From contig QKHT01000212.1 of the NCBI GenBank assembly GCA_003249935.1, positions 1 to 64,000 of the forward strand: DNA of 64,000 nt, given 5' to 3'. Shown one piece after another: positions 1 through 64,000 of the stretch. The notes beneath the pieces are model-generated. The model was not told the DNA's origin, searched no databases, and saw only the letters and a list, made by a program, of their open reading frames with translations. This DNA is from Bacteroidota bacterium (GTDB lineage: Bacteria > Bacteroidota > Bacteroidia > Bacteroidales > UBA5342). The first letter of the stretch is position 1. Every line of letters starts with the position of its first letter. A program made the position numbers and the translations under genes.

Positions 1-1070
1 TCGCCGGCACTCTCGGGTGTAAGCGCGCCTATAAACACCGAACCGGCATTGGTGGCTTTTTCGGCCAGTTCGTCGGCATTATTGGTGTTGATTATGAGGT
101 GCTCCGGCGCATAAAGGTTCGAAAACGCCATCATCTCTTCGTCGTTTTTCAATACGATAATGCGGCTGTTGTTTATGGCTTTTTCGGCCATCTCTTTGCG
201 CGGCAAGGTGGCCAAAATACGCATGGTTTCGTCGTAGGCACGTTGCGCCAACGATTCACTTGTGGTAACCAAAATAACCTGACTGGTAGCACCATGTTCG
301 GCCTGAGCCAATAGGTCGGCCGCCACGAACGATGCATCGGCCTGTTCGTCGGCCATGACTAATACTTCCGAAGGTCCGGCCGGCATGTCAATGGCCACGG
401 TTCGTAGGCTCACAAGTTGCTTGGCGGCTGTAACGTATTGGTTTCCGGGTCCGAAAATTTTATAAACCGCAGGCACTGTTTCGGTTCCATACGCCATGGC
501 ACCAATGGCTTGTACGCCACCGATTTTAAACACACGATGTACACCGGTTAATTTTGCCGCGAAAAGTATGGCAGGATGTATTGAACCATTGGCCGAGGGT
601 GGCGTGCAGAGCACTACTTCGCTGCATCCGGCTATGGCCGCGGGAATCGCGAGCATGAGAACGGTAGAAAAGAGTGGGGCGGTTCCACCCGGAATATACA
701 AACCCACCTTGTCGATAGCCACCATTTTCTGGCGGCAAATAACGCCCGGCGCGGTTTCTACCACTATTTCACTCAGTTTTTGTGCCTTGTGAAAAGTAGA
801 AATATTAGCCGCTGCCAACTCAATGGCCGATTTAAGTTCGGTTGGCAGCAGATTTTCCGCGAATTCCAATTCCTTGTTGCTCACTTCGAGCAAGGTATTC
901 GCATATCCGTCGAATTTTGTATTAAACTCTATAACGGCCTTGTCGCCTTCGGCCTTTATGCGGTCGAGTATGGCTTGTACCGAAGCGAAAACATCGCCCG
1001 AGGTGTTGTTCTCCGGCCGTTTCGCCAGTTCAAGCCATTCGCTGGCCAACGGTTGTATGAATGTCTTCAT
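1..1070 (-). CDS. hisD: Histidinol dehydrogenase HisD (3' part cut by window edge)
   Basis: HisD carries out the last two steps of histidine synthesis, oxidising L-histidinol to L-histidine with two NAD+, in the cytoplasm with a catalytic zinc. The minus-strand reading frame opens at an ATG (1070-1068) as MKTFIQPLASEW and stays open to the window edge, giving 356 codons, so the C-terminus is missing. The family signature is clear: VGLYIPGGTAPLFSTVLM, then FGPGNQYVTAAKQLV, then IDMPAGPSEVLVMADEQAD followed by LLAQAEHG, whose Gln and His are zinc/catalytic ligands. It lies 58 bp downstream of hisG on the same strand and must share its attenuator-controlled promoter. The hisG-hisD order is usual for his operons; later his genes presumably lie beyond position 1. 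Confidence 0.97.
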   Translation of the reverse strand, partial: MKTFIQPLASEWLELAKRPENNTSGDVFASVQAILDRIKAEGDKAVIEFNTKFDGYANTLLEVSNKELEFAENLLPTELKSAIELAAANISTFHKAQKLSEIVVETAPGVICRQKMVAIDKVGLYIPGGTAPLFSTVLMLAIPAAIAGCSEVVLCTPPSANGSIHPAILFAAKLTGVHRVFKIGGVQAIGAMAYGTETVPAVYKIFGPGNQYVTAAKQLVSLRTVAIDMPAGPSEVLVMADEQADASFVAADLLAQAEHGATSQVILVTTSESLAQRAYDETMRILATLPRKEMAEKAINNSRIIVLKNDEEMMAFSNLYAPEHLIINTNNADELAEKATNAGSVFIGALTPESAG

Positions 1071-1128
1071 GTTACCAAATATTTCGGGGTTGTCCCGTGT
1101 TGTGTTGAACCTGAGATTGAGGTTCGGA

Positions 1129-1980
1129 TTACATTATCATTTTTTCGATGGGTACCACCAGGATACCTTCTGCGCCCAATGCTTTCAACTGGCCAATTAC
1201 ATGCCAAAATGTTTTTTCATCGATTACCGAATGAACCGAAATCCAGCCCTCTTCGGCCAATGGAATAACGGTTGGCGATTTCATGCCCGGAAGAATGGCC
1301 TTAATGGCATCGAGGTTGGCGACCGGTGCGTTCAGCAAGATGTACTTTTTGCCTGCTGCGCGCTGTACGGCATCAATGCGGAAAACGATTTCGTCCAAAA
1401 TAGCTTGTTTTTCTTCGCTAAGGTTTGGGGTAGCTACAATCAGTGCTTCCGAAGTGGTCACTACTTCAACCTCTTTCAGGCCGTTGGTTACCAAAGTACC
1501 ACCGCTGCTCACGATATCGAAAATGGCATCGGCAAGACCAATTCCGGGCGCAATTTCCACCGAACCCATTATCACATGGATGTCGGCGTTCACACCGCGT
1601 TCTTTCAAAAATTTGGCAAGTACTGCCGGATAGGAAGTGGCAATTTTTTTACCTTCGAAATACGCCACGCCAGTGTATTCTTCACCTTTTGGAATAGCTA
1701 AAGACAATCGGCACTTACTAAAACCGAGGCGTTTAACCACATTTACATCATACTCTTTTTCGAGATATTCGTTTTCGCCCACAATACCAATATCGGCTAC
1801 ACCATCGTAAACCGATTGCGGAATATCGTCGTCGCGAAGAAAAAGAATTTCGCACGGAAAATTGCTCGATGGCGAAAGTAACATGCGTTTACCACTTGTG
1901 AGTTTAATTCCGGCTTCTTTTAGTAACTCCATGGTGTCTTCGTGAAGCCTTCCTTTTGTTTGTACTGCAATACGTAGCAT
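1129..1980 (-). CDS. hisG: ATP phosphoribosyltransferase, long form
   Basis: HisG condenses ATP with PRPP to phosphoribosyl-ATP, the first and feedback-regulated step of histidine synthesis. The protein has 283 residues, the length of the long (hexameric, HisZ-independent) form. The N-terminus LRIAVQTKGRLHEDTMELL and the PRPP-binding stretch FDIVSSGGTLVTNGL (about residues 154-168) are typical. Residues of about 205-283 fit the ACT-like C-terminal regulatory domain that binds histidine in long HisG enzymes. It is the first structural gene after the leader peptide and terminator at 2020-2126, so transcription should be set by charged tRNA-His as well as by feedback on the protein. The ATG at 1980 is the natural start, about 40 bp after the terminator stem. 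Confidence 0.97.
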   Translation of the reverse strand: MLRIAVQTKGRLHEDTMELLKEAGIKLTSGKRMLLSPSSNFPCEILFLRDDDIPQSVYDGVADIGIVGENEYLEKEYDVNVVKRLGFSKCRLSLAIPKGEEYTGVAYFEGKKIATSYPAVLAKFLKERGVNADIHVIMGSVEIAPGIGLADAIFDIVSSGGTLVTNGLKEVEVVTTSEALIVATPNLSEEKQAILDEIVFRIDAVQRAAGKKYILLNAPVANLDAIKAILPGMKSPTVIPLAEEGWISVHSVIDEKTFWHVIGQLKALGAEGILVVPIEKMIM

Positions 1981-2019
1981 ATTTTAATTTTTAAAATTTA
2001 TATCGTGTTGAAAATAAAA

Positions 2020-2046
2020 AAGGCCTACCGCAGTGTGGTAGACCTT
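2020..2046 (-). terminator. his attenuator terminator hairpin
   Basis: In the minus-strand transcript a 10-bp stem (arms 2046-2037 and 2029-2020, one G-U pair) closes a 7-base loop and is followed at once by a run of T (2019-2016, then TTTT again). This is an intrinsic terminator lying between the leader peptide and hisG. Its 5' arm and loop can instead pair with 2082-2068, see the neighbouring regulatory entry. Confidence 0.9.
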
Positions 2047-2082
2047 ATCAATATTATAGATACATCAGTCTCAGCCCACTGC
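2037..2082 (-). promoter_or_regulatory. his antiterminator (alternative pairing of leader RNA)
   Basis: The segment 2082-2068 of the leader RNA (GCAGTGGGCTGAGAC) is complementary, with gaps, to the terminator's 5' arm plus loop (GTCTACCACACTGC, 2043-2030): GCAGTG pairs with CACTGC and the GAGAC end with GTCT. The two structures exclude each other. The antiterminator strand begins on the G of the leader stop codon, so a ribosome that finishes the peptide covers it and lets the terminator form, whereas a ribosome stalled at the His codons 20-30 bases upstream leaves it free. The pairing is read by eye; no folding energy was computed. Confidence 0.75.
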
Positions 2083-2126
2083 TATTGCAGGTTGTTATGG
2101 TGGCCGATATGATGAAATGTGTTCAT
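2082..2126 (-). CDS. hisL: his leader peptide (14 aa, four His codons)
   Basis: A 15-codon reading frame on the minus strand encodes MNTFHHIGHHNNLQ and a TAG stop. Four of fourteen residues are His, in two adjacent pairs (CAT CAT, CAC CAT) split by Ile-Gly. It sits 14-20 bases downstream of a lineage-type promoter and directly upstream of mutually exclusive antiterminator and terminator stems and hisG. This is the classic arrangement of a ribosome-mediated his attenuator: lack of charged tRNA-His stalls the ribosome and allows read-through. The peptide itself need have no function. The sequence is unrelated to the seven-His run of the enterobacterial HisL, so the symbol is given by role. Confidence 0.88.
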   Translation of the reverse strand: MNTFHHIGHHNNLQ

Positions 2127-2147
2127 TACTTCGTTTTTAATTCGCTG

Positions 2148-2178
2148 CAAAAATATATGATTTAAATCAATATGCAAA
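2148..2178 (-). promoter_or_regulatory. Promoter of the his operon
   Basis: On the minus strand a -33 TTTG (2178-2175) is separated by 19 bases from a -7 TATTTTTG (2155-2148), a full match to the Bacteroidota consensus TTTG/TAnnTTTG. The transcript would start near 2141, about 15 bases before the leader peptide ATG. Confidence 0.8.
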
Positions 2179-2280
2179 ATAAATATACAAAAGGTGTGGA
2201 TTTTTGTCTTTATCCTCGGTTTTTGGTTGAACCGATGTGCCGAAACGAGGCAAGCTCAGAGCCGTTTTTTGAGCCTGAGT

Positions 2281-2380
2281 TGTGAAAAGTGTGGTGGATT
2301 ACATTTTAAACCTGTAAAAAGTGTGCAATGGTTACACTTTTTACAGGTAAAAAGTGTAACTTTGTTACATAAAAAACAGG
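2281..2380 (+). repeat. Three periodic AAAAGTGT...TTAC repeats with a 14-bp inverted repeat
   Basis: Upstream of the AAA ATPase gene the word (A/G)AAAAGTGT occurs at 2284, 2316 and 2349, that is every 32-33 bp (three helical turns), each time followed within 10 bases by GATTAC or GTTAC. The middle copy is also the left arm of a perfect 14-bp inverted repeat (2311-2324 and 2334-2347, 9-base loop). The last copy ends about 30 bases before the start codon. It could be an operator for cooperative binding, or the edge of a short mobile repeat that travels with this ATPase family. Confidence 0.75.
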
Positions 2381-2387
2381 ATAAACG

Positions 2388-3677
2388 ATGTACAGAGCAA
2401 TAATTGAAAAGCTTAAGGAATGGAAAGAAAGTAGTATTCGAAAGCCGCTTATTCTGCGTGGCGCTCGTCAGGTTGGAAAAACGTGGCTGTTAAAGCATTT
2501 TGGAAGAGATTATTACAAGAATACTGTCTACATCAATTTTGAGGATTCCCCCAATTTAAAAACCCTCTTTTCACAAGATTTTAGTATCGATCGTATTATA
2601 AAAGTCTTGGAGATTCATTCACAAACAAAAATTTCAGTTTCGGATACTCTAATTATTTTCGATGAAATTCAGGAAGCAGAAAAAGGGGTCACTGTTTTGA
2701 AATATTTCTCGGAACACGATACTTTGTATCATGTCGCAGCAGCCGGGTCACTTTTGGGAATCTCATTTCATCAACATATTTCATTCCCTGTTGGGAAAGT
2801 GGATTTTTTAGATTTGTATCCTATGTCATTTTATGAATTTCTGATGGCGGCAGGTGAAAATAATTTAGTTGAACTCATTCAGCAAGAAGAATGGGAAACA
2901 TTGACTATTTTTCGGGATAAAATTTTGGATTATTTGCGAGAGTACTATTTCGTTGGCGGAATGCCCGAAGTTGTAGAAACATATTGTATTACAAAAGATT
3001 TTGTAAAAGTACGGCAAATACAAAACAGACTATTACTAAGCTACGAAGGCGATTTTTCGAAACATGCACCTTATGAAATAGTCCCAAGAATACGGATGGT
3101 TTGGCAGAGTATTCCTAAGCAATTAGCGAAAGAGAATAAGAAATTTATTTATGGTGTTGTGAGAGAAGGTTCCAGAGCAAAGGATTTTGAACTTGCCATT
3201 CAGTGGCTCACTGATTGTGGTTTACTGGTTAAGTGCCACCATATCTCCAAACCTGAAATGCCTTTAGTTGCATTTAGCGACTTGTCGTCTTTTAAACTCT
3301 ACCTCCATGATGTAGGGTTGTTGGTTGCTATGGCCGGCATTGATATTAAATCCATCATTAAAGGAAATAGTCTGTTTACTCAATTCAATGGTGCCATATC
3401 TGAACAATATGTTATTCAGCAACTCATATTAAAGTCCGATAGATACATTGGTTATTGGACCAATGACCGTAATACTGCCGAGGTTGATTTTGTCATTCAG
3501 GATAATGGTCGAATAATACCCATTGAAGTTAAATCGGGTGAAAATCTCAAATCAAAAAGCTTTAAATTGTTTTGTCAAAAATACATGCCCGAAGTCGCCC
3601 TCCGAAGTAGTTTAAGCGATTATAAGCAGGAGGAATGGATGACAAATATACCACTGTGGTGCATCGGGAATGTTTAA
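2388..3677 (+). CDS. AAA ATPase with DUF4143 domain
   Basis: This 429-residue protein belongs to the AAA_14/DUF4143 ATPases, which are abundant and often horizontally moved in Bacteroidota, and whose cellular role is not established. The Walker A motif GARQVGKT is at residues 25-32 and the Walker B stretch LIIFDEIQ at 88-95. The C-terminal DUF4143 part carries AEVDFV (E365, D367) and PIEVKSG (E380, K382), the spacing of a PD-(D/E)XK nuclease-like fold, so it may once have been, or still be, a nuclease module. The gene is monocistronic, flanked by the his promoter and ftsY, and is preceded by unusual repeats at 2281-2380. The AT-rich, low-GC codon use differs from the rimO/ftsY neighbours and suggests acquisition. 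Confidence 0.85.
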   Translation: MYRAIIEKLKEWKESSIRKPLILRGARQVGKTWLLKHFGRDYYKNTVYINFEDSPNLKTLFSQDFSIDRIIKVLEIHSQTKISVSDTLIIFDEIQEAEKGVTVLKYFSEHDTLYHVAAAGSLLGISFHQHISFPVGKVDFLDLYPMSFYEFLMAAGENNLVELIQQEEWETLTIFRDKILDYLREYYFVGGMPEVVETYCITKDFVKVRQIQNRLLLSYEGDFSKHAPYEIVPRIRMVWQSIPKQLAKENKKFIYGVVREGSRAKDFELAIQWLTDCGLLVKCHHISKPEMPLVAFSDLSSFKLYLHDVGLLVAMAGIDIKSIIKGNSLFTQFNGAISEQYVIQQLILKSDRYIGYWTNDRNTAEVDFVIQDNGRIIPIEVKSGENLKSKSFKLFCQKYMPEVALRSSLSDYKQEEWMTNIPLWCIGNV

Positions 3678-3769
3678 GTCGTTGGATAATAGGGTTTTAA
3701 TTTTGAATTTACTATGGCAATCAAATAATTCGGCAGTATGCGGTTGGGCCATATTATCGCTTATAACCC

Positions 3770-3800
3770 TTTCGGTATAATGATTAAATGTGTAATTTTG
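3770..3800 (+). promoter_or_regulatory. Promoter of ftsY
   Basis: A perfect -7 element TAATTTTG (3793-3800) lies 26 bases before the ftsY ATG. A weak -33 element TTTC (3770-3773) is 19 bases upstream of it. Confidence 0.55.
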
Positions 3801-3825
3801 CATCCGTCAATAAAATAGATGTGTT

Positions 3826-4776
3826 ATGGGTATATTTGGGTTTTTCTCGCGCGAAAAAAAAGAAACATTAGATAAGGGTCTCGAAAAAACACGTGAAAGT
3901 GTATTTAAAAAAATATCGCGTGCTTTGGTTGGAAAAACTGCGGTAGACGACGAAGTACTTGATAATCTCGAAGAAATTCTGATAACCTCGGATGTGGGCG
4001 TAGAAACGACACTTAAAATCATCAAACGGATTGAAAAGCGTGTGGCTCAGACAAAATATATGGGAACCGACGAACTTAACAGCATTCTTCGTGACGAAAT
4101 AGCCGCGTTACTCTCTGAAAACAGTACCATTGATGGCGATTCGTTCGAGATTCCTGAAAATGTTTCTCCTTATGTAATGATGGTTGTTGGTGTAAATGGT
4201 GTGGGTAAAACAACCACTATCGGTAAATTGGCGCATCAGTTTAAACAACAGGGCAAAAAGGTGGTGTTGGGTGCTGCCGATACGTTTCGTGCTGCGGCCA
4301 CCGAACAACTTTGTATTTGGGGCGAACGTGTAGGCGTTCCTGTTGTAAAACAAAAGATGGGGGCCGATCCGGCTTCCGTGGCTTTCGATACGTTACAATC
4401 GGCTGTGGCACAAAAGGCCGATGTGGTGATTATTGACACCGCAGGCCGCTTGCACAATAAAATAAACCTGATGAACGAACTTACCAAAATAAAGAATGTT
4501 ATGCAAAAGGTCGTTCCCGATGCGCCACATGAGGTACTTTTGGTGCTCGATGGTTCAACCGGACAAAATGCATTCGAACAAGCCAAGCAATTTACGCTGG
4601 CCACCGAGGTTAACGCTCTGGCGATAACCAAGCTCGATGGCACAGCCAAAGGCGGCGTGGTGATTGGTGTTTCGGATCAGTTCAATATTCCGGTGAAGTA
4701 TATTGGCGTAGGCGAAGGGATGGACGATTTGCAAATTTTTAGAAAACGCGAATTTGTAGATTCACTGTTTTCTTAA
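3826..4776 (+). CDS. ftsY: Signal recognition particle receptor FtsY
   Basis: FtsY is the SRP receptor GTPase that docks ribosome-SRP complexes at the inner membrane. The 316 residues contain a short N-terminal region (MGIFGFFSREKKETLDKGLE, an amphipathic start in place of the long acidic A domain), the helical N domain to about residue 105, and the G domain. GTPase motifs are visible: GVNGVGKTTT (G1, 122-131), DTFRAAATEQL (152-162), DTAGRL (204-209) and TKLDG (268-272), followed by the closing GVGEGMDDL. Length fits the Bacteroidota type. It is followed by rimO after 12 bp, an arrangement that suggests cotranscription. Confidence 0.97.
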   Translation: MGIFGFFSREKKETLDKGLEKTRESVFKKISRALVGKTAVDDEVLDNLEEILITSDVGVETTLKIIKRIEKRVAQTKYMGTDELNSILRDEIAALLSENSTIDGDSFEIPENVSPYVMMVVGVNGVGKTTTIGKLAHQFKQQGKKVVLGAADTFRAAATEQLCIWGERVGVPVVKQKMGADPASVAFDTLQSAVAQKADVVIIDTAGRLHNKINLMNELTKIKNVMQKVVPDAPHEVLLVLDGSTGQNAFEQAKQFTLATEVNALAITKLDGTAKGGVVIGVSDQFNIPVKYIGVGEGMDDLQIFRKREFVDSLFS

Positions 4777-4788
4777 CAAAACAACATA

Positions 4789-6093
4789 ATGCCAAGAAAA
4801 GCAATAAAAGGTAAAGTGGATGTAGTGACCATGGGTTGTAGTAAAAACCTGGTCGATTCAGAACGAATTCTAAGTCTCTTTAGTCAAAACGGATACCGCG
4901 TGGCGCACGACCCGCAGCATGCTGCGGGTGATATTGTGGTAATAAATACCTGCGGATTTATTGGCGATGCCAAGGAGGAAAGTATCAATATGATACTTCA
5001 GAGTGTGGCTGGTAAAAAAAGCGGCTTTTTGAAAAAGGTTTATGTAATGGGTTGTTTATCCGAACGATACTCTAAAGACCTTTTGGCCGAAATCCCCGAA
5101 ATAGATGGTATTTATGGTAAGTTCGATTGGAAAAACCTGCTTACCGACCTTGATGCTAATAACATTGTTACCGATACACCCGGGCGCATAATTACTACAC
5201 CCAAGCATTTTGCGTATTTTAAAATATCGGAAGGTTGCAACCGCACCTGCGCGTTTTGTGCTATACCGAAAATGACCGGACATCACCGTTCGCGCCCTAT
5301 GGCCGAACTCGTGGCCGAGGCTACTCTTTTGGCCAAACAAGGCGTGAAAGAGTTGCAGGTTATTGCTCAGGATTTAAGTTACTACGGCGTGGATATAGAT
5401 CGTAACCAGCAATTGGCCGAACTGATTCGTCGCCTAAGTGATATCGAAGGCATCGAATGGATTCGTTTGCATTATGCCTATCCGGCTCATTTTCCATACG
5501 AGATACTCGAAGTAATGCGCGAACGCAGCAACGTTTGCAGCTATCTCGATATCGCGCTTCAGCACATCAGCGACCCGATGCTCAAGGCCATGCGGCGCAA
5601 CATTAACGGTGCTATGACCCGCGAATTGTTGCAAAAAATCAGATCCGAAGTGCCCGGCATTCACCTCCGTACCACATTAATGGTCGGCTTTCCGGGCGAA
5701 ACCGAGAGTGATTTTGAAGAATTGATGCGGTTTGTGGCCGAATCGCGTTTCGAACGGATGGGCGCATTTACCTACTCGAACGAAGACGGCACCTATGCCG
5801 GCGACAAATACACCGACGATGTACCGGAGGAGGTGAAAGCCGATCGTCTCGATCGCTTAATGGCACTTCAACAATCCATCTCGGCCGAAATAAACCGTGC
5901 CAAAATCGGTTCAACCCTAAAGGTTATCATAGACCGCGAGGAAGACGGACAATATTTTGGCAGAACCGAATTCGATTCGCCCGAGGTCGATCCTGAAGTG
6001 ATTGTAGATAGTGAAGTGCCACTCGAAGTGGGTTCATTTTATATGGTAGAGATTACCGATGCCGATGAGTACGATTTGTTTGGTACGGTATAA
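4789..6093 (+). CDS. rimO: Ribosomal protein S12 methylthiotransferase RimO
   Basis: RimO is a radical-SAM enzyme that adds a methylthio group to an Asp of ribosomal protein S12. The 434 residues show the three parts of the family: an N-terminal UPF0004 domain with the first iron-sulfur ligands C17, C55 and C89, the radical-SAM core with EGCNRTCAFCAIP (C150, C154, C157, the CxxxCxxC triad), and a C-terminal TRAM domain (from about residue 370). MGCSKNLVDSE near the start is the signature that separates RimO from MiaB. It follows ftsY by 12 bp, and its last 29 bases overlap the chosen start of the next gene. Confidence 0.97.
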   Translation: MPRKAIKGKVDVVTMGCSKNLVDSERILSLFSQNGYRVAHDPQHAAGDIVVINTCGFIGDAKEESINMILQSVAGKKSGFLKKVYVMGCLSERYSKDLLAEIPEIDGIYGKFDWKNLLTDLDANNIVTDTPGRIITTPKHFAYFKISEGCNRTCAFCAIPKMTGHHRSRPMAELVAEATLLAKQGVKELQVIAQDLSYYGVDIDRNQQLAELIRRLSDIEGIEWIRLHYAYPAHFPYEILEVMRERSNVCSYLDIALQHISDPMLKAMRRNINGAMTRELLQKIRSEVPGIHLRTTLMVGFPGETESDFEELMRFVAESRFERMGAFTYSNEDGTYAGDKYTDDVPEEVKADRLDRLMALQQSISAEINRAKIGSTLKVIIDREEDGQYFGRTEFDSPEVDPEVIVDSEVPLEVGSFYMVEITDADEYDLFGTV

Positions 6094-6781
6094 ATGGGTT
6101 TTATCGGTTGTGTGTTTGGTATTGTTTGCAAAATACAGCACTGCCGAAACGCTTGACTATCAGGGGTGGTATGATATTTATGCGACTCAAGACCTAAAAA
6201 GCGGATGCCAGATAGAATATCATCCCGGCGTGAAGGTTTTTACGCTTAGCGATTCGGTAAGCAGCTTTAGAACCGATATGCGTATTGCGCTGAAAAAGAA
6301 AATGAGTAATGGCTTTGTTTTGGAAGCCGGAATTGGAAATCTACTGTCATTGAAAAATCTGAAAATGAATCGTAATGAGGTTCGTCCATGGCTGGCAGTT
6401 ACCATTCCGGTACTAAAATTTGGCAAATGGAATTTGAGCGACAAAGCCATTTACGAAGATCGTATTTTTTTTACGCCCGATCAAAGTACAACAAACAATT
6501 TGAGATTGCGAAACAGTGTGGTGTGCAAATTTCTGCCTGTGGAAAGTTATCCATTATATATTACCGGTATTTTCGAACCTTTGCTGAGCGCAATGGAATA
6601 CCAAAATTTGTCGCTCGACCAACTGCGTTATTCAATGGGCGTTGGCAATCAATTGGTTGGTAAGTGGAGTTACGAAATGACCATGAACTATATTTCATAT
6701 TCTACAACATATTATACGCCTGTTCGCGACAACGCTTTGGTTTTCAGGTTAAAACTTAAGACTACTTTAAACAATCAATAA
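6065..6781 (+). CDS. DUF2490 family outer-membrane beta-barrel protein
   Basis: The protein begins inside the rimO tail. From the ATG at 6065 the N-terminus (MSTICLVRYKWVLSVVCLVL, then FAKYSTA before ETLDY) is a signal peptide; an ATG at 6059 and a TTG at 6080 are alternative starts. The mature part of about 215 residues alternates polar and hydrophobic residues with many aromatic strand ends (NLRLRNSV, YSMGVGNQL, YEMTMNYISY) and closes with LVFRLKLK, typical of small outer-membrane barrels. It fits the DUF2490 family, whose function is unknown. The overlap with rimO suggests translational coupling, although no functional link is known. Confidence 0.7.
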   Translation: MSTICLVRYKWVLSVVCLVLFAKYSTAETLDYQGWYDIYATQDLKSGCQIEYHPGVKVFTLSDSVSSFRTDMRIALKKKMSNGFVLEAGIGNLLSLKNLKMNRNEVRPWLAVTIPVLKFGKWNLSDKAIYEDRIFFTPDQSTTNNLRLRNSVVCKFLPVESYPLYITGIFEPLLSAMEYQNLSLDQLRYSMGVGNQLVGKWSYEMTMNYISYSTTYYTPVRDNALVFRLKLKTTLNNQ

Positions 6782-6816
6782 GGTATTCTGTTTGTACATA
6801 ATAATCGAACAGAATT

Positions 6817-7674
6817 ATGAAAATAGCTATTGCTGGTGCTGGTGGCATTATCGGGCAACAACTTATTACGCTCTTTTCTTCGCAAGGGCATACCGTTAAA
6901 CGTGTTCAGCGTAAAGATTTGTATGGCTCAATCGATCATTTAATTGAGGTACTTACGGGCAGTGACATGGTGATAAATCTTGCCGGTGAACCGGTGGTAC
7001 GGCGTTGGACTTCGTCTGCCAAAGAAGAAATTATAAATAGCAGGGTAAATTCAACTCGCAACTTAATCAGAGCTGTTTCGGCTATGAAACCTAAACCGGT
7101 AAAGTTTATTTCGGCATCTGCCATTGGAATTTATGCTGAGGGTGGTTACCATACCGAACAAAGTTTGGTTTATGCTGATAATTTTTTGGCGCATGTGGTT
7201 AAACTTTGGGAATCGGAAGTGCGCACGCTTATCGGTTCTGATGTTGAATATGTTATTTGCCGTTTTGGTATTGTACTTTCGACCGATGGCGGGGCTTTGA
7301 AGAAAATGTTGCCGATGTTTAAACTCGGCCTTGGTGGACGTGTTGGCTCTGGTCGTCAGCCATTTCCGTTTATTCATATCGATGATGTTTGCAATGCCAT
7401 TGCTTTTTTGGTCATGAACCCCAAAAGTAGTGGAACATACAATCTGGTTGCACCTTCGTACATTACCAACCGTGATTTTACAAATGCACTGGCCAAAATA
7501 TTAAAGCGGCCAGCTATCTTATTTATTCCATCCATTTTAATTCAACTCGTGTTTGGTAAAGCTTCGATAATGTTTACCCATGGACAAACGGTTGTACCCG
7601 AACGACTGATCTCCGAAGGCTTTAAATTTAAATACGATAATATTGAAATAGCTTTGTATCAATTATTAAAGTAA
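6817..7674 (+). CDS. TIGR01777 family NAD(P)-dependent epimerase (YfcH-like)
   Basis: This 285-residue protein is a member of the extended short-chain dehydrogenase family TIGR01777 (YfcH/SulA-like), of unknown substrate. The N-terminal nucleotide-binding motif reads IAGAGGIIGQQL, slightly off the usual GATGFIG. Further family marks are VINLAGEPV (about 55-63), RWTSSAKEEIINSRV, the catalytic-region FISASAIGIYA (Ser and Tyr, about 100-110), and the later FPFIHIDDVCNAI. The C-terminal DUF1731 part (PSILIQLVFGKAS) is present. It is monocistronic or cotranscribed with the DUF2490 gene 35 bp upstream. Confidence 0.88.
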   Translation: MKIAIAGAGGIIGQQLITLFSSQGHTVKRVQRKDLYGSIDHLIEVLTGSDMVINLAGEPVVRRWTSSAKEEIINSRVNSTRNLIRAVSAMKPKPVKFISASAIGIYAEGGYHTEQSLVYADNFLAHVVKLWESEVRTLIGSDVEYVICRFGIVLSTDGGALKKMLPMFKLGLGGRVGSGRQPFPFIHIDDVCNAIAFLVMNPKSSGTYNLVAPSYITNRDFTNALAKILKRPAILFIPSILIQLVFGKASIMFTHGQTVVPERLISEGFKFKYDNIEIALYQLLK

Positions 7675-7732
7675 AGTGAAAATTTTGTACAATCTGTTTT
7701 GATTCTTTTTTATGGATTATCTTTCGACTTGA

Positions 7733-9502
7733 ATGATACAGATTATGAGCAAAAAATTAATTTCGAAAAACGATTTGAAACAAATTGCAGGAAGCACAAT
7801 TAAGAATGATTTTGTCTTCAATATAGCCTATTATGCATCGGGTTTTCCGCAAATTAACCGGTTTTATAGCAAGCATTTAACCGCATTTCGTGGCATTGAT
7901 TTTATCGATGCTTCGCTGGCCAATCTCAATATCAGGTACGAATGTCCCGAAAATGATTTGAAACACCTGCCCAAGAGTGGCCCGTTCATCGTTGTTTCTA
8001 ATCATCCGTTCGGGTTTTTAGATGGCTTGATTATGATTCGGATTTTTGGTGAAAAATTTCCTGAGTTTAGAGTGCTTGCAAACTATTTTTTACGTTTGTT
8101 TGAACCCGTAAGCGATAGTTTTATCGACGTAAGTCCGTTTGGTAATGCCGTTAACCAGAACATTGCCGGCATTAAAAAGGCATTGAAACATTTGCAGGAT
8201 GGACACCCTTTGGGCATTTTCCCTTCGGGCGAAGTGGCCACTTTCCATGGTAATAAGTTAGTTGATAAAGAGTGGGAAATATCGGCTGTAAAATTAATAG
8301 AAAAAGCCGGAGTGCCGGTTATTCCGGTTTATTTCGAGGGCACTAACAGTCCTTTGTTTCATTCCCTGGGACGTATTAACCCGTATTTGCGTACCATTTC
8401 ATTACCCAACGAATTTTTGAGGAAAAAGAATCAAAAAGTATTCTTTCGTATTGGACAACCAATACATCCTGAGGTATATACGAAAGAAACAACCTCGGAA
8501 ACGCGTAGCTTTTTGCGAAGCCATGTGGAGGCATATATGCATAACGATAAACAAAAAGAGCATAAAAACGTATTTAACTGGAAATTGAAAATAAAGTTGC
8601 ATCGACCCGAGAAGATTGTCGCCGCCGAATCAGTCTCTAAGCTCGAAAAGGAGATTTTGGCTTTGCCTGAATCTCAAAAGTTATTGACTTATAATGAATA
8701 CGATGTTTACTTTTCTTCGGCTTTTCAAACACCTGCTGTATTACGCGAAATTGGCCGACTACGCGAAATGACCTTTCGTCAGGTTGGCGAAGGGACCAAC
8801 CGCTCCATCGATCTGGATCATTTCGATACCTATTATGAACATCTTTTTGTATGGAACCGAAATGAACGCGAAATACTTGGGGCATACCGGTTAGGTCGTG
8901 GCGAAATTATTGTTCCAAAAGCTAAGTGCAAAGGCTTCTATGTGAATACGTTATTTGAACTCGACGACAAATTATTGCCAATTTTGGAGCGAACCATAGA
9001 AATGGGTCGTTCGTTTGTTGTGGATAAATACCAGCGAAAACCTTATTCGCTATTTTTGCTTTGGAACGGCATAATGAGGTTTATTAAACTGTATCCAAAC
9101 CATCAATACCTGATGGGGCCTGTGAGTATCAGTAATAATTTTTCAGAATTCTCGAAAGAACTTATTATGGCCTATATACGTAAAAAGCACTATAACAGCG
9201 AAATAGCAAAGTATGTATATCCAAAAATGGAATTCAAAATTGCGGGGTGGCGTGAGGCAGATGTGGAAAATATTCTGGAAACCAATAAAAACGACATTAA
9301 AAAACTGGATAATTATATTGCAAACTACGAAAAAACAGGTCTTCGCATTCCGGTGCTGGTAAAAAAATATCTCAGTCAAAATGCGAAAATAGTCGCTTTT
9401 AATGTCGACCCTGAGTTTAACTTTAGTCTGGATGGCCTGATGATATTAGACTTACTCGATTTACCTAAAGAAACGATCGAGGTTTATAGCGAAAAAATAT
9501 AA
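7733..9502 (+). CDS. OlsF-like bifunctional acyltransferase (PlsC-type + hemolysin-type GNAT)
   Basis: The 589-residue protein joins two acyltransferase domains. The N-terminal part (about 70-270) is PlsC-like with SNHPFGFLDG (H91, D97; HX5D spacing as in OlsA/GlsA proteins) and GIFPSGEVA (161-169). The C-terminal part (about 310-560) resembles the OlsB/hemolysin-type N-acyltransferases (REIGRLREMTFRQVGEGT, then ILGAYRLGRGE). Proteins of this architecture, OlsF in some Gammaproteobacteria and Flavobacterium, make ornithine lipids: the C-terminal domain N-acylates an amino acid and the N-terminal one O-acylates the product. In Bacteroides the same steps make glycine lipids with two separate proteins. 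The amino acid used here cannot be told from sequence. The start may be the ATG at 7733 or 7745. Confidence 0.85.
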   Translation: MIQIMSKKLISKNDLKQIAGSTIKNDFVFNIAYYASGFPQINRFYSKHLTAFRGIDFIDASLANLNIRYECPENDLKHLPKSGPFIVVSNHPFGFLDGLIMIRIFGEKFPEFRVLANYFLRLFEPVSDSFIDVSPFGNAVNQNIAGIKKALKHLQDGHPLGIFPSGEVATFHGNKLVDKEWEISAVKLIEKAGVPVIPVYFEGTNSPLFHSLGRINPYLRTISLPNEFLRKKNQKVFFRIGQPIHPEVYTKETTSETRSFLRSHVEAYMHNDKQKEHKNVFNWKLKIKLHRPEKIVAAESVSKLEKEILALPESQKLLTYNEYDVYFSSAFQTPAVLREIGRLREMTFRQVGEGTNRSIDLDHFDTYYEHLFVWNRNEREILGAYRLGRGEIIVPKAKCKGFYVNTLFELDDKLLPILERTIEMGRSFVVDKYQRKPYSLFLLWNGIMRFIKLYPNHQYLMGPVSISNNFSEFSKELIMAYIRKKHYNSEIAKYVYPKMEFKIAGWREADVENILETNKNDIKKLDNYIANYEKTGLRIPVLVKKYLSQNAKIVAFNVDPEFNFSLDGLMILDLLDLPKETIEVYSEKI

Positions 9503-9521
9503 GTGACCACACACAGTTTTT

Positions 9522-9568
9522 TTTTAATAAAACAGCGAAGGATTTTTCTCTTCGCTGTTTTATTAAAA
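9522..9568. terminator. Bidirectional terminator between olsF-like gene and carotenoid operon
   Basis: A perfect 19-bp stem (9522-9540 with 9550-9568) with a 9-base loop has T-runs on both sides, so it can end the plus-strand acyltransferase transcript and the minus-strand crt operon. Confidence 0.9.
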
Positions 9569-9579
9569 TTGTGGCATTA

Positions 9580-11061
9580 TTATTTATTCCGAAATTTTTC
9601 AACTCTTTCGGTTACTAATTTCGAACTGATTACGGCCATTGGAATACCAGCTCCGGGGGCTGTGGATGCGCCAACATAAAATACATTATCGAACTGCTCG
9701 TCGAAATTCGATGGCCTGAATGCACCAATTTGTGTCATGCTGTGCGATAACCCCAAGCCACTGCCTTTGTACAGGTTGAACCGCTTTTCCCACTCAATTG
9801 GGGTATAAATGGTTCGCGAAATAATATGCGGTTGGATTTCGGTCCCGATTCGTTGCGAAAAATCGTCGATGATACTGTTCACCACCTCGTCTTTATCGTG
9901 CCAATCGGGTTTGTAAATCAGGTTGGGTACCGGACAAACAAAAAAGAGTGTTTCGCAGCCCTCTGGCGCACAGTCGGCATTGTGTTTCGAAAGTACATTC
10001 ACATAATAATATGGTTTTTCGAGTACGCCGGGGTTACGTAATACATTATCGGCATATTCCTTGAAATTACCTCCTAAAAAGTAGTTGTGATGGTTAACTT
10101 CGGGTAATTTTTGGTCGATACCGATATAAAAAGTAAGATACCCCATGGTCCAGTCCTTTTTTTGAAGTTGGGGTTCAGAATATTTTTCGCGATTAAACAC
10201 CCGTCCTCTGAATAAAGCAGCATCGGCATTGATAACATAAATATCCGATTGCCATTTTTTTCCATTTTGGTCGATAAGTGAGGCCAGATATAGGCCCTTG
10301 GTTTCGTAATCCTTAATTTCGGTATGATAAACAATTGTTACGCCTGCTTTTTCGAGTTCCGATACAATTCCACTAACTACTTGATACATACCGCCTTTTA
10401 CATTGTAGTAGCCATCGTGCGTAAACTCCACGTGCGATAATAATGTATAAATAGCCGAAGTGTCGAATGGGGTTCGGCCAAGAAAAAAAGATACCAACGA
10501 AATAATTTGTCGTGCCTCTTCCGATTCGAAATAGCGTTCAATTTGTTGCCAGAAATTGCGGAACAGCAAGGGTAAATGGATTGGATTGACCCTTGCCAGC
10601 GTGATAAGGTAAGCCTGTAACGAATCGAAGTTCTGCTTAATAACCAAATTGACGGTATCGTTGTAAACCTGCTCACACTTTTTAAGGTAGCGCATCATTT
10701 TTTGCTCAAATTGCGGCTCAATATCAGCAAATTGGGTAGCCAATTTTTTTATATCTTTATATAAAAAGAAAGTCTTGCCGCTGTCTTTAAAGTTTACGGT
10801 GTATAAAGGATCTAGCTCTACATATTCAAAGGGCAGGCTGATGCCGCAATCGTCTGCAAATTCCTTAAATTCGTACGACATGCTAAAAAAGCTCGGCCCG
10901 GTGTCGAATGTGAACCCATCTTTTTTTATTTGGTTCAACCGGCCGCCGGCCTGCTCATTTTTTTCAAGGATGGTTACCTCATAACCCCTTTTGGCTAATC
11001 GCAAGGCGGTGGTTAGTCCGCCAATTCCGGCTCCAACAATAAGAATTTTATTTTTTTGCAT
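9580..11061 (-). CDS. crtI: Phytoene desaturase family protein (CrtI/CrtD)
   Basis: This 493-residue FAD enzyme introduces double bonds into phytoene to make lycopene, or acts at the later CrtD (C-3',4' desaturase) step. The N-terminus ILIVGAGIGGLTTALRLAKR with GYEVTILEKN is the dinucleotide-binding fold, GFTFDTGPSFFSM follows, and the C-terminus carries GSGLGLSHSMTQIGAFRPSN and VGASTAPGAGIPMAVIS, hallmarks of the family. It is the last gene of the crt operon; its start overlaps the end of the TPR gene by 14 bp. As the only desaturase here CrtI is the simpler call, but CruF next door usually feeds a CrtD, so a second desaturase may exist elsewhere or this one may do both. Confidence 0.9.
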   Translation of the reverse strand: MQKNKILIVGAGIGGLTTALRLAKRGYEVTILEKNEQAGGRLNQIKKDGFTFDTGPSFFSMSYEFKEFADDCGISLPFEYVELDPLYTVNFKDSGKTFFLYKDIKKLATQFADIEPQFEQKMMRYLKKCEQVYNDTVNLVIKQNFDSLQAYLITLARVNPIHLPLLFRNFWQQIERYFESEEARQIISLVSFFLGRTPFDTSAIYTLLSHVEFTHDGYYNVKGGMYQVVSGIVSELEKAGVTIVYHTEIKDYETKGLYLASLIDQNGKKWQSDIYVINADAALFRGRVFNREKYSEPQLQKKDWTMGYLTFYIGIDQKLPEVNHHNYFLGGNFKEYADNVLRNPGVLEKPYYYVNVLSKHNADCAPEGCETLFFVCPVPNLIYKPDWHDKDEVVNSIIDDFSQRIGTEIQPHIISRTIYTPIEWEKRFNLYKGSGLGLSHSMTQIGAFRPSNFDEQFDNVFYVGASTAPGAGIPMAVISSKLVTERVEKFRNK

Positions 11062-11791
11062 TTGTTTTTTTATTAAGTTCCTTCATTAATTCATCTCTAA
11101 CCCAACGAAATCCGGGTTCAACCTTTAATGCCATCGTAAAATATCTGCCGGCATTTTCATAATCGCCTATGGCCATATAGGCTTTACCAATATGTCCCAA
11201 AAGGTTGATATAGTTCCAGTTGTTTAATGTGTCGCCTTGTAACTTGTAACAATTTAATGCTTTGAGATAACTATCTATTCCTTCGGTTTTCGACCCGCCA
11301 AACATGGCTGGCATATAGTACATGGCATTGCCAAATTGAACATAACCAAGCGGTTGTGTAGGTGCTATTTTTATTGCTTTTTTCGCATAATCCACACTTT
11401 GGCCTCCAATAAAAGGTGCTTTAAAGGGGTTCAATCCAATTTTAAAGCCAGTAAATGCCGATTTATACGCGTAAATGTCTGCCGGTAAGTATTGTGCTTT
11501 TTCGAGTATTTCGAGTTGTTTTTCGGCTTGATTTAAAAAGTATTCGGCTTCATCGGTTTGTTTCGTTCCAATACAGTAAGCAATGTAGCCATAATAGTAG
11601 TTTACAAGTTCAATCCGTTGCTCGTTTTTTGCCGGCATATCTGCTTCGAACCTCAAAAGCAGCGTTTTCCAGGTTTGCATATTATTGCCGATGTAAGCAT
11701 TATACATCTCTGTTTTGTAACTTTTTTGGCTGAACCCCGGCCTGAAGGTTAGGCATACGATGGCAATTATGAGATATTTCGTCCTTTCCAT
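11048..11791 (-). CDS. Secreted TPR protein of the carotenoid operon
   Basis: From the ATG at 11791 the product has 247 residues and a clear signal peptide (MERTKYLIIAIVCLTFRPGF, then SQ). The longer upstream frame would lie inside the glycosyltransferase gene and put the signal peptide internally, so it is rejected. The mature protein is helical with TPR-like repeats: EQRIELVNYYYGYIAYCIGT, QPLGYVQFGNAMYYMP, and a final GKAYMAIGDYENAGRYFTMA followed by ALKVEP. PAMFGGSKTEGIDSYLKAL matches a pattern of TPR proteins with a GG-S-xx-I segment. Its start overlaps the glycosyltransferase by 25 bp and its end overlaps crtI by 14 bp, so it is tied to the pathway. Function is unknown; a scaffold or periplasmic partner for carotenoid glycoside handling is an inference. 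Confidence 0.8.
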   Translation of the reverse strand: MERTKYLIIAIVCLTFRPGFSQKSYKTEMYNAYIGNNMQTWKTLLLRFEADMPAKNEQRIELVNYYYGYIAYCIGTKQTDEAEYFLNQAEKQLEILEKAQYLPADIYAYKSAFTGFKIGLNPFKAPFIGGQSVDYAKKAIKIAPTQPLGYVQFGNAMYYMPAMFGGSKTEGIDSYLKALNCYKLQGDTLNNWNYINLLGHIGKAYMAIGDYENAGRYFTMALKVEPGFRWVRDELMKELNKKTNAKK

Positions 11792-12861
11792 AACAAACTT
11801 TTTGTGAACCGGTAATATACATGATTTACAAAAATCCAACACATCGAAAACAATCGAAATGGAACGAGTATGATATTCTCCCAACTGTTTTGATTGCTCA
11901 CTTTCGATACAAAATACCAGTTAAAAGCACCCGATAAAAAGTAAATGCCAAGTACATAAATTGGGAAATACAAGGCGACGAATAACCATCCAAACGTATT
12001 TACAAATATAAAAACGAAGGCAAAAAGGCTGTTCCCTCCAAGCATATCAATAATATTTTTTGAAAAACCTTTAACTGCATGATCAAAATTGTGGTACATA
12101 TGGCACACCACCGCATCATCGCCCATTTTACAAGCAATTTTTTCGCCGCACATCTTGTAAAATCGTGCAATTCTGATGTCCTCAACCCGCTGATTTTTCA
12201 TGGCATAGTGGGGTAGATAGTTGTTATATAATTCTGCTTCGAAAAACATTAACTGGCCGTTTGCCGCTGCCAGCGATGATCGCTTACTGGTTCGAACCAA
12301 AATAAGTGGAAGCAGGGATATAAGAATAAAATTCATGATCGGTATGGTAATTTTTTCTCCAAACGTATACATTATTTGTTTGGGAAATATGGTAACCAAA
12401 GCCGGTTTTTTAGATTTTGTATAATATAACAACCTGCCTATCAGATTTCTGCCAATGCGTACATCGGCATCGAGAAACAGGTAGTATTTGCCACGGGCAT
12501 TTTGAGCAAGTGTGTGGCACGCGTAGTTTTTACCTTTCCATCCTTTGGGTAGTCCATTAGACGTAATTAGTTGTATATCTGAATGATTTGAAGCAAAATC
12601 CCGTACGATATCGGCTGTGGCATCTTCCGATTGGTCGTCGAAAACCAGTATTTCAATGTTTTTGTAATTGTTACGAACCAAGTCCTTTAATATATTCAGG
12701 ATGTTATTTTCTTCATTTCGGGCCGGAATTAATACCGAAATCATGTCATCATGTTCAATACCATCTTGCTGTAATCCATTTTCAGTTAAGTAATTAACAA
12801 ATGAAACACAAACCTGAATACTCAATAAGACCAAAGCCAAATAGGCAACAATTTCTATCAT
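11767..12861 (-). CDS. Membrane family 2 glycosyltransferase, carotenoid glycosyltransferase (CruC/CruG-like)
   Basis: The 364-residue protein starts with one membrane segment (VAYLALVLLSIQVCVSFV), then a GT-A domain: ISVLIPARNEENNI, ILVFDDQSEDATADIV and the DxD-type LFLDADVRIG (about 125-135), then NQRVEDIRIARF. Three or four membrane helices close the chain (about 175-195 and 265-350). Related enzymes CruC, CruG and CrtQ attach sugar to hydroxyl or carboxyl groups of carotenoids. It lies between the acyltransferase gene (4-bp overlap) and the TPR gene. With cruF upstream it would glycosylate the 1'-hydroxyl of the carotenoid. Acceptor position and sugar are not visible in sequence. Confidence 0.82.
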   Translation of the reverse strand: MIEIVAYLALVLLSIQVCVSFVNYLTENGLQQDGIEHDDMISVLIPARNEENNILNILKDLVRNNYKNIEILVFDDQSEDATADIVRDFASNHSDIQLITSNGLPKGWKGKNYACHTLAQNARGKYYLFLDADVRIGRNLIGRLLYYTKSKKPALVTIFPKQIMYTFGEKITIPIMNFILISLLPLILVRTSKRSSLAAANGQLMFFEAELYNNYLPHYAMKNQRVEDIRIARFYKMCGEKIACKMGDDAVVCHMYHNFDHAVKGFSKNIIDMLGGNSLFAFVFIFVNTFGWLFVALYFPIYVLGIYFLSGAFNWYFVSKVSNQNSWENIILVPFRLFSMCWIFVNHVYYRFTKSLLWKGRNIS

Positions 12862-13487
12862 ACAACTGAATTGTTTTTAATTTGTTGATCTATGCACCGT
12901 GCATAAAACTGATTGTACGACTCCTCTAAATCATTTTTTGTGATCCCGGTGCCTTTAAACGGTTCCACGTTAAGGGTAACGGTTGGCTTTTTATTCGAAA
13001 AATAGTCTATAATGTTTGCTGCAAATATTACCGTTGTATGTTGAGCCGATTGATTAAGTATTTTGCTGATTCCATTTTCGAAACTAAACGTTTGTTGATG
13101 CATCGATTCTATTTTTCCTTGCGGAAACATAAGTACCATGTTATTCTTATTCTTCAGTATCTCAATGGTATAATGAATACTCTCGATCATGCTTCGTGCC
13201 TTTTTACTTATTGAATAGCCTCCCGTATAATTAAAGAAACGGTATTTTAGCAGTTGTGATTCGAGCATCATAAAATGGAACTTTTTGTGTAATATGCTCT
13301 GATTAATGATCATTGCAAAAAATCCATCCCACCAGCTAAAATGGTTCATAATTAACAAAACCGATTGGCTGTTGTTTTCAAAATTACAATGTAATTCAAT
13401 CTTTTCGAATGATTTTTGCACAATATATGCCGCGTACCATTTAAAAAACGGATAAATTAGAAAATGATGTTTTGCTTTTAAAATCAT
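12858..13487 (-). CDS. PlsC-like acyltransferase, likely carotenoid-glycoside acyltransferase (CruD-like)
   Basis: This 209-residue protein has the lysophospholipid acyltransferase motifs MNHFSWWDG (H49, D54, HX4D) and FPQGKIES (121-128, in place of FPEGTRS). It overlaps both neighbours by 4 bp (cruF upstream, glycosyltransferase downstream), so translation is coupled to theirs. In green sulfur bacteria CruD acylates the sugar of carotenoid glucosides made by CruC, and in Salinibacter an acylated glycoside (salinixanthin) is made. The position here points to the same role rather than to phospholipid synthesis, for which the window has another plsC at 44846. Confidence 0.78.
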   Translation of the reverse strand: MILKAKHHFLIYPFFKWYAAYIVQKSFEKIELHCNFENNSQSVLLIMNHFSWWDGFFAMIINQSILHKKFHFMMLESQLLKYRFFNYTGGYSISKKARSMIESIHYTIEILKNKNNMVLMFPQGKIESMHQQTFSFENGISKILNQSAQHTTVIFAANIIDYFSNKKPTVTLNVEPFKGTGITKNDLEESYNQFYARCIDQQIKNNSVV

Positions 13488-14155
13488 TTCAGGTTAGAAA
13501 TTAAATTGATTACTGCAAAAAACACAAACTGAAGTACAAAAAGCATGGCTGCAACTAAATTTGTTCTTTGTGGCATTACCGATTTTACCATGGTTTGCAT
13601 CAGCAGAGCAATAATAAACCAGGCTGCGTAATTTTGCAGCGGGATAATTCCATATTGCCATTCCCACATTTGCATAAAGGATGCCACCGGTTCAACCAAA
13701 AAATCATACAATACCATAAATGCGACTCCCGTTAATATTTGGGTTGAACCGCGTATGCCGAGCAAATTACTTAATGAGGCCGCTGTGTAGGTGAGCAAAA
13801 ACCAGTTTAGCCCAATGATAACCGGTGTATTATAAACCTTAAATCCTAATGCAGATAAATAGCTGTAGTGGCCAAAAATAATACCTGAATTTACGCCAAT
13901 TACTTCAATGATATATCCACTTAAACAGATGTATATTAGTATTTTATAAAACTTTGAGTCCTTGTGGTCTGCATGAAATAGAATTGCTCCGAACGTGCTT
14001 AGCAGGAGTGTGAAGGGTATTAGTCGGGTAAAAATGCCGTAAGTTTTTGACGCAGCAAGCCCTGTGATGCCAACGATATAAATGATTGCAAAAAATGCAA
14101 TAGCCGTTTTTGTTGCCGTATTGTAATTATTGCCTACTGTTAATTTGTTGAACAT
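13484..14155 (-). CDS. cruF: Carotenoid 1',2'-hydratase CruF (DUF422)
   Basis: CruF adds water to the psi end of gamma-carotene or bisanhydrobacterioruberin to give a tertiary hydroxyl that can be glycosylated. The product from the ATG at 14155 is 223 residues with about seven membrane helices. The DUF422 marks are present: FGAILFHADH, GYIIEVIGVNSGIIFGHYSY (Glu-x-x-Gly-x-x-Ser-Gly-x-x-x-Gly-x-Tyr), NTPVIIGLNWFLL and YDFLVEPVASFMQMWEW. A longer frame reaching 14230 would extend over the crtY end; the shorter start still overlaps crtY by 29 bp. Its presence means one end of the carotenoid stays acyclic, so the lycopene cyclase should act on only one end. Confidence 0.9.
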   Translation of the reverse strand: MFNKLTVGNNYNTATKTAIAFFAIIYIVGITGLAASKTYGIFTRLIPFTLLLSTFGAILFHADHKDSKFYKILIYICLSGYIIEVIGVNSGIIFGHYSYLSALGFKVYNTPVIIGLNWFLLTYTAASLSNLLGIRGSTQILTGVAFMVLYDFLVEPVASFMQMWEWQYGIIPLQNYAAWFIIALLMQTMVKSVMPQRTNLVAAMLFVLQFVFFAVINLISNLK

Positions 14156-14846
14156 TTTTTTTACCTTTTCTTTTTTCAAAATAATTTGTAAGAATAATGT
14201 TAAGCAAAATAAGGCTATAACCATAACCAATGTCCTCTACCGGTATCGTAAAGAACCGTATATTAAGGTTCTGTGCATTATTATACCAAACAATTTCGCC
14301 TTGAATAAATGAACCTGTAAGTAAGCCGTTTACGATAAAAAAGGGCACCAGAATCATTAAAAATGTGATGAAATAGGTCGTTAAAACTTTCGGTAAAAAG
14401 CGTATGGCGATGATGGTACTTAAAATAACCAGCAATGCACTGTAAATTGTATATAACTTATTGAAATTAAATAATATAAGTATTATTGCAATGGCTAAAA
14501 CGATATAGGCAATAAAAATTGCATTACGTTGGTTCAGTTTTAAATCCGGAAATACAAACACTATTGAATAATGAAGAAAAACCGATGCAAATGGCACGGT
14601 GAAAAAAAACAATATTTCTTCTATGGGAAGATTTACAATCGTTAGTCCCGAAATATAGGCCGGGTTAAAGCCCCAAACACCCAGAAATGAAAACCAGATA
14701 TCAAATGCAATATAAAAAAGGGCAACCGTTACAATGGCTTTAAAGAGTGACGGCCACAAACGATAGAATTGCATTTTTTTGTCGAAACTGATCGTTGCCG
14801 GAAATAGGATAACGCTTAAATTAATTAATAGATATAACCATGTCAT
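14127..14846 (-). CDS. crtYcd: Lycopene beta-cyclase, fused CrtYc-CrtYd type
   Basis: The 239-residue, seven-helix membrane protein is the fused form of the heterodimeric lycopene cyclase (TIGR03462 repeats). Each half carries the catalytic PxE(E/D) motif: LPIEEILFF at 73-81 and IPVEDIGYG at 201-209. It closes a beta-ionone ring on lycopene to give gamma-carotene (one end) or beta-carotene (both ends). Its start overlaps crtZ by 4 bp and its end overlaps cruF by 29 bp. The length and double motif agree with archaeal and Bacteroidota fused enzymes. Confidence 0.92.
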   Translation of the reverse strand: MTWLYLLINLSVILFPATISFDKKMQFYRLWPSLFKAIVTVALFYIAFDIWFSFLGVWGFNPAYISGLTIVNLPIEEILFFFTVPFASVFLHYSIVFVFPDLKLNQRNAIFIAYIVLAIAIILILFNFNKLYTIYSALLVILSTIIAIRFLPKVLTTYFITFLMILVPFFIVNGLLTGSFIQGEIVWYNNAQNLNIRFFTIPVEDIGYGYSLILLNIILTNYFEKRKGKKNVQQINSRQ

Positions 14847-15313
14847 CGTTCGGAATTAAAGAATTTTTTCGAAAAAATAAGTAATCCATAACTGTCATAA
14901 TGTTTTATAATGTGCTGAACCTGTTTTTTATCGGGATGGTGATGTGCATTGTGTGCCCGTATGAGTGCTTTGAAGTAGTTATTTTGGATTGAACCGGCCA
15001 TTTTAATTCTTTGATGATAAACAATATCGTGAAAGAAAAAATACGTAAACCCATATAAAGTAATTCCCGCCCCAAGATAAACTAACCCTGTTTGTTCGTA
15101 AAAAAGTCCGAAAATGATGAGAATTATTGCAGGAATGGCATAAATAAGGAAAAACAAATCGTTTTTATCGAGCTTAAACTGTTCAGGATGTGCGTTTTGG
15201 TGATGTACCTTGTGCCATTTCCATAGAAACCCATGCATAACGTATTTATGAGAGAACCAAGCCACAAACTCCATGATCGCAAAGCCTATAATAAAACAGA
15301 AAAAGTTTACCAT
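14843..15313 (-). CDS. crtZ: Beta-carotene hydroxylase CrtZ (fatty acid hydroxylase superfamily)
   Basis: CrtZ hydroxylates C-3 of the beta-ionone ring with a non-haem di-iron centre. The 156 residues contain all the histidine boxes: HKYVMH (22-27), HKVHH (34-38), HDIVYH (95-100) and HNAHHHPD (121-128), set among four membrane helices. It is 14 bp downstream of crtB and overlaps crtY by 4 bp. With the mono-cyclised product of CrtY and CruF it would give a 3-hydroxy, 1'-hydroxy carotenoid of the saproxanthin or myxol family. Confidence 0.93.
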   Translation of the reverse strand: MVNFFCFIIGFAIMEFVAWFSHKYVMHGFLWKWHKVHHQNAHPEQFKLDKNDLFFLIYAIPAIILIIFGLFYEQTGLVYLGAGITLYGFTYFFFHDIVYHQRIKMAGSIQNNYFKALIRAHNAHHHPDKKQVQHIIKHYDSYGLLIFSKKFFNSER

Positions 15314-15327
15314 GTTTTTATTGGATT

Positions 15328-16182
15328 TTAAGATATCAAACCAAAGTTGTATTTAACAACAGCTTTTACCAACAGACCTGTTTTTTGCGAATTGGAAATG
15401 CGCAAGCGTTGATTCATAATAACGTTTGCCGGAGTTCTCTTTATTTTTTTTAACAGCTTTTTGTAGTAGGTGTAGGCGATATAGACCGGGAGTTTAGTGC
15501 CTCTTGGTAATTGTATTATGCCGCTGAATGCCTCTTTAAACTCATGTTCAATATTCTGAATAATCAATTTTTTCGTTTCATCGTTGAACCTGTGGTTCGA
15601 AATTTCAGGGAAGTAGCTACGATTCAGAGTATTGATGTCATCATTTAAGTCGCGCAAGAAATTCACCTTTTGAAAAGCGGATCCTAATTTCATTGCAGGT
15701 GTTTTCAATGCGTTGTATTGTTCATCGTCTCCGTTACAGAAAACCTTCAAACACATTAACCCAATTACATCGGCCGATCCATATACGTAGGTGGCAATCT
15801 CATTTTCGTCAGTAAATTCTACCAATTCAAGATCACGTTTCATACTCAAGAAAAAGGCCTGAATGAGTTCGTCGTCGATCTTATAAGTTCTAACCGTTTC
15901 CTGAAAGGAATTTAATATTGGATTAGTACTAATACCTTGTTTAAGTGATTCATAGTAGTCTCTTTCAAAATTAGTTAATAGTGTTGGTTTATCAAATTCG
16001 AGAAAAGTATCCACAATTTCGTCCGCCACCCTTACAAAACCATATATGCTATAAATGGCTTGTTTTATGGCTTTTGGAAAAAATGTAGTGGCCAACGAAA
16101 ACGAAGTGCTGTATTGTTGGGTGAGTAACCTTGAAATTTTGAATGAGGTTGCACTGAAATCTCCAATACTATTCCCTGCCAT
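15328..16182 (-). CDS. crtB: Phytoene synthase CrtB
   Basis: CrtB joins two geranylgeranyl diphosphates to phytoene, the committed step to C40 carotenoids. The 284 residues show both metal-binding aspartate motifs, VADEIVDTF (D54-D58) and NFLRDLNDDINTL (D178-D182), and the LGSAFQKVNFLRD stretch characteristic of squalene/phytoene synthases. It is the first gene of the crt operon, and the promoter should lie within 16183-16513. The ATG at 16182 gives the usual N-terminal length. Confidence 0.95.
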   Translation of the reverse strand: MAGNSIGDFSATSFKISRLLTQQYSTSFSLATTFFPKAIKQAIYSIYGFVRVADEIVDTFLEFDKPTLLTNFERDYYESLKQGISTNPILNSFQETVRTYKIDDELIQAFFLSMKRDLELVEFTDENEIATYVYGSADVIGLMCLKVFCNGDDEQYNALKTPAMKLGSAFQKVNFLRDLNDDINTLNRSYFPEISNHRFNDETKKLIIQNIEHEFKEAFSGIIQLPRGTKLPVYIAYTYYKKLLKKIKRTPANVIMNQRLRISNSQKTGLLVKAVVKYNFGLIS

Positions 16183-16513
16183 ATCACTGGATTTATTATT
16201 AGTTTTTTAGCATGATAGTTCGTTAATTATTTGTAATGCGTAGATATTAAGAGTGTTGCATAACATCTGAGTTTTTTACAAATTAATTTAGATGAACCTG
16301 TTGATTATATCGAACATCTAAAATCTAACAATCTGTTTAAATAACAAAACGAGTATATATATTGTTTACTGAATATATTATGAATTTGTTATTCTAAGTT
16401 TTTATTTTTTAGTCGTTTAGATATAAATTGTATCCATAACTGTACATGAAATTTAGAATAAAGAATAAACGGTATGAGCTTTACTGGTTAAAACCCGATT
16501 ACAAATATGCTTT
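16183..16513. other. Spacer between AmmeMemo fusion and crtB
   Basis: This 331-bp AT-rich stretch must hold the crt promoter, as both flanking genes read leftwards. I found no full match to TAnnTTTG on the minus strand; the best is TTAATTTG near 16280. A short AT-only inverted repeat (16357-16363 with 16372-16378) is present but weak. No reading frame, terminator or RNA gene is evident. Confidence 0.6.
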
Positions 16514-17959
16514 TTACCTGTTTGAAAACACAACTGCTTGATAAACAAATATTTCGGCATCTTTCCATCCATTTTTGCCAATACCAGCCTTTTTCTCAGC
16601 ACAATTTGATAATAGTTCGTTTACCGACCATCCGGTTTTTTTTGCCACCTGCGGCAAATAAGTTCCCGATTTCGATCCTTTACGAATATAAATACCATCA
16701 ATTCCGGGTATAATTTCGTTAATATTTGAAACAGCTTTCAGAGGGGTAAGAACAGAGATTTCGAATCGTACAAAATTCAAATCAATTGCTGAAACCGGAA
16801 TATAACGGTAATCATTTATTGATGCATCAAAAGCCAGTTGATCAATTATTTTGTATAATGGCTTATCTAAAGAAAAAGAGCCAATACAACCACGGAGTTC
16901 ATTGTCGACATATACCGAAACAAATGCGCCATAGTATTTTTTTAGTATTTCCGGAATATCTTCTTTAGACAAGTTATATTTTTGTGGCGAATTTGTTGCC
17001 CTGCAAACGCTGTTGTAGGCAATGTTGAGCAATAATTGTTTTTGGTCGTCTGATAATGTTATGATTTCGGATTTATCCTGCTTTTTAATTGTAAATGCAC
17101 TGTAACCAACCACATGATTATTGTCGCCATACTCCTCGTGCATGCCCGAATGGGCATATTTTACCAATTCGTACTTAAAAGGTTCGTCCTGAGTAATACT
17201 TAGCAGCGTAAGCAGCGATGTCCACCCGCAAGCTGTTGTTTCGAGGTGAGGAATATGTCTGGCTGCTATCCCTTTTCTAACTTTCGAAAACAGAGGTTTA
17301 TTATTTTTACATAAAGTATCCGCCATGAACCTGTCGACCTGAACTGCATTATCGGCAGTGGGATAGTGCGAAAAATCGGTACTAATTACAAAAAGATTTT
17401 CATCTGTAAAATATGGTTTTAAACCCTTTGCAATTGCTTCAATTTCATGTTCGTCCTGAGTTCCTATTACAATTGGTATAATGGTTGGCTTGTGGTTAAA
17501 TATGTATTGAATAAATGGAATCTGAACCTCAATGGTATGTTCAAATTCGTGTGCCTCAGGCAAATATTTGAAAAAATTATTTTTGAGTAAATCATTAACG
17601 ATTGGTTCGTCCGTTTCAATGGTTCCAAGAGGTGTAACATATTTAGCTCCGGAATTGACAGATGCCCCCGGAAACCGACCGTAATGACTGGTTCCGATAA
17701 TAAAAATATGTTTGGGTTTTGTTTTGGCTACTTTGCCATATGCTGCTGCCGCCACATAACCACTAAAAATGTACCCCGCATGTGGCACAATGATGGCTCT
17801 TATTTTTTCATTGGATGAAGTTTTGCGGTATTCCGATAGCAGCTCATATAACAAATCCTCGAGGGCACCTTTAGATGCCGGATAAAACCTGCCGGCAACG
17901 GCGGGTTCTCTCTTTGCTTTAACGTGGCTATATTCTTTATTTGTGGTATCTTCGGACAT
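16514..17959 (-). CDS. AmmeMemoRadiSam protein B + A fusion (MEMO1 + AMMECR1)
   Basis: This 481-residue protein fuses a MEMO1-like domain (about 15-295) with an AMMECR1 domain (about 310-481). The MEMO part resembles non-haem-iron dioxygenase LigB folds and keeps the metal-site residues in IVPHAGYIFSG, GTSHYGRFPGA, STDFSHYP and TACGWTSLL. The AMMECR1 part carries the invariant LRGCIGSF. In prokaryotes these two, plus a radical-SAM protein, form the AmmeMemoRadiSam system, conserved across bacteria and archaea but without a proven reaction. The radical-SAM member is not in this window. It lies between the SSS/GT/aminopeptidase block (76 bp away) and the crt operon (331 bp). Confidence 0.9.
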   Translation of the reverse strand: MSEDTTNKEYSHVKAKREPAVAGRFYPASKGALEDLLYELLSEYRKTSSNEKIRAIIVPHAGYIFSGYVAAAAYGKVAKTKPKHIFIIGTSHYGRFPGASVNSGAKYVTPLGTIETDEPIVNDLLKNNFFKYLPEAHEFEHTIEVQIPFIQYIFNHKPTIIPIVIGTQDEHEIEAIAKGLKPYFTDENLFVISTDFSHYPTADNAVQVDRFMADTLCKNNKPLFSKVRKGIAARHIPHLETTACGWTSLLTLLSITQDEPFKYELVKYAHSGMHEEYGDNNHVVGYSAFTIKKQDKSEIITLSDDQKQLLLNIAYNSVCRATNSPQKYNLSKEDIPEILKKYYGAFVSVYVDNELRGCIGSFSLDKPLYKIIDQLAFDASINDYRYIPVSAIDLNFVRFEISVLTPLKAVSNINEIIPGIDGIYIRKGSKSGTYLPQVAKKTGWSVNELLSNCAEKKAGIGKNGWKDAEIFVYQAVVFSNR

Positions 17960-18035
17960 AGTGATTTTAGTATTACTTTTTTTCCGAAATTAAGAATATT
18001 GCATTGAAAAAGCAACGATGTAATTTAAATTATTG

Positions 18036-19484
18036 TTAAAGTGTTGTGTTGTTTTTTTTGTTTTGCAATAACATGAGAAGAAAAAAGGTTGTTAATCCGT
18101 TAATCATCAGTAATTCATATCCAACGACCCAGTTAAACCGGTTTTTTAATATTACACTTATAACGTAACTTAAAATGGGTGATAATATAAAGATGTATGG
18201 AACAAAACGTTCATTTAACTTTATTTTTGTAAACAGACCAAGCGCAAAAATTCCTAACAGCGGTCCATAGGTATACCCTGCAATGGTAAAAATTGCATCT
18301 ATGACATTTGTATTGTTGATGGCTCGGAATATTAAAATAACCACTAACATAATGCATGAAAACATAAGATGAACCCAGAATCTGGTTTTTGTTTCAATAG
18401 CATTTCCTTTTCCGAGGATATCTACCATAAAGCTGGTTGTAAGTGCAGTTAAAGCCGAATCGGCACTCGAGTAAGCAGCAGCTATTAACCCAACTATAAA
18501 CATAAAACCAACTACCGGCGGAAAATAGTTGCCGGTGGCAAGCATCGGGTACAAGGCATCTGCCCTTTCGGGCATCGAAAGATGATGGGATTGAATAAAA
18601 TAGACCAATAAGAAACCCAAAAACAAGAACAACAGGTTTACCGGCGCAAACATCGATCCATACCAAATCATGTTTTTTTGTGCCTCTTTCAAGTTTCTGC
18701 ACGTCAGATTTTTTTGCATCATATCCTGGTCGAGGCCGGTCATTACAATAGTAATAAAAGCACCACTTAAAAACTGCTTGAAAAAATTTTGTTTGCTATG
18801 GAAATCGTCGAATACCCAAAGTTGGCCGTAAGGCTCTGTATGTAAAAGGGAAATTATGGATTTAAAACTCAGATTTTCGGTGTTAATTACAAAATATATT
18901 GTAACGATAGTGGCTGATAGCATAAAGAATGTCTGAAGAACATCGGTATAAATAATGGTGTTAATACCGCCTTTAAAAGTATATAGCCAAATAAGCGCAA
19001 TGGTAATAAAAACCGTTACAAAAAATGGAACATGCCATGGGCCAAAAATTGTAATGTGCAAAACCTGTGCTACAAGAAAAAGTCGAATGCTCGAACCTAA
19101 GGTTCGGGACAATAAGAAGAAAATAGCACCCGATTTGTATGAAATTGTGCCAAATCTGTGGTTCAAAAATTCGTAAATTGAAGTCAGTTTTAACTTATAA
19201 TACACTGGTAAAAGTACTAAAGCCACAAAAAGGTAGCCGGGTATATATCCCATTACCATTTGCAAATAGGTAAAACCTGTAGAATTTACCCATCCGGGTA
19301 CCGAAATAAAGGTTACACCACTCAAGGAAGCCCCAATCATCCCGAAAGATACCATTATCCAATTTGCTTTTTTGTTGGCCGAGAAAAAAGTGCTGTTGCT
19401 GCTGTCTTTAGATGTTAAAGATGCTATTATTAATATTATAGCAAAATAGATTACAATTACGCTAAGTGTTATTATTGGAGTCAT
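18036..19484 (-). CDS. Sodium:solute symporter (SSS family)
   Basis: A 482-residue integral membrane protein with about 13 helices. Family marks include GMIGASLSGVTFISVPGWV near residue 55 (the Na+-site region of SSS proteins), the YLFVALVLLPVYYKL stretch, EFLNHRFG, LGSSIRLFLVAQVL, and IAAAYSSADSALTALTTSF (about 340-358, Na+ site of helix 8). The substrate cannot be told; solute symporters near glycosyltransferases in Bacteroidota are often annotated as sugar or amino-acid carriers without proof. Its start overlaps the glycosyltransferase stop by 4 bp (ATGA), so it is the last gene of a coupled group of four. Confidence 0.92.
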   Translation of the reverse strand: MTPIITLSVIVIYFAIILIIASLTSKDSSNSTFFSANKKANWIMVSFGMIGASLSGVTFISVPGWVNSTGFTYLQMVMGYIPGYLFVALVLLPVYYKLKLTSIYEFLNHRFGTISYKSGAIFFLLSRTLGSSIRLFLVAQVLHITIFGPWHVPFFVTVFITIALIWLYTFKGGINTIIYTDVLQTFFMLSATIVTIYFVINTENLSFKSIISLLHTEPYGQLWVFDDFHSKQNFFKQFLSGAFITIVMTGLDQDMMQKNLTCRNLKEAQKNMIWYGSMFAPVNLLFLFLGFLLVYFIQSHHLSMPERADALYPMLATGNYFPPVVGFMFIVGLIAAAYSSADSALTALTTSFMVDILGKGNAIETKTRFWVHLMFSCIMLVVILIFRAINNTNVIDAIFTIAGYTYGPLLGIFALGLFTKIKLNERFVPYIFILSPILSYVISVILKNRFNWVVGYELLMINGLTTFFLLMLLQNKKNNTTL

Positions 19485-20620
19485 TTATTGGCTGTTGAAT
19501 TAAACAATCCGGACCATTTTGCTATGGTGGCTGTGTCAGAAAAATTTTGTGTTAAATGGGCCATTCTTACATTAAGTTCTTCATTATTAAAAGATTTTGA
19601 ATAGTAATTAGAAATGGTCTGACATAATTCTTTGGCATTTTTACCGGTAATACACATATCTTCGAGGCCAGTACCCGAAGTCATTGCGGGATTAACAACA
19701 CAAAAACGCCCCAGAAATAATGCATTCAACAGTTTTAATTTCAAACCGGTGGGTTGAAATGTAATTAGTAGATTAATTTGTGCATTTTGTATCATATTTT
19801 GCATTTCATCGTGCGTAAGATTCATTTTCAATTTGCAGTTTTTCAATTTTGCAACAATACTTTTTATGTTTTGCTTTGGTTCTTTGCCGGCAATGATAAA
19901 TTGAACGTTGGGAAGTTTTGGAACAATAGTTTTTGCAATATAAATCACAGCATCTGCATTTTCAGGTACACTTAAGTTACCGTGATACAATACGTATTTA
20001 CCTGTTCCGGTTTTACATTCTACGGTATTTTGTCCGTGATTCGAAGGTATCCATACAGTTTTACCATATCGACTGTTAAAATGGGCTTCTTCGTATGGTG
20101 TAACAGCAACAATTTTGCTGGCAAAATTTAATATTTTTTCATATCTGCGAAGTTTCAATGACTCAATTAGCAAAAAAGTTTTGAGCAAAAGATTTTTTTC
20201 CGATTTGCCAAGCATCCCATAGTATTGATGCTCAATGTTATGCATTCGAACAATTTTTTTCTTATTCAGCAATTCCGGCGAGTCGAGATAATAACAGGTA
20301 TGCAATCCCTCGAAAAGCACAGGAAAATCGTCGGCTGCCAACCTTTTTAAAAGCAGTTCGTTTTTGCGAGTTATAACAATAAACGGAATTTTTGAAAATT
20401 GATATTTTATGGCTGTGCTTCGCGAATAGTAGTAAACCTTGGTGCAGTATTCCTCAAGAATGGTTTGTTCGCCACGACCATAGTCGAAACAGTGCAAAAT
20501 GATCGAAAATCCCTTTTCGAACAAGCCCTTTATTCTAAAATATACATCTATCACGCCACCATAATCGGGCGGATAAGGCACATTAAAAGATACAATGTGA
20601 ATGGTTTGTATGGGGGTCAT
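19481..20620 (-). CDS. Glycosyltransferase, group 1/GT4-like
   Basis: The 379-residue cytoplasmic protein opens with IHIVSFNVPYPPDYGGVID, the glycine-rich N-terminal loop of GT-B glycosyltransferases. The C-terminal half has YHGNLSVPENADAVIYIA, VQFIIAGKEP and a later TGLKLKLLNALFLGRFCVV, with NPAMTSGTGLEDMCITG, which fits the donor-binding domain of GT4-like enzymes. The donor and acceptor are unknown. It is sandwiched with 4-bp overlaps between aminopeptidase P and the symporter, an odd company for a sugar transferase and seemingly a lineage-specific arrangement. Confidence 0.85.
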   Translation of the reverse strand: MTPIQTIHIVSFNVPYPPDYGGVIDVYFRIKGLFEKGFSIILHCFDYGRGEQTILEEYCTKVYYYSRSTAIKYQFSKIPFIVITRKNELLLKRLAADDFPVLFEGLHTCYYLDSPELLNKKKIVRMHNIEHQYYGMLGKSEKNLLLKTFLLIESLKLRRYEKILNFASKIVAVTPYEEAHFNSRYGKTVWIPSNHGQNTVECKTGTGKYVLYHGNLSVPENADAVIYIAKTIVPKLPNVQFIIAGKEPKQNIKSIVAKLKNCKLKMNLTHDEMQNMIQNAQINLLITFQPTGLKLKLLNALFLGRFCVVNPAMTSGTGLEDMCITGKNAKELCQTISNYYSKSFNNEELNVRMAHLTQNFSDTATIAKWSGLFNSTANK

Positions 20621-22398
20621 ATTTCAATGGTTTTTAATTTTATCCAATCTGCCTCGTTTTGAGTTAAATGCGGGGTTAATTGTGCTACAACCATTCTGTG
20701 ATAATCGTTTACCCATTTCATTTCGTATTCAGTCAATAAACTTTTATCAATCAGCCGAATCTCTAATGGGCAAAGTGTAAGTGTTTCCATTTTACAAAAA
20801 TGTCCGAAGGCAGTTGTTTTGTAAGGCACAACATGTATCATGTTTTCAATTCTCAAGCCATATTCTCCAGGTCGGTAAATAGCCGGTTCATTGCTGCAAA
20901 CCATACCTGCCTGCAAGCCAATCCCATTATCCTCTTTACGAATGGCTTGTGGCCCTTCGTGTACATTCAAAAAGTGTCCTATGCCATGGCCTGTGCCATG
21001 CCCGTAGTCGATACCACAATGCCATAATGCCTGCCTTGCCATTATATCCAATTGTACGCCCCTGGTTCCTTCGGGAAAACAAACCGTCGATAATCCGATA
21101 ACACCTTTAAGTACGAGTGTGTAATCTGTTTTGGCCTGAACCGGAAAGCAATCGAAAACGATTGTTCGGGTAATGTCGGTAGTGCCTGTGAGGTAATGAC
21201 CGCCGGTGTCAATTAACAGCACATCATCGCGAGTTATTATTTTTGAACCATGCACAGTGGGTGTGTAATGTACAATGGCTCCATTTTCGCCACAACTTAC
21301 AATTGGCGCAAAACTTGGTCCCATGTATTCATTCGATGCATTTTGTCGGAGTTCTTCCGATTTTTTTGCAACATCATATTCTGTAACCGGCTTAATTCCA
21401 ATGTTTTCTTCGCACCATTTTATTAATCGAACCATCGCCACACCATCTGTAATCATCGCTTTTTTTATACCGGCAATTTCAACGGAATTCTTTAGTGCCT
21501 TAAATCGCCTGATAATTGATGGGTAGTATTTTAATGTGCCTCCTTTGCTAAGTGGTTCATTAATATGATTATACGAAGTAATTGCAATGTCTGCAACAAT
21601 GGTAGTGGCTGGTTTTATCAAGTTAAGTTCGGAATTAAAGTCGTCGTAAGGTTTTATTATAAAACCATTTTCCCGGGCGTATAGGGTAAGATTTTTGTCT
21701 GTTTTTTCTGGTGAAATATACAATACAACGGCATGATTCGAGATTGTTAAAAAAGCCTTAAACAGTGGGTTATACGCAATATCGTTGCCTCTGAGGTTCA
21801 ATAACCATGCAATTTCGTCGAGTGCTGTAACAAGGTACAGGTACTGTTCTAAATTCAATTCGCCACGTATTAAATTTATTTTTTCCCGAACCGTGGCACC
21901 GGTCACCAATTCGTTTAGTTGAAGCAATGGGGTTAAACCGCGTGTTGGTCTGTCTGTCCAAACGTGCTGCAACAATTTAACCCCTGTTATTAAAGTTATG
22001 CCGCTTTTTGCCAATTTATTTTTCAGGTTATCAGCATATTCAAACGAAAACAGATACCCGTCGAGTCCCACTGTTTGAATTGTATTCGATTGATTGATAA
22101 TCCACTCAAACAATTCAGGTGTTTCTTTTAACCCTTTTTTCATCAGGGTTATGGATGAACCGGCTAATTGTTTTTCGGCTTGGATATAGTATCGCGAGTC
22201 GGTCCAAAGCGCAGCGTTGTTAGCCGTAATTGCCATAAAACCAAATGAACCTGTAAAACCCGAAATCCATTTTCTTTCGTTATCTTCTTCGGGCAGATAT
22301 TCACTTTGATGTACATCCGAACCCGAAATTAGCCAACAATCCAACTTTTGGACTATCATTGCGTTACGCAATGTCTGTAATTTTTCCGGGACATTCAT
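20617..22398 (-). CDS. pepP: Xaa-Pro aminopeptidase P (M24B)
   Basis: This 593-residue enzyme removes N-terminal residues before proline. It has the three-domain architecture of eukaryote-type aminopeptidase P: two creatinase-like N-terminal domains and the M24 pita-bread catalytic domain (about 310-530). Metal ligands are visible in LIDTGGHYLTGTTDITRTI (two Asp), HGTGHGIGHFLNVHEG (His) and NEPAIYRPGEYGLRIEN (two Glu). The C-terminal tail (LTLCPLEIRLIDKSLL, VNDYH) matches the family. No signal peptide is seen, so it is cytoplasmic. Its start overlaps the DUF4097-like gene by 4 bp. Confidence 0.93.
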   Translation of the reverse strand: MNVPEKLQTLRNAMIVQKLDCWLISGSDVHQSEYLPEEDNERKWISGFTGSFGFMAITANNAALWTDSRYYIQAEKQLAGSSITLMKKGLKETPELFEWIINQSNTIQTVGLDGYLFSFEYADNLKNKLAKSGITLITGVKLLQHVWTDRPTRGLTPLLQLNELVTGATVREKINLIRGELNLEQYLYLVTALDEIAWLLNLRGNDIAYNPLFKAFLTISNHAVVLYISPEKTDKNLTLYARENGFIIKPYDDFNSELNLIKPATTIVADIAITSYNHINEPLSKGGTLKYYPSIIRRFKALKNSVEIAGIKKAMITDGVAMVRLIKWCEENIGIKPVTEYDVAKKSEELRQNASNEYMGPSFAPIVSCGENGAIVHYTPTVHGSKIITRDDVLLIDTGGHYLTGTTDITRTIVFDCFPVQAKTDYTLVLKGVIGLSTVCFPEGTRGVQLDIMARQALWHCGIDYGHGTGHGIGHFLNVHEGPQAIRKEDNGIGLQAGMVCSNEPAIYRPGEYGLRIENMIHVVPYKTTAFGHFCKMETLTLCPLEIRLIDKSLLTEYEMKWVNDYHRMVVAQLTPHLTQNEADWIKLKTIEI

Positions 22399-23468
22399 TT
22401 TGCAACCCCCAGAATTAATGCACTGTTTTTACATTGAAGGCCCACATTCGGTAATCCTTCACGGTAAAGCGTACTGTCTCCTACAAAGCCATTGATGGTT
22501 GTAAGATTCTCTTTTTGTACTAATAACGGCATTAGCTCGCTCCGAATTGTATTTTCTCCATCTTTCAGTGTGGCTGCAATATTTAATGGCGCATTGGGTA
22601 ACAAAAGATTAAAAATGGAATTTTCAATAGCAATATCTGCTGATATAAATTGATTTCCCAGCAAGGTTTCGCCAACGTTGAGTTTGTTTCCATTAATTTG
22701 CAGGCGATTGCTTATCTCCCCGGTGTTTAACGTCGATTCTGAACCATTATAAAGGAGATTGTTTGTTTTACCAAGGGTTATTATGTCGTTTTCCGAACCG
22801 TTAATTGCCACCGTTTCTGCTTCACCAATTGTGATTCCTGCAAACGAAGCGGTTATATCAAGGCTTCGTGCTTTTATGATATTTGCTTTTGCATTTTCAA
22901 TATTCAAATTTATAATGGCCATCGAATCGATTTGAATTTCTCCAAAACTAATTTTGGCTTTAATTTTTTTGTTTTGCGCAATGTTTTCACCCGCCGAAAT
23001 TGATACTGAACCATATTCGCAGTTGATATCCCAATTACCACTCACACTATCCGAAGTTATATTTCCAAATTTGTTTATGATGTCAAAATTGGCATTTTGA
23101 GGAATATGAATGGTATAATCCACATGAAAAGGATTATTCATGTCGAGGTTGTCGTGAAGAACAGTTTTAAAACTTTTTTTCAACCCTGTTAAAGAGGTGT
23201 TTACGTCCACATTGTAATAATAAATTGATGTGTCCATCATTTCGGGTAAGTTGGTGTAAAACAGGGTTTCTACGTAAACGGTGTCGTTATTGGATGGTAA
23301 AATGGTAATGTCGCCGTATGCATTTTCAATAAAAAGGCTCCCGTTGGCTTGAAAGTGATATTGGTTAATAAACTTTTTTTCAAATCTTTTGTCAATTGCA
23401 TTGGCATAGGACATTATACCAAATACAAGGCAAAAAGTAATATTTTTAAAAACACATTTTAATTGCAT
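22395..23468 (-). CDS. Exported DUF4097-like beta-helix protein
   Basis: From the ATG at 23468 the product has 357 residues with a signal peptide (MQLKCVFKNITFCLVFGI, then MSYANA). An upstream ATG (23501) would place 11 extra residues before it and is less likely. The mature protein is a run of short beta strands with repeated turns (SLFIENAYGDITILPSNND, FDIINKFGNITSDSVSGN, WDINCEYGSVSISAGEN), the pattern of the DUF4097 putative-adhesin family. Function is unknown. It is first of four genes linked by 4-bp overlaps. A candidate -7 element TATATTTG lies on its strand at 23623-23616, but no good -33 is seen. Confidence 0.72.
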   Translation of the reverse strand: MQLKCVFKNITFCLVFGIMSYANAIDKRFEKKFINQYHFQANGSLFIENAYGDITILPSNNDTVYVETLFYTNLPEMMDTSIYYYNVDVNTSLTGLKKSFKTVLHDNLDMNNPFHVDYTIHIPQNANFDIINKFGNITSDSVSGNWDINCEYGSVSISAGENIAQNKKIKAKISFGEIQIDSMAIINLNIENAKANIIKARSLDITASFAGITIGEAETVAINGSENDIITLGKTNNLLYNGSESTLNTGEISNRLQINGNKLNVGETLLGNQFISADIAIENSIFNLLLPNAPLNIAATLKDGENTIRSELMPLLVQKENLTTINGFVGDSTLYREGLPNVGLQCKNSALILGVAK

Positions 23469-23754
23469 CGTATTATATATCAGTAGCTTAAATTGGTTCA
23501 ATTTAAATATTTATTAAATAAAATAGTACAAAAAAATTTTGTTGCTTAAATCTGTTTTTGTTAAAATTTGAAGAGATAGTGCACAACATACTTTAATCAA
23601 CTATTTATTGGGTAACAAATATACGGAATTTTGCCAAAAATGGCACTTAATGTTGGTTCATGCCATGCAATTTGAAGTTACACTTAATCATTCACTTTTT
23701 TGGGCTCACCGATCATCCTTATTTAATGATTTTCGAAACCAACATGTATTTAAT
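23469..23754. other. Divergent spacer upstream of DUF4097-like gene and TonB receptor
   Basis: This AT-rich stretch separates two divergent transcription units. It contains a candidate minus-strand -7 element (23616-23623). The vitamin-B12 riboswitch often found before BtuB-like receptors was looked for and not recognised. The long in-frame extension of the receptor frame from 23660 lies upstream of its promoter and is not coding in my view. Confidence 0.5.
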
Positions 23755-23786
23755 TTTGAACCCCAATCTAAATATGATTAAATTTG
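23755..23786 (+). promoter_or_regulatory. Promoter of the TonB-dependent receptor
   Basis: A -33 TTTG (23755-23758) and a perfect -7 TAAATTTG (23779-23786) are 20 bases apart. Transcription would begin near 23793, about 20 bases before the ATG at 23813, which decides the start of the gene. Confidence 0.78.
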
Positions 23787-23812
23787 CAGCCATTTTCAAG
23801 CAGTTTTTTAAT

Positions 23813-25858
23813 ATGAAAGCGTTTAATTTAATTCATTCAAAATCCGGTACCCGGTTCAAAAGATGGAACGGGAAAAACTGGTCGCTCTTTGCGTCATTAC
23901 GTAAAGAAGTGGTTATCGGCACGTTAAGTGTCGCTTATTTTACTACTCTGGGAACAGTTGAAGTGTTTGCTCAAACCACCAACCAGCCGGAAAGCAGTAA
24001 AAATATCGATCTCGATGAGGTGGTGGTTTCGGCCGATAGAGCCCCTCAGTTACAGTCGCAGGCTGCACGTCTGGTGGCGGTTATTACTAAAAAGGACATT
24101 GAGGCGGCGGGGGCGCAAAATATCTCCGATCTGCTTGAAAATGTGGCTTTTGCCGATATCCGTACCCGCGGTCCGCTTGGGGTTCAAAACGATGTAAGTG
24201 TTAGAGGAGGCACTTCGGATCAGGTCATGATTCTCCTCAATGGTGTGAATATTACCGACCCGCAAACCGGTCATCATAGTTTAAACTTGCCGGTACCACT
24301 CGAATCAGTTGAACGTATAGAAGTGCTTGCAGGACCCGGTTCTCGCCACTTGGGTGCAGGTGCTTTTTCCGGAGCCATCAATATTATCACCAAACAAGCC
24401 GATAATAATTTAGCTGAACTTTCACTCTCAGGGGGCCAATTTGGTTACTATTCGGGAACAGGTTATGTTGGTTATAATCTAAACGGTGTAAAGCAAGCGG
24501 TGTCGTTCAATACCCGAAGCAGCGATGGCTACATTAAAAATACCGATTTTAAGGATAAATCAATTTTTTATACCGGAAAAACCAGCATTAAAAATGTGGG
24601 ATTCGATTGGCAGTATGGGTATACAAATAAAGAATTTGGGGCAAACAGTTTTTATACAGCCAAATACCCCGATCAGTTCGAACAAACACGTACCCATTTT
24701 GCATCACTGTCGAGCGAGTTCGGGCACTTTATCAGGTTTAAACCTCAGGTTTATTATCGCGAAAATCACGACCGTTTCGAACTGTTCCGATCCAATCCGG
24801 CTTCATGGTATAAAGGTCATAATTACCATTTTACACAATTGTATGGTGGCGGGTTAAATGCCTCGCATGCGTCGAAATTTGGTGTAACTTCTCTGGGACT
24901 CGAAGTTCGACGCGAAGCAGTGAAAAGTAATGTGTTGGGTTATTTAACCGGTGATACTGTTGCAGTCAAAGGTGAACCAAAAGGATTCTTTACCAAAGCA
25001 TTCGATCGCACAAATAGTTATTTATTTGTAGAACAGCAATTTAGAATTGGAAAATTGAACTCGACATTTGGTGTTATGGTTTCAAATACAGATAGTACTT
25101 ACAATAAATACCGTCTGTTTCCGGGCGTGGATTTAAGTTACAATGTTGGCCATGGGTTTGTTGTTAGTTCGAGTTACAATTCGTCGATGCGACTGCCCAC
25201 TTTTACCGATCTTTTTTATAACGGGCCAACCAATGTGGGTAATCCTAACCTCAAGGCTGAATTTAGTACTTCGTTCGAAATTGGTTTGAAATATTTATCC
25301 CCTTCCTTTATAGCAAATATCTCTAATTTTTATCGAAAGGGAACCGACCTCATTGATTGGGGAAGAGTCAAAAACAGTACGGGAAAATATACCACCATGA
25401 ATTTGTCGGAGCTTAAAACCAAAGGCATCGATTGCGGGTTTAAACTTATCCCATCAAGTATCTCCGAATCACTGTCGTTTGTCGATAATCTTTCGATAAA
25501 TGGTTGTTTTATTACTAACGATACCATTGGTCAAACCAATTACGATTCATATTATGTGTTGGATTACCTGAAAACAAAGGTTACTGCAACAGAAGTGTTT
25601 AATTTGCCATTTAATTTAAAATGGTCTTTATCCCAAACTTATCAGGATCGTAACGGTGGTTATACCACAGTAACCAATCAATATCAAACCTATGAGCCAT
25701 TCTTTTCTGTTGATAGTAAATTAACTTGGTATGGTCAAAACATGCAGGTTTATGGCGAGGTAAGTAATCTTACGAACAAAACATATTACGATATTGGTAA
25801 TATCCCGCAACCCGGTACTTGGTTTAAGGCGGGTTTAAAATATACCCTTCCTCTTTAA
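23813..25858 (+). CDS. TonB-dependent outer-membrane receptor, BtuB-like
   Basis: The 681-residue receptor imports a large ligand (vitamin, siderophore or glycan) through a plugged 22-strand barrel powered by TonB. The start at 23813 gives MKAFNLIHSKSGTRFKRWNG, an unusually long basic leader before the hydrophobic VIGTLSVAYFTTLGTV and the cleavage-like VFAQ; this RFKRW...FASL...IGTL leader is typical of BtuB-like receptors in Bacteroidota. The plug domain follows (LDEVVVSADRAP, ISDLLENVAFADIRTRGPLG, VMILLNGVNITDPQTGHHSL, RIEVLAGPGS, GAFSGAINIITK). The C-terminus ends with the strand TWFKAGLKYTLPL. No B12 riboswitch was recognised, so the ligand is open. A strong terminator follows at 25885. 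Confidence 0.92.
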   Translation: MKAFNLIHSKSGTRFKRWNGKNWSLFASLRKEVVIGTLSVAYFTTLGTVEVFAQTTNQPESSKNIDLDEVVVSADRAPQLQSQAARLVAVITKKDIEAAGAQNISDLLENVAFADIRTRGPLGVQNDVSVRGGTSDQVMILLNGVNITDPQTGHHSLNLPVPLESVERIEVLAGPGSRHLGAGAFSGAINIITKQADNNLAELSLSGGQFGYYSGTGYVGYNLNGVKQAVSFNTRSSDGYIKNTDFKDKSIFYTGKTSIKNVGFDWQYGYTNKEFGANSFYTAKYPDQFEQTRTHFASLSSEFGHFIRFKPQVYYRENHDRFELFRSNPASWYKGHNYHFTQLYGGGLNASHASKFGVTSLGLEVRREAVKSNVLGYLTGDTVAVKGEPKGFFTKAFDRTNSYLFVEQQFRIGKLNSTFGVMVSNTDSTYNKYRLFPGVDLSYNVGHGFVVSSSYNSSMRLPTFTDLFYNGPTNVGNPNLKAEFSTSFEIGLKYLSPSFIANISNFYRKGTDLIDWGRVKNSTGKYTTMNLSELKTKGIDCGFKLIPSSISESLSFVDNLSINGCFITNDTIGQTNYDSYYVLDYLKTKVTATEVFNLPFNLKWSLSQTYQDRNGGYTTVTNQYQTYEPFFSVDSKLTWYGQNMQVYGEVSNLTNKTYYDIGNIPQPGTWFKAGLKYTLPL

Positions 25859-25884
25859 TATATAATTATTTTTAGTGATATTTG

Positions 25885-25914
25885 AGCCGGACTTATCTAA
25901 GTCCGGCTTTTTTT
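25885..25914 (+). terminator. Terminator of the TonB receptor gene
   Basis: A perfect 10-bp GC-rich stem (25885-25894 with 25899-25908, 4-base loop) is followed by seven T. It lies only eight bases before the next start codon, so the aminotransferase gene must use read-through or start within the terminator. Confidence 0.92.
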
Positions 25915-25921
25915 CGTTATT

Positions 25922-26743
25922 ATGGATTTTTATTTTTTTAATGGTGAACCAAAGGCTATGCCAATGCCTTTAAAATCTTCTGATTCACTTGTGCTTTATG
26001 AGGTTTTGAGAGTAATAAATGGTATTCCAATATTTTTCGACGACCATTACGTTCGTTTAGTTGATTCATTCAGGCAGACCGTTGTTGGGTTCATCCCTGA
26101 TTACGATAATTTAATAATACGTCTTTCTAAATGTATTGCCAATATTCGCGAAAATGACTTTAATATCTGGATTGAATATGTGGTTAATGGTCGCACGATA
26201 GATGAATTTTTATGGCCGATAGCCGGAAATTATCCATCCATAGAAACTTACAAATCTGGTGTTAAAGTGGGTGTTTTGGCTGCCGAAAGACAAAACCCTA
26301 ATGCTAAAGTATTGAATGCAAGTCTGAAATCTGAAGCTTTAAGCCTTATGAAAGAAAATGATTGGTTTGAAGTAGCCTTGCTTAACCACGCCAATGAAGT
26401 TACTGAGGGGCACAGATCAAATTTGTGTTTTATTGATGGAAATATCATCTATACTGCGCCAAAATACATGGTTCTCGAAGGTATTACTTTATTAAAAACG
26501 TTGGAAATTGCCCAACAAAACGGATTTGTTATAGCCCGGAAAGCCTTGACACTTTGCGAAATAGAAATCATGGAAGAAATATTTCTCACCGGTACTTCTC
26601 CCAAGATAATGCCCATTCGTTGGTTCAATCAAAAGAAAATAAGTGAAAAATTTGTAAAAACGCATAAACTGATGCAACTTTTTGATTCGTATTTGCACTA
26701 TTATATAGAGCGCGAAACAAAATTGGGAAAATGGAAACAATAA
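25922..26743 (+). CDS. Class IV PLP-dependent aminotransferase
   Basis: The 273-residue protein is a fold-type IV PLP enzyme, the family of branched-chain and D-amino-acid aminotransferases and aminodeoxychorismate lyase (PabC). Marks: SLVLYEVLRVINGIPIFFDD at the N-terminus, the candidate Schiff-base Lys in LNASLKSEALSL (about residue 139), and the phosphate-binding VTEGHRSNLCFIDG and LEGITLLKTLEIA, then EIFLTGTSPKIMPI. Length is slightly short of the family mean. The exact substrate is not resolved; PabC or a generic aminotransferase are the options. It starts just after a terminator and is followed by the NigD-like gene after 12 bp. Confidence 0.88.
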   Translation: MDFYFFNGEPKAMPMPLKSSDSLVLYEVLRVINGIPIFFDDHYVRLVDSFRQTVVGFIPDYDNLIIRLSKCIANIRENDFNIWIEYVVNGRTIDEFLWPIAGNYPSIETYKSGVKVGVLAAERQNPNAKVLNASLKSEALSLMKENDWFEVALLNHANEVTEGHRSNLCFIDGNIIYTAPKYMVLEGITLLKTLEIAQQNGFVIARKALTLCEIEIMEEIFLTGTSPKIMPIRWFNQKKISEKFVKTHKLMQLFDSYLHYYIERETKLGKWKQ

Positions 26744-26755
26744 ATAATTAGAATA

Positions 26756-27442
26756 ATGAAAAAGAATTTGTCAATTATTGGTTTACTGCTTGTTTTTACA
26801 ACGGTATTTACCTCATGTCTTCAGGATGATGAAAGCAACTCAACCGGCGATTACTTAGCTTTAGCGACCGTAATGGTTAATCCCAATAATCATGGTGATT
26901 TTGATTTAATACTCGACGATAGTACAATATTAGCCGTTAAAGAAATTGCTTTTAGTGGCTACATGCCTGTAAATAATCAAAGGGTTTTGGCCTCATTTTC
27001 TAAAATGAAATTTCAATCTAATCCAAGTGCTCAAATTGATATTAAACTTTATCATATGGATTTTCTACTATCTAAACCAATTATTAAACTCATGAATAAA
27101 GCCATGGACGATACCTTGGGAAACGATGAATTGTATAAACCTGTGGTTTGGGTAAGTGGAAAATACCTGAACGTAAATTTCGTAGTATATCAGAGTGGTA
27201 CCGTAAATCACATTATCAATCTGGTAAGCGATTCGCTTGATATTGATTACAATAAACCGGTTGATCTGGCATTAAGATATAATCGAAAGAACGATTCGTA
27301 CCTTGCCGGTGGCTCAACTACCGTAGTTTCCTTCGATTTGTCTTCGATTAAAAAGGCAGACAGAGATTCGTTGATATTAAATGTTAAAATACCAACGAAT
27401 GATGGAATCTTAAATAAATCGCTGGTGTATAAGTATAAGTAG
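26756..27442 (+). CDS. NigD-like lipoprotein
   Basis: The 228-residue protein has a lipoprotein signal (MKKNLSIIGLLLVFTTVFTS then C20 followed by LQDDES, acidic and suited to surface export in Bacteroidota). The mature part contains GDYLALATVMVNP and the LDDSTILAV strand pair of the NigD_N OB-like domain, then a NigD-like C-terminal half (VWVSGKYLNVNFVVYQSG, LALRYNRKNDSYLAGG). NigD-like proteins are common Bacteroidota lipoproteins linked by name to bacteriocin immunity, but their actual function is mostly unknown. It follows the aminotransferase gene by 12 bp. Confidence 0.8.
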   Translation: MKKNLSIIGLLLVFTTVFTSCLQDDESNSTGDYLALATVMVNPNNHGDFDLILDDSTILAVKEIAFSGYMPVNNQRVLASFSKMKFQSNPSAQIDIKLYHMDFLLSKPIIKLMNKAMDDTLGNDELYKPVVWVSGKYLNVNFVVYQSGTVNHIINLVSDSLDIDYNKPVDLALRYNRKNDSYLAGGSTTVVSFDLSSIKKADRDSLILNVKIPTNDGILNKSLVYKYK

Positions 27443-27514
27443 TTGTTATATAGAAGATTGAATGATTTTTTGATTTTGTTTTATTGATTTTTCATGTTTT
27501 TTGTTGTTAAGAAA

Positions 27515-27547
27515 TTTGGCATCGTTCAATTTTATTCTTTATTTTAG
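27515..27547 (+). promoter_or_regulatory. Probable promoter of the TPR gene at 27595
   Basis: A -33 TTTG (27515-27518) is 21 bases before TATTTTAG (27540-27547), which matches the -7 consensus at all but one position. Confidence 0.5.
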
Positions 27548-27594
27548 CAAAATCATAATATGAATATTAAACAACACAATAGGAGATTTAATAA

Positions 27595-28266
27595 ATGAAT
27601 AAAATTGTTTTAACAGCACTTGTTGCAGCGTTTTCTTTTTCGGTTTTTGCTCAACAGGAAGCCGCAGTGTTAAAAAATGAGGGTAACGATGCTTTGGTTG
27701 CGAAAAACTATGCATTGGCCTTAGAAAAGTACGAAGAATTTTTTAAAACTGGTGGCGATTCGGCTATGCTCGATGATGCAACAGTTTATAATGCAGCAAC
27801 TTGTGCACAAAAATTGAATAAATATGCCGAAGCAGAAAAGTATTTCAGCCAGAGTATAAAGCGTGACTATAAAGGCGACTTGGCCATGTATTATATAGCG
27901 GTAATGAAAAAAGATCAGGGTGATGAAGTAGCCTATAACAAAGGCTTAGAAAATGTTTTAAAATCTTATCCCGATAGTAAATATTATAAAACGATTTTAT
28001 CAAAGGTCGTTGCAAACCTCAATAAAGAAGCGGCTGAGCCATTTAATAAAGCTGTTCAAATGAGTCAGGAAGCAGCAGCAGATCCAAAAACATATGTTGA
28101 AAAAATGGAAGAAGCTGTGAAAATATTTTTAGAAGCCAAAACTTCATTCGAAAAAACATTGGCCGTTGATTCTACAAATTCAGCAGCAAAAAATTCTATC
28201 GAAAGTATTGATGCTCAAATTAAAACATTCGAAGATTATAAAGCGAAGTTAACTCCCGCAAAATAA
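27595..28266 (+). CDS. Periplasmic TPR protein
   Basis: The 223-residue product has a signal peptide (MNKIVLTALVAAFSFSVFAQ) and an all-helical mature part with TPR units: AVLKNEGNDALVAKNYALAL with EKYEEF, then YNAATCAQKLNKYAEAEKYF with SQSIKR, then a third poorer unit, and a final one around TSFEKTLAVDSTNSAAKNSI. No catalytic motif is seen. Such small exported TPR proteins are frequent in Bacteroidota and probably act in complex assembly; no specific role can be assigned. It is monocistronic, between its own promoter and a strong bidirectional terminator. Confidence 0.82.
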   Translation: MNKIVLTALVAAFSFSVFAQQEAAVLKNEGNDALVAKNYALALEKYEEFFKTGGDSAMLDDATVYNAATCAQKLNKYAEAEKYFSQSIKRDYKGDLAMYYIAVMKKDQGDEVAYNKGLENVLKSYPDSKYYKTILSKVVANLNKEAAEPFNKAVQMSQEAAADPKTYVEKMEEAVKIFLEAKTSFEKTLAVDSTNSAAKNSIESIDAQIKTFEDYKAKLTPAK

Positions 28267-28280
28267 TTTCAAAATCATAA

Positions 28281-28320
28281 AAAAAGGGGTTGTCATTTTA
28301 TTTGACAACCCCTTTTTTTT
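28281..28320. terminator. Bidirectional terminator between the TPR gene and metF
   Basis: A perfect 10-bp stem (28286-28295 with 28303-28312) is flanked by an A-run on the left and eight T on the right, so it serves both convergent transcripts. Confidence 0.93.
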
Positions 28321-28334
28321 AGTACGTACAATTT

Positions 28335-29288
28335 TTAGAAAATATCTTTTGCTATATTTTTAACACTTTGCGTTGCCATCATGGTGTAAAAGTGAATATT
28401 GTTTACTCCATTCGCAATAAGGTCTTTTGCCTGCATTTTACACCATTCTATGCCCACTTCAACTGCATTTTCGTTAGTTTTACATTTACTTAGTTCTGTT
28501 GCAAAATCTTCGGGAATATCCACATGAAATATTTTTGGAAGAACTGTAAGTTGATTTAGCAGGGTTATTGGTTTCAATCCTGGTATTATTGGAACATTAA
28601 TGCCAATATCGCGACATTTTTTTACAAAATCGAAATATTTTGCATTATCGAAAAACATCTGCGTAATAATATATTCGGCTCCGGCATCAACTTTCTGTTT
28701 CAAATACAACAGATCTGAATTCAAATTTGGAGCCTCTTCGTGTTTTTCGGGATAACCTGCAACAGCGTAAGAGAACTTCTCCTGTAAGTTGCCTATTTGG
28801 CTTCCATCCAATAAAATACCTTTATTCCAATTGTTTACCTGTTTCTGTAATTCGGTGGCGTGTGCATGTCCGTTTTTTTCGGGAATAAAACTCTTTTCAT
28901 TCTTATCTTTATCGCCACGCAACAACAACAAGTCATAAATACCAAGATAATTCAGGTCAATAAGTGCATATTCTGTCTCTTCTTTAGTGAACCCGCTACA
29001 AAGCATATGTGGCACAACTTCAACATTGTACCTTGTTTTTATTGCTGCTGCAATGGCTATAGTACCCGGACGTTTTCTAACTGAAACTTTTTGATACAGG
29101 CCTTCGGCTGTTTGTCTGTACTCAAATTCGCTTCGATGAGTCGTGATATTTATATATTTCGGATCAAACTCTTTTAGTAAATCGATAGTTTTGTAAACCT
29201 TATCGATGGTGTTACCCCGCAATGGTGGCAATATCTCGTATGAGAAAATTGGCTTTGTAGTGTTTTTAATATGATCTATAACACGCAT
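28335..29288 (-). CDS. metF: Methylenetetrahydrofolate reductase MetF
   Basis: MetF reduces 5,10-methylene-THF to 5-methyl-THF with FAD, feeding methionine synthesis. The 317-residue TIM-barrel protein shows the family features: SYEILPPLRGNTIDKVY with the catalytic Glu, YINITTHRSE, VEVVPHMLCSGFTKEE, LLLRGDKDK, FSYAVAGYPEKHEEAPNL, IITQMFFDNAKYFDFV and the FHVDIPEDF and GVNNIHFYTMM ends. It is monocistronic; a -7 element lies at 29315-29322. No riboswitch (SAM, B12) was recognised upstream. Confidence 0.96.
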   Translation of the reverse strand: MRVIDHIKNTTKPIFSYEILPPLRGNTIDKVYKTIDLLKEFDPKYINITTHRSEFEYRQTAEGLYQKVSVRKRPGTIAIAAAIKTRYNVEVVPHMLCSGFTKEETEYALIDLNYLGIYDLLLLRGDKDKNEKSFIPEKNGHAHATELQKQVNNWNKGILLDGSQIGNLQEKFSYAVAGYPEKHEEAPNLNSDLLYLKQKVDAGAEYIITQMFFDNAKYFDFVKKCRDIGINVPIIPGLKPITLLNQLTVLPKIFHVDIPEDFATELSKCKTNENAVEVGIEWCKMQAKDLIANGVNNIHFYTMMATQSVKNIAKDIF

Positions 29289-29314
29289 ATTTTGAAATTA
29301 TATTTATTCGGTTG

Positions 29315-29322
29315 CAAAAATA
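29315..29322 (-). promoter_or_regulatory. -7 element of metF
   Basis: On the minus strand TATTTTTG (29322-29315) lies 27 bases before the metF ATG. No clear TTTG is found 17-23 bases upstream, so the call rests on the -7 alone. Confidence 0.45.
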
Positions 29323-29362
29323 CACAAAATGAAATAAATGTACACGGTTTAATTACAGTTTG

Positions 29363-30661
29363 CTACCGTAACTTAATGGTAATTCGCTTAACCCGCACAT
29401 CTTTCGCAGGTCTTTCATTGCTATTAATATCCGAATTTGCAATTTTTGACAACACTTCCATGCCGTTAAATATTTCGGCGAATACCGGAAAATCGTTGTC
29501 GAGATACGCAGCTCCCCCAATGTTTAAATACATCGATCGTTGTTCGGGAGTATATTTGTATCCCTTTCTCTGTTCGAGTTCATCAAGTTCTGCTTCCGAA
29601 TGTTTTCGACCAATGATAATATAAAATTGGGCACCGTCTGTGCGGTTGTGTGTATTGTTAAATTCCGGTGGTTTCGACATGGCTACAGCACCTCGTTTGT
29701 GGTAAAACCGGTGGTCGATAATCGTTTCTTGCGTGTAGCCGGGACCCTGATAGCCAACTAAATCTCCACTATGTGCATATTTTGTGTCGGCAGCTCCGGT
29801 TTGTATTAAAAATCCGGGAATTACCCTATGAAACAGCAAACTATCGTAATAACCATCGGATACCAGTTTTATGAAATTTTTTGAATATATACTATTGATA
29901 TCCCAAAGTTTTATTGAAAAATTGCCCATATTAGTCTCCACAATAAACAAATCAATATCTTGTGGATTAGGATATTTTTTTGCCTTTTGAAGCCTGAGTC
30001 CTGGTAATAAGAGTGCTTTTTCATCTTTTTTTGACAATAATTCTGCCAATGTTTGCGCTGGTATTATGATGGTTGAACCTTTAAAATTTGGAATATTTGT
30101 AGTCACTCCTGCAATTTTATGGTTTTTAGAATATAGCAACATTCCGTTTTTGATCGTTGTGTTGGTTTTAAATGCTTTATAATTTTCAATGGTAACTGAA
30201 TCGTTTACGAAAATGTTGAATCTTTGGATATAACCATTTTGAATCTCAATAAAATACACACTATCTCCTTTGTTTATTTCCGATTCGATGGGCGTACAAG
30301 GGTGCGACGGGCCGCTAACTTTGAGGAACACAAGATTTAAAAATGGATTCGAATAGGTATATCCTCTTGTTACCGGTTCAGACTTTACTCCCGGAAACGA
30401 GAATTTGCAATTGCCTGCTTCTTTAAAATCCGACATACTTGCAGCCACAGTATTACCTTCGATCAATGCCCCAATACAATGGCCATTTTTTCGTGCATAA
30501 TCGTCGAACAGGGTTATATTTACATACTGAGATATGTTTTTTTTATATATTGAACCTGCATTTTCCGTTGTTGTAGTATTGTTTTTGTCCTGCCTTGCAT
30601 TGCAACTGCCAAGCGTGGCAATGATAATAATTAACAACAATACGATTTTTAGTTTATACAT
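29363..30661 (-). CDS. Lipoprotein: degenerate trypsin-like domain fused to cyclophilin PPIase
   Basis: The 432-residue protein has a lipobox (IIIIATLGSC, Cys20). The C-terminal part (about 238-432) is a cyclophilin: NMGNFSIKLWD, LFHRVIPGFLIQTGAAD (with the catalytic Arg), GAQFYIIIG, and DNDFPVFAEIFNGMEVL. The N-terminal 200 residues are not part of the family. Their strand order resembles HtrA/trypsin-like proteases (GALIEGNTVAASMSDF, NLVFLKVSG, KGDSVYFIEIQ, NGMLLYSKNHKIAGV), but His, Asp and the GNSGG serine loop are absent, so it would be a dead protease fold. That reading is an inference. It is last of three overlapping cyclophilin genes (13-bp overlap). Confidence 0.8.
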   Translation of the reverse strand: MYKLKIVLLLIIIIATLGSCNARQDKNNTTTTENAGSIYKKNISQYVNITLFDDYARKNGHCIGALIEGNTVAASMSDFKEAGNCKFSFPGVKSEPVTRGYTYSNPFLNLVFLKVSGPSHPCTPIESEINKGDSVYFIEIQNGYIQRFNIFVNDSVTIENYKAFKTNTTIKNGMLLYSKNHKIAGVTTNIPNFKGSTIIIPAQTLAELLSKKDEKALLLPGLRLQKAKKYPNPQDIDLFIVETNMGNFSIKLWDINSIYSKNFIKLVSDGYYDSLLFHRVIPGFLIQTGAADTKYAHSGDLVGYQGPGYTQETIIDHRFYHKRGAVAMSKPPEFNNTHNRTDGAQFYIIIGRKHSEAELDELEQRKGYKYTPEQRSMYLNIGGAAYLDNDFPVFAEIFNGMEVLSKIANSDINSNERPAKDVRVKRITIKLR

Positions 30662-31452
30662 GTTATTGTAATTTTTACATCACTAACCGGTCTGTCTGAA
30701 GCATCGGTTGGAATGTTTGCTATTTTATCTATGACTTCCAGCCCTTCAATCACTTCACCAAAAACTGTATAATCTCCGTCTAAATCCGGAATTCCTCCAA
30801 CGGTGGTATATAATTCAAGCTGTCTATTATTTAAATCGAGTTTATCTCTGCTCATTTGAAAATAAAACTCAATCTCATTTTTTATTTCTTTTAATAATTG
30901 ATTGTATTGCAATGTATTAGCTAATTTTAAACTGTCCAATTCAGTTTTCTTGGGTATATAATATTTTCGTTTCAAATCATTGAGAATCGGTGTATTCATG
31001 TTTTTCATTAGTTTATTTAGCTCATCCGTAGTATATACACGGCCTTGAACAATATAAAATTGCGAAATATCCGACTTTTTAAACTCATTCACCATTTCTG
31101 GTTGTCTTGGTGCACAAAGTGCCCCCTTTTTATGAACACAGTTGTCTGCAAATTCTGAATTGATTGTAAGTGCCGAAGAACCATATCCTATTTTTTTTCC
31201 TTTTGGTGCATTACGCGAATCACTTGAGCCACCTTGAATAACAAAGTTTTTTATCACTCTGTAAAACAGCGTGCCATCAAAATGCTTTTCGTTGACCAAT
31301 TTAATGAAATTGTCGCGATGATTTGGCGTTGCATCGTATAACATTACGGTCATATTACCATAATTTGTAGAAATAAGTACTTTTTTGCTCTGAGCAATGG
31401 TACTTGTTGCCACACTAAAAAGCAGAATCAAAAATAAATTGAATGGTGTCAT
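30649..31452 (-). CDS. Exported cyclophilin-type peptidyl-prolyl isomerase
   Basis: The 267-residue protein has a signal peptide (MTPFNLFLILLFSVATSTIA) and a cyclophilin domain: VLISTNYGNMTVMLYDATPN, LFYRVIKNFVIQGGSSDS (usual FHRV is FYRV; the catalytic Arg is kept), SQFYIVQG and LDGDYTVFGEVIEGLEVID. Between the SQFYIVQG and TTVGGIPDLDG strands it carries an extra helical insertion of about 75 residues rich in Lys, Leu and Asn. The same insertion occurs in the gene upstream. It acts in the periplasm on proline bonds. It overlaps both neighbours (4 and 13 bp). Confidence 0.9.
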   Translation of the reverse strand: MTPFNLFLILLFSVATSTIAQSKKVLISTNYGNMTVMLYDATPNHRDNFIKLVNEKHFDGTLFYRVIKNFVIQGGSSDSRNAPKGKKIGYGSSALTINSEFADNCVHKKGALCAPRQPEMVNEFKKSDISQFYIVQGRVYTTDELNKLMKNMNTPILNDLKRKYYIPKKTELDSLKLANTLQYNQLLKEIKNEIEFYFQMSRDKLDLNNRQLELYTTVGGIPDLDGDYTVFGEVIEGLEVIDKIANIPTDASDRPVSDVKITITCIN

Positions 31453-32270
31453 TTTCTCACAATTTTTATTCTCATTTTCAAATCGACAACAGGCCTGTTA
31501 TTTAAATCTGTTTTTTGTCCTGCTATGGAATCAAGAACAGAAAATCCGTTTATCATTTCGCCAAAAATAGTGTATTCACCGTCCAATTGAGGTGTGCCAC
31601 CAATGGTAGTATAAGTTTTAATCTGTTCATCAGACCAGGTAAATAGTGGTTTGGTCGCAAATTCTTCGTCTACTTTAGCCATAATCCGACGTTGAAGTGC
31701 TTCTTTTTCACTATTGGATGTAGAAAATGATACCAGATCTAACGAATCTTTGTATTTCGCTACCATTCGATTAAAAATTTCTTCCCGTAACACATCACTC
31801 CGTTTGAGTGCAATTTCACGTAATTCATCCTGTGTACGTGTTTTGCCCTGTACAATATAAAATTGTGAACCCGAGGATGCTTTTTCCGGATTTTGCTGGT
31901 TCCCAATACGTGCTGCCGCAAGCATGCCTCTTTTATGAATAAATTTGGGGAATAGTATCTCTTGTTGAATAGTATATTCTGGTCCGCCATTTCCAAGTTC
32001 ATCACCAGGCTTAGCCGTTTTACTATCCGGATCACCGCCCTGAATCATAAACCCTTCAATTACCCGGTGAAATAACAGACCATCATAATATTTTTGTTTT
32101 GCCAATTTAATAAAATTGTCACGATGTTTTGGTGTTTCATCAAATAGTTTGAATTTCATGATACCAAATTTGGTACTTATCTCTGCAAAATATGGTGCAT
32201 TTTCGGGTTGACAAGCAACCAAACTGCTAAGGACAACAAGCAGTATTAATCGATTTAATTTCATTTGCAT
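31449..32270 (-). CDS. Lipoprotein cyclophilin-type peptidyl-prolyl isomerase
   Basis: First of three overlapping cyclophilin genes. The 273-residue product has a lipobox (LVVLSSLVAC, Cys20) and the domain marks ISTKFGIMKFKLFDETPKHR, LLFHRVIEGFMIQGGDPDS (catalytic Arg69), GSQFYIVQGKT and LDGEYTIFGEMINGFSVLD. A helical, charged insertion of about 75 residues (about 145-220) splits the barrel before TTIGGTPQLDG. The start may be the ATG at 32270 or at 32264. The three genes are probably paralogues from tandem duplication. A strong promoter lies at 32336-32367. Confidence 0.92.
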   Translation of the reverse strand: MQMKLNRLILLVVLSSLVACQPENAPYFAEISTKFGIMKFKLFDETPKHRDNFIKLAKQKYYDGLLFHRVIEGFMIQGGDPDSKTAKPGDELGNGGPEYTIQQEILFPKFIHKRGMLAAARIGNQQNPEKASSGSQFYIVQGKTRTQDELREIALKRSDVLREEIFNRMVAKYKDSLDLVSFSTSNSEKEALQRRIMAKVDEEFATKPLFTWSDEQIKTYTTIGGTPQLDGEYTIFGEMINGFSVLDSIAGQKTDLNNRPVVDLKMRIKIVRK

Positions 32271-32335
32271 GATTGTTTTTATTTATTCTTAAAACGATGG
32301 AAATGTTTCAAATAATTTACTTTTTTCGACCACTA

Positions 32336-32367
32336 CAAAAATACGAAATCGGCTATTCAGATACAAA
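32336..32367 (-). promoter_or_regulatory. Promoter of the cyclophilin operon
   Basis: On the minus strand a -33 TTTG (32367-32364) and a perfect -7 TATTTTTG (32343-32336) are 20 bases apart, giving a leader of about 60 bases. Confidence 0.75.
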
Positions 32368-32442
32368 GAGTTTTTGATATAGTCGTTGCATTTATGCGCC
32401 ATTAATTGTTTTATATTATTAAGATTTAGCCCATTTGTGCTA

Positions 32443-32482
32443 TTTGTTGTAAGTGAATAAATACTATTTTTGTATTCACTTA
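32443..32482 (+). promoter_or_regulatory. Promoter and operator-like inverted repeat of the hybrid two-component gene
   Basis: A -33 TTTG (32443-32446) and a -7 TATTTTTG (32465-32472) are 18 bases apart. A perfect 10-bp inverted repeat, TAAGTGAATA (32450-32459) with TATTCACTTA (32473-32482), brackets the -7 element. A protein bound to both arms would block or reposition RNA polymerase. The repeat ends about where transcription starts, so it acts as DNA rather than as an RNA hairpin. Confidence 0.65.
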
Positions 32483-32492
32483 TTATATTATA

Positions 32493-35400
32493 ATGCGTAT
32501 ACGAAAGTCTCTCATTCTGTTCTTTATCTCAATCTCTGCCACTCTTTTTTCAAATGCGAAATCAGATCAATATCGTTTTCATCATTTAGATGTTAATTCA
32601 GGATTGTCACATACTGATGCGCTTTGTTTTAGTGAAGATTCGTTGGGATTTATGTGGATTGGCACAAACAGTGGATTGCAACGGTTCGATGGCGTAAATA
32701 CAGAATCATTTTATTGTAAAATATCCAATAACTTCGCGTTGGCCAACCGCATTTTGTCTCTTGCAAGTAGTACACATTATTTGTGGGTTGGCACAGAAGG
32801 CGGCCTTCAATTATTTGATATTAAAAAATTGCATTATATACAAACAATAAATACCGGTGATACAGTAAGACAAAAGATTAGAGAAATACAGATCGACAAT
32901 GCCGAAAAAGCATGGATTGTGGCTGACGATGGGGTGTTTTTGGTTCATTTTGATAAAAATAGCAACTCACTCCATTTTCAAAAAATGTCGGAAATAGTAA
33001 AAAACGTGCCTTCATCAAAATTGTCTTTTTTGTCGGTTATGAGTGATAATAAGGGAATTATATGGTTTGGAGGAAATAGTCATATTTTGTGTATGGCTAA
33101 AACCGGAGATCAAAATTCATTTCAGACATTCGATTTTTTGCATGTAAATGGTGAAGCTTTTGAGTCTGGCTGGCTCGATGTATATGCGCGTGGAAATATG
33201 TTATTTGTAGTATCTTTCAACTTTGTTTACGCTTATTCTGTTGACAGAGTGAAGGATGGTGTTCAATTGATCCTGAAAAATAAATTACGCTTTAGTGATT
33301 TATTATTAAATGACTCAGACCTAAAAAATGTCAAAAATGCAAGGTTTCGTAAGTTTGTTGTTGATCAAAATAATACCGGTTGGTTTTCTGGTGGTGATTT
33401 TCTGCTTCGAATTGATAATTTGCTGGCATTAAAGCCTGATTGCGATATATTTAAAAATGATCCGGATAATCGTTATGGGTTTGTTGGTACCCGTATTGTT
33501 AAGTTATTCCTTTCGAATGATGGTATTCTTTGGAGCTGTTCTTATGGTACTGGTATAAGCTATATTCGTACTAATATTCTGCCATTTCGTACGCTGAACC
33601 TTGCCGACGATAAAGCTAATACCGGTTTGGTGGTTCGATCGCTTGTCGCTGATAATTTAAATAAAATTTGGTTTGTCCTTACAGGTAAAGGCTTACGAAG
33701 ATATAATATTCAGACAGAAGAACTTAATGATATAACAAACGATGAAGCTTCCAGACGTTTTAATAGTCTTCAAACTTCTATTAGTTTAATGTCGTCCGGA
33801 CAAATTGTTGGGTTTAGTGCATCAACAATGTTTTTCATCGATCCCATTACCGAGAAAATAACGATTGTGCCTGCCGAACAATTTATTAAACAACCTGATT
33901 TTGGTCGTGTAACCTATATTTTTCCTGATAAATTTGGTCGATTTTGGATTGCAGGTTGGGGGCAGGGATTACAGTGTGTTTCGCTTAATTCGGATGGAAA
34001 GTATTACGTTGAATCTTTTTCAAGTAATAGCCGTTTTAATATAAAACTTCCAATGTCCGTAAATTACCTTCATTACGATGAAGAACGGAATTCACTGCTT
34101 GCAGCTTCTATCAACGGATTATTTGAATTAACATTTGATGAAAATGGTGATGTAAAAGATGTGAAAAGTTATTTTGCTGATAATGAAAATATTAATTTGT
34201 TAAGTAATTATTTTTGGCCACTTCAAAAAGATAAAAAGGGAAATTATTGGTTGGGTACATTAGGCGGTGGTTTATATAAAACCAAACTAAACCGGAGTGT
34301 TAACGAGGGTAATGGTATTATGCCAATTGAAGATTTAAACAAAACACTTGGCATCTCATTTACCGATATCGAAGGAATGGTCACAGATTTTAATGGCAAC
34401 ATTTGGGTTGCGGGTAATGGTTTGGTTAAAATTAATCCCGAAAAATTAAGTGCTTTAAAATTCGATATTTACGATGGGTTACACAATATGAGTTTCAAGG
34501 TTGGTGCAGCAACAAAAGACAATCTCGGAAATTTGTTTTTTGGCGGATTAGAAGGCATTACATATTTTAATCCCCGAGAAATAAAATCATCATACCACCA
34601 AAAGAAAGCACAATTTACCTGGCTTGCAATTAACGGTGAACGTGTATTATCCGACAAACTGATTGATGGAAAACCTGTACTTCAAAATGATATTGCTTTT
34701 CAATCCGAACTTAAATTGGCATATTTTCAAAACAATATTAGCATTGGCTTTTCTCCTCTTAACTTTTTTAATCCACAAAAATGTCGTTTCAGATACAGAT
34801 TGATAGGTTTTGATAAAAATTGGAATTATGAAGCCTTTAAAAATAATATGGCTATTTTTTCTAATTTAAAACCGGGACATTATACTTTCGAATTAATGTG
34901 GTCTAAAGAAAATGGGTCATGGGTTACCGATCCTATTCGGTTGAATATTAATATTATGGCCCCATGGTGGTTAACTAAGTTTGCTTTTCTAATCTATTTT
35001 ATTCTACTCATTGCTGGTGTTTATTTTGTATATTCAACTTTACAACGAATTGTAAAACTAAAAAACAAAATGGCCCTCCAGGAAGAATTACATCAGGTAA
35101 AATTGGAATTCTTCACCAATATTTCTCACGAGTTACGAACGCCGCTTACACTAATTCAGGATCCATTAGAAGATTTGTTAAGCGGCAACATCTCATCGAA
35201 GGCATCGAAACAACTTTATTTTATGATGTATAAAAATACATCTCGCTTGCTTAATCTTGTAAACGAATTGCTCGACTTCCGTAAAGCAGAGAAAGGTGTT
35301 GCTTCATTACATGCAACCAAATTTTTATTTAATGATTTGGTGTCTGAGGTTTGTGCCTTATTTTCGGACTTTGCTGTAAAACGTGAGGTTAATTTTTATC

Positions 35401-36767
35401 TGAACCTCGGAGATGCAGTGTGTGAGATTTGGGCAGACAGGGAAAAGATGGAGAAAATTATATTTAATCTCCTTTCAAATGCTTTTAAATATACCCCTCG
35501 TGGCGGACAAGTTCGTGTAGAACTGATACTTAACCCAGATAATGTAACCTTTGAAAAAGGTTTTGAAGTGTTTAAAGTTGGAAATGAGATAAACTCAAAA
35601 TCAGTCGTTGGTTTACTTGTTTCCGATTCGGGTGTGGGTATCTCCGGCGAATCGTTGCCTCGACTTTTCGACAGATTCTTTCAGGTAAAAGCAGAACGTT
35701 CGCATTTGCATTTAGGCTCGGGCGTTGGATTGGCATTGGTTAAAAGTTTGGTGCTTTTACATCAAGGTGTACTGTCGGTAGCAAGTAAAAGGGGTGAAGG
35801 GACACAATTTTTAATCGTGCTTCCACTTGGGAACAAGCATCTTCAATCAGAAGACATTTTCGAAGATGAAATAAGAGCAAAAGAAAACTTTCTCAGGTTT
35901 CAACCCGAAATTATCGATGAGGAAGAAATGCTGGACTTAGACGATTTTACATTAGAGCTACCAGGCAAAAAAGAAGCATCTATTTTACTTGTGGAAGACG
36001 ATGTACAGTTGCGCCGATATATTAAAGGCAAACTTTCGACCTATTTTAATGTAACAGATGCCGAAAATGGTGCAGATGGATTGGTTCAGCTTAAAAACAA
36101 CATGCCGGATATTATCATTACAGATTTATTAATGCCTGTTATGGATGGTAAAACATTGATTGAAACGGTAAAAAAAGATTTAGCATTTTGCCATATTCCC
36201 ATTATTCTTTTAACGGCAAAGAGTACAGAGGATGAAAGACTCAGATTAACGGAAGCCGGAGCAGATGAGTTTTTGCCAAAACCAATCGACCTACGATTTT
36301 TGTTGGTGAAAATCCGCAGCATGCTTGAAATGCGTAAAAAAATGGTCGAGAAATTCAGTAAAAATGCACTTTTTGATGTTCATGAATTGGGACAGGCTCA
36401 ACAAGATAAGGAGTTTATTCTCGAATTGGAAGCATTTATCGAAGCGCGGCTCTCTGATCCAATGTTTGATGTAATTCATATTTGTGAGGGAATGGGCATC
36501 GGTAGAACTAATCTTTACCAAAAAGTTAAATCAGTTACTGATCAAACACTCGGCGACTTTATTAAGCGGGTTCGATTACGTAAGGCTGTACAGATTATGT
36601 TGACAGAAGATGTAAGCATTGCCGAAGTAGCCTATCGTGTAGGTGTAAGTAGTCCAAGCTACTTCACAAAAACTTTTAAAGACAAATTTGGAAAAACACC
36701 TTCCGAATTTATTGAACAATGCACTAAAAAGGGTCAATCTTTCAACGATATCGCTTCTCAAATATAA
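32493..36767 (+). CDS. Hybrid two-component system sensor/regulator (HTCS)
   Basis: This 1424-residue protein holds a whole two-component pathway. Order: signal peptide, a large periplasmic sensor of beta-propeller reg_prop repeats (for instance DSLGFMWIGTNSGLQRFDG and KGNYWLGTLGGGLYKT), a Y_Y_Y domain before the membrane (FRYRLIGFDKNW), one membrane helix at about 830-850, a HisKA dimerisation domain (FFTNISHELRTPLTL, phospho-His about 879), a HATPase domain (NLLSNAFKYTPRGG, GVGISGESLPRLFDRF, GSGVGLALVK), a receiver (LLVEDDVQLRRYI, TDLLMPVMDG with Asp about 1210) and an AraC HTH at the end (IAEVAYRVGVSSPSYFTKTF). In Bacteroidota such proteins usually sense oligosaccharides and switch on adjacent polysaccharide loci, but no susC/susD pair is near. 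Confidence 0.95.
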   Translation: MRIRKSLILFFISISATLFSNAKSDQYRFHHLDVNSGLSHTDALCFSEDSLGFMWIGTNSGLQRFDGVNTESFYCKISNNFALANRILSLASSTHYLWVGTEGGLQLFDIKKLHYIQTINTGDTVRQKIREIQIDNAEKAWIVADDGVFLVHFDKNSNSLHFQKMSEIVKNVPSSKLSFLSVMSDNKGIIWFGGNSHILCMAKTGDQNSFQTFDFLHVNGEAFESGWLDVYARGNMLFVVSFNFVYAYSVDRVKDGVQLILKNKLRFSDLLLNDSDLKNVKNARFRKFVVDQNNTGWFSGGDFLLRIDNLLALKPDCDIFKNDPDNRYGFVGTRIVKLFLSNDGILWSCSYGTGISYIRTNILPFRTLNLADDKANTGLVVRSLVADNLNKIWFVLTGKGLRRYNIQTEELNDITNDEASRRFNSLQTSISLMSSGQIVGFSASTMFFIDPITEKITIVPAEQFIKQPDFGRVTYIFPDKFGRFWIAGWGQGLQCVSLNSDGKYYVESFSSNSRFNIKLPMSVNYLHYDEERNSLLAASINGLFELTFDENGDVKDVKSYFADNENINLLSNYFWPLQKDKKGNYWLGTLGGGLYKTKLNRSVNEGNGIMPIEDLNKTLGISFTDIEGMVTDFNGNIWVAGNGLVKINPEKLSALKFDIYDGLHNMSFKVGAATKDNLGNLFFGGLEGITYFNPREIKSSYHQKKAQFTWLAINGERVLSDKLIDGKPVLQNDIAFQSELKLAYFQNNISIGFSPLNFFNPQKCRFRYRLIGFDKNWNYEAFKNNMAIFSNLKPGHYTFELMWSKENGSWVTDPIRLNINIMAPWWLTKFAFLIYFILLIAGVYFVYSTLQRIVKLKNKMALQEELHQVKLEFFTNISHELRTPLTLIQDPLEDLLSGNISSKASKQLYFMMYKNTSRLLNLVNELLDFRKAEKGVASLHATKFLFNDLVSEVCALFSDFAVKREVNFYLNLGDAVCEIWADREKMEKIIFNLLSNAFKYTPRGGQVRVELILNPDNVTFEKGFEVFKVGNEINSKSVVGLLVSDSGVGISGESLPRLFDRFFQVKAERSHLHLGSGVGLALVKSLVLLHQGVLSVASKRGEGTQFLIVLPLGNKHLQSEDIFEDEIRAKENFLRFQPEIIDEEEMLDLDDFTLELPGKKEASILLVEDDVQLRRYIKGKLSTYFNVTDAENGADGLVQLKNNMPDIIITDLLMPVMDGKTLIETVKKDLAFCHIPIILLTAKSTEDERLRLTEAGADEFLPKPIDLRFLLVKIRSMLEMRKKMVEKFSKNALFDVHELGQAQQDKEFILELEAFIEARLSDPMFDVIHICEGMGIGRTNLYQKVKSVTDQTLGDFIKRVRLRKAVQIMLTEDVSIAEVAYRVGVSSPSYFTKTFKDKFGKTPSEFIEQCTKKGQSFNDIASQI

Positions 36768-36782
36768 AACAGAATATACCGA

Positions 36783-37985
36783 TTGAATAAAATATATTTT
36801 TTTAACCCCACTTGCGAACTCGAAGTGGCGTACAACAAGGCAGGCTTTTCGGCTGGTTCAATTCTCGATAAATTTGCTGAAGACCTGGAATTACTTTGCT
36901 CTTTTTTGGGTGAACCTGACGACTTATGTATTTTGCGTCATTTGCCTGATAATCAATTTGTAAAGTCCCTTGAACAAATTGGATTTCGTTTACCTGAATT
37001 TATTAAGCTCTCAAATTTGCGTCTATTATATTCTCGTACGGATATTCAGAATTACTCGATGCATCCCTGGGGATGGAGTCCAAATATTTTTACTTCGTTT
37101 GTCGACTTATTAAAACACACCCAAAACTCAATGACTGCATGGCATAACGAGTATCGAAATTTGTACGATCGAAGATTTGCGCTTTCAGTACTTGAGTCAA
37201 TGCTTCACAATCAAGAAGATACCCGTTTAATAAGTAAAAATTACTTGCCAATTACTTGTTATACTGTAGCCCATGTACAGGTGGCAATGGAGAGATGGGG
37301 TCAAATTGTGCTTAAAGCTCCCTTTAGTAGCTCAGGGCGAGGCATACAGTTTTTACGTAAACCTGTACTAAACGATGCCAACATCCGGTGGATAAATCAT
37401 ACTTTAGAGGCTCAGGGACATATTATGGTTGAACCTTTGCTGGAAAGAACACACGATTTGTCGTTTCATTTTTATTCCGATGGTGCTGGTGGGTTGAACT
37501 TCGCAGGTATAATGCCACTTCAAACTCATATAAATGGCCGATATATTGGCAATATAATAGTACCAAAAGGAACTGAGGCTTTATATTGGGGGTTAGCTAA
37601 ATATGAGTTATTAAATGAAACGGTATCAAAGTTGCTCGAAATTTTAAAAACTACAGATATAACAACGCGACATACTGGTTTTTTTGGCATTGATGCATTC
37701 TTTTTTAAATCATTTGAAGTTGAAAAACTGCAACCTTGTGTCGAACTGAACCTTCGGCAGAATATGGGAATTGTTACAATAAAAATTGCTGAAATACTTC
37801 ATCCCGATGCTAATGGGATATTTGGTATCGAATTATGCAAAAAAGAAAATCCAATTGATATTGTTAATCGGTTACAATTCGCTCATCCGGTAGAATTTCG
37901 TGATGGAAAATTATTCCGTGGGTTTGTTCTGCTTACCCCTGTAAATAGTAGAACAATGGTTTTTGCCTATCTACGTCTTGATTGA
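36783..37985 (+). CDS. ATP-grasp superfamily protein of unknown function
   Basis: The 400-residue protein follows the hybrid sensor gene by 15 bp. It starts with TTG at 36783 (MNKIYFFNPTCELEVAYNKA), as no ATG is available before the conserved FFNP segment. The ATP-grasp core is visible: IVLKAPFSSSGRGIQFL (about 178-194, the phosphate loop), IMVEPLLERTHDLSFHFYSD (about 216-235) and VELNLRQNMGIV (about 320-331, metal-binding Asn). FNPxxELEVA near the N-terminus recalls a group of uncharacterised Bacteroidota proteins. Such enzymes ligate a carboxylate to an amine or thiol using ATP. Substrate unknown; it may be a target of, or reporter on, the sensor. Confidence 0.78.
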   Translation: MNKIYFFNPTCELEVAYNKAGFSAGSILDKFAEDLELLCSFLGEPDDLCILRHLPDNQFVKSLEQIGFRLPEFIKLSNLRLLYSRTDIQNYSMHPWGWSPNIFTSFVDLLKHTQNSMTAWHNEYRNLYDRRFALSVLESMLHNQEDTRLISKNYLPITCYTVAHVQVAMERWGQIVLKAPFSSSGRGIQFLRKPVLNDANIRWINHTLEAQGHIMVEPLLERTHDLSFHFYSDGAGGLNFAGIMPLQTHINGRYIGNIIVPKGTEALYWGLAKYELLNETVSKLLEILKTTDITTRHTGFFGIDAFFFKSFEVEKLQPCVELNLRQNMGIVTIKIAEILHPDANGIFGIELCKKENPIDIVNRLQFAHPVEFRDGKLFRGFVLLTPVNSRTMVFAYLRLD

Positions 37986-38020
37986 AAAAATATCCCCAAA
38001 TCTACAGATTCGGGGATATA
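37986..38020 (-). terminator. Terminator of lgt
   Basis: An 8-bp outer stem (37991-37998 with 38013-38020) and a 5-bp inner stem (38000-38004 with 38007-38011) lead, on the minus strand, into six T. It also separates the convergent ATP-grasp gene. Confidence 0.8.
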
Positions 38021-38032
38021 ATGTGTTATCAT

Positions 38033-39124
38033 TTAATTACTCTTTTTTATTGACCTTATCAGTACAATCATTCCGCCCAAAATAAAAGGGATACTTAACC
38101 ATTGCCCCATATTCAGCACCATTCCATCTTCGAATGACACTTGGTTCTGCTTTATAAACTCGATTATAAAACGAGCACTAAAAACCAATATAAAAAATAA
38201 CCCGGTTAATAGTCCACTTTTAGTTGTTGCCTCTTTTTTGTAATATAACCATAACAAAAGTAGGAAAATTGCTAAATACGAAAATGCTTCATATAAGTGG
38301 GTGGGGTGTTTTGGAACGCCAAAACCTGAATAGGTTAAACGATAGCCAGATTCATATTTCGAAATATTTGCTACTGTATTTTCATGAATGAATATGTTTG
38401 AAAATTCATCATCTGAATTCTTTTGTGCCTTTAATGATTCCCCAAGGAATACGCCAATGGCCGACGCGGTTTTTTCATCCGGCACCGATTTTAAATCAAC
38501 TACAATATTTATTGGATACCACGGGCTTTCCAAAATCGTATTTGTACTTTTTTGCTTAACATAATTAACGTCCTTATAGAACGGTTTCATCGTACTGCTT
38601 TCAAGTCGTCGGGCAAAATCGGTGTCGTGCGCGTATACAATTCCGTAGGTACTTTGAGTTGGATCGCCATAAATTTCGCTATTTGCAAAATTTCCCATTC
38701 GAATAAAGAAGGCTGCTAACGCAGTTACAATGACTATTCGATCAGTTGTCCAAAAGTATTGGCGTTTACTTATCTTGCGCGAAAACAGCCAAATGGCCAC
38801 CAAGTTACCAATCGCACCCCCATGACTGGCGAGGCCGCCTTTCCATACCATCAATATTTCGAGTGGATTGGCTAAATAATGGGCTGGTTCATAAAAAAGA
38901 CAATGACCTAATCTTGCCCCGATAACGGTTCCAACCACCATATATACCAACAACGAATCAACCCAAGATTCCGGAAATTTTTCCCTCTTCGAAAAATTCA
39001 AAATCAGGTAATACCCCAAAGCAAAAGCTGCGGCAAACAAGAGTCCGTAGTATCTCACCCTTATGCCTCCCAAATTAAGGAGATCGGGATCAAGATTCCA
39101 AACAATAAACGAGAATAGCTTCAT
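38033..39124 (-). CDS. lgt: Prolipoprotein diacylglyceryl transferase Lgt
   Basis: Lgt transfers a diacylglyceryl group to the lipobox cysteine of prolipoproteins in the inner membrane. The 363-residue protein has seven helices and the family motifs RVRYYGLLFAAAFALGYYLI, GTVIGARLGHCLFYEP, GGLASHGGAIGN, FIRMGNFANSEIYGDP (the Lgt signature) and HPTHLYEAFSYL. An extra soluble segment of about 90 residues lies between the signature and HPTHLYE, a feature seen in Bacteroidota Lgt. It is followed by its own terminator and preceded by the secA terminator. Confidence 0.96.
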   Translation of the reverse strand: MKLFSFIVWNLDPDLLNLGGIRVRYYGLLFAAAFALGYYLILNFSKREKFPESWVDSLLVYMVVGTVIGARLGHCLFYEPAHYLANPLEILMVWKGGLASHGGAIGNLVAIWLFSRKISKRQYFWTTDRIVIVTALAAFFIRMGNFANSEIYGDPTQSTYGIVYAHDTDFARRLESSTMKPFYKDVNYVKQKSTNTILESPWYPINIVVDLKSVPDEKTASAIGVFLGESLKAQKNSDDEFSNIFIHENTVANISKYESGYRLTYSGFGVPKHPTHLYEAFSYLAIFLLLLWLYYKKEATTKSGLLTGLFFILVFSARFIIEFIKQNQVSFEDGMVLNMGQWLSIPFILGGMIVLIRSIKKSN

Positions 39125-39173
39125 TTTTTATCGTTTAATGATTATCAATTATGTTTATTGGTTAAAAAGTAAA

Positions 39174-39204
39174 CAACCGACGCCGTTTGTAACGGCATCG
39201 GTTG
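39174..39204 (-). terminator. Terminator of secA
   Basis: A 7-bp plus 6-bp GC-rich stem with one mismatch (39174-39180 and 39182-39187 against 39198-39204 and 39191-39196) with a 3-base loop is followed on the minus strand by TTTACTTTTT. Confidence 0.85.
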
Positions 39205-39213
39205 ATGTCTTAA

Positions 39214-42200
39214 TTAATCGTTTGAACCGTGGCATTGCTTAAATTTTTTACCACTTCCGCAAGGACAAGGGTCGTTACGGCCAATTTTCTTTTCTGCTTT
39301 TATTGGTTCGTGTCTTTGCTGGCCCGGCATTGGTGGCATTGGTGGCCGGTTAATAGGGCCTTGCGACTGTGACGGACCGGCTGATTGCACATTACTTCGA
39401 CCTCCTGAATCATCTTTTTGGGTGCGGTATTTGTTCATTTCCGATTTTGGTTGAACCGCTTCCCGTACCTGTTCTGGCTCACGCGTTGGAATCTGACCTT
39501 TCATCAGCGACGATATGACTTTTTTATTAATATCGTCCAACATTTTCTTAAACAGATTAAAAGATTCAAACTTATAAATTAGTAATGGATCTTTTTGTTC
39601 GTATGTGGCATTATTTACTGCCTGACGTAATTCGTCGAGTTCGCGGAGGTGTTCTTTCCACGCTTCATCAATATAAAGCAGCAAAATTGTTTTCTCAAAG
39701 GATTTTACTACTTCCTGTGAGCCACTTTCGTATGCTTCTTTCAAGTTTGTCGCTACATTGTATACCCGCTTTCCATCACTTATCGGAACCAGAATGTTTT
39801 CGTACATATGGCCCTTGTTTTCAAAAACATCAGCAATTACCGGATGTGCAACATCGGCCATCTTTTGTGTTTTACGCTGGTAGGTAATAAGTGCTTTATG
39901 AAATGTTTTATCAATTAGTTCGTCTACTGGTTTTGTTTTAAATGCTTCTGCATTAAATGCCGGTTCAATAGAAAGAAAACGGAATAAATCAATCTGGAAA
40001 CCTTCGAAATTTCTTGATGTTATAAATTCATTTACAATACTTTCCGATACATCATACAGCATATTGGTAATCTCAATATCCATCCGTTCACCCAACAATG
40101 CATGTCGACGTTTGGTGTATATTACCTCGCGTTGGTTGTTCATTACATCATCATACTCAAGCAAACGCTTGCGAATTCCAAAGTTGTTTTCTTCAACTTT
40201 CTTTTGTGCTCGCTCAATCGATTTCGAAATCATTGAATGCTGAATCACTTCACCTTCTTTCAGGCCAAGTTTATCCATTATCCCCATAATTCGTTCTGAA
40301 CCAAATAGTCGCATTAATTCATCTTCGAGCGAAACATAAAACTGCGAGGATCCCGGATCTCCCTGCCGTCCTGCACGACCACGTAACTGCCTGTCCACAC
40401 GGCGGCTTTCGTGACGCTCTGTGCCAATGATTGCTAAGCCACCTGCTGCTTTTACCTCGTCGCTTAGCTTAATGTCGGTACCTCGACCGGCCATATTGGT
40501 TGCTATGGTTACTATCCCTTTTTTACCGGCCTGAGCCACAATTTCGGCTTCGCGTTGGTGAAGTTTGGCATTTAACACGTTGTGCGTAATACCTTTCATT
40601 TTAAGCATTCGACTCAATAACTCCGAAATCTCTACCGAAGTGGTGCCAACTAAAACCGGTCGGCCCAAATTAACGAGTTCTACAATTTCGTCGATTGCAG
40701 CCGAATACTTTTCGCGTTTTGTTTTATAAATTTTATCCTGTAAATCTTTTCGGCTGATTGGCCTGTTTGTTGGAATTACTACCACATCAAGTTTATATAT
40801 GTCCCACAACTCACCAGCTTCAGTTTCAGCTGTACCTGTCATCCCGGCAAGTTTGTGATACATTCTGAAGAAGTTTTGTAACGTTACGGTAGCCATTGTT
40901 TGAGTGGCTGCTTCAACTTTAACTCTTTCCTTCGATTCTATAGCCTGATGTAAACCATCGCTGTAACGGCGTCCTTCCATTATTCGACCGGTTTGTTCAT
41001 CTACGATTTTTACCTGATTGTCGATAACCACGTACTGGTCATCCTTTTCAAACATGGCATAGGCTTTGAGTAGCTGATTAATCGTATGAACCCGTTCGGC
41101 TTTTATGGCATAATCCTGAAGTAGTTCATCTTTGGCTGCGATCTTCTGATCGGCCGTCATTGTCGTATCTTTTTCAATATCAGCAATTTTTTCGCCCATG
41201 TTGGGTAACACAAAAAAATTCGCATCATCCGAGTCGTCGGTTAGCAAATCAATGCCTTTATCTGTAAGATCTACCGAATTTGCTTTTTCGTCGATTACAA
41301 AAAACAACGGATCTGTTGCAAGATGCATTAATCTGTTGTTATCCTGCATGTGGTAGTTTTCTGTTTTGTGTAGTATTGCTTTTATGCCTTGCTCACTCAG
41401 ATATTTATTGAGTGGTTTATATTTTGGCAAGCCTTTATACGCTCTCAAAAGAAGCAAATTGCCTTCTTCCTGCTCTTTCGAATCAGCCGATTTCATTTTT
41501 GTTTTTGCTTCAGCAAGTAGCTGCGTAACCATTTGGCGCTGAGTAATAAAGAGTTTTTCAACTTTGGGTCGTAACTCTTCAAACTGAATTTCGTTACTCT
41601 TAGCCACTGGCCCTGAAATAATTAATGGTGTACGTGCGTCATCAATCAATACCGAGTCAACCTCATCAACAATGGCGTAATGATGTTTGCGCTGAACCAA
41701 TTCGTCGGCTCTGAATGTCATATTGTCACGCAGGTAATCAAAACCAAATTCGTTGTTTGTTCCAAAAGTAATATCGGCGAGATATGCATTTCGGCGTTCT
41801 GTAGAATTTGGCTGATGTTTATCAATACAATCTACCGAAAGACCATGAAACATATAAATAGGCCCCATCCATTCACTATCGCGTTTAGACAGGTAGTCGT
41901 TTACTGTTACAATATGAACACCCCGGCCGGCTAAAGCGTTAAGAAAAACGGGTAGGGTAGCAACCAACGTTTTTCCTTCACCAGTCATCATTTCAGCAAT
42001 TTTCCCCTGATGCAATACCACGCCACCAATTAATTGTACATCGTAGTGTACCATATCCCATTTTACAACATTGCCACCTGCTGTCCACGAACTTTTAAAA
42101 AAGGCTTTTTGACCTCTTATTTCTACAAAATCTTTCGACGTTGCAAGTTCGCGGTCAAATTCTGTCGCATCAACTTCAATTTCATCATTTTCTTTGAACC

Positions 42201-42561
42201 TGCGTGCGGTCTCCTTAACAATTGAAAAGGCCGTAGGCAGTATTTCGGTAAGGGTACTTTCGATATTTTCGAGAAGTTCTTTGTTAAGCTTATCTATTTG
42301 AGTATAAATGTCTTCGCGACCATCCATTTCTGTACTCTCAGCCTGTAACTTGAGTTCTGCAATTTTTTCTTCAATTGGTTTTGCATTTTCTGCAATCTGT
42401 TTTTTTAGTAATAATGTTTCAGCTCTGAGTTGATCATGAGACATTTGTTCAATACGAGGATATTCTGCCTTTATTTTATTTATAAGCGGCATTATTTCTT
42501 TAATGTCTCTGTCTGACTTATTTCCCAGGAATTTTCCGAGAATTGATTCTATGAATCCCAT
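39214..42561 (-). CDS. secA: Preprotein translocase ATPase SecA
   Basis: SecA drives unfolded proteins through SecYEG. The 1115 residues show all motor features: [20 protein letters not shown] (Walker A), [20 protein letters not shown] (DEAD box), [45 protein letters not shown], and [20 protein letters not shown]. The C-terminus carries the zinc SEC-C motif [16 protein letters not shown] after a proline/glycine-rich linker. The extra 200 residues over E. coli SecA come from insertions (about 330-460 and 920-980) normal for Bacteroidota. It is monocistronic. Confidence 0.98.
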
Positions 42562-42978
42562 ATTTTTGTTTCGTTAATTTTACGGATTTCTTTGCTAAAG
42601 CACAAAAGTAACCAGAAAGTTGTTAGAAATGAACTCTATTAAACTTTTTTTATCCTGCTATTCGGGCCTTTCATGCAATTATTTTATAATCTTATGTCAA
42701 TAGTTGTGCCAACCGTCTCATTCTAAGATAAAAGCACTGTTTTTAAACTGTATAGCTTTTGTTTTGAATGAGTCTAAAAACCTATGGTCTGTTTTCTGTC
42801 AAAAATTCCGATTTACGGGCCACAAATTTTGAATTGTCCGGATTAGTATATTTGCAAAACACTTTAAATGCTTTAATCAATAAACAAATGAAGCATAAAA
42901 TCTAATTGTTATCAAATTAATAATCATTCGATTAACATCAGATTTTATGCTTCCAATAAAACTTAATCTTTTAGTTGT
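42562..42978. other. 417-bp spacer with a hairpin and an orphan plus-strand promoter
   Basis: No reading frame is supported here. A perfect 14-bp inverted repeat (42890-42903 with 42940-42953, 36-base loop) lies close to the end of the minus-strand gene at 42979. On the plus strand a -7 TATATTTG (42847-42854) with TTTG at 42828-42831 (spacer 15, short) would start a transcript at about 42861 that includes the hairpin and no gene. See findings for a possible small RNA. Confidence 0.5.
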
Positions 42979-44733
42979 TTATGCTGCCAAAAGGTCATCT
43001 ATTTCTTTGCTATATTCATCTAATACGCTACAAATTTCGGGTTGCTTTTCAAATAGCGACTTATAGTAAGCGATGCCAGACAGTAAATTCTTTTTAAAAG
43101 CTTTGAGTGTTTTAGTTTCTTTTATATCAGTTGAAACCATATTTTCGATTCGTTCTTTAAGAACCGTTACATACATCGAAAGCTCCTTAATAAACATATT
43201 AGGTCGATTAGGATGTGTGATCAAATTAATACGACCATAAATATGATCTACCATTTCTTTTAAGGTCATTACTTTCGAAAAATATGCAATATTTGGTCCC
43301 GGACAAATAGTTACACCCTCGTTTACAGGGGTATCGATACCCTTAGATTTCAAAGCCGAAATACCAAGTCCAACGCACAAACATTCGGGATCAATTAATT
43401 TTTCATACGCTTTTTTGTATTCCTCGGCTGGTAGGTTTTTGGCCTTCAATTCTGCAATTTTTTTCGATTGATACAGTTTCGATGAGGTACAAATCGGTCT
43501 TTCTGTATATTCTGTGTTATACGTAAGATACTTCTTTACACAAGGTGCACCTGGTTTTCCTGCTTCAGCCCGTTGGTGTTTAATCACGCTCATTGATGCG
43601 CCATAAACATTGTTAAACTTAACACCAAGCGGCGAAACATTGCTCAGATAAACATCTTTTTCACCCGCATTGGCCAGTAGTGTCAATGTATCTTTGTCAA
43701 TACTAACTACTTCCGGAACCAGCAAAAAAGGTGAGCCCCAACCGACTGAATCGATATTATAGTGTGACCGCAGAAATTCATGTTCCTCGTGTGTGCCCAC
43801 GCCTCCCTGTGCTGTAATGGTTACCTTTAATGGTTGTTCAGGTGCCTTATATCCCTTTTCTTCAAGACCGCGCTTGTATTCTTCATGTGTGTTCGTAATG
43901 AGTTGTTCGCGGTTCAATCTAAACTCATCCAAAATTGGCCCCATTAAAAAACCATCCGATGGAAATGTATGTCCACCACAGTTCAATCCCGATTCAATGC
44001 GGTATTCAGAAATCCATAATCCCTTTTTGGCAAGCATTTTACCTTGTATGGTTGCGGATCGAAAATCGCTAACTTTCAGAATGATTTTTTTACGAAGATT
44101 GCCATTTGCATCGGGATAAAAATCGGGAAATTCTTCAAGATAGCTATATAATCTTGGACTCATTCCTGCCGAAAGTACTAACGACGACACCAACTCACTG
44201 TTGGCATAGCCTCTTAATGCGGCATGGGCATCATTCATTTTTATATCGGTATCGCCATTACTATCGTAATGGGCCTGATCGAGTTTGGTCATTATGTTTA
44301 CGTCAATACTCCCTGTATGTAAATGTTGGTGTATCCATTCACTGACTGCTGTTGATAACTGACCGGTTGCCAAGGCTTCCCGTATTTTTTCTTTAACTTC
44401 GTGAAAATCGGGGAGTAGATCAGCATATTTTTCTAATTCAGAACCTTTTATAGCAACGGCTCTCTTTAGTTGATCTACTTTATTTTTCACAATCTTATCT
44501 ACTACATTCAGGTACGAAGTAATGCGTTTGGCTCGATAGTCAGCTATCTTTTCCGAAATCGGTTCATAACTGATGTTCCACTTTTTGCAGTAAAACTCTC
44601 TGAATTTTTCAATTAATCCATCATCAACTATCGATATGGTTGATGAGATACCGTAAGGTGCTACATGTATCGGTGTATCGACCGTGTAGCCAAGTCCCAT
44701 TACCGGGATATGAAATGTATGTAATGACTTCAA
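42979..44733 (-). CDS. Conserved protein of unknown function, 584 aa
   Basis: I do not recognise this gene. A TTG at 44733 is preferred as start: just before it the transcript reads GGAGGAGAGG, a strong Shine-Dalgarno sequence rare in this lineage, and MKSLHTFHIPVMGLGYTVDT follows. A frame from another TTG at 44760 would read through that site. The protein has no signal or membrane segments. Notable stretches: IILKVSDFRSATIQGKMLAK, GLNCGGHTFPSDGFLMGPIL, ITAQGGVGTHEEHEFLRSHY, VGWGSPFLLVPEVVSID and cysteine clusters RPICTSS, DPECLCVGLG and ICPGPN. The GGH and GGVGT turns recall FMN-binding TIM barrels (nitronate-monooxygenase or glutamate-synthase type), a weak inference. It is monocistronic. 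Confidence 0.8.
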   Translation of the reverse strand: MKSLHTFHIPVMGLGYTVDTPIHVAPYGISSTISIVDDGLIEKFREFYCKKWNISYEPISEKIADYRAKRITSYLNVVDKIVKNKVDQLKRAVAIKGSELEKYADLLPDFHEVKEKIREALATGQLSTAVSEWIHQHLHTGSIDVNIMTKLDQAHYDSNGDTDIKMNDAHAALRGYANSELVSSLVLSAGMSPRLYSYLEEFPDFYPDANGNLRKKIILKVSDFRSATIQGKMLAKKGLWISEYRIESGLNCGGHTFPSDGFLMGPILDEFRLNREQLITNTHEEYKRGLEEKGYKAPEQPLKVTITAQGGVGTHEEHEFLRSHYNIDSVGWGSPFLLVPEVVSIDKDTLTLLANAGEKDVYLSNVSPLGVKFNNVYGASMSVIKHQRAEAGKPGAPCVKKYLTYNTEYTERPICTSSKLYQSKKIAELKAKNLPAEEYKKAYEKLIDPECLCVGLGISALKSKGIDTPVNEGVTICPGPNIAYFSKVMTLKEMVDHIYGRINLITHPNRPNMFIKELSMYVTVLKERIENMVSTDIKETKTLKAFKKNLLSGIAYYKSLFEKQPEICSVLDEYSKEIDDLLAA

Positions 44734-44845
44734 TTCCTCTCCTCCAAAATTGTTGTACAAATAACGCTATTTTTTAGTCAATATAAAAAGAAAAGACCGA
44801 CAATAGTTCTCTCTGTATGTTTTTAAATGTAAATTAATACGTTTA

Positions 44846-45589
44846 TTATTCTATATTCTGTTTTAATACCTTTTTTATAGCATCTTCTACTTCAAGAACC
44901 ACCTCTTCGCCATTTCTGTTTTTTGGATTAATTGCCGGAAGGATGTGGTATGTTACAGGTGTGCCGAATTTTAGCGGAAATGAACCATATTCTACAAATT
45001 CGTGATGGCCTTCTATGGCAAACGGTACAATTAGTGCGTTTGGTGCTGCTCTTAGCAAAGTGATAATGCCTGCAGCTTGAAATGGTTTTACTGTGCCATC
45101 TTTACTTCGGGTACCTTCGGGGTAAATAACTGCGGCAGTGTTTGTTGCAGCAATTTCTTTCCCCAGTTTCGAAATCTCTTTAATACTTTGCATGCGATTA
45201 CTGCGGTCTATTAGTACCGAACCGCCATGACGCAAGTTGTAGGAAATACCGGGAATGCCTTTCCCTAACTCAATTTTTGAAATAAATTTTGGCGTGATCT
45301 TTCTGAAAGCATATATGATTGGTGGAATATCGTATGCACTCTGATGATTAGCCACAATTATAACCGGTACATTCTCCGGAATATTTTCTAAGCCTTCGAA
45401 TCGAACTTTACAACCCATTATGGCAAAGCTTTTTACAATAAGATAGTTCCAAAAGTCCACACTCTTTTTACGGGCATCTTTTCCAAAAAACTTAAGTGCA
45501 ACAACCTGTACTACGTGGAAAATCCCACACATGGCTGCAAAAGAAAATAGGAAAAGTGGTGAAAATAAATAACTTAAAATCTTTTTCAT
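44846..45589 (-). CDS. plsC: 1-acyl-sn-glycerol-3-phosphate acyltransferase PlsC
   Basis: PlsC acylates lysophosphatidic acid to phosphatidic acid at the inner membrane. The 247 residues have one N-terminal membrane segment (SPLFLFSFAAMCGIFHVVQV) and the four family motifs: VANHQSAYDIPP (HX4D), GSVLIDRSNRMQS, VIYPEGTRSKDG (for FPEGTRS) and LIVPFAIEGH. It is 24 bp downstream of the KdsC-like gene and is the last of a row of six genes starting with rbfA. Confidence 0.93.
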   Translation of the reverse strand: MKKILSYLFSPLFLFSFAAMCGIFHVVQVVALKFFGKDARKKSVDFWNYLIVKSFAIMGCKVRFEGLENIPENVPVIIVANHQSAYDIPPIIYAFRKITPKFISKIELGKGIPGISYNLRHGGSVLIDRSNRMQSIKEISKLGKEIAATNTAAVIYPEGTRSKDGTVKPFQAAGIITLLRAAPNALIVPFAIEGHHEFVEYGSFPLKFGTPVTYHILPAINPKNRNGEEVVLEVEDAIKKVLKQNIE

Positions 45590-45613
45590 TTTGTAATGTA
45601 TATAATTGTTTGT

Positions 45614-46153
45614 TTACCATCCAAAGGCTACATCATCCATCCATTTGTTCTGCGACTTGAGCACTTGTTCCAATATATCGCGGGCACAACCTTCGCCTCC
45701 GTTTTTATGTGATACATAAATCGAAATATTTTTGATTTCGGGAGCTGCATCGGCGGGGCAAACCGGAAAACCGGCTTTTACCATTACCGGATAATCAGGA
45801 ATATCGTCGCCCATATACATAACATCCGATGCTTCGAGGTTATTTTTGGTTAGAAAATCTTCGAAATCTCCCATTTTTACCGCCGATTTCATATAAATAT
45901 CTTTAATGCCTAAGCCCTCAAAACGCAATCTCACACTGTTGGTATTACCTCCTGTAATAATTGCTATCGGAAAACCCCGTTTTACAGCCAGTTGTAATGC
46001 ATAACCATCTTTAATATTCACAGTACGCATTGGCTCGCCCGAAGGATGCAATGGCAGGCATGTGCCCGATAATACACCGTCTACGTCGAACGCAAAGGCT
46101 TTTACCAAAGGTAAAATCTCTTTAAAGTTTTTGTTTTTAGTGTGATGTTTCAT
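45614..46153 (-). CDS. kdsC: KDO-8-phosphate phosphatase (KdsC-like HAD)
   Basis: KdsC removes phosphate from 3-deoxy-D-manno-octulosonate 8-phosphate in lipopolysaccharide core synthesis. The 179-residue protein is a capless HAD phosphatase of the usual length: [11 protein letters not shown] (nucleophile D23, D25), [20 protein letters not shown] (motif II), and [20 protein letters not shown] (motif III/IV), followed by CPADAAPEI. Its start overlaps the DUF2520 gene by 4 bp. In Bacteroidota KdsC-like and DUF2520 genes often stand together, so I favour KdsC over a nucleotidyl-sugar HAD. Confidence 0.85.
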
Positions 46154-46944
46154 AGTGCGTCATCCGTATTATACATGTTAATAATGCTGTCAGTCAATGA
46201 TTTGTATATGTTTTTCAATTGTGGACTCTCAATTAGATTCATGTGCCTTTCTATGGTTTTGTAATCGCCACGTAAAGCGGGGCCTGTCTGAACCATTTCT
46301 GCCGGATTTAGTAAAGCTTTTCGGGCTGTTTCGGCCATTAATGGTTCAAACAACCTTGGATCAACCCCATTCTCAACCGCCAATTGTTGTGCCAGTGCCC
46401 ATAAATGATTTACAAAATTATTCACAAATACGGCCGAAACATGTGCCGACAAACGCATGTTTCCATCGGCATATTGCACCTTATTAGTCATCTTGCCCGC
46501 CAATGTGATTAATGAATCGGTAAGTTCCTCGGTATTGCCTTCAACTAAGAGTGGCACCGAATTAAAATCAATCGGGATATCTTTCGAAAGCGATTGCAAC
46601 GGATACATCACGCCATAGTGGTTTGTTTTAGACCCGAATACCGATGCATCGACACTCGCGGCTGTATGTACCATTATTTTATTTTTGTAAGGAAATCGTT
46701 CAATGACTCGCGCGATCGCATCGTCATTAATGGCCAACAGGTACATACCGGCACTGCCTTCAATTTGTTTAAAATCTGTAGTATAGTTGCAGCCAATTCT
46801 TTTGGCTAATGATTTGACTCCTTTGGCTTTTCTCCCCACAATCTGCGTAATCGACACGCCTGCATTTGCCAAAGCCAGAGCATAGTGGGTGGCAACATTG
46901 CCACTGCCAATAATTACAATTTGATCGATTTCGGTATTTTGCAT
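46150..46944 (-). CDS. Rossmann-fold DUF2520 protein
   Basis: The 264-residue protein has an N-terminal dinucleotide-binding domain ([20 protein letters not shown], then [16 protein letters not shown]) and the helical DUF2520 domain ([40 protein letters not shown], and [17 protein letters not shown]). Members resemble ketopantoate reductase or pyrroline-5-carboxylate reductase folds; the substrate is not established. It lies 2 bp after the LolC/E gene and overlaps the KdsC-like gene by 4 bp, so it is translated with them. Confidence 0.88.
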
Positions 46945-46946
46945 GA

Positions 46947-48167
46947 TTATTCTGTAAGTTTACGTGCAATGTAAGCCGATGGATACCATGAAGCAAAAAA
47001 ACCCATAATGGCTACTGTTATAAATATGTAAACCAAATCCGAAAATTGAACATGTACAGGATAGGCATCAACAATAAACGTACCTGTACCTAACTTTACA
47101 AATCCGAACCACTTTTGTATCAATGAAATTATTACGCCTGCCGCAATACCCGATAAACAGCCAATTCCCGAAATAAGCCAACCTTCAGTTAAAAAAATCT
47201 GACGGATGAATTTTCGGTCGGCACCCATGTTTTTAAGGGTTATCGCATCGGCCGTTTTGTCGATAATCAGCATAGATAGCGACCCGATAATGTTGAAAAT
47301 AGCAATCAATAATATAAACGACAAAATAAGGAATGTCATCCATTTTTCTATCTGCATCATCCGGTAAAAGCTTTCCTTTTGTTCATGCCTGTTCTTTACA
47401 ACATACGATTTACCTATCTTTTCTTGTAGCTCGTCTTTAGTCTTTGCTTCATCTGCATCCGCTTTCAGTCTAATTTCTATGGCTGTTACTTCGTTGGTAT
47501 ATCCAAAAAGATTTCTGGCAATATCAATGTCGGCCAGCATATAGTTTTCGTCGTATTCCGGCTGACGTACCAAAAAGATAGCCGAAGGGTACAAAATTTC
47601 GGAATTGAATCCACTTGTAGGATCATTCAGCGGAATATTTCCAATTCGTTTGGGGGCAAAAATCTCAAATGGTTTTACAAATTTTATACCTGAACCCAGA
47701 GTTTTTGCCAAACCATATCCTGGAATGCCATATCTGTAATCGCCTTCAGTAAGCACAAACGATCCTTCGTACAAAATAGAATCAATATTGGTAACTTCAG
47801 AATATTTACTCCCAACACCTTTCAAAATAGCTGGTGTAGTTTTTTCGTCGTACTTTATTAGTACCTGCCCTTGAAGTGTAGCGCAGAAGGCCGCAACACC
47901 CGGTGTTGTGGCTAAAACCGAAATTAAATTTTTGTCTGAACCATCGAAAACTTTGCCTGAAACCGGCATTATTTTCAACTGTGGATCAAAGGAATTATAC
48001 AATGACTCCAGAAGTCCGCTAAATCCGTTGAACACCGACAAAACCACTACCAGTGCCATCGTACCGATTGTAACGCCAGCCAGCGAAACCAACGAAATAA
48101 GATTAATCGCGCTGTGCGACTTCTTGGCCAGCAGATACCTTTTCGCTATTTGAAAGGGTAGATTCAT
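46947..48167 (-). CDS. Lipoprotein-releasing ABC transporter permease (LolC/E type)
   Basis: This 406-residue FtsX/MacB-like permease has a first helix (INLISLVSLAGVTIGTMALV with VVLSVFNG), a periplasmic MacB-type domain (about 45-270) and three C-terminal helices, with WMTFLILSFILLIAIFNIIG, LTEGWLISGIGCLSGIAAGV and FITVAIMGFFASWYPSAYIA at the last positions. The pattern AKRYLLAKKSHSAINLIS is typical of LolC/LolE. It would extract lipoproteins for transfer to the outer membrane, fitting the many lipoprotein genes nearby. LolD is not in the window. Overlaps the methyltransferase gene by 4 bp. Confidence 0.9.
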   Translation of the reverse strand: MNLPFQIAKRYLLAKKSHSAINLISLVSLAGVTIGTMALVVVLSVFNGFSGLLESLYNSFDPQLKIMPVSGKVFDGSDKNLISVLATTPGVAAFCATLQGQVLIKYDEKTTPAILKGVGSKYSEVTNIDSILYEGSFVLTEGDYRYGIPGYGLAKTLGSGIKFVKPFEIFAPKRIGNIPLNDPTSGFNSEILYPSAIFLVRQPEYDENYMLADIDIARNLFGYTNEVTAIEIRLKADADEAKTKDELQEKIGKSYVVKNRHEQKESFYRMMQIEKWMTFLILSFILLIAIFNIIGSLSMLIIDKTADAITLKNMGADRKFIRQIFLTEGWLISGIGCLSGIAAGVIISLIQKWFGFVKLGTGTFIVDAYPVHVQFSDLVYIFITVAIMGFFASWYPSAYIARKLTE

Positions 48168-48991
48168 TTAGTGGCTTTTACCAACAGACCTGTACCGGTT
48201 TTATGGTCTCCTTTTAAATCTGCATAGTTTAACAAAAGTACCCAAGGAAATGTAATAATGTAATATAGAGGCAGAATAATAAACAGTAATTTGCTGGTAT
48301 TGAGCATTAAAATAGGATACTTCATCGAAAAACGCCATGCGATCGACCCTGGCTTACCATAAGTAAACCGGGCTTCAATATTTTTAAAACCCGCTCTTTT
48401 AAGCTTTTGTTTTATGTCGTCAATATTGTACCCGTCGCGTACATGTTCGTCGATAAAACCGTTTATGTCGGGTGAACCATGATCGTGATCGTGATCGGCA
48501 TCACTGCCTCCCTGGTCCGAAGGGGTACTTACCATTAATAATCCTCCCGGCTTTAATGAAGTATAAAAGTTTGCAAAAACCGCTTCATCTTCCAAGATGT
48601 GCTCCATCACATCCACCGAAACAATCAAATCGAATGTGTTCGGTTTGGAAAAAGTCGTCAAATCGGCAAATTCAAACTTCACTCTTTTCCCCAGCCCTAT
48701 TTTGCTAAAAAAATTGTTGCAGTCAGCAATTTGTTCGGTTTTAACATCAACGGCCAAAATTTCATCGTTTTTACCCAATTGACTCATAAAATGGTCGTAC
48801 TGTCCAAAACCACTTCCGGCATCGAGTATCGAGATTTTAGCCGGTGCTGTTTTTCTCCATTTCTTGAGTTCATTACGGACATGCCATGAACGTAATAGCA
48901 ACATATCCAATAGTTTGTAAAAAAGAATGCGTAACGCAGGGGTTTGATTAAAAACCTTACCAAGCGAACGTTTTATGGGATCGTACTGCAT
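48164..48991 (-). CDS. SAM-dependent class I methyltransferase
   Basis: The 275-residue protein carries the methyltransferase core: ILDAGSGFGQYDHFM (motif I, about 54-68), DEILAVDVKTEQIADC (motif II), FDLIVSVDVMEHILEDEAVF and LKPGGLLMVSTPSDQGG. A His/Asp-rich stretch (DADHDHDHGSPD, about 166-177) follows and is peculiar to this protein and its close kin. A hydrophobic C-terminal segment (LLFIILPLYYIITFPWVLLL) suggests membrane contact. The substrate is unknown; ubiquinone/menaquinone-type or lipid targets are possible. It lies between rbfA (12 bp) and lolC/E (4-bp overlap). Confidence 0.87.
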   Translation of the reverse strand: MQYDPIKRSLGKVFNQTPALRILFYKLLDMLLLRSWHVRNELKKWRKTAPAKISILDAGSGFGQYDHFMSQLGKNDEILAVDVKTEQIADCNNFFSKIGLGKRVKFEFADLTTFSKPNTFDLIVSVDVMEHILEDEAVFANFYTSLKPGGLLMVSTPSDQGGSDADHDHDHGSPDINGFIDEHVRDGYNIDDIKQKLKRAGFKNIEARFTYGKPGSIAWRFSMKYPILMLNTSKLLFIILPLYYIITFPWVLLLNYADLKGDHKTGTGLLVKATK

Positions 48992-49003
48992 AATTAAATG
49001 GTT

Positions 49004-49339
49004 CTATTTTAATAAACGGTCTATATTTTCAAGATAATCCAGCGAATCGTCGATAAAAAAATGCAACTGCGGAATAGCACGCAACTGATTACGTACCCGT
49101 TGACCAAGCAAATGCCGGTAGTGCGAGGAGTTGTCGCTTACCAATTTCAGTATCGCCTCGCCTTCGTTCGATGGGAAGAAGCTCAGGTAAATTTTAGCGA
49201 CACTTAAATCGGGCGATGTACGCACCACGGTAACCGTAATTAATTTACCTTTCAGATTGTTCTGTGCTTCGCGCTGAAATATTTCGCCCAATTCCTTTTG
49301 TATCAATCGCGATATTTTTTGTTGTCTTGTTGTTTCCAT
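49004..49339 (-). CDS. rbfA: 30S ribosome-binding factor RbfA
   Basis: RbfA binds 16S rRNA during late 30S assembly and is needed for cold growth. From the ATG at 49339 the product has 111 residues: METTRQQKISRLIQKELGEI, then TVVRTSPDLSVAKIYLSFF with a KH-like fold and RVRNQLRAIPQLHFFIDDSL. A longer frame from 49378 adds a low-quality hydrophobic start and is rejected. It heads a six-gene run with the methyltransferase, lolC/E, DUF2520, kdsC and plsC genes. Confidence 0.94.
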   Translation of the reverse strand: METTRQQKISRLIQKELGEIFQREAQNNLKGKLITVTVVRTSPDLSVAKIYLSFFPSNEGEAILKLVSDNSSHYRHLLGQRVRNQLRAIPQLHFFIDDSLDYLENIDRLLK

Positions 49340-49754
49340 ATCCTTATATTTTATGCAAAAAAACGAAAAAAAAACCATGCCCTAAAACATCAACTCTCTT
49401 TTATTGCATTTTGTCAGAACAGTTGATAAGGAATTTGGTTCGTTAATCGCTACACCACATGGTTTTATGTAACTAAATTGCTATTTCATCATTGCATTTC
49501 AATGTCGTTTATTTAAGGCCAACGGTCTGCAAGCATTAGCAAGGTGCAGCGCACCTTGTCAGTGAATATAAAAACAAAGCAAGCACTGAAAGGGCATAAG
49601 GATTCGTAACTAAACGATATTGCATAGCAATTTTTGAAAACATACCTTAAAACGATATAGTAGGCTGCAAAAAATATGTTGTTTAGCATAGTTGTATGAC
49701 ATATAATTAAATAATGGACTTATATTTAGGATAATAAGTTAGTAAATATTTCAA
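49340..49754. other. Divergent spacer between rbfA and the GntR regulator
   Basis: No gene is supported. It contains a stable 8-bp stem (49540-49547 with 49551-49558, 3-base loop) immediately followed by a second stem of TCAGTG/CACTGA (49559-49564 with 49584-49589), and a short TTGC/GCAA stem near 49621. The arrangement looks like a decayed structured repeat or the end of a non-coding RNA. Neither a tRNA nor a known riboswitch is recognised. Confidence 0.5.
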
Positions 49755-49785
49755 ACTGGTAGGTACTGGTGGTATAAAAATTTTG
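49755..49785 (+). promoter_or_regulatory. Promoter region of the gal operon with ACTGGT direct repeats
   Basis: The word ACTGGT occurs twice, exactly 10 bp apart (49755-49760 and 49765-49770), just upstream of a weak -7 like AAATTTTG (49778-49785). A repeat spaced by one helical turn in front of the -7 is what an autoregulatory GntR operator would look like. No perfect -33 is seen. Confidence 0.45.
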
Positions 49786-49836
49786 CAGATAAAATAATTG
49801 TATATATCTTCGGCTTCGAAAAATAAATATCATAAA

Positions 49837-50838
49837 ATGGATTATATTTTTATCGAAAGCAATTCAGAAATTCCTAAATACCGGCAAATTGTCGATTCTG
49901 TGGTTAATGCCATTGCCAACGGAGTGCTGAAGCGTGGTGATAAAATTCCATCGTTAAATGATATTGTAAAACAGTATAATCTTAGCAGAGATACGGTTTT
50001 GGCTGCTTTTAAAGAGCTGAAAGACAGAAAAATTATCTCTTCAACCCCGGGTAAAGGGTACTACATTCAAACCAGTAATTCGGCACGACGCGAAAAGGTA
50101 TTTATGTTGTTCGATGAGTTTAATGCCTTTAAGGAAGATCTTTACTATGCATTTATTGATGCTGTGGGGAAAAAGGCTGAGGTTGATCTCTTTTTTCATC
50201 ACTTTAACCGAAAAGTTTTTCAATCGTTAATTGATGAAAACAGGCTCGATTATACATCGTTTGTTATTTTACCCGGTTCAGTCCAAAACCTTGCTCCCAT
50301 TTTGCGAAAATTGCCTTTTGACCGTACATTTATTCTCGACAGGCGAATAGGGGAAATTGAAAAATTTTATGGCTGTATTTACCAGGATTTTGGGCAGGAC
50401 TTTTATGATGCTTTGAATCAGGGACAAATGTATTTGATGAAATACAATAAATTGATTATGGTTTCGCCCAAAGGTAAAGAACCGGAAGAGCGTAAAGCTG
50501 GATTCACACGCTTTTGTAGCGAAAACAGTTTTCAGTGCGAAATAATTGAGAATCTGGACAATAGATCGATCACCGAGGGTGAAGCCTATTTTCTTACCGA
50601 CGACCGGCATTTGGTTCAGATTATAAAACAAGTAGATAAAAAGAAACTGAAACTCGGACGGAATGTGGGAGTTGTATCGTTTAACGAAACCATGCTCAAA
50701 GAGGTAGTTGCAGGTGGCATAACCACTATTTCAACCGATTTTATTAATATGGGCAATCAATTGGCCGAAATGGTATTGAACAGAAAAAAGGATTTGATTG
50801 CAAATCCGTCAAAATTAATAGTTAGAAACTCTTTATAA
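49837..50838 (+). CDS. GntR/LacI-type transcriptional regulator of galactose genes
   Basis: The 333-residue product (start at the ATG 49837; upstream codons from 49798 lie before a better start) has an N-terminal winged helix (YRQIVDSVVNAIANGVLKRG, then IPSLNDIVKQYNLSRDTVLA with AFKELKDRKIISS) and a C-terminal periplasmic-binding-like sugar domain (about 85-330, FVILPGSVQNLAPILRKLPF, GVVSFNETMLKEVVAGGITT). This GntR-plus-LacI effector architecture is common for sugar regulators in Bacteroidota. It is 10 bp upstream of galK, so galactose or a derivative is the probable effector. Confidence 0.87.
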   Translation: MDYIFIESNSEIPKYRQIVDSVVNAIANGVLKRGDKIPSLNDIVKQYNLSRDTVLAAFKELKDRKIISSTPGKGYYIQTSNSARREKVFMLFDEFNAFKEDLYYAFIDAVGKKAEVDLFFHHFNRKVFQSLIDENRLDYTSFVILPGSVQNLAPILRKLPFDRTFILDRRIGEIEKFYGCIYQDFGQDFYDALNQGQMYLMKYNKLIMVSPKGKEPEERKAGFTRFCSENSFQCEIIENLDNRSITEGEAYFLTDDRHLVQIIKQVDKKKLKLGRNVGVVSFNETMLKEVVAGGITTISTDFINMGNQLAEMVLNRKKDLIANPSKLIVRNSL

Positions 50839-50848
50839 ATTATTTATC

Positions 50849-52009
50849 ATGCAAGTAAGCGAATTAAAACAGAAATTTTTCGAATTTTTTGGAGAAGGCG
50901 AAGTAAGTGTATATTTCGCACCGGGTCGTGTTAATCTTATAGGCGAGCACACCGATTATAACGCGGGTTTTGTATTCCCCTGTGCATTATCATTTGGTAT
51001 CTATTGCCTCGTACGCAAAACCGATCTTAAAGTGTTCCGTTTCCGCGACATTAAAGTACCTAATGCCTTTGATATTGCACTCGAAGATCTTTCTAAACCA
51101 GTTGGTAAAGAGTGGGTTAATTATCCTATTGGCGTTATTGCCCAATTCATTAAAAATGGCATGCCTCCAAAATCGGGCTTAGATGTAATGTTTGCCGGTT
51201 TTGTTCCTATGGGGGCTGGTCTTTCTTCTTCTGCCGCAGTAGAAGTTGTAACCGGTACTGCATTTTCGGATATTTTTGGTTATGAGGTAAGTAAAAAAGA
51301 TATTGCGTTATATGGCCAACGCGCTGAGCATGAATATGCTGGTGTAAAATGTGGTATTATGGACCAGTTTATTTCGGCACATGGTGCTAAAGATCATGCA
51401 ACATTCCTAAATTGCGATACTTTGGAGTACGAATTGGTTCCTGTAAAACTCGATGGTGCAAAAATTGTTATTTCAAATACTAACAGCCCCCACAAACTCG
51501 AGTCGAGTGCTTACAACGAACGTGTTGCCCAATGTAATGCGGCTGTTGAAGCGATTAAGCCTTACAAGAATATTAACAAGCTGGGCGAAATTTCGTGGGA
51601 AGAATTCCTTAAAGTTGAAGATAAAATTGCCGATCCTATTGCGCGCAAACGTGCCCGCCATGTCGTGTCAGAAATTAAACGTACTACCGACGCTGTTGCT
51701 GCTCTTAAAGCCGGCGATATTGCCAAGTTTGGTTTACTAATGAATGGTTCGCACGATTCGTTGCGCGACGATTATGATGTAACTGGTCTCGAACTGGATA
51801 CTATGGTAAACGAAGGTCGTAAAATTGAAGGCGTTATCGGTACACGCATGACTGGTGGTGGTTTTGGCGGATGTACCGTTTCTATTGTAAAAGACGAAGC
51901 TGTAGACACTTTTATTGCTCAGGTTGGAGCAAATTACGAAAAAGTAACCGGCTTGAAACCATTGTTTTATGTTGCCGAAATTGGCGACGGCGGTCACAAA
52001 GTAGAATAG
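50849..52009 (+). CDS. galK: Galactokinase
   Basis: GalK phosphorylates alpha-D-galactose to galactose 1-phosphate with ATP. The 386 residues contain the GHMP kinase motifs: FAPGRVNLIGEHTDYNAGFV (galactokinase signature, about 23-42), PMGAGLSSSAAVEVV (phosphate loop, about 120-134), CGIMDQFISAHG, and TRMTGGGFGGCTVS. Length fits the bacterial enzyme. It is cotranscribed with the GntR regulator 10 bp upstream, and its message runs into the terminator at 52031. Confidence 0.97.
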   Translation: MQVSELKQKFFEFFGEGEVSVYFAPGRVNLIGEHTDYNAGFVFPCALSFGIYCLVRKTDLKVFRFRDIKVPNAFDIALEDLSKPVGKEWVNYPIGVIAQFIKNGMPPKSGLDVMFAGFVPMGAGLSSSAAVEVVTGTAFSDIFGYEVSKKDIALYGQRAEHEYAGVKCGIMDQFISAHGAKDHATFLNCDTLEYELVPVKLDGAKIVISNTNSPHKLESSAYNERVAQCNAAVEAIKPYKNINKLGEISWEEFLKVEDKIADPIARKRARHVVSEIKRTTDAVAALKAGDIAKFGLLMNGSHDSLRDDYDVTGLELDTMVNEGRKIEGVIGTRMTGGGFGGCTVSIVKDEAVDTFIAQVGANYEKVTGLKPLFYVAEIGDGGHKVE

Positions 52010-52030
52010 TAAAACTGATATTATTTCATA

Positions 52031-52067
52031 CCTCACAAGTATATTATTATGTACTTGTGAGGTTTTT
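52031..52067 (+). terminator. Intrinsic terminator between galK and galT
   Basis: A perfect 11-bp stem (52031-52041 with 52052-52062, 10-base loop) is followed by five T. It sits 21 bases after galK and 24 bases before galT, so galT expression must depend on read-through or on an unseen start. Confidence 0.88.
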
Positions 52068-52090
52068 GTTTAAAGTATAAAAAGGAAAAA

Positions 52091-53137
52091 ATGAGCGAAT
52101 TTAACATCATCGACCATCCACACCGCAGGTACAATGCCTTAACCGGCGAATGGATTCTTGTTTCTCCGCACCGTTCTAAACGGCCATGGCAGGGGCAGGT
52201 CGAAAAAGCACAGGAAGAACAACGTCCGCAATACGACCCAACTTGTTATTTGTGTCCAACTAATCCCAGAGTAGGTGGCGATTCAAACCCCGATTATAAA
52301 TCGACTTTTGTGTTTACCAATGACTTTTCGGCGTTATTGTCCGACACACCTAATGGTGCAATGAACGATAGCGACTTACTGAAAGCCGAAAGCGAACAGG
52401 GTATTTGCAAGGTGATTTGCTTTTCGCCACGCCACGATTTTACAGTGCCTGAAATGGAAGTAGATGGTATTAAGGAAGTTGTGGATTTGTGGTGTAACGA
52501 ATTTGCAGAACTTGGCAAAATTGATTTCATCAACTATATTCAGATTTTCGAGAACAAAGGCAGCATTATGGGGTGCTCTAATCCACATCCACATGGTCAG
52601 ATTTGGGCTTCGAAACTTATTCCAATCGAAATTTCGAAAGAAATCGACAACCAGAAAGCGTATTTCGAAAAACACGGACGTACTTTGCTCGAAGATTATG
52701 TGGCCAAAGAACTTCAACTCAAAACACGCATTCTTGCCGAGAACGATACTTTCGTAGCCTTGATTCCATTTTGGGCTGTATGGCCTTTCGAAGGCATGAT
52801 TTTACCCAAAAAAGCGAAGGCAAATTTACTTGAACTAACAGATGCTGAACGTAGAGATTTCGCCGATATGTACAAAACCCTTACAGTAATGTACGATAAT
52901 CTTTTCGAGGTGTCGTTCCCGTATTCTGCCGGAATTCATCAGGCACCAACCGATGGTGGTGAACATCCTTACTGGCACTTGCACATGCATTTTTATCCGC
53001 CATTGCTCCGTTCTGCTTCGGTAAAAAAATTCATGGTAGGTTACGAAATGCTGGCTTCACCCCAACGCGATATTACTGCCGAAGGTGCTGCCGAGCGATT
53101 AAGATCTTTACCAACAGTGCATTATAAGCACCATTAG
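52091..53137 (+). CDS. galT: Galactose-1-phosphate uridylyltransferase
   Basis: GalT swaps UMP between UDP-glucose and galactose 1-phosphate in the Leloir pathway. The 348-residue protein has the zinc ligands in CYLCP (C53, C56), FTNDFSALL, and the nucleophile motif [10 protein letters not shown] (H166, H168). The second HIT-like half has [13 protein letters not shown], and [21 protein letters not shown] purine-rich AAGGAAAAA precedes the ATG. It follows galK by 81 bp with a terminator in between. Confidence 0.97.
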
Positions 53138-53153
53138 TACACCATTTATTTAC

Positions 53154-53182
53154 AAAAGCCTACCGAATGGTGGGCTTTTTTT
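53154..53182 (+). terminator. Terminator of galT
   Basis: A stem of 11 bp with one T-G pair (53154-53164 with 53169-53179, 4-base loop) runs into a T-run that overlaps the tspO stop codon. Confidence 0.85.
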
Positions 53183-53648
53183 AGTTTAACATCCAAATAT
53201 GGTAGCTAAGTACACTTGCAAAGGCAACCCAAAGTGCATACGGTACCATCAGCCAGGCCGCCACTCGATTAATTTGTAAAAAACTGATGAATGTAAGTAC
53301 AATCATGGCAAACATCACCCCAATTTCAAAAAAGGCAAGCCCTAACGCATGCTGGCCAAAAAACAGAAACGACCAGGCGATATTTAATGCAAACTGAACC
53401 GCAAACAAACGCATCCCCAGTCGTTTCCCCGGATGATCGCTATGCCATACAAGACCAAATGCTACACCCATAGCCAAATACAGTACCGTCCATACTGGTC
53501 CGAAGAGCCAGTTCGGCGGATTCCACGAAGGCTTTACAAGCATTTGATACCATCCTGTAATTTCGGTCATTGTCGAAAAACTGCTCATTGTGCCCAAAAT
53601 AAGACATCCTGCGGCACCAATTACCATCTTTTGCCATGCTTTCATCAT
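53181..53648 (-). CDS. tspO: TspO/MBR family membrane protein
   Basis: TspO proteins are five-helix membrane proteins that bind porphyrins and other tetrapyrroles or sterols. The 155 residues show the family features: SSFSTMTEITGWYQMLVKPS, WNPPNWLFGPVWTVLYLAMG and LNIAWSFLFFGQHALGLAFF, with the Trp-rich loops. In Rhodobacter TspO influences photopigment gene expression. It lies 4 bp downstream of the SRPBCC gene with which it is cotranscribed. Confidence 0.92.
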   Translation of the reverse strand: MMKAWQKMVIGAAGCLILGTMSSFSTMTEITGWYQMLVKPSWNPPNWLFGPVWTVLYLAMGVAFGLVWHSDHPGKRLGMRLFAVQFALNIAWSFLFFGQHALGLAFFEIGVMFAMIVLTFISFLQINRVAAWLMVPYALWVAFASVLSYHIWMLN

Positions 53649-53652
53649 AATC

Positions 53653-54114
53653 TTATTGTTTTTGGTTGAACCTTTTTTCTAAAGATAAGTATCGGAATTT
53701 GAAGATTTGTTGTACTTTTTTATCTACAAAAAGCAAGCCTGCCAACCTGCCGAAAATTCCACGTCCAATGTCGTAATGCAGTATGTCCGTCATCAGCGTA
53801 CCAGTTTCCTTTGCTTCAAAATGGTGTTCATGATGCCACAAACGATAGGGGCCTTTGCGTTGTTCGTCGACAAAATAGCGGCCATGCTCAATAAAGGTAA
53901 TTTCTGTACACCAGTTAATCGTCATATTTAACATGGGTTTCAACTTGTACATTATCATCAAACCGGCATACATTTTATCCGGTACATCCGATGTTATTTC
54001 GAAATGCATATCCGAAGGAGTAACCTCATTCAAATTGTAAGGCGTAGCAAAATACGCCCATGCCGATTCAATCGGTATTTCTAAATATTGCTGCTGAACC
54101 AGTTTTTTAATCAT
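53653..54114 (-). CDS. SRPBCC family protein
   Basis: The 153-residue protein has the START-like SRPBCC fold: QQYLEIPIESAWAYFATPYN, LNEVTPSDMHFEIT, INWCTEITFIEHGRYFVDEQ, PYRLWHHEHHFEA, and a closing GRLAGLLFVDKKVQQIFKFR. Proteins of this group in Bacteroidota often stand near TspO, photolyase and carotenoid genes. Ligand and function are unknown. It is first of two genes; a 15-bp palindrome (54133-54147) lies just upstream. Confidence 0.82.
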   Translation of the reverse strand: MIKKLVQQQYLEIPIESAWAYFATPYNLNEVTPSDMHFEITSDVPDKMYAGLMIMYKLKPMLNMTINWCTEITFIEHGRYFVDEQRKGPYRLWHHEHHFEAKETGTLMTDILHYDIGRGIFGRLAGLLFVDKKVQQIFKFRYLSLEKRFNQKQ

Positions 54115-54132
54115 ATGGGTTGTATTGTTGTG

Positions 54133-54147
54133 TTATATCTGATATAA
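54133..54147. promoter_or_regulatory. Palindromic candidate operator upstream of SRPBCC-tspO
   Basis: TTATATC (54133-54139), one base, then GATATAA (54141-54147) is a perfect 7-bp inverted repeat 19 bases before the SRPBCC start codon. It is AT-rich, so chance is not excluded. Confidence 0.4.
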
Positions 54148-54194
54148 AGGTTTTTAGGGCTAAATTGTTCAGTAAAATAATTATTATTTCGTGT

Positions 54195-54401
54195 TTAATG
54201 GCTATAGTTCGTTAAACTTTTATAAGGCCTTGATTTTAAGTATCCTCTGTCAAATACATCGCAAGCATGAGGCTCGTATGTAAACCAGTCGTTGGACTTG
54301 GTATCGTGCACATTGGCATTGCTAATTATGTATAAGACCGGTATTTCGGTGGCCATTGAAGTAACGTTTCGGATGAAACTGCACAATCTGTACAAAAACA
54401 T
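54195..54401 (-). pseudogene. IS4-family transposase remnant
   Basis: A 68-codon frame reads EIPVLYIISNANVHDTKS, then WFTYEPHACDVFDRGYLKSR. This matches the block around the second catalytic Asp of IS4-family DDE transposases of Bacteroidota (pattern IPxxxxI(T/S)xAxVHD...YEPxxxxxFDRGY). The rest of the roughly 350-residue protein is missing on both sides, no terminal inverted repeats were found, and Lys-Ser replaces the usual DF after DRGY. It is a dead fragment. Confidence 0.72.
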
Positions 54402-54696
54402 TATTGCCGACGTTCATATTTGTTGAAATTTGCACTTGGGTGCAAAGAAACAAAATTCAAAAGGGCGACAAGGTTTTGTTAGGTTAGAATGTTGACTTTA
54501 AAACAGTTATGAAGTAGTTTAACGATATTTAACAGACAATAGTGAACTTCCAAATTGTCGTGCGCCTGCCTCCGACGACCCTTTTTCTACTGCCTTTTTT
54601 TGCGATAGACCGACCCGAACAAAGAAACAGGCACCTATCTATTCCTCAATAGATAAATGCCTGATTGCATTCTAATTTGTATGGCTGATGCCGTGA
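54402..54696. other. Non-coding stretch between two gene remnants
   Basis: This 295-bp segment has no supported reading frame, no clear promoter and no RNA gene. A short GC-richer patch at 54560-54620 differs in composition from its surroundings. It lies between an IS4 fragment and a T9SS fragment, and probably is deletion debris. Confidence 0.5.
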
Positions 54697-54927
54697 TTAT
54701 TTCACTATCAGCATTTTTTTACTCTGAATACGGCCATTTATACGCAATTTGCAAAAATAAACCCCACCCGGAAGCGAACTTCCATCAAAATTATATTCAT
54801 GTGCACCAGATTGAATCTTGCCATCGGCCAATATTTTTATCTCTTTTCCTAAAATATCAGTCACCGTCAGTCGAACCATCTTTTTGTTTTTTTGAGAATT
54901 TATACTATACCGCTTCCCCCTTTGGCT
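54697..54927 (-). pseudogene. Remnant of a T9SS cargo: type A C-terminal sorting domain
   Basis: The minus-strand frame is open from 54927 (after a TAG) to a TGA at 54697 and reads SINSQKNKKMVRLTVTDILG, then KEIKILADG, SGAHEYNFDGSSLPGG, VYFCKLRING and KKMLIVK. These are the conserved segments of the type A (TIGR04183) C-terminal domain used for export by the type IX secretion system: the D(I/V)LGKE motif, the GVYF strand and the K..IVK end. Only the 75-residue tail is left; the passenger is gone. Its presence implies the organism has, or had, a T9SS. Confidence 0.8.
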
Positions 54928-55518
54928 CTATGCTTCAGTTCGAACGATAATAGGTTACAATCAATTATTATACAATGTGTTATGCCAAACATATCTTGCA
55001 GTGCTTTACATTCATTTGCCTGCCAAAAGACGCTTTATTCAAAATGTTCTGTGTGGCTCACCACGCAAACGGACGCAAAACGTGGTAATTCAATACCGGT
55101 ATTTTACGCTTTTTTTTGCAAATACCATGGCCGGTTCTTGGCCGTACCATAGCCGTACCATGGCCGTACCACGTTCGAACAGCATCGCACGTAACGTAGC
55201 GAAGGTATGTTCGAGGCGGTGGTAAGTTAAACCTGGCCGGATTCCAAAACATGTATGGTCTAATGTTGTTTCACCGCAAAGACGCAAATGTTTTTCCTCT
55301 GCAAAACTTAAGCCGATACCGGCGGTATCATATCGTTATAGAAAACCCACCTGAGTGAAATTCCCGATGCCGGCGGTACGACACAACAGGTAGGTTAACT
55401 TGATCCGTGGTTTAGGAGTGGTGAGAAATGCACGATATTCAACCTGTTTTTAGCCTCTTTGAAGCTGTATTGTTTACGGCATGGGTATTTTCGGTCGACT
55501 ATCGGTTATGCGCATGGG
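54928..55518. other. Non-coding debris upstream of mutS2
   Basis: No reading frame here looks real; the two short frames on the minus strand (55058-55287) are driven by the tandem repeat at 55139-55171. GC content is higher than in neighbouring spacers and includes several CCGGCGGTA words (55320-55380). No RNA gene or terminator is recognised. Confidence 0.5.
55139..55171. repeat. Three tandem copies of an 11-bp unit
   Basis: The unit T(G/A)GCCGTACCA is repeated three times without spacers (55139-55149, 55150-55160, 55161-55171). A partial fourth copy with the word CCATGGCCGG lies just upstream. It is a short, probably variable, minisatellite in non-coding DNA. Confidence 0.85.
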
Positions 55519-55548
55519 TTTACACCCGATATTTTTTTTGTAAATTTG
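55519..55548 (+). promoter_or_regulatory. Promoter of mutS2
   Basis: A perfect -7 TAAATTTG (55541-55548) is preceded after 18 bases by TTTA (55519-55522). Transcription would start near 55555, which places the true start codon at 55566 rather than at 55428. Confidence 0.62.
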
Positions 55549-55565
55549 CCGCGTTAAAAAACAGC

Positions 55566-58019
55566 ATGATATATCCCGAGCATTTAGAGCAAAAATTAGG
55601 GTTCGACCAAATACGGCATATTTTGTCGTTACGCTGCCGCACACCGTTGGGCCGCGACATTGTGGCCTCGTTTACATTTACCAATAATGCAAAAACCATT
55701 GCACACGAACTCGTATGTACTAATGAGTTTATCAGAATACTTAGAGAAGACCATTTCCCATTCGATTTTGTAGCCGATTTACGTGGCGAACTGCGTCGCA
55801 TACGGCCCGAGGGTACCTACCTTATTGAAAGTGAGTTGTTTTCGCTGATGCGAACACTAACCACGTTAGATTCAATTCAATCGTTTTTCAAGAAAGATCT
55901 GGAGGGTCATTATACCACGCTTGCCTCATTGATTTATGGCATTGAACATTTTGCGCCGATAACCAAACTAATCGGTTCAATTCTCGATAAAAACGGACGT
56001 ATGGCCGATAACGCTTCGCCCGAATTGCGCCGCATCCGTCACGATCTGATTGCTGTAACACAATCGATTTCGAAGCAGATAGAACGCATTATGTCGCGCG
56101 CCAGAGCCGAGGGGCTTAGTGACGACGATATGGCACCAACCGTGCGCGACGGGCGGTTAGTAATACCTGTAATAGCCCGCAATAAACGACGTATTGCAGG
56201 TATTATTCACGACGAATCGGCCACGGGTAAAACGGCTTATATCGAACCGGCCGAGGTGGTTGAAGCCAATAATCGTATTCGCGAATTAGAAATGGACGAG
56301 CGCCGGGAAATTATACGTATTCTCATCTCTGTAACCGACCAAATCAGGCCATTGGTGCCTGCGTTAGCTGATGCATTAGATAAACTCGGATTGTTGGAAT
56401 TTATTCGAGCCAAAGCCACTTTTGCCGTGGAGCAAAACGCTATTTGCCCACTATTTGCCGATAAACACACTATAAAGTTACACAAGGCGGTTCACCCGTT
56501 ATTACAAATATCGCTGAGCAAAAATGGCCGAAAAGTGGTGCCGCTCGACCTCGAATTAGATGACAAGGCACGGATTCTGGTTATTTCTGGTCCTAATGCC
56601 GGTGGTAAATCGGTGTGCCTGAAAACAGTAGGATTACTTCAATATATGTTTCAGTGCGGTATGCCTGTTACCATTGGCGAAGGTAGCGAGATGGGCATTT
56701 TTGATGATATTTTTATTGATATTGGAGACGAACAATCGCTCGAAGACGATCTGAGTACATATAGTTCGCATCTTATTAATATGAAGCATTTTTTGCGTAA
56801 TGCCTCTGCCGGAACCCTGTTTTTGGTAGATGAGTTTGGTAGTGGTACTGAACCCCAGATTGGCGGGGCGTTGGCCGAAGCTATTCTTACAGAATTAAAC
56901 GAAAAGAAAGCTACCGGCGTGATTACCACGCATTACACCAATCTGAAGCATTATGCCGCATCGGCCGAAGGGGTAATGAATGGCGCCATGTTGTACGACC
57001 AACACAATATGCAACCGCTATTTATGCTTAAAACCGGCTTGCCGGGTAGTTCGTTTGCCGTAGAGATTGCCCGAAAAATAGGACTGCCAAACCATGTAAT
57101 CCAAAATGCACTGGATATTGTAGGGCAGGATCATGTAGATTTCGATAAAAACCTGCGTGCCGTGCTCCGGGACAAACGATACTGGGAAGAAAAACGCGAT
57201 AATATACGGCGCAAAGATAAACAGCTCGAAGGTTTATTGGCCAGTTACGACGAACAACTAAGTAAATTAAAAGCCGAAAAAAAAGCCATCATCGATGCGG
57301 CCAAACGCGAAGCCGCTCAATTGATGCAACGAGCCAATGCAAATATCGAAAATACCATAAGAACCATCAAGGAGTCTCAGGCCGAAAAAGAGTCGACCAA
57401 AGCGATGCGCGAGGCTTTCGAAAAAGAAAAAGCCGACTTGCTGGCCGACGACGAAACACCTATTCCACAACTAAAACCGATGCCCGCCAAGGCGAAAATC
57501 ATACCTCCAAAGCCGGTTCAGCCCAAACCACAAAAAACAGTGGCCGACTGGAAACCGGCCAAAGGCGATAATGTGCGTGTAATCGGTCAAACAACGATTG
57601 GTCAGATATTAGAGGTAAAAAACAACGAACTGATTGTGGCCTTTGGTGGCATGCGAATGGCACTAAAAGCCGATAAATTAGAGTACGTTAGTCGCAACGA
57701 ATTCAGAAAGCAAAACTTAAAAAGTACACCGGTTCAACAACTGTCGGACTCTATTGGTAAACGTAAACTCGACTTTAAATCGGACATCGATTTACGCGGC
57801 TTGCGGGCCGATGAGGCGTTACAGGCTGTAATTTCGTTTATCGACGATGCAGTAATGGTAGGTTCACCCAAACTGCGGATACTACATGGCACCGGCACTG
57901 GTGCTTTGCGTAAAACCATACGCGATTATCTGAAGATGTGTGATGTTGTGGCCGATTTTGCAGACGAGCATGTGCAATTGGGTGGGGCTGGTATTACAGT
58001 GGTGAATCTGGATTTGTAG
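55566..58019 (+). CDS. mutS2: Endonuclease MutS2
   Basis: MutS2 is a MutS-like ATPase with a C-terminal Smr nuclease; family members suppress recombination or split collided ribosomes. The ATG at 55566 begins MIYPEHLEQKLGFDQIRHIL, and the 46 codons upstream belong to the promoter region. The 817 residues hold the clamp/core helices, the P-loop SGPNAGGKSVCLKTVG (about 341-356), the Walker B region LFLVDEFGSGTEPQIGGALA, a long coiled coil (about 520-630), and the Smr domain with DLRGLRADEALQAV (D-x-R/H region) and LRILHGTGTGALRKTI (about 738-817). It is monocistronic. Confidence 0.95.
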   Translation: MIYPEHLEQKLGFDQIRHILSLRCRTPLGRDIVASFTFTNNAKTIAHELVCTNEFIRILREDHFPFDFVADLRGELRRIRPEGTYLIESELFSLMRTLTTLDSIQSFFKKDLEGHYTTLASLIYGIEHFAPITKLIGSILDKNGRMADNASPELRRIRHDLIAVTQSISKQIERIMSRARAEGLSDDDMAPTVRDGRLVIPVIARNKRRIAGIIHDESATGKTAYIEPAEVVEANNRIRELEMDERREIIRILISVTDQIRPLVPALADALDKLGLLEFIRAKATFAVEQNAICPLFADKHTIKLHKAVHPLLQISLSKNGRKVVPLDLELDDKARILVISGPNAGGKSVCLKTVGLLQYMFQCGMPVTIGEGSEMGIFDDIFIDIGDEQSLEDDLSTYSSHLINMKHFLRNASAGTLFLVDEFGSGTEPQIGGALAEAILTELNEKKATGVITTHYTNLKHYAASAEGVMNGAMLYDQHNMQPLFMLKTGLPGSSFAVEIARKIGLPNHVIQNALDIVGQDHVDFDKNLRAVLRDKRYWEEKRDNIRRKDKQLEGLLASYDEQLSKLKAEKKAIIDAAKREAAQLMQRANANIENTIRTIKESQAEKESTKAMREAFEKEKADLLADDETPIPQLKPMPAKAKIIPPKPVQPKPQKTVADWKPAKGDNVRVIGQTTIGQILEVKNNELIVAFGGMRMALKADKLEYVSRNEFRKQNLKSTPVQQLSDSIGKRKLDFKSDIDLRGLRADEALQAVISFIDDAVMVGSPKLRILHGTGTGALRKTIRDYLKMCDVVADFADEHVQLGGAGITVVNLDL

Positions 58020-58053
58020 CGGCGGTTGGCGGTGAGCAGTGTGTACTCACCAA

Positions 58054-60327
58054 TTACTCCTCTTTCTTGCTGCCAAAAATACGTTTAAAAATATTCCTTT
58101 TCTTTTCGGGTGTAACGTCTTTTTTTGGCTGAACCGGTTGCTGAGGTTTATCGTTCTGATGATTAACCTTTTCTGGCAGTCGCTTGGCTGGCTCGGTAAA
58201 TACATTTTCGAGTTCCTCAAGTATTTCATTACTTCGGCTTCTCGATTTTATTCCATCACAATCCATACAATTAATTGCCTCCTCGCCCAGTATTATAGGC
58301 TGTAGATATCGGTTTTGCAATTTGGGTGTTGCTTCTAACGAAGCAAGAATGCTTCCTGTTATTGGCATAGCCAAAGCACCACCAGTTCCGTATTTTCCAT
58401 CGAAGTGTACATCGCGCGTCATTGCACCCACCCAAACACCAATAGTAACAGACGGCGAAAAGCACATAAACCAGGCATCGGTATAGTCCTGATTGGTACC
58501 GGTTTTCCCGGCAACATTGCTTTTTATTTTAAAATCGGTTCTTAGTTTTGCTGCTGTGCCATTGTTAACTACCCGTTGTAAAATGGCCGTTAATTTTTCG
58601 GTTGTTTCGGCCTTAATACCTGAAGCCACTCTTAATTCGCGGGCTTTAAATATGTCATGCCCATATGAGTCAGCGATCGACTCTATCATCATGGGTTCGG
58701 CCTTAATGCCCTTTGCTGCAAATACACTGTATGCCGAAACCATTTCGGTGGGTGTAAGATCCATTGTCCCCAAAGCTAACGAAGGTACATCGCCAAAATT
58801 GTGGGGTAAACCAAGTGCTTCACATGTTTCGGCCAATGCTTTATGTCCGGTTTTAAAATACAAATCGACCGATGGGATGTTCATGGAATGAGCCAAAGCA
58901 TACCACATGGCAACACGGCCGCCTGTTTTCCTATCGTAGTTATTGGGCATCCAACCATCGTATTTTGGGTATGAAACCAATTCGTTATTGAGCATTGTGC
59001 AGGGCGAAATGCCGTTTTCTATAGCACTGGCGTATAATATTGGTTTAAACGTCGATGCAGCCTGGTGTCGGGCCTGGTTAAGGTCGTAAGGCAAAAATCG
59101 GAAATTGTTGCCACCAACGTATGCCCGTATTTTACCGGTTTGTGGTTCCATCATCAATACCGAGGCATTCAACATGCTGTAATAGTGCCAAAGCGAATCG
59201 GCTTTACTCATTTTTCGTGTTGGATTTTCGCTCCAATCAAACACTTCTCGTGGTTCGGCTTTGAGTTCGTTACCCTTTAGATGAGCACGGATTTTGCGAT
59301 ACCATGTCCCTTTGAATCCTTTTTTTGTGAGTTCTTCGTCGAGAAGTTTTTGCATTTTGGGTATGTGGCTTCTAACACCTTCAATGGCCAATTTTTGTAA
59401 GCGCATATCGAGAGTGGTCTTAATGATTAAACCATCTTTTTCTATGTCGTATTCGCGATTTGTTTGATTTTTAATTTCGTTAAGAATCTCCCGTGCTTGT
59501 TTTTCGACTTGAACCGCAAAATAGCCTGCCGGTGCATCGTAGTTGAAATTGAGGTATTTTAAGCCAATCGGTTCATTCGAAAATTTTAGATATTCGTTTT
59601 TTGTAATGTATTGTTGATCATTCATAAGTTGAAGTACCTGGTTTCTACGATCTAATGCTCTTTCGGGATGCAAACGGGGATTGTAGGCTGTGTTGGCTTT
59701 AAGCATACCAATTAAAAGAGCCGATTCGTCGATCGTGAGGTCTTTTGTTTTTTTGCTAAAATATCTATGCGCTGCGGCTTCTATCCCAAAAACATTTTCG
59801 CCAAAAGCTACAGTGTTGAGATATAATACAATAATATCGTTTTTAGAGTAAATTTTTTCTAATCTTGTTGCCAAAATGGCTTCGCGAACTTTACTAATTG
59901 GTAGGGTAAGAACACCAATATTTTTACGTCCATAAAGGTTTTTTACTAATTGTTGAGTAATTGTGCTGCCACCCCCGGCACTTTCGTCGCCCATAATAAT
60001 GGTTCGAAAGAAAACTCTAACATAGCTTCGGCTATCAACCCCCTGATGTATAAAAAAACGTTTATCCTCGGTAGCTACAAGTGCATTGATCAGGTGTGTT
60101 GGAATATCAGATATATCGACATTTGTACGGTTGCTGGCAAAAATTTTACCAATTATAACACCATCTGAGGAGTAAATAAGCGAAGCTTGTTCGTTGTTGA
60201 TTTTTGCCAACTGGTCGTGAGAGGGTAATTCGCCAAAAGTTCCGGATGTAATTAACAATACGAGCGTAAGATATCCCAAAAGCAAAATGGATAGAATCCA
60301 AAGAAGTATACGTATTAAAAATCTCAT
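58054..60327 (-). CDS. mrcA: Penicillin-binding protein 1A (bifunctional peptidoglycan synthase)
   Basis: PBP1A polymerises and cross-links peptidoglycan. The 757-residue protein has a short cytoplasmic start, one membrane helix (LLWILSILLLGYLTLVLLIT), the GT51 glycosyltransferase (about 50-230; ATEDKRFFIHQGVD with the catalytic Glu, GGSTITQQLVKNLYGR) and the transpeptidase (about 330-690; SXXK in ASTFKPILYAS at about 424, SMN motif, and KTGTNQDYTDAW at about 607). The C-terminus is a basic, proline-rich tail (about 725-757, PQQPVQPKKDVTPEKKRN). It converges with mutS2 with a 34-bp gap. Confidence 0.96.
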   Translation of the reverse strand: MRFLIRILLWILSILLLGYLTLVLLITSGTFGELPSHDQLAKINNEQASLIYSSDGVIIGKIFASNRTNVDISDIPTHLINALVATEDKRFFIHQGVDSRSYVRVFFRTIIMGDESAGGGSTITQQLVKNLYGRKNIGVLTLPISKVREAILATRLEKIYSKNDIIVLYLNTVAFGENVFGIEAAAHRYFSKKTKDLTIDESALLIGMLKANTAYNPRLHPERALDRRNQVLQLMNDQQYITKNEYLKFSNEPIGLKYLNFNYDAPAGYFAVQVEKQAREILNEIKNQTNREYDIEKDGLIIKTTLDMRLQKLAIEGVRSHIPKMQKLLDEELTKKGFKGTWYRKIRAHLKGNELKAEPREVFDWSENPTRKMSKADSLWHYYSMLNASVLMMEPQTGKIRAYVGGNNFRFLPYDLNQARHQAASTFKPILYASAIENGISPCTMLNNELVSYPKYDGWMPNNYDRKTGGRVAMWYALAHSMNIPSVDLYFKTGHKALAETCEALGLPHNFGDVPSLALGTMDLTPTEMVSAYSVFAAKGIKAEPMMIESIADSYGHDIFKARELRVASGIKAETTEKLTAILQRVVNNGTAAKLRTDFKIKSNVAGKTGTNQDYTDAWFMCFSPSVTIGVWVGAMTRDVHFDGKYGTGGALAMPITGSILASLEATPKLQNRYLQPIILGEEAINCMDCDGIKSRSRSNEILEELENVFTEPAKRLPEKVNHQNDKPQQPVQPKKDVTPEKKRNIFKRIFGSKKEE

Positions 60328-60531
60328 AAATGAAAAAATAGACTTGTGACTTATTGAGAATCCGTAATAAATTTAAGACTGTAAAAATAGTAAAGTTTTA
60401 TCTATATGTGGGAATTGGGTACGAGAATAATTCTCAAAACAAAAATTGTATAAATATCTTTATTTTACCTAAAGCTCAAAACAATTTTGCCGAACTTTTG
60501 TTTTTTTTGCAGATAAATTAAATTAATAGAA

Positions 60532-61035
60532 ATGGCAGAAATTACATTTAAAGGAAACAAGGTAAATACCGTTGGAAACTTACCCAAATTGGGATCACAA
60601 GCACCTGATTTTAAGCTAACAGGATCAGATTTATCTGATAAAACATTAGGCGATTTTATCGGAAAAAAAGTTGTTTTAAACATTTTTCCAAGTCTCGATA
60701 CCAGTGTATGTGCAACTTCGGTCCGCAAATTTAATCAGCAAGCCTCAGACTTTGATGGCGTAGAGGTGTTGTGTATATCTAAAGATCTTCCATTTGCACA
60801 TGGCCGCTTTTGCGCTGCGGAGGGTATTCAAAATGTGGTATCGTTGTCGGAATACAAAGACCGGAATTTTGGCAACACTTATGGCGTTGAGATTGCAGAT
60901 GGGCCATTGGCTGGACTTTTTTCGCGTGCAGTAGTTGTTGTTGATGAAGCCGGTAAAGTGTTATATTCGGAACAGGTCCCTGAAATAACTCAGGAACCTG
61001 ACTACGAAAGTGCATTGGCTGCTGTAAAGTCATAG
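60532..61035 (+). CDS. tpx: Thiol peroxidase Tpx
   Basis: Tpx is an atypical two-cysteine peroxiredoxin that reduces hydroperoxides using thioredoxin. The 167-residue protein has the normal length and PSLDTSVCATSVRKF with peroxidatic C60, HGRFCAAEGIQNVVSLS with resolving C94, and Arg/Thr active-site partners (TSVC, SRAVVVVDEAG). No signal peptide is present. A strong terminator follows at 61047. The promoter is not clear in the 204-bp upstream spacer. Confidence 0.97.
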   Translation: MAEITFKGNKVNTVGNLPKLGSQAPDFKLTGSDLSDKTLGDFIGKKVVLNIFPSLDTSVCATSVRKFNQQASDFDGVEVLCISKDLPFAHGRFCAAEGIQNVVSLSEYKDRNFGNTYGVEIADGPLAGLFSRAVVVVDEAGKVLYSEQVPEITQEPDYESALAAVKS

Positions 61036-61046
61036 TGCAAAAAATT

Positions 61047-61090
61047 AAACAACACAATAATGATTGTATATTTATTATTGTGTTGTTTTT
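61047..61090 (+). terminator. Terminator of tpx
   Basis: A perfect 15-bp AT-rich stem (61047-61061 with 61074-61088, 12-base loop) leads into a T-run. Confidence 0.85.
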
Positions 61091-61343
61091 ATCATTTGCA
61101 TGTTAATTAATTGTTGTTTTTGATTGGTTTTGTCATTAAATAAATAACAATTTAAAAACATATTAATTTGTGATAGATTGAGAAATCTTGTTTAAATTTA
61201 GTATGTATTGATATGGTTCTTGAATCTCTTTTATAATGCAGCTATTTTAATTATACGGCCTTATGATAGAGAGTTGTTTTAAACATATTTGTTTGATATG
61301 TATCTTAAATAGGGTTGTTTTTTTACATTAAATTAATAATAAC

Positions 61344-61541
61344 ATGCGTGAAGCATTAAACTATGGTTCTATAATAACCGTTATTGTATTGGTAGAACTG
61401 ATTGCATTCAGCAAAATATTCGATTTTTCGGTGAACATGACCTTAATGGTCGGTGGCATTGGTGTATCGCTTATTGTGTTGCTTGTAAATAACTTGTTTA
61501 ACATTGATCGTGGCAATAATGAAGATGCGTTTGGCGAATAA
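61344..61541 (+). CDS. Small two-helix membrane protein, unknown
   Basis: This 65-residue protein has two hydrophobic helices (IITVIVLVELIAFSKIF, then MTLMVGGIGVSLIVLLVNN) and a short acidic tail (NIDRGNNEDAFGE). It is in the size range of small accessory membrane subunits or regulators. No family is recognised. The frame ends 4 bp before the end of the convergent Crp/Fnr gene, so the two transcripts must overlap. The codon use and regular helix pattern support it as real. The upstream 250 bp contain no gene and no clear promoter. Confidence 0.62.
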   Translation: MREALNYGSIITVIVLVELIAFSKIFDFSVNMTLMVGGIGVSLIVLLVNNLFNIDRGNNEDAFGE

Positions 61542-61545
61542 ATTA

Positions 61546-62214
61546 TTATTTCAGATAGTTAAGTAATTTGTTTTTATCTAAAATAGTGATTTTCTTTTTA
61601 TTTGCCATAATAATTTGTTCGTTATGCATTTCGCGAAAAACCCTTGTTAGGGCCGGGCGTGTTACGCCAAATCGTTCAGATATTTCGTTTTGAGAGAATG
61701 GCAGTTCGAAAGTCAAAGAGTCGTATTGATCGTTTAACTCTAAAAGTAGCCTTGCAATTTTACCTTTAATACTCTGAAAGGACATAAAATGCAGTTTTTC
61801 GGCCAAAAATTGTGCCCTGCCTGAAATCATATTCAAATAATTTGTTAGTACCAAATCGTTCTCTTGCAGTATTTTTACGAATTCTGTACGTGGAATGATA
61901 AGCATTTCGGTGGGTTCGTTGGTAAAAATATCCACAGGATAATAGTTGTTTTTACCAAATAAAAAGGCCGGAGCCAGCGGACGACAAGGATATATGTCCT
62001 CAATTTTGATGGTTTTTCCGTTATAATCGGTCATTTCACCACGCACGCTACCTAATAGTATTAAAACCATTTCCCTAACTTTATCTCCCTTGGCTGCAAT
62101 TTGTATTTCTTTGTCAAAGTATTTAGTTTTCACCGCTTTGTTGTTGAACAAATTCTCAATTTCATCCGGGTTCAACCCAAAAAAGAGGGGTGATTGTTGT
62201 AATGAGGATACCAT
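61546..62214 (-). CDS. Crp/Fnr family transcriptional regulator
   Basis: The 222-residue protein has a cNMP-binding-like jelly roll (about 10-125: LLGSVRGEMTDYNGKTIKIE, PAFLFGKNNYYPVDIFTNEP), the long dimerisation helix (TNYLNMISGRAQFLAEKLHF) and a C-terminal HTH_Crp domain (FSQNEISERFGVTRPALTRV). Four cysteines for an Fnr-type cluster are absent (only one Cys, C97-region), so oxygen sensing by Fe-S is unlikely. HcpR-like proteins of Bacteroidota respond to nitrosative stress and share this layout, but the match cannot be confirmed here. The target genes are not evident. Confidence 0.88.
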   Translation of the reverse strand: MVSSLQQSPLFFGLNPDEIENLFNNKAVKTKYFDKEIQIAAKGDKVREMVLILLGSVRGEMTDYNGKTIKIEDIYPCRPLAPAFLFGKNNYYPVDIFTNEPTEMLIIPRTEFVKILQENDLVLTNYLNMISGRAQFLAEKLHFMSFQSIKGKIARLLLELNDQYDSLTFELPFSQNEISERFGVTRPALTRVFREMHNEQIIMANKKKITILDKNKLLNYLK

Positions 62215-62429
62215 TTTTTGATTTGTATTTACTGCGAAAATAAGATGTTTTTTTGTATTTAGGCGGTCTCTAAATTCTTTTCATTCAATTTTAGTATTGA
62301 ACCGATGGAAAAACAAGTGGTTCAGCCATTATAAATAGCACCGTTGCAAAACCTTTTAAGGCGCATTGTGTTAATTAAAGAAAGCGCATGGTTATGGTAT
62401 GATGCGCTATTAAAATCGTAATTAACAGT

Positions 62430-63563
62430 ATGGTAGGAACAAGTTGTGGGAGTTGCTGTTCGACGGAAGTGATAACAGGCAACCAAAGATTAGATTACGA
62501 AATATCGTTACGCTTTGCAAAACTAAAGATACATACATTTTTTGTCGGAACCACCGACGACACAATCAGCAGCGTTTTTGAGGTTCGTTTTAAAAATAAC
62601 AGAAAGGAATTTTATACCAACCCCGATGAGGTAAAAGCGAAGCCTGGCGATGTGGTATTGGTTGAGTGTGAACGGGGTTACGATATTGGGATGGTGTCTC
62701 TTTCGGGACAAAATGCCCTTACGCAGTACCACGAAAGGTATGGTCGGAGAGGGCCAAAACAGACGTACAAAATTCTGAGACAAGCCAAAGAAAACGACCT
62801 TGATAAAATTAAAAAGGTGCGTTTTGCCGAAGAAAAAGCCATTCCGGCAAGTCGTAAAATAGCAACGTCGCTGGGTTTGGACATGAAGATAAGCGATGTG
62901 GAGTATCAGGCCGATATGTCGAAAGCCATTTTTTATTATATCGCCGAAGGGCGGGTAGATTTTAGGGAGATGCTGAAGCTATTCAGAAATGAATTTGAAG
63001 TACGCATAGAAATGAAGCAAATTGGTGCACGTCAGGAAGCGGCACTTGTAGGTGGATTGGGGTCGTGTGGCCGCGAATTGTGTTGTTCGTCGTGGCGTAC
63101 GGATTTTGATTCGGTGACAATTGGTGCCGTAAAGTATCAGGATTTGCCGCAGAGTTCGCAGCGTTTGCTTGGTAAATGCGGCAAACTGAAATGTTGTTTG
63201 CTATACGAAATTGATCAGTATGCTGAGGCATGGCAGGAAATACCTAACGAATTATTGGTGCTTCATACCGAAAAAGGGGTAGCCCATAAAATGCGTCTCG
63301 ATGTGTTATCGGGTATTATTTGGTATGCATATGCTAATTCGGGCATGTCGAATCTGGTGCCCCTAACCATGAAACGGGTCAAAGAGATTATTGAAATGAA
63401 TAAACGGGGTAAGCGTCCCGAGGATTTGCTCGAACAGGTGGCTGCTCCGGAAGTAAATAGGGCCGAAAGCTTTACACATGGCGGTTTTGGTGGAAAAATA
63501 GAAATTGTAAAAAAGAAGAAGCAATTTTCGAAGCCAATTACAAAAAAAAACAAACCCAATTAA
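62430..63563 (+). CDS. ricT: PSP1/RicT family protein
   Basis: RicT-like (YaaT) proteins form Fe-S complexes that in Bacillus promote mRNA processing and phosphorelay functions. The 377-residue product starts with a Cys-rich tail (MVGTSCGSCCSTEVI), then the PSP1 domain (FEVRFKNNRKEFYTNPDEVK, KPGDVVLVECERGYDIGMVS, RFAEEKAIPASRKIATSLGL) and the motif GGLGSCGRELCCSSW with KCGKLKCCLLYE (about 205-265), which holds the cluster-forming cysteines of the family. The basic Lys-rich C-terminus is probably disordered. In Bacteroidota it is often followed by gldH; here the next gene is mccB. Confidence 0.9.
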   Translation: MVGTSCGSCCSTEVITGNQRLDYEISLRFAKLKIHTFFVGTTDDTISSVFEVRFKNNRKEFYTNPDEVKAKPGDVVLVECERGYDIGMVSLSGQNALTQYHERYGRRGPKQTYKILRQAKENDLDKIKKVRFAEEKAIPASRKIATSLGLDMKISDVEYQADMSKAIFYYIAEGRVDFREMLKLFRNEFEVRIEMKQIGARQEAALVGGLGSCGRELCCSSWRTDFDSVTIGAVKYQDLPQSSQRLLGKCGKLKCCLLYEIDQYAEAWQEIPNELLVLHTEKGVAHKMRLDVLSGIIWYAYANSGMSNLVPLTMKRVKEIIEMNKRGKRPEDLLEQVAAPEVNRAESFTHGGFGGKIEIVKKKKQFSKPITKKNKPN

Positions 63564-63607
63564 AAAACAATTAGTTATTTTTATCGAAATTTTTAATATT
63601 AAACGCT

Positions 63608-64000
63608 TTGGAACCAATCAAATCAAATATCGTAAATACCGATGCATTGTTTGTAAACAACTACAATGCATCGAAACAGCGATCTTTGAAAATAGATTCA
63701 CTTTTAGAACAGGTGATGAACCGCTATACGGACGGTGCTGTGATAAAACATCTGGAGCGAGGTAAATTAACGGCCCGCGAAAGAATTTCAAAATTAGTTG
63801 ATGTTGGTTCCACATTTCTTGAACTTTCGGCTCTGGCCGCAAATGGTGCTTATAACCATGCATTTCCATCTGCAGGCATTATTACCGGTATTGGTGTTGT
63901 AATGAACCAATTGTGTGTAGTAGTGGCCAACGATGCAACTGTAAAGGGTGGAACCTACATTCATGAAACGATTAAAAAGCATTTAAGGGCATTGGAAATT
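63608..64000 (+). CDS. mccB: Methylcrotonyl-CoA carboxylase beta subunit (3' part beyond window)
   Basis: This carboxyltransferase subunit carboxylates 3-methylcrotonyl-CoA in leucine breakdown. A frame open to the window end (131 codons) starts with TTG at 63608; a stop at 63572 lies upstream and no earlier ATG is in frame. It reads [20 protein letters not shown], then [60 protein letters not shown], which fit MccB rather than propionyl-CoA carboxylase (KGGT in place of the PccB pattern). About 400 residues are missing. It follows ricT by 44 bp. Confidence 0.9.

Follow-up and report, generated by a model that had tools for sequence, protein, structure and literature searches.

A predicted ribosome-mediated attenuator upstream of hisG in a Bacteroidota genome, and its counterparts across the phylum

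The short region upstream of hisG in this Bacteroidota genome raises the question of how the his operon behind it is regulated, and whether a ribosome translating a small leader frame decides if RNA polymerase reads on. The window analysed here (a stretch of 64,000 nucleotides) carries hisG and a hisD-like frame on its minus strand, preceded by the features collected in Table 1. This arrangement is very probably a ribosome-mediated transcription attenuator of the his operon, a reading that draws on the anatomy of the locus, on folding and on comparison with related hisG loci.

Anatomy of the leader region

The hisG gene is the sole copy in the genome and matches PF01634 at 164.5 bits over cut-off. 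An earlier, sequence-only reading of the window had described, upstream of it, a promoter of the TTTG/TAnnTTTG type and a 14-residue frame with four His codons in two pairs. The promoter motif is present as an exact match, and the frame translates as MNTFHHIGHHNNLQ, with only four His codons, not all consecutive. The terminator placed at 2020-2046 is likewise found as a stem, with six T residues at its end, and the antiterminator pairing given as 2068-2082 with 2030-2043 is the same as that listed in Table 1; its strand does begin on the leader stop codon, at the last base. The gene at 2388-3677 on the plus strand is divergent from the hisG side, which leaves the leader transcript as the only one that a minus-strand terminator lying behind the promoter and ahead of hisG could end.

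Table 1. Positions of the leader elements in the window and of further leaders in the same genome
Feature	Position	Strand	Basis
Promoter-like TTTG-N19-TAnnTTTG, Bacteroidota type	2178-2148	-	exact match
Leader frame MNTFHHIGHHNNLQ, 14 codons, ATG to TAG	2126-2082	-	translation
Four leader His codons in two pairs	2114-2109 and 2102-2097	-	translation
Leader stop TAG	2084-2082	-	translation
Protector hairpin, His codons with antiterminator strand	2114-2063	-	minimum-energy fold
Antiterminator strand, first base is last base of leader stop codon	2082-2067	-	folding
Shared strand, terminator 5' arm plus loop; antiterminator partner	2044-2030	-	folding
Intrinsic terminator, stem 2046-2037 / 2029-2020, U tract 2021-2016	2046-2016	-	folding
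hisG, ATP phosphoribosyltransferase, 283 aa	1980-1129	-	PF01634
hisD-like frame, runs off contig end	1070-1	-	hisD-like sequence read by eye
ilvD leader with terminator (L205)	G000:C12 1344-1179	-	
Tandem pheA leader modules (L207)	G000:C51 5731-5446	-	

Folding and the position of the ribosome

The terminator (2046-2020) folds at -14.2 kcal/mol (z=-4.5; equalled by 0 of 300 shuffles), and the alternative antiterminator hairpin, spanning 2084-2029, at -17.2 kcal/mol (z=-2.8; equalled by 4 of 300). A third helix, absent from the features listed by the sequence-only reading, pairs the His codons with the antiterminator strand and has a z of -1.8 for 2114-2064 (equalled by 16 of 300 shuffles).

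Folding supports the proposal that these structures switch with the position of the ribosome. With ribosome edges set approximately, the RNA without a ribosome forms the protector hairpin together with the terminator (-31.7 kcal/mol), a ribosome at the stop codon leaves the terminator as the main helix (-14.8 kcal/mol), and a ribosome stalled at the first His codon makes the antiterminator the minimum (-22.0 kcal/mol). Folding with the leader blocked, the check that had been suggested, does yield the antiterminator. An edge set at the fourth His codon leaves the terminator (-18.8 kcal/mol) as the minimum of the full-length RNA. As long as the 3' arm of the terminator is not yet made, the antiterminator (-17.2 kcal/mol) forms from both stall positions tested; since a stall at the fourth His codon favours the terminator at equilibrium, switching there would need the order of events during transcription. 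At the window locus alone, the pairing of the antiterminator strand with the terminator arm is not significant against dinucleotide shuffles (p=0.12), and neither is the preference for its own arm in an arm-swap test (rank 0.32), so that the case for this locus rests on the alternative hairpin and on the relatives described below.

The predicted sequence of events is as follows. When charged His-tRNA is ample, the leading ribosome would reach the leader stop codon and cover the antiterminator strand, the terminator would form, and transcription would end before hisG. Under a shortage of charged His-tRNA, a stall would be expected at the His codons, above all at the first pair, opening the protector hairpin and freeing 2082-2067 to pair with 2044-2030; should this happen while the 3' arm of the terminator is still being made, RNA polymerase would read into hisG-hisD. 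A leader left untranslated would keep both the protector hairpin and the terminator, an off state.

Related leaders and competing explanations

A His-rich frame occurs upstream of hisG in 127 of 191 Bacteroidota loci, a sample unweighted by phylogeny and holding one duplicate or more (L008 and L071 both stand for a single Dysgonomonas contig), with the first ATG of each frame assumed to be the true start; eight hisG regions in which the hisG start motif was not found were left out. A terminator lies before hisG in 113 of the 127, a count from a scan that overlooked at least two visible terminators (L068, L069). Of 113 leader loci, 76 have TAnnTTTG no more than 90 nt ahead of the leader ATG, where shuffles predict 8.9. 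The background is low. Both strands of the window contain 8 short frames with at least three His including an HH pair, and the hisG leader is the only one with at least four His. Flanking DNA from relatives (274 kb, both strands) contains 22 such His frames, and a terminator-like hairpin comes after 1 of these. Scaled to the regions examined, the background amounts to about 3 frames and about 0.15 frames with a hairpin, the filters for background and hisG-upstream DNA differing slightly.

The distribution is broad. Among order- and family-level relatives, 23 of 29 hisG loci are preceded by a small frame, opened by ATG, in which His codons cluster; one of the two family-level relatives with hisG (G001, L004) has no recognisable leader. 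About half of the 80 loci from named genomes (including Bacteroides, Parabacteroides, Phocaeicola, Paraprevotella, Dysgonomonas, Carboxylicivirga, Sunxiuqinia and Maribellus) have a His-rich frame upstream of hisG, most of the Prevotellaceae and Paludibacter loci fetched among these 80 have none, and genomes related at the class and phylum level have it also. The sequence-only reading had made its proposal depend on conservation in related hisG leaders, and both the His-codon frame and paired stems do recur across the phylum.

The alternative stems can be followed between lineages. Tested against dinucleotide shuffles, 62 of 113 loci show pairing at p<=0.05 between the terminator 5' arm and the segment that separates the His run from the terminator (about 6 expected), 25 of them at p<=0.01, and the equivalent of the protector, the His-codon segment with a downstream segment, reaches p<=0.05 in 36 of 113 (again about 6 expected). 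Terminator arms differ in sequence class from lineage to lineage, and every class is accompanied by a strand close to the leader stop that fits it: GGCUUGCC with GGUAGGC in Bacteroidales, CCGUUUGA with CUCAAGCG in f63 (one large class-level family), and CCCCGGC with GCCGGGU in f74 (a phylum-level family). Strands pair worse when given the arms of other classes. The strand's own arm ranks in the top tenth at 40 of 113 loci (binomial p=3e-13, an optimistic value, as related loci are not independent) and at or below 0.05 at 24 of 113, a significant but modest result because GC-rich arms pair promiscuously. Because the arms differ between lineages as entire blocks, one common alignment for a covariance model would have no meaning. 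A strand located within the leader frame sets the final residues of the peptide, SQA or PQA in f63 and AG in f74; the likeness of leaders at their C-termini probably reflects RNA pairing.

Several relatives depart from this plan. Five loci (L023, L025, L062, L070 and L091, three of the five in Carboxylicivirga) have two complete modules of His leader and terminator in series before hisG, an arrangement for which we know of no earlier his case. Outside his, Salmonella mgtCBR is a known case of attenuators in tandem (PMC3641672). In four f60 loci (L157, L158, L159, L160) a single long hairpin (z -2.6 to -4.7) encloses the His-rich frame and there is no separate terminator; a U-rich stretch follows 3' in at least three of the four genomes. 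Five loci (L175, L176, L180 and L187 of f81, L182 of f100) have His-rich frames before hisG and no terminator hairpin; the last 200 nt ahead of the gene are rich in C (0.23-0.33) and poor in G (0.11-0.17), which, speculatively, might suit Rho-dependent control. Three f67 loci (L116, L117, L119) have long His-rich leaders ending HHFHHSS, then a hairpin without a U tract before hisG. L034 and L082 keep the terminator behind a frame that is poor in His codons or lacks them (MEYIKVCYHHSLGE in L082), and could be decaying attenuators.

Other leaders in the window's genome were sought gene by gene. The ilvD gene is preceded by an Ile/Leu/Val-rich leader, MSSFILHILVVVVVIMIAQ, and a terminator, and pheA by two modules in a row, the Phe/Tyr-rich leaders MNIASNYFFYFFFFYFSTK and MTANSLHSSFYFGFFFYFMNIHEVR with a terminator apiece (Table 1). 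At the end of the second pheA leader, GAGGTGAGA is complementary, with one G-U pair, to the 5' arm of its terminator, and TAnnTTTG stands about 30 nt upstream of the ATG of the ilvD leader and of the first pheA leader. Two homoserine dehydrogenase genes and trpE show no convincing leader upstream. Given the ilvD and pheA leaders with their terminators, attenuation looks like a general habit of this organism.

The attributes of an attenuator can now be set against the window locus. There is a predicted leader with four His codons, conserved before hisG; a terminator with six U residues, between the leader and hisG; and a predicted exclusive antiterminator, indicated by the fold switch and by pairing and co-variation across loci (the single-locus p remaining 0.12). 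A ribosome-mediated attenuator is favoured because the anatomy is exact, the fold switches with ribosome position and recurrence before hisG far exceeds that in control DNA; because antiterminator pairing across loci is joined by lineage-specific co-variation of strand and arm; because the divergent upstream gene leaves the terminator no other transcript; because ilvD and pheA have matching leaders with terminators in the same genome; and because a hisG 5' element and leader-peptide attenuation have been inferred from Flavobacterium transcriptome data (PMC9723704). Speaking against it are the single-locus pairing and arm-swap results, the low number of His codons and their interruption, the terminator favoured by a fourth-codon stall, and the family-level relative whose hisG has no recognisable leader.

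It is highly improbable that the terminator answers to a T-box, a riboswitch or an RNA-binding protein rather than to a translating ribosome, the leader frame being incidental. T-boxes or the HisR repressor govern his genes in other phyla (PMC9413887), but a search of Rfam 15 at gathering score finds no family in the window or in 20 related loci, so no T-box family in the leader and no T-box or riboswitch in the relatives, and it is the His codons that form the most constant feature while the RNA sequence changes between lineages. Equally improbable is that the leader acts through its peptide, the nascent chain arresting the ribosome in response to something else, for instance a metal or an antibiotic. 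Nascent-peptide arrest is known in other leaders, and these leader peptides are rich in His; against this, the peptide sequence flanking the His runs lacks conservation from lineage to lineage, its C-terminal end is governed by base pairing and not by a peptide motif, and the codon content fits what the operon makes, here as before ilvD and pheA. Least likely of all is a functionless His-rich frame lying by chance beside an ordinary terminator, since, common as short frames are and for all that the single-locus pairing falls short of significance, recurrence before hisG is far above background, the terminator has no other use next to a divergent gene, and antiterminator strands co-vary with their arms.

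Relation to known attenuators

As a predicted ribosome-mediated attenuator, the window element would work like the enterobacterial his attenuator, but it is outside the RF00514 (His_leader) family. RF00514 has no match at E<=10 in 1981-2230, none at gathering score in the 20 related loci and none in the window's genome, while it is detected in E. coli. A sub-threshold RF00514 match in one relative (G002, L202) was discarded, being a terminator-like hairpin on a different contig from that genome's hisG. The best match at E<=10 is to Thr_leader, below threshold (20.7 bits against 55), and was taken as a generic attenuator shape and not as membership. The Bacteroid-trp motif (RF01692), a cis-regulatory RNA of Bacteroidetes named for trp genes (PMC2864571), matches neither the window nor its genome, and a control search finds it in Bacteroides ihuae.

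The sequence-only reading had suggested that the element would be convergent or an unnoticed lineage-specific class. Its separateness agrees with the RF00514 searches, but the class was not wholly unnoticed: a 2021 transcriptome study of Flavobacterium psychrophilum gives strong indications that amino-acid operons there are preceded by leader-peptide attenuators, and names a structured 5' element of hisG that is conserved in Flavobacteriaceae and matches nothing in Rfam (PMC9723704). Short frames have been noted in long 5' UTRs of B. thetaiotaomicron (PMC7366714), and a 2021 study of his genes in the superphylum, in its accessible part, mentions attenuation for enterobacteria only (PMC8305728). 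The Bacteroidota his class has been glimpsed before, and the accessible literature yielded no phylum-wide description. The abstract of Vitreschak et al. 2004 (FEMS Microbiol Lett 234:357) reportedly names candidate attenuators in Bacteroidetes/Chlorobi. What is new here is the phylum-wide conservation, the antiterminator strands inside the last leader codons, and the tandem and hairpin-enclosed variants.

We give an even chance to the broader proposal that Bacteroidota share an old, phylum-wide class of his attenuator that is distinct from that of the enterobacteria and not represented in Rfam, and in which the last leader codons and stop often serve as the antiterminator strand, modules sometimes come in tandem, and some lineages have a leader-enclosing hairpin instead of a terminator. 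Bacteroidota translation usually starts without Shine-Dalgarno pairing. If the phylum-wide class is real, transcription and translation would be coupled closely enough for attenuation in such a phylum, and the leaders would offer a conserved, easily assayed read-out of that coupling. The loci supply material for the missing Rfam family, and a putative regulatory logic can be assigned to the his operons of gut genera (Bacteroides, Parabacteroides, Phocaeicola) and to ilvD and pheA in the window's genome.

The enterobacterial hisL has a His-rich leader, a protector hairpin, an antiterminator and a terminator. The window element shares with it (RF00514) a His-codon-rich frame and the same three structures before a his operon (PMC9413887), whereas hisL has one long His run and the window leader two His pairs. 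With the Flavobacterium psychrophilum element it shares the phylum, the gene, the lack of an Rfam match and attenuation inferred before amino-acid operons (PMC9723704); that element belongs to Flavobacteriaceae, and the accessible part of its description spells out neither the leader peptide before hisG nor alternative stems. Its arms would be of a different sequence class should the f63 family represent its relatives. His attenuators are also described in the Bacillus cereus group, Peptostreptococcaceae and Erysipelotrichales, where they were found after RF00514 gave no match (PMC9413887); these Firmicutes systems have in common with the window a His-rich leader, a terminator, an antiterminator and no RF00514 match, but they belong to another phylum and to small groups of species.
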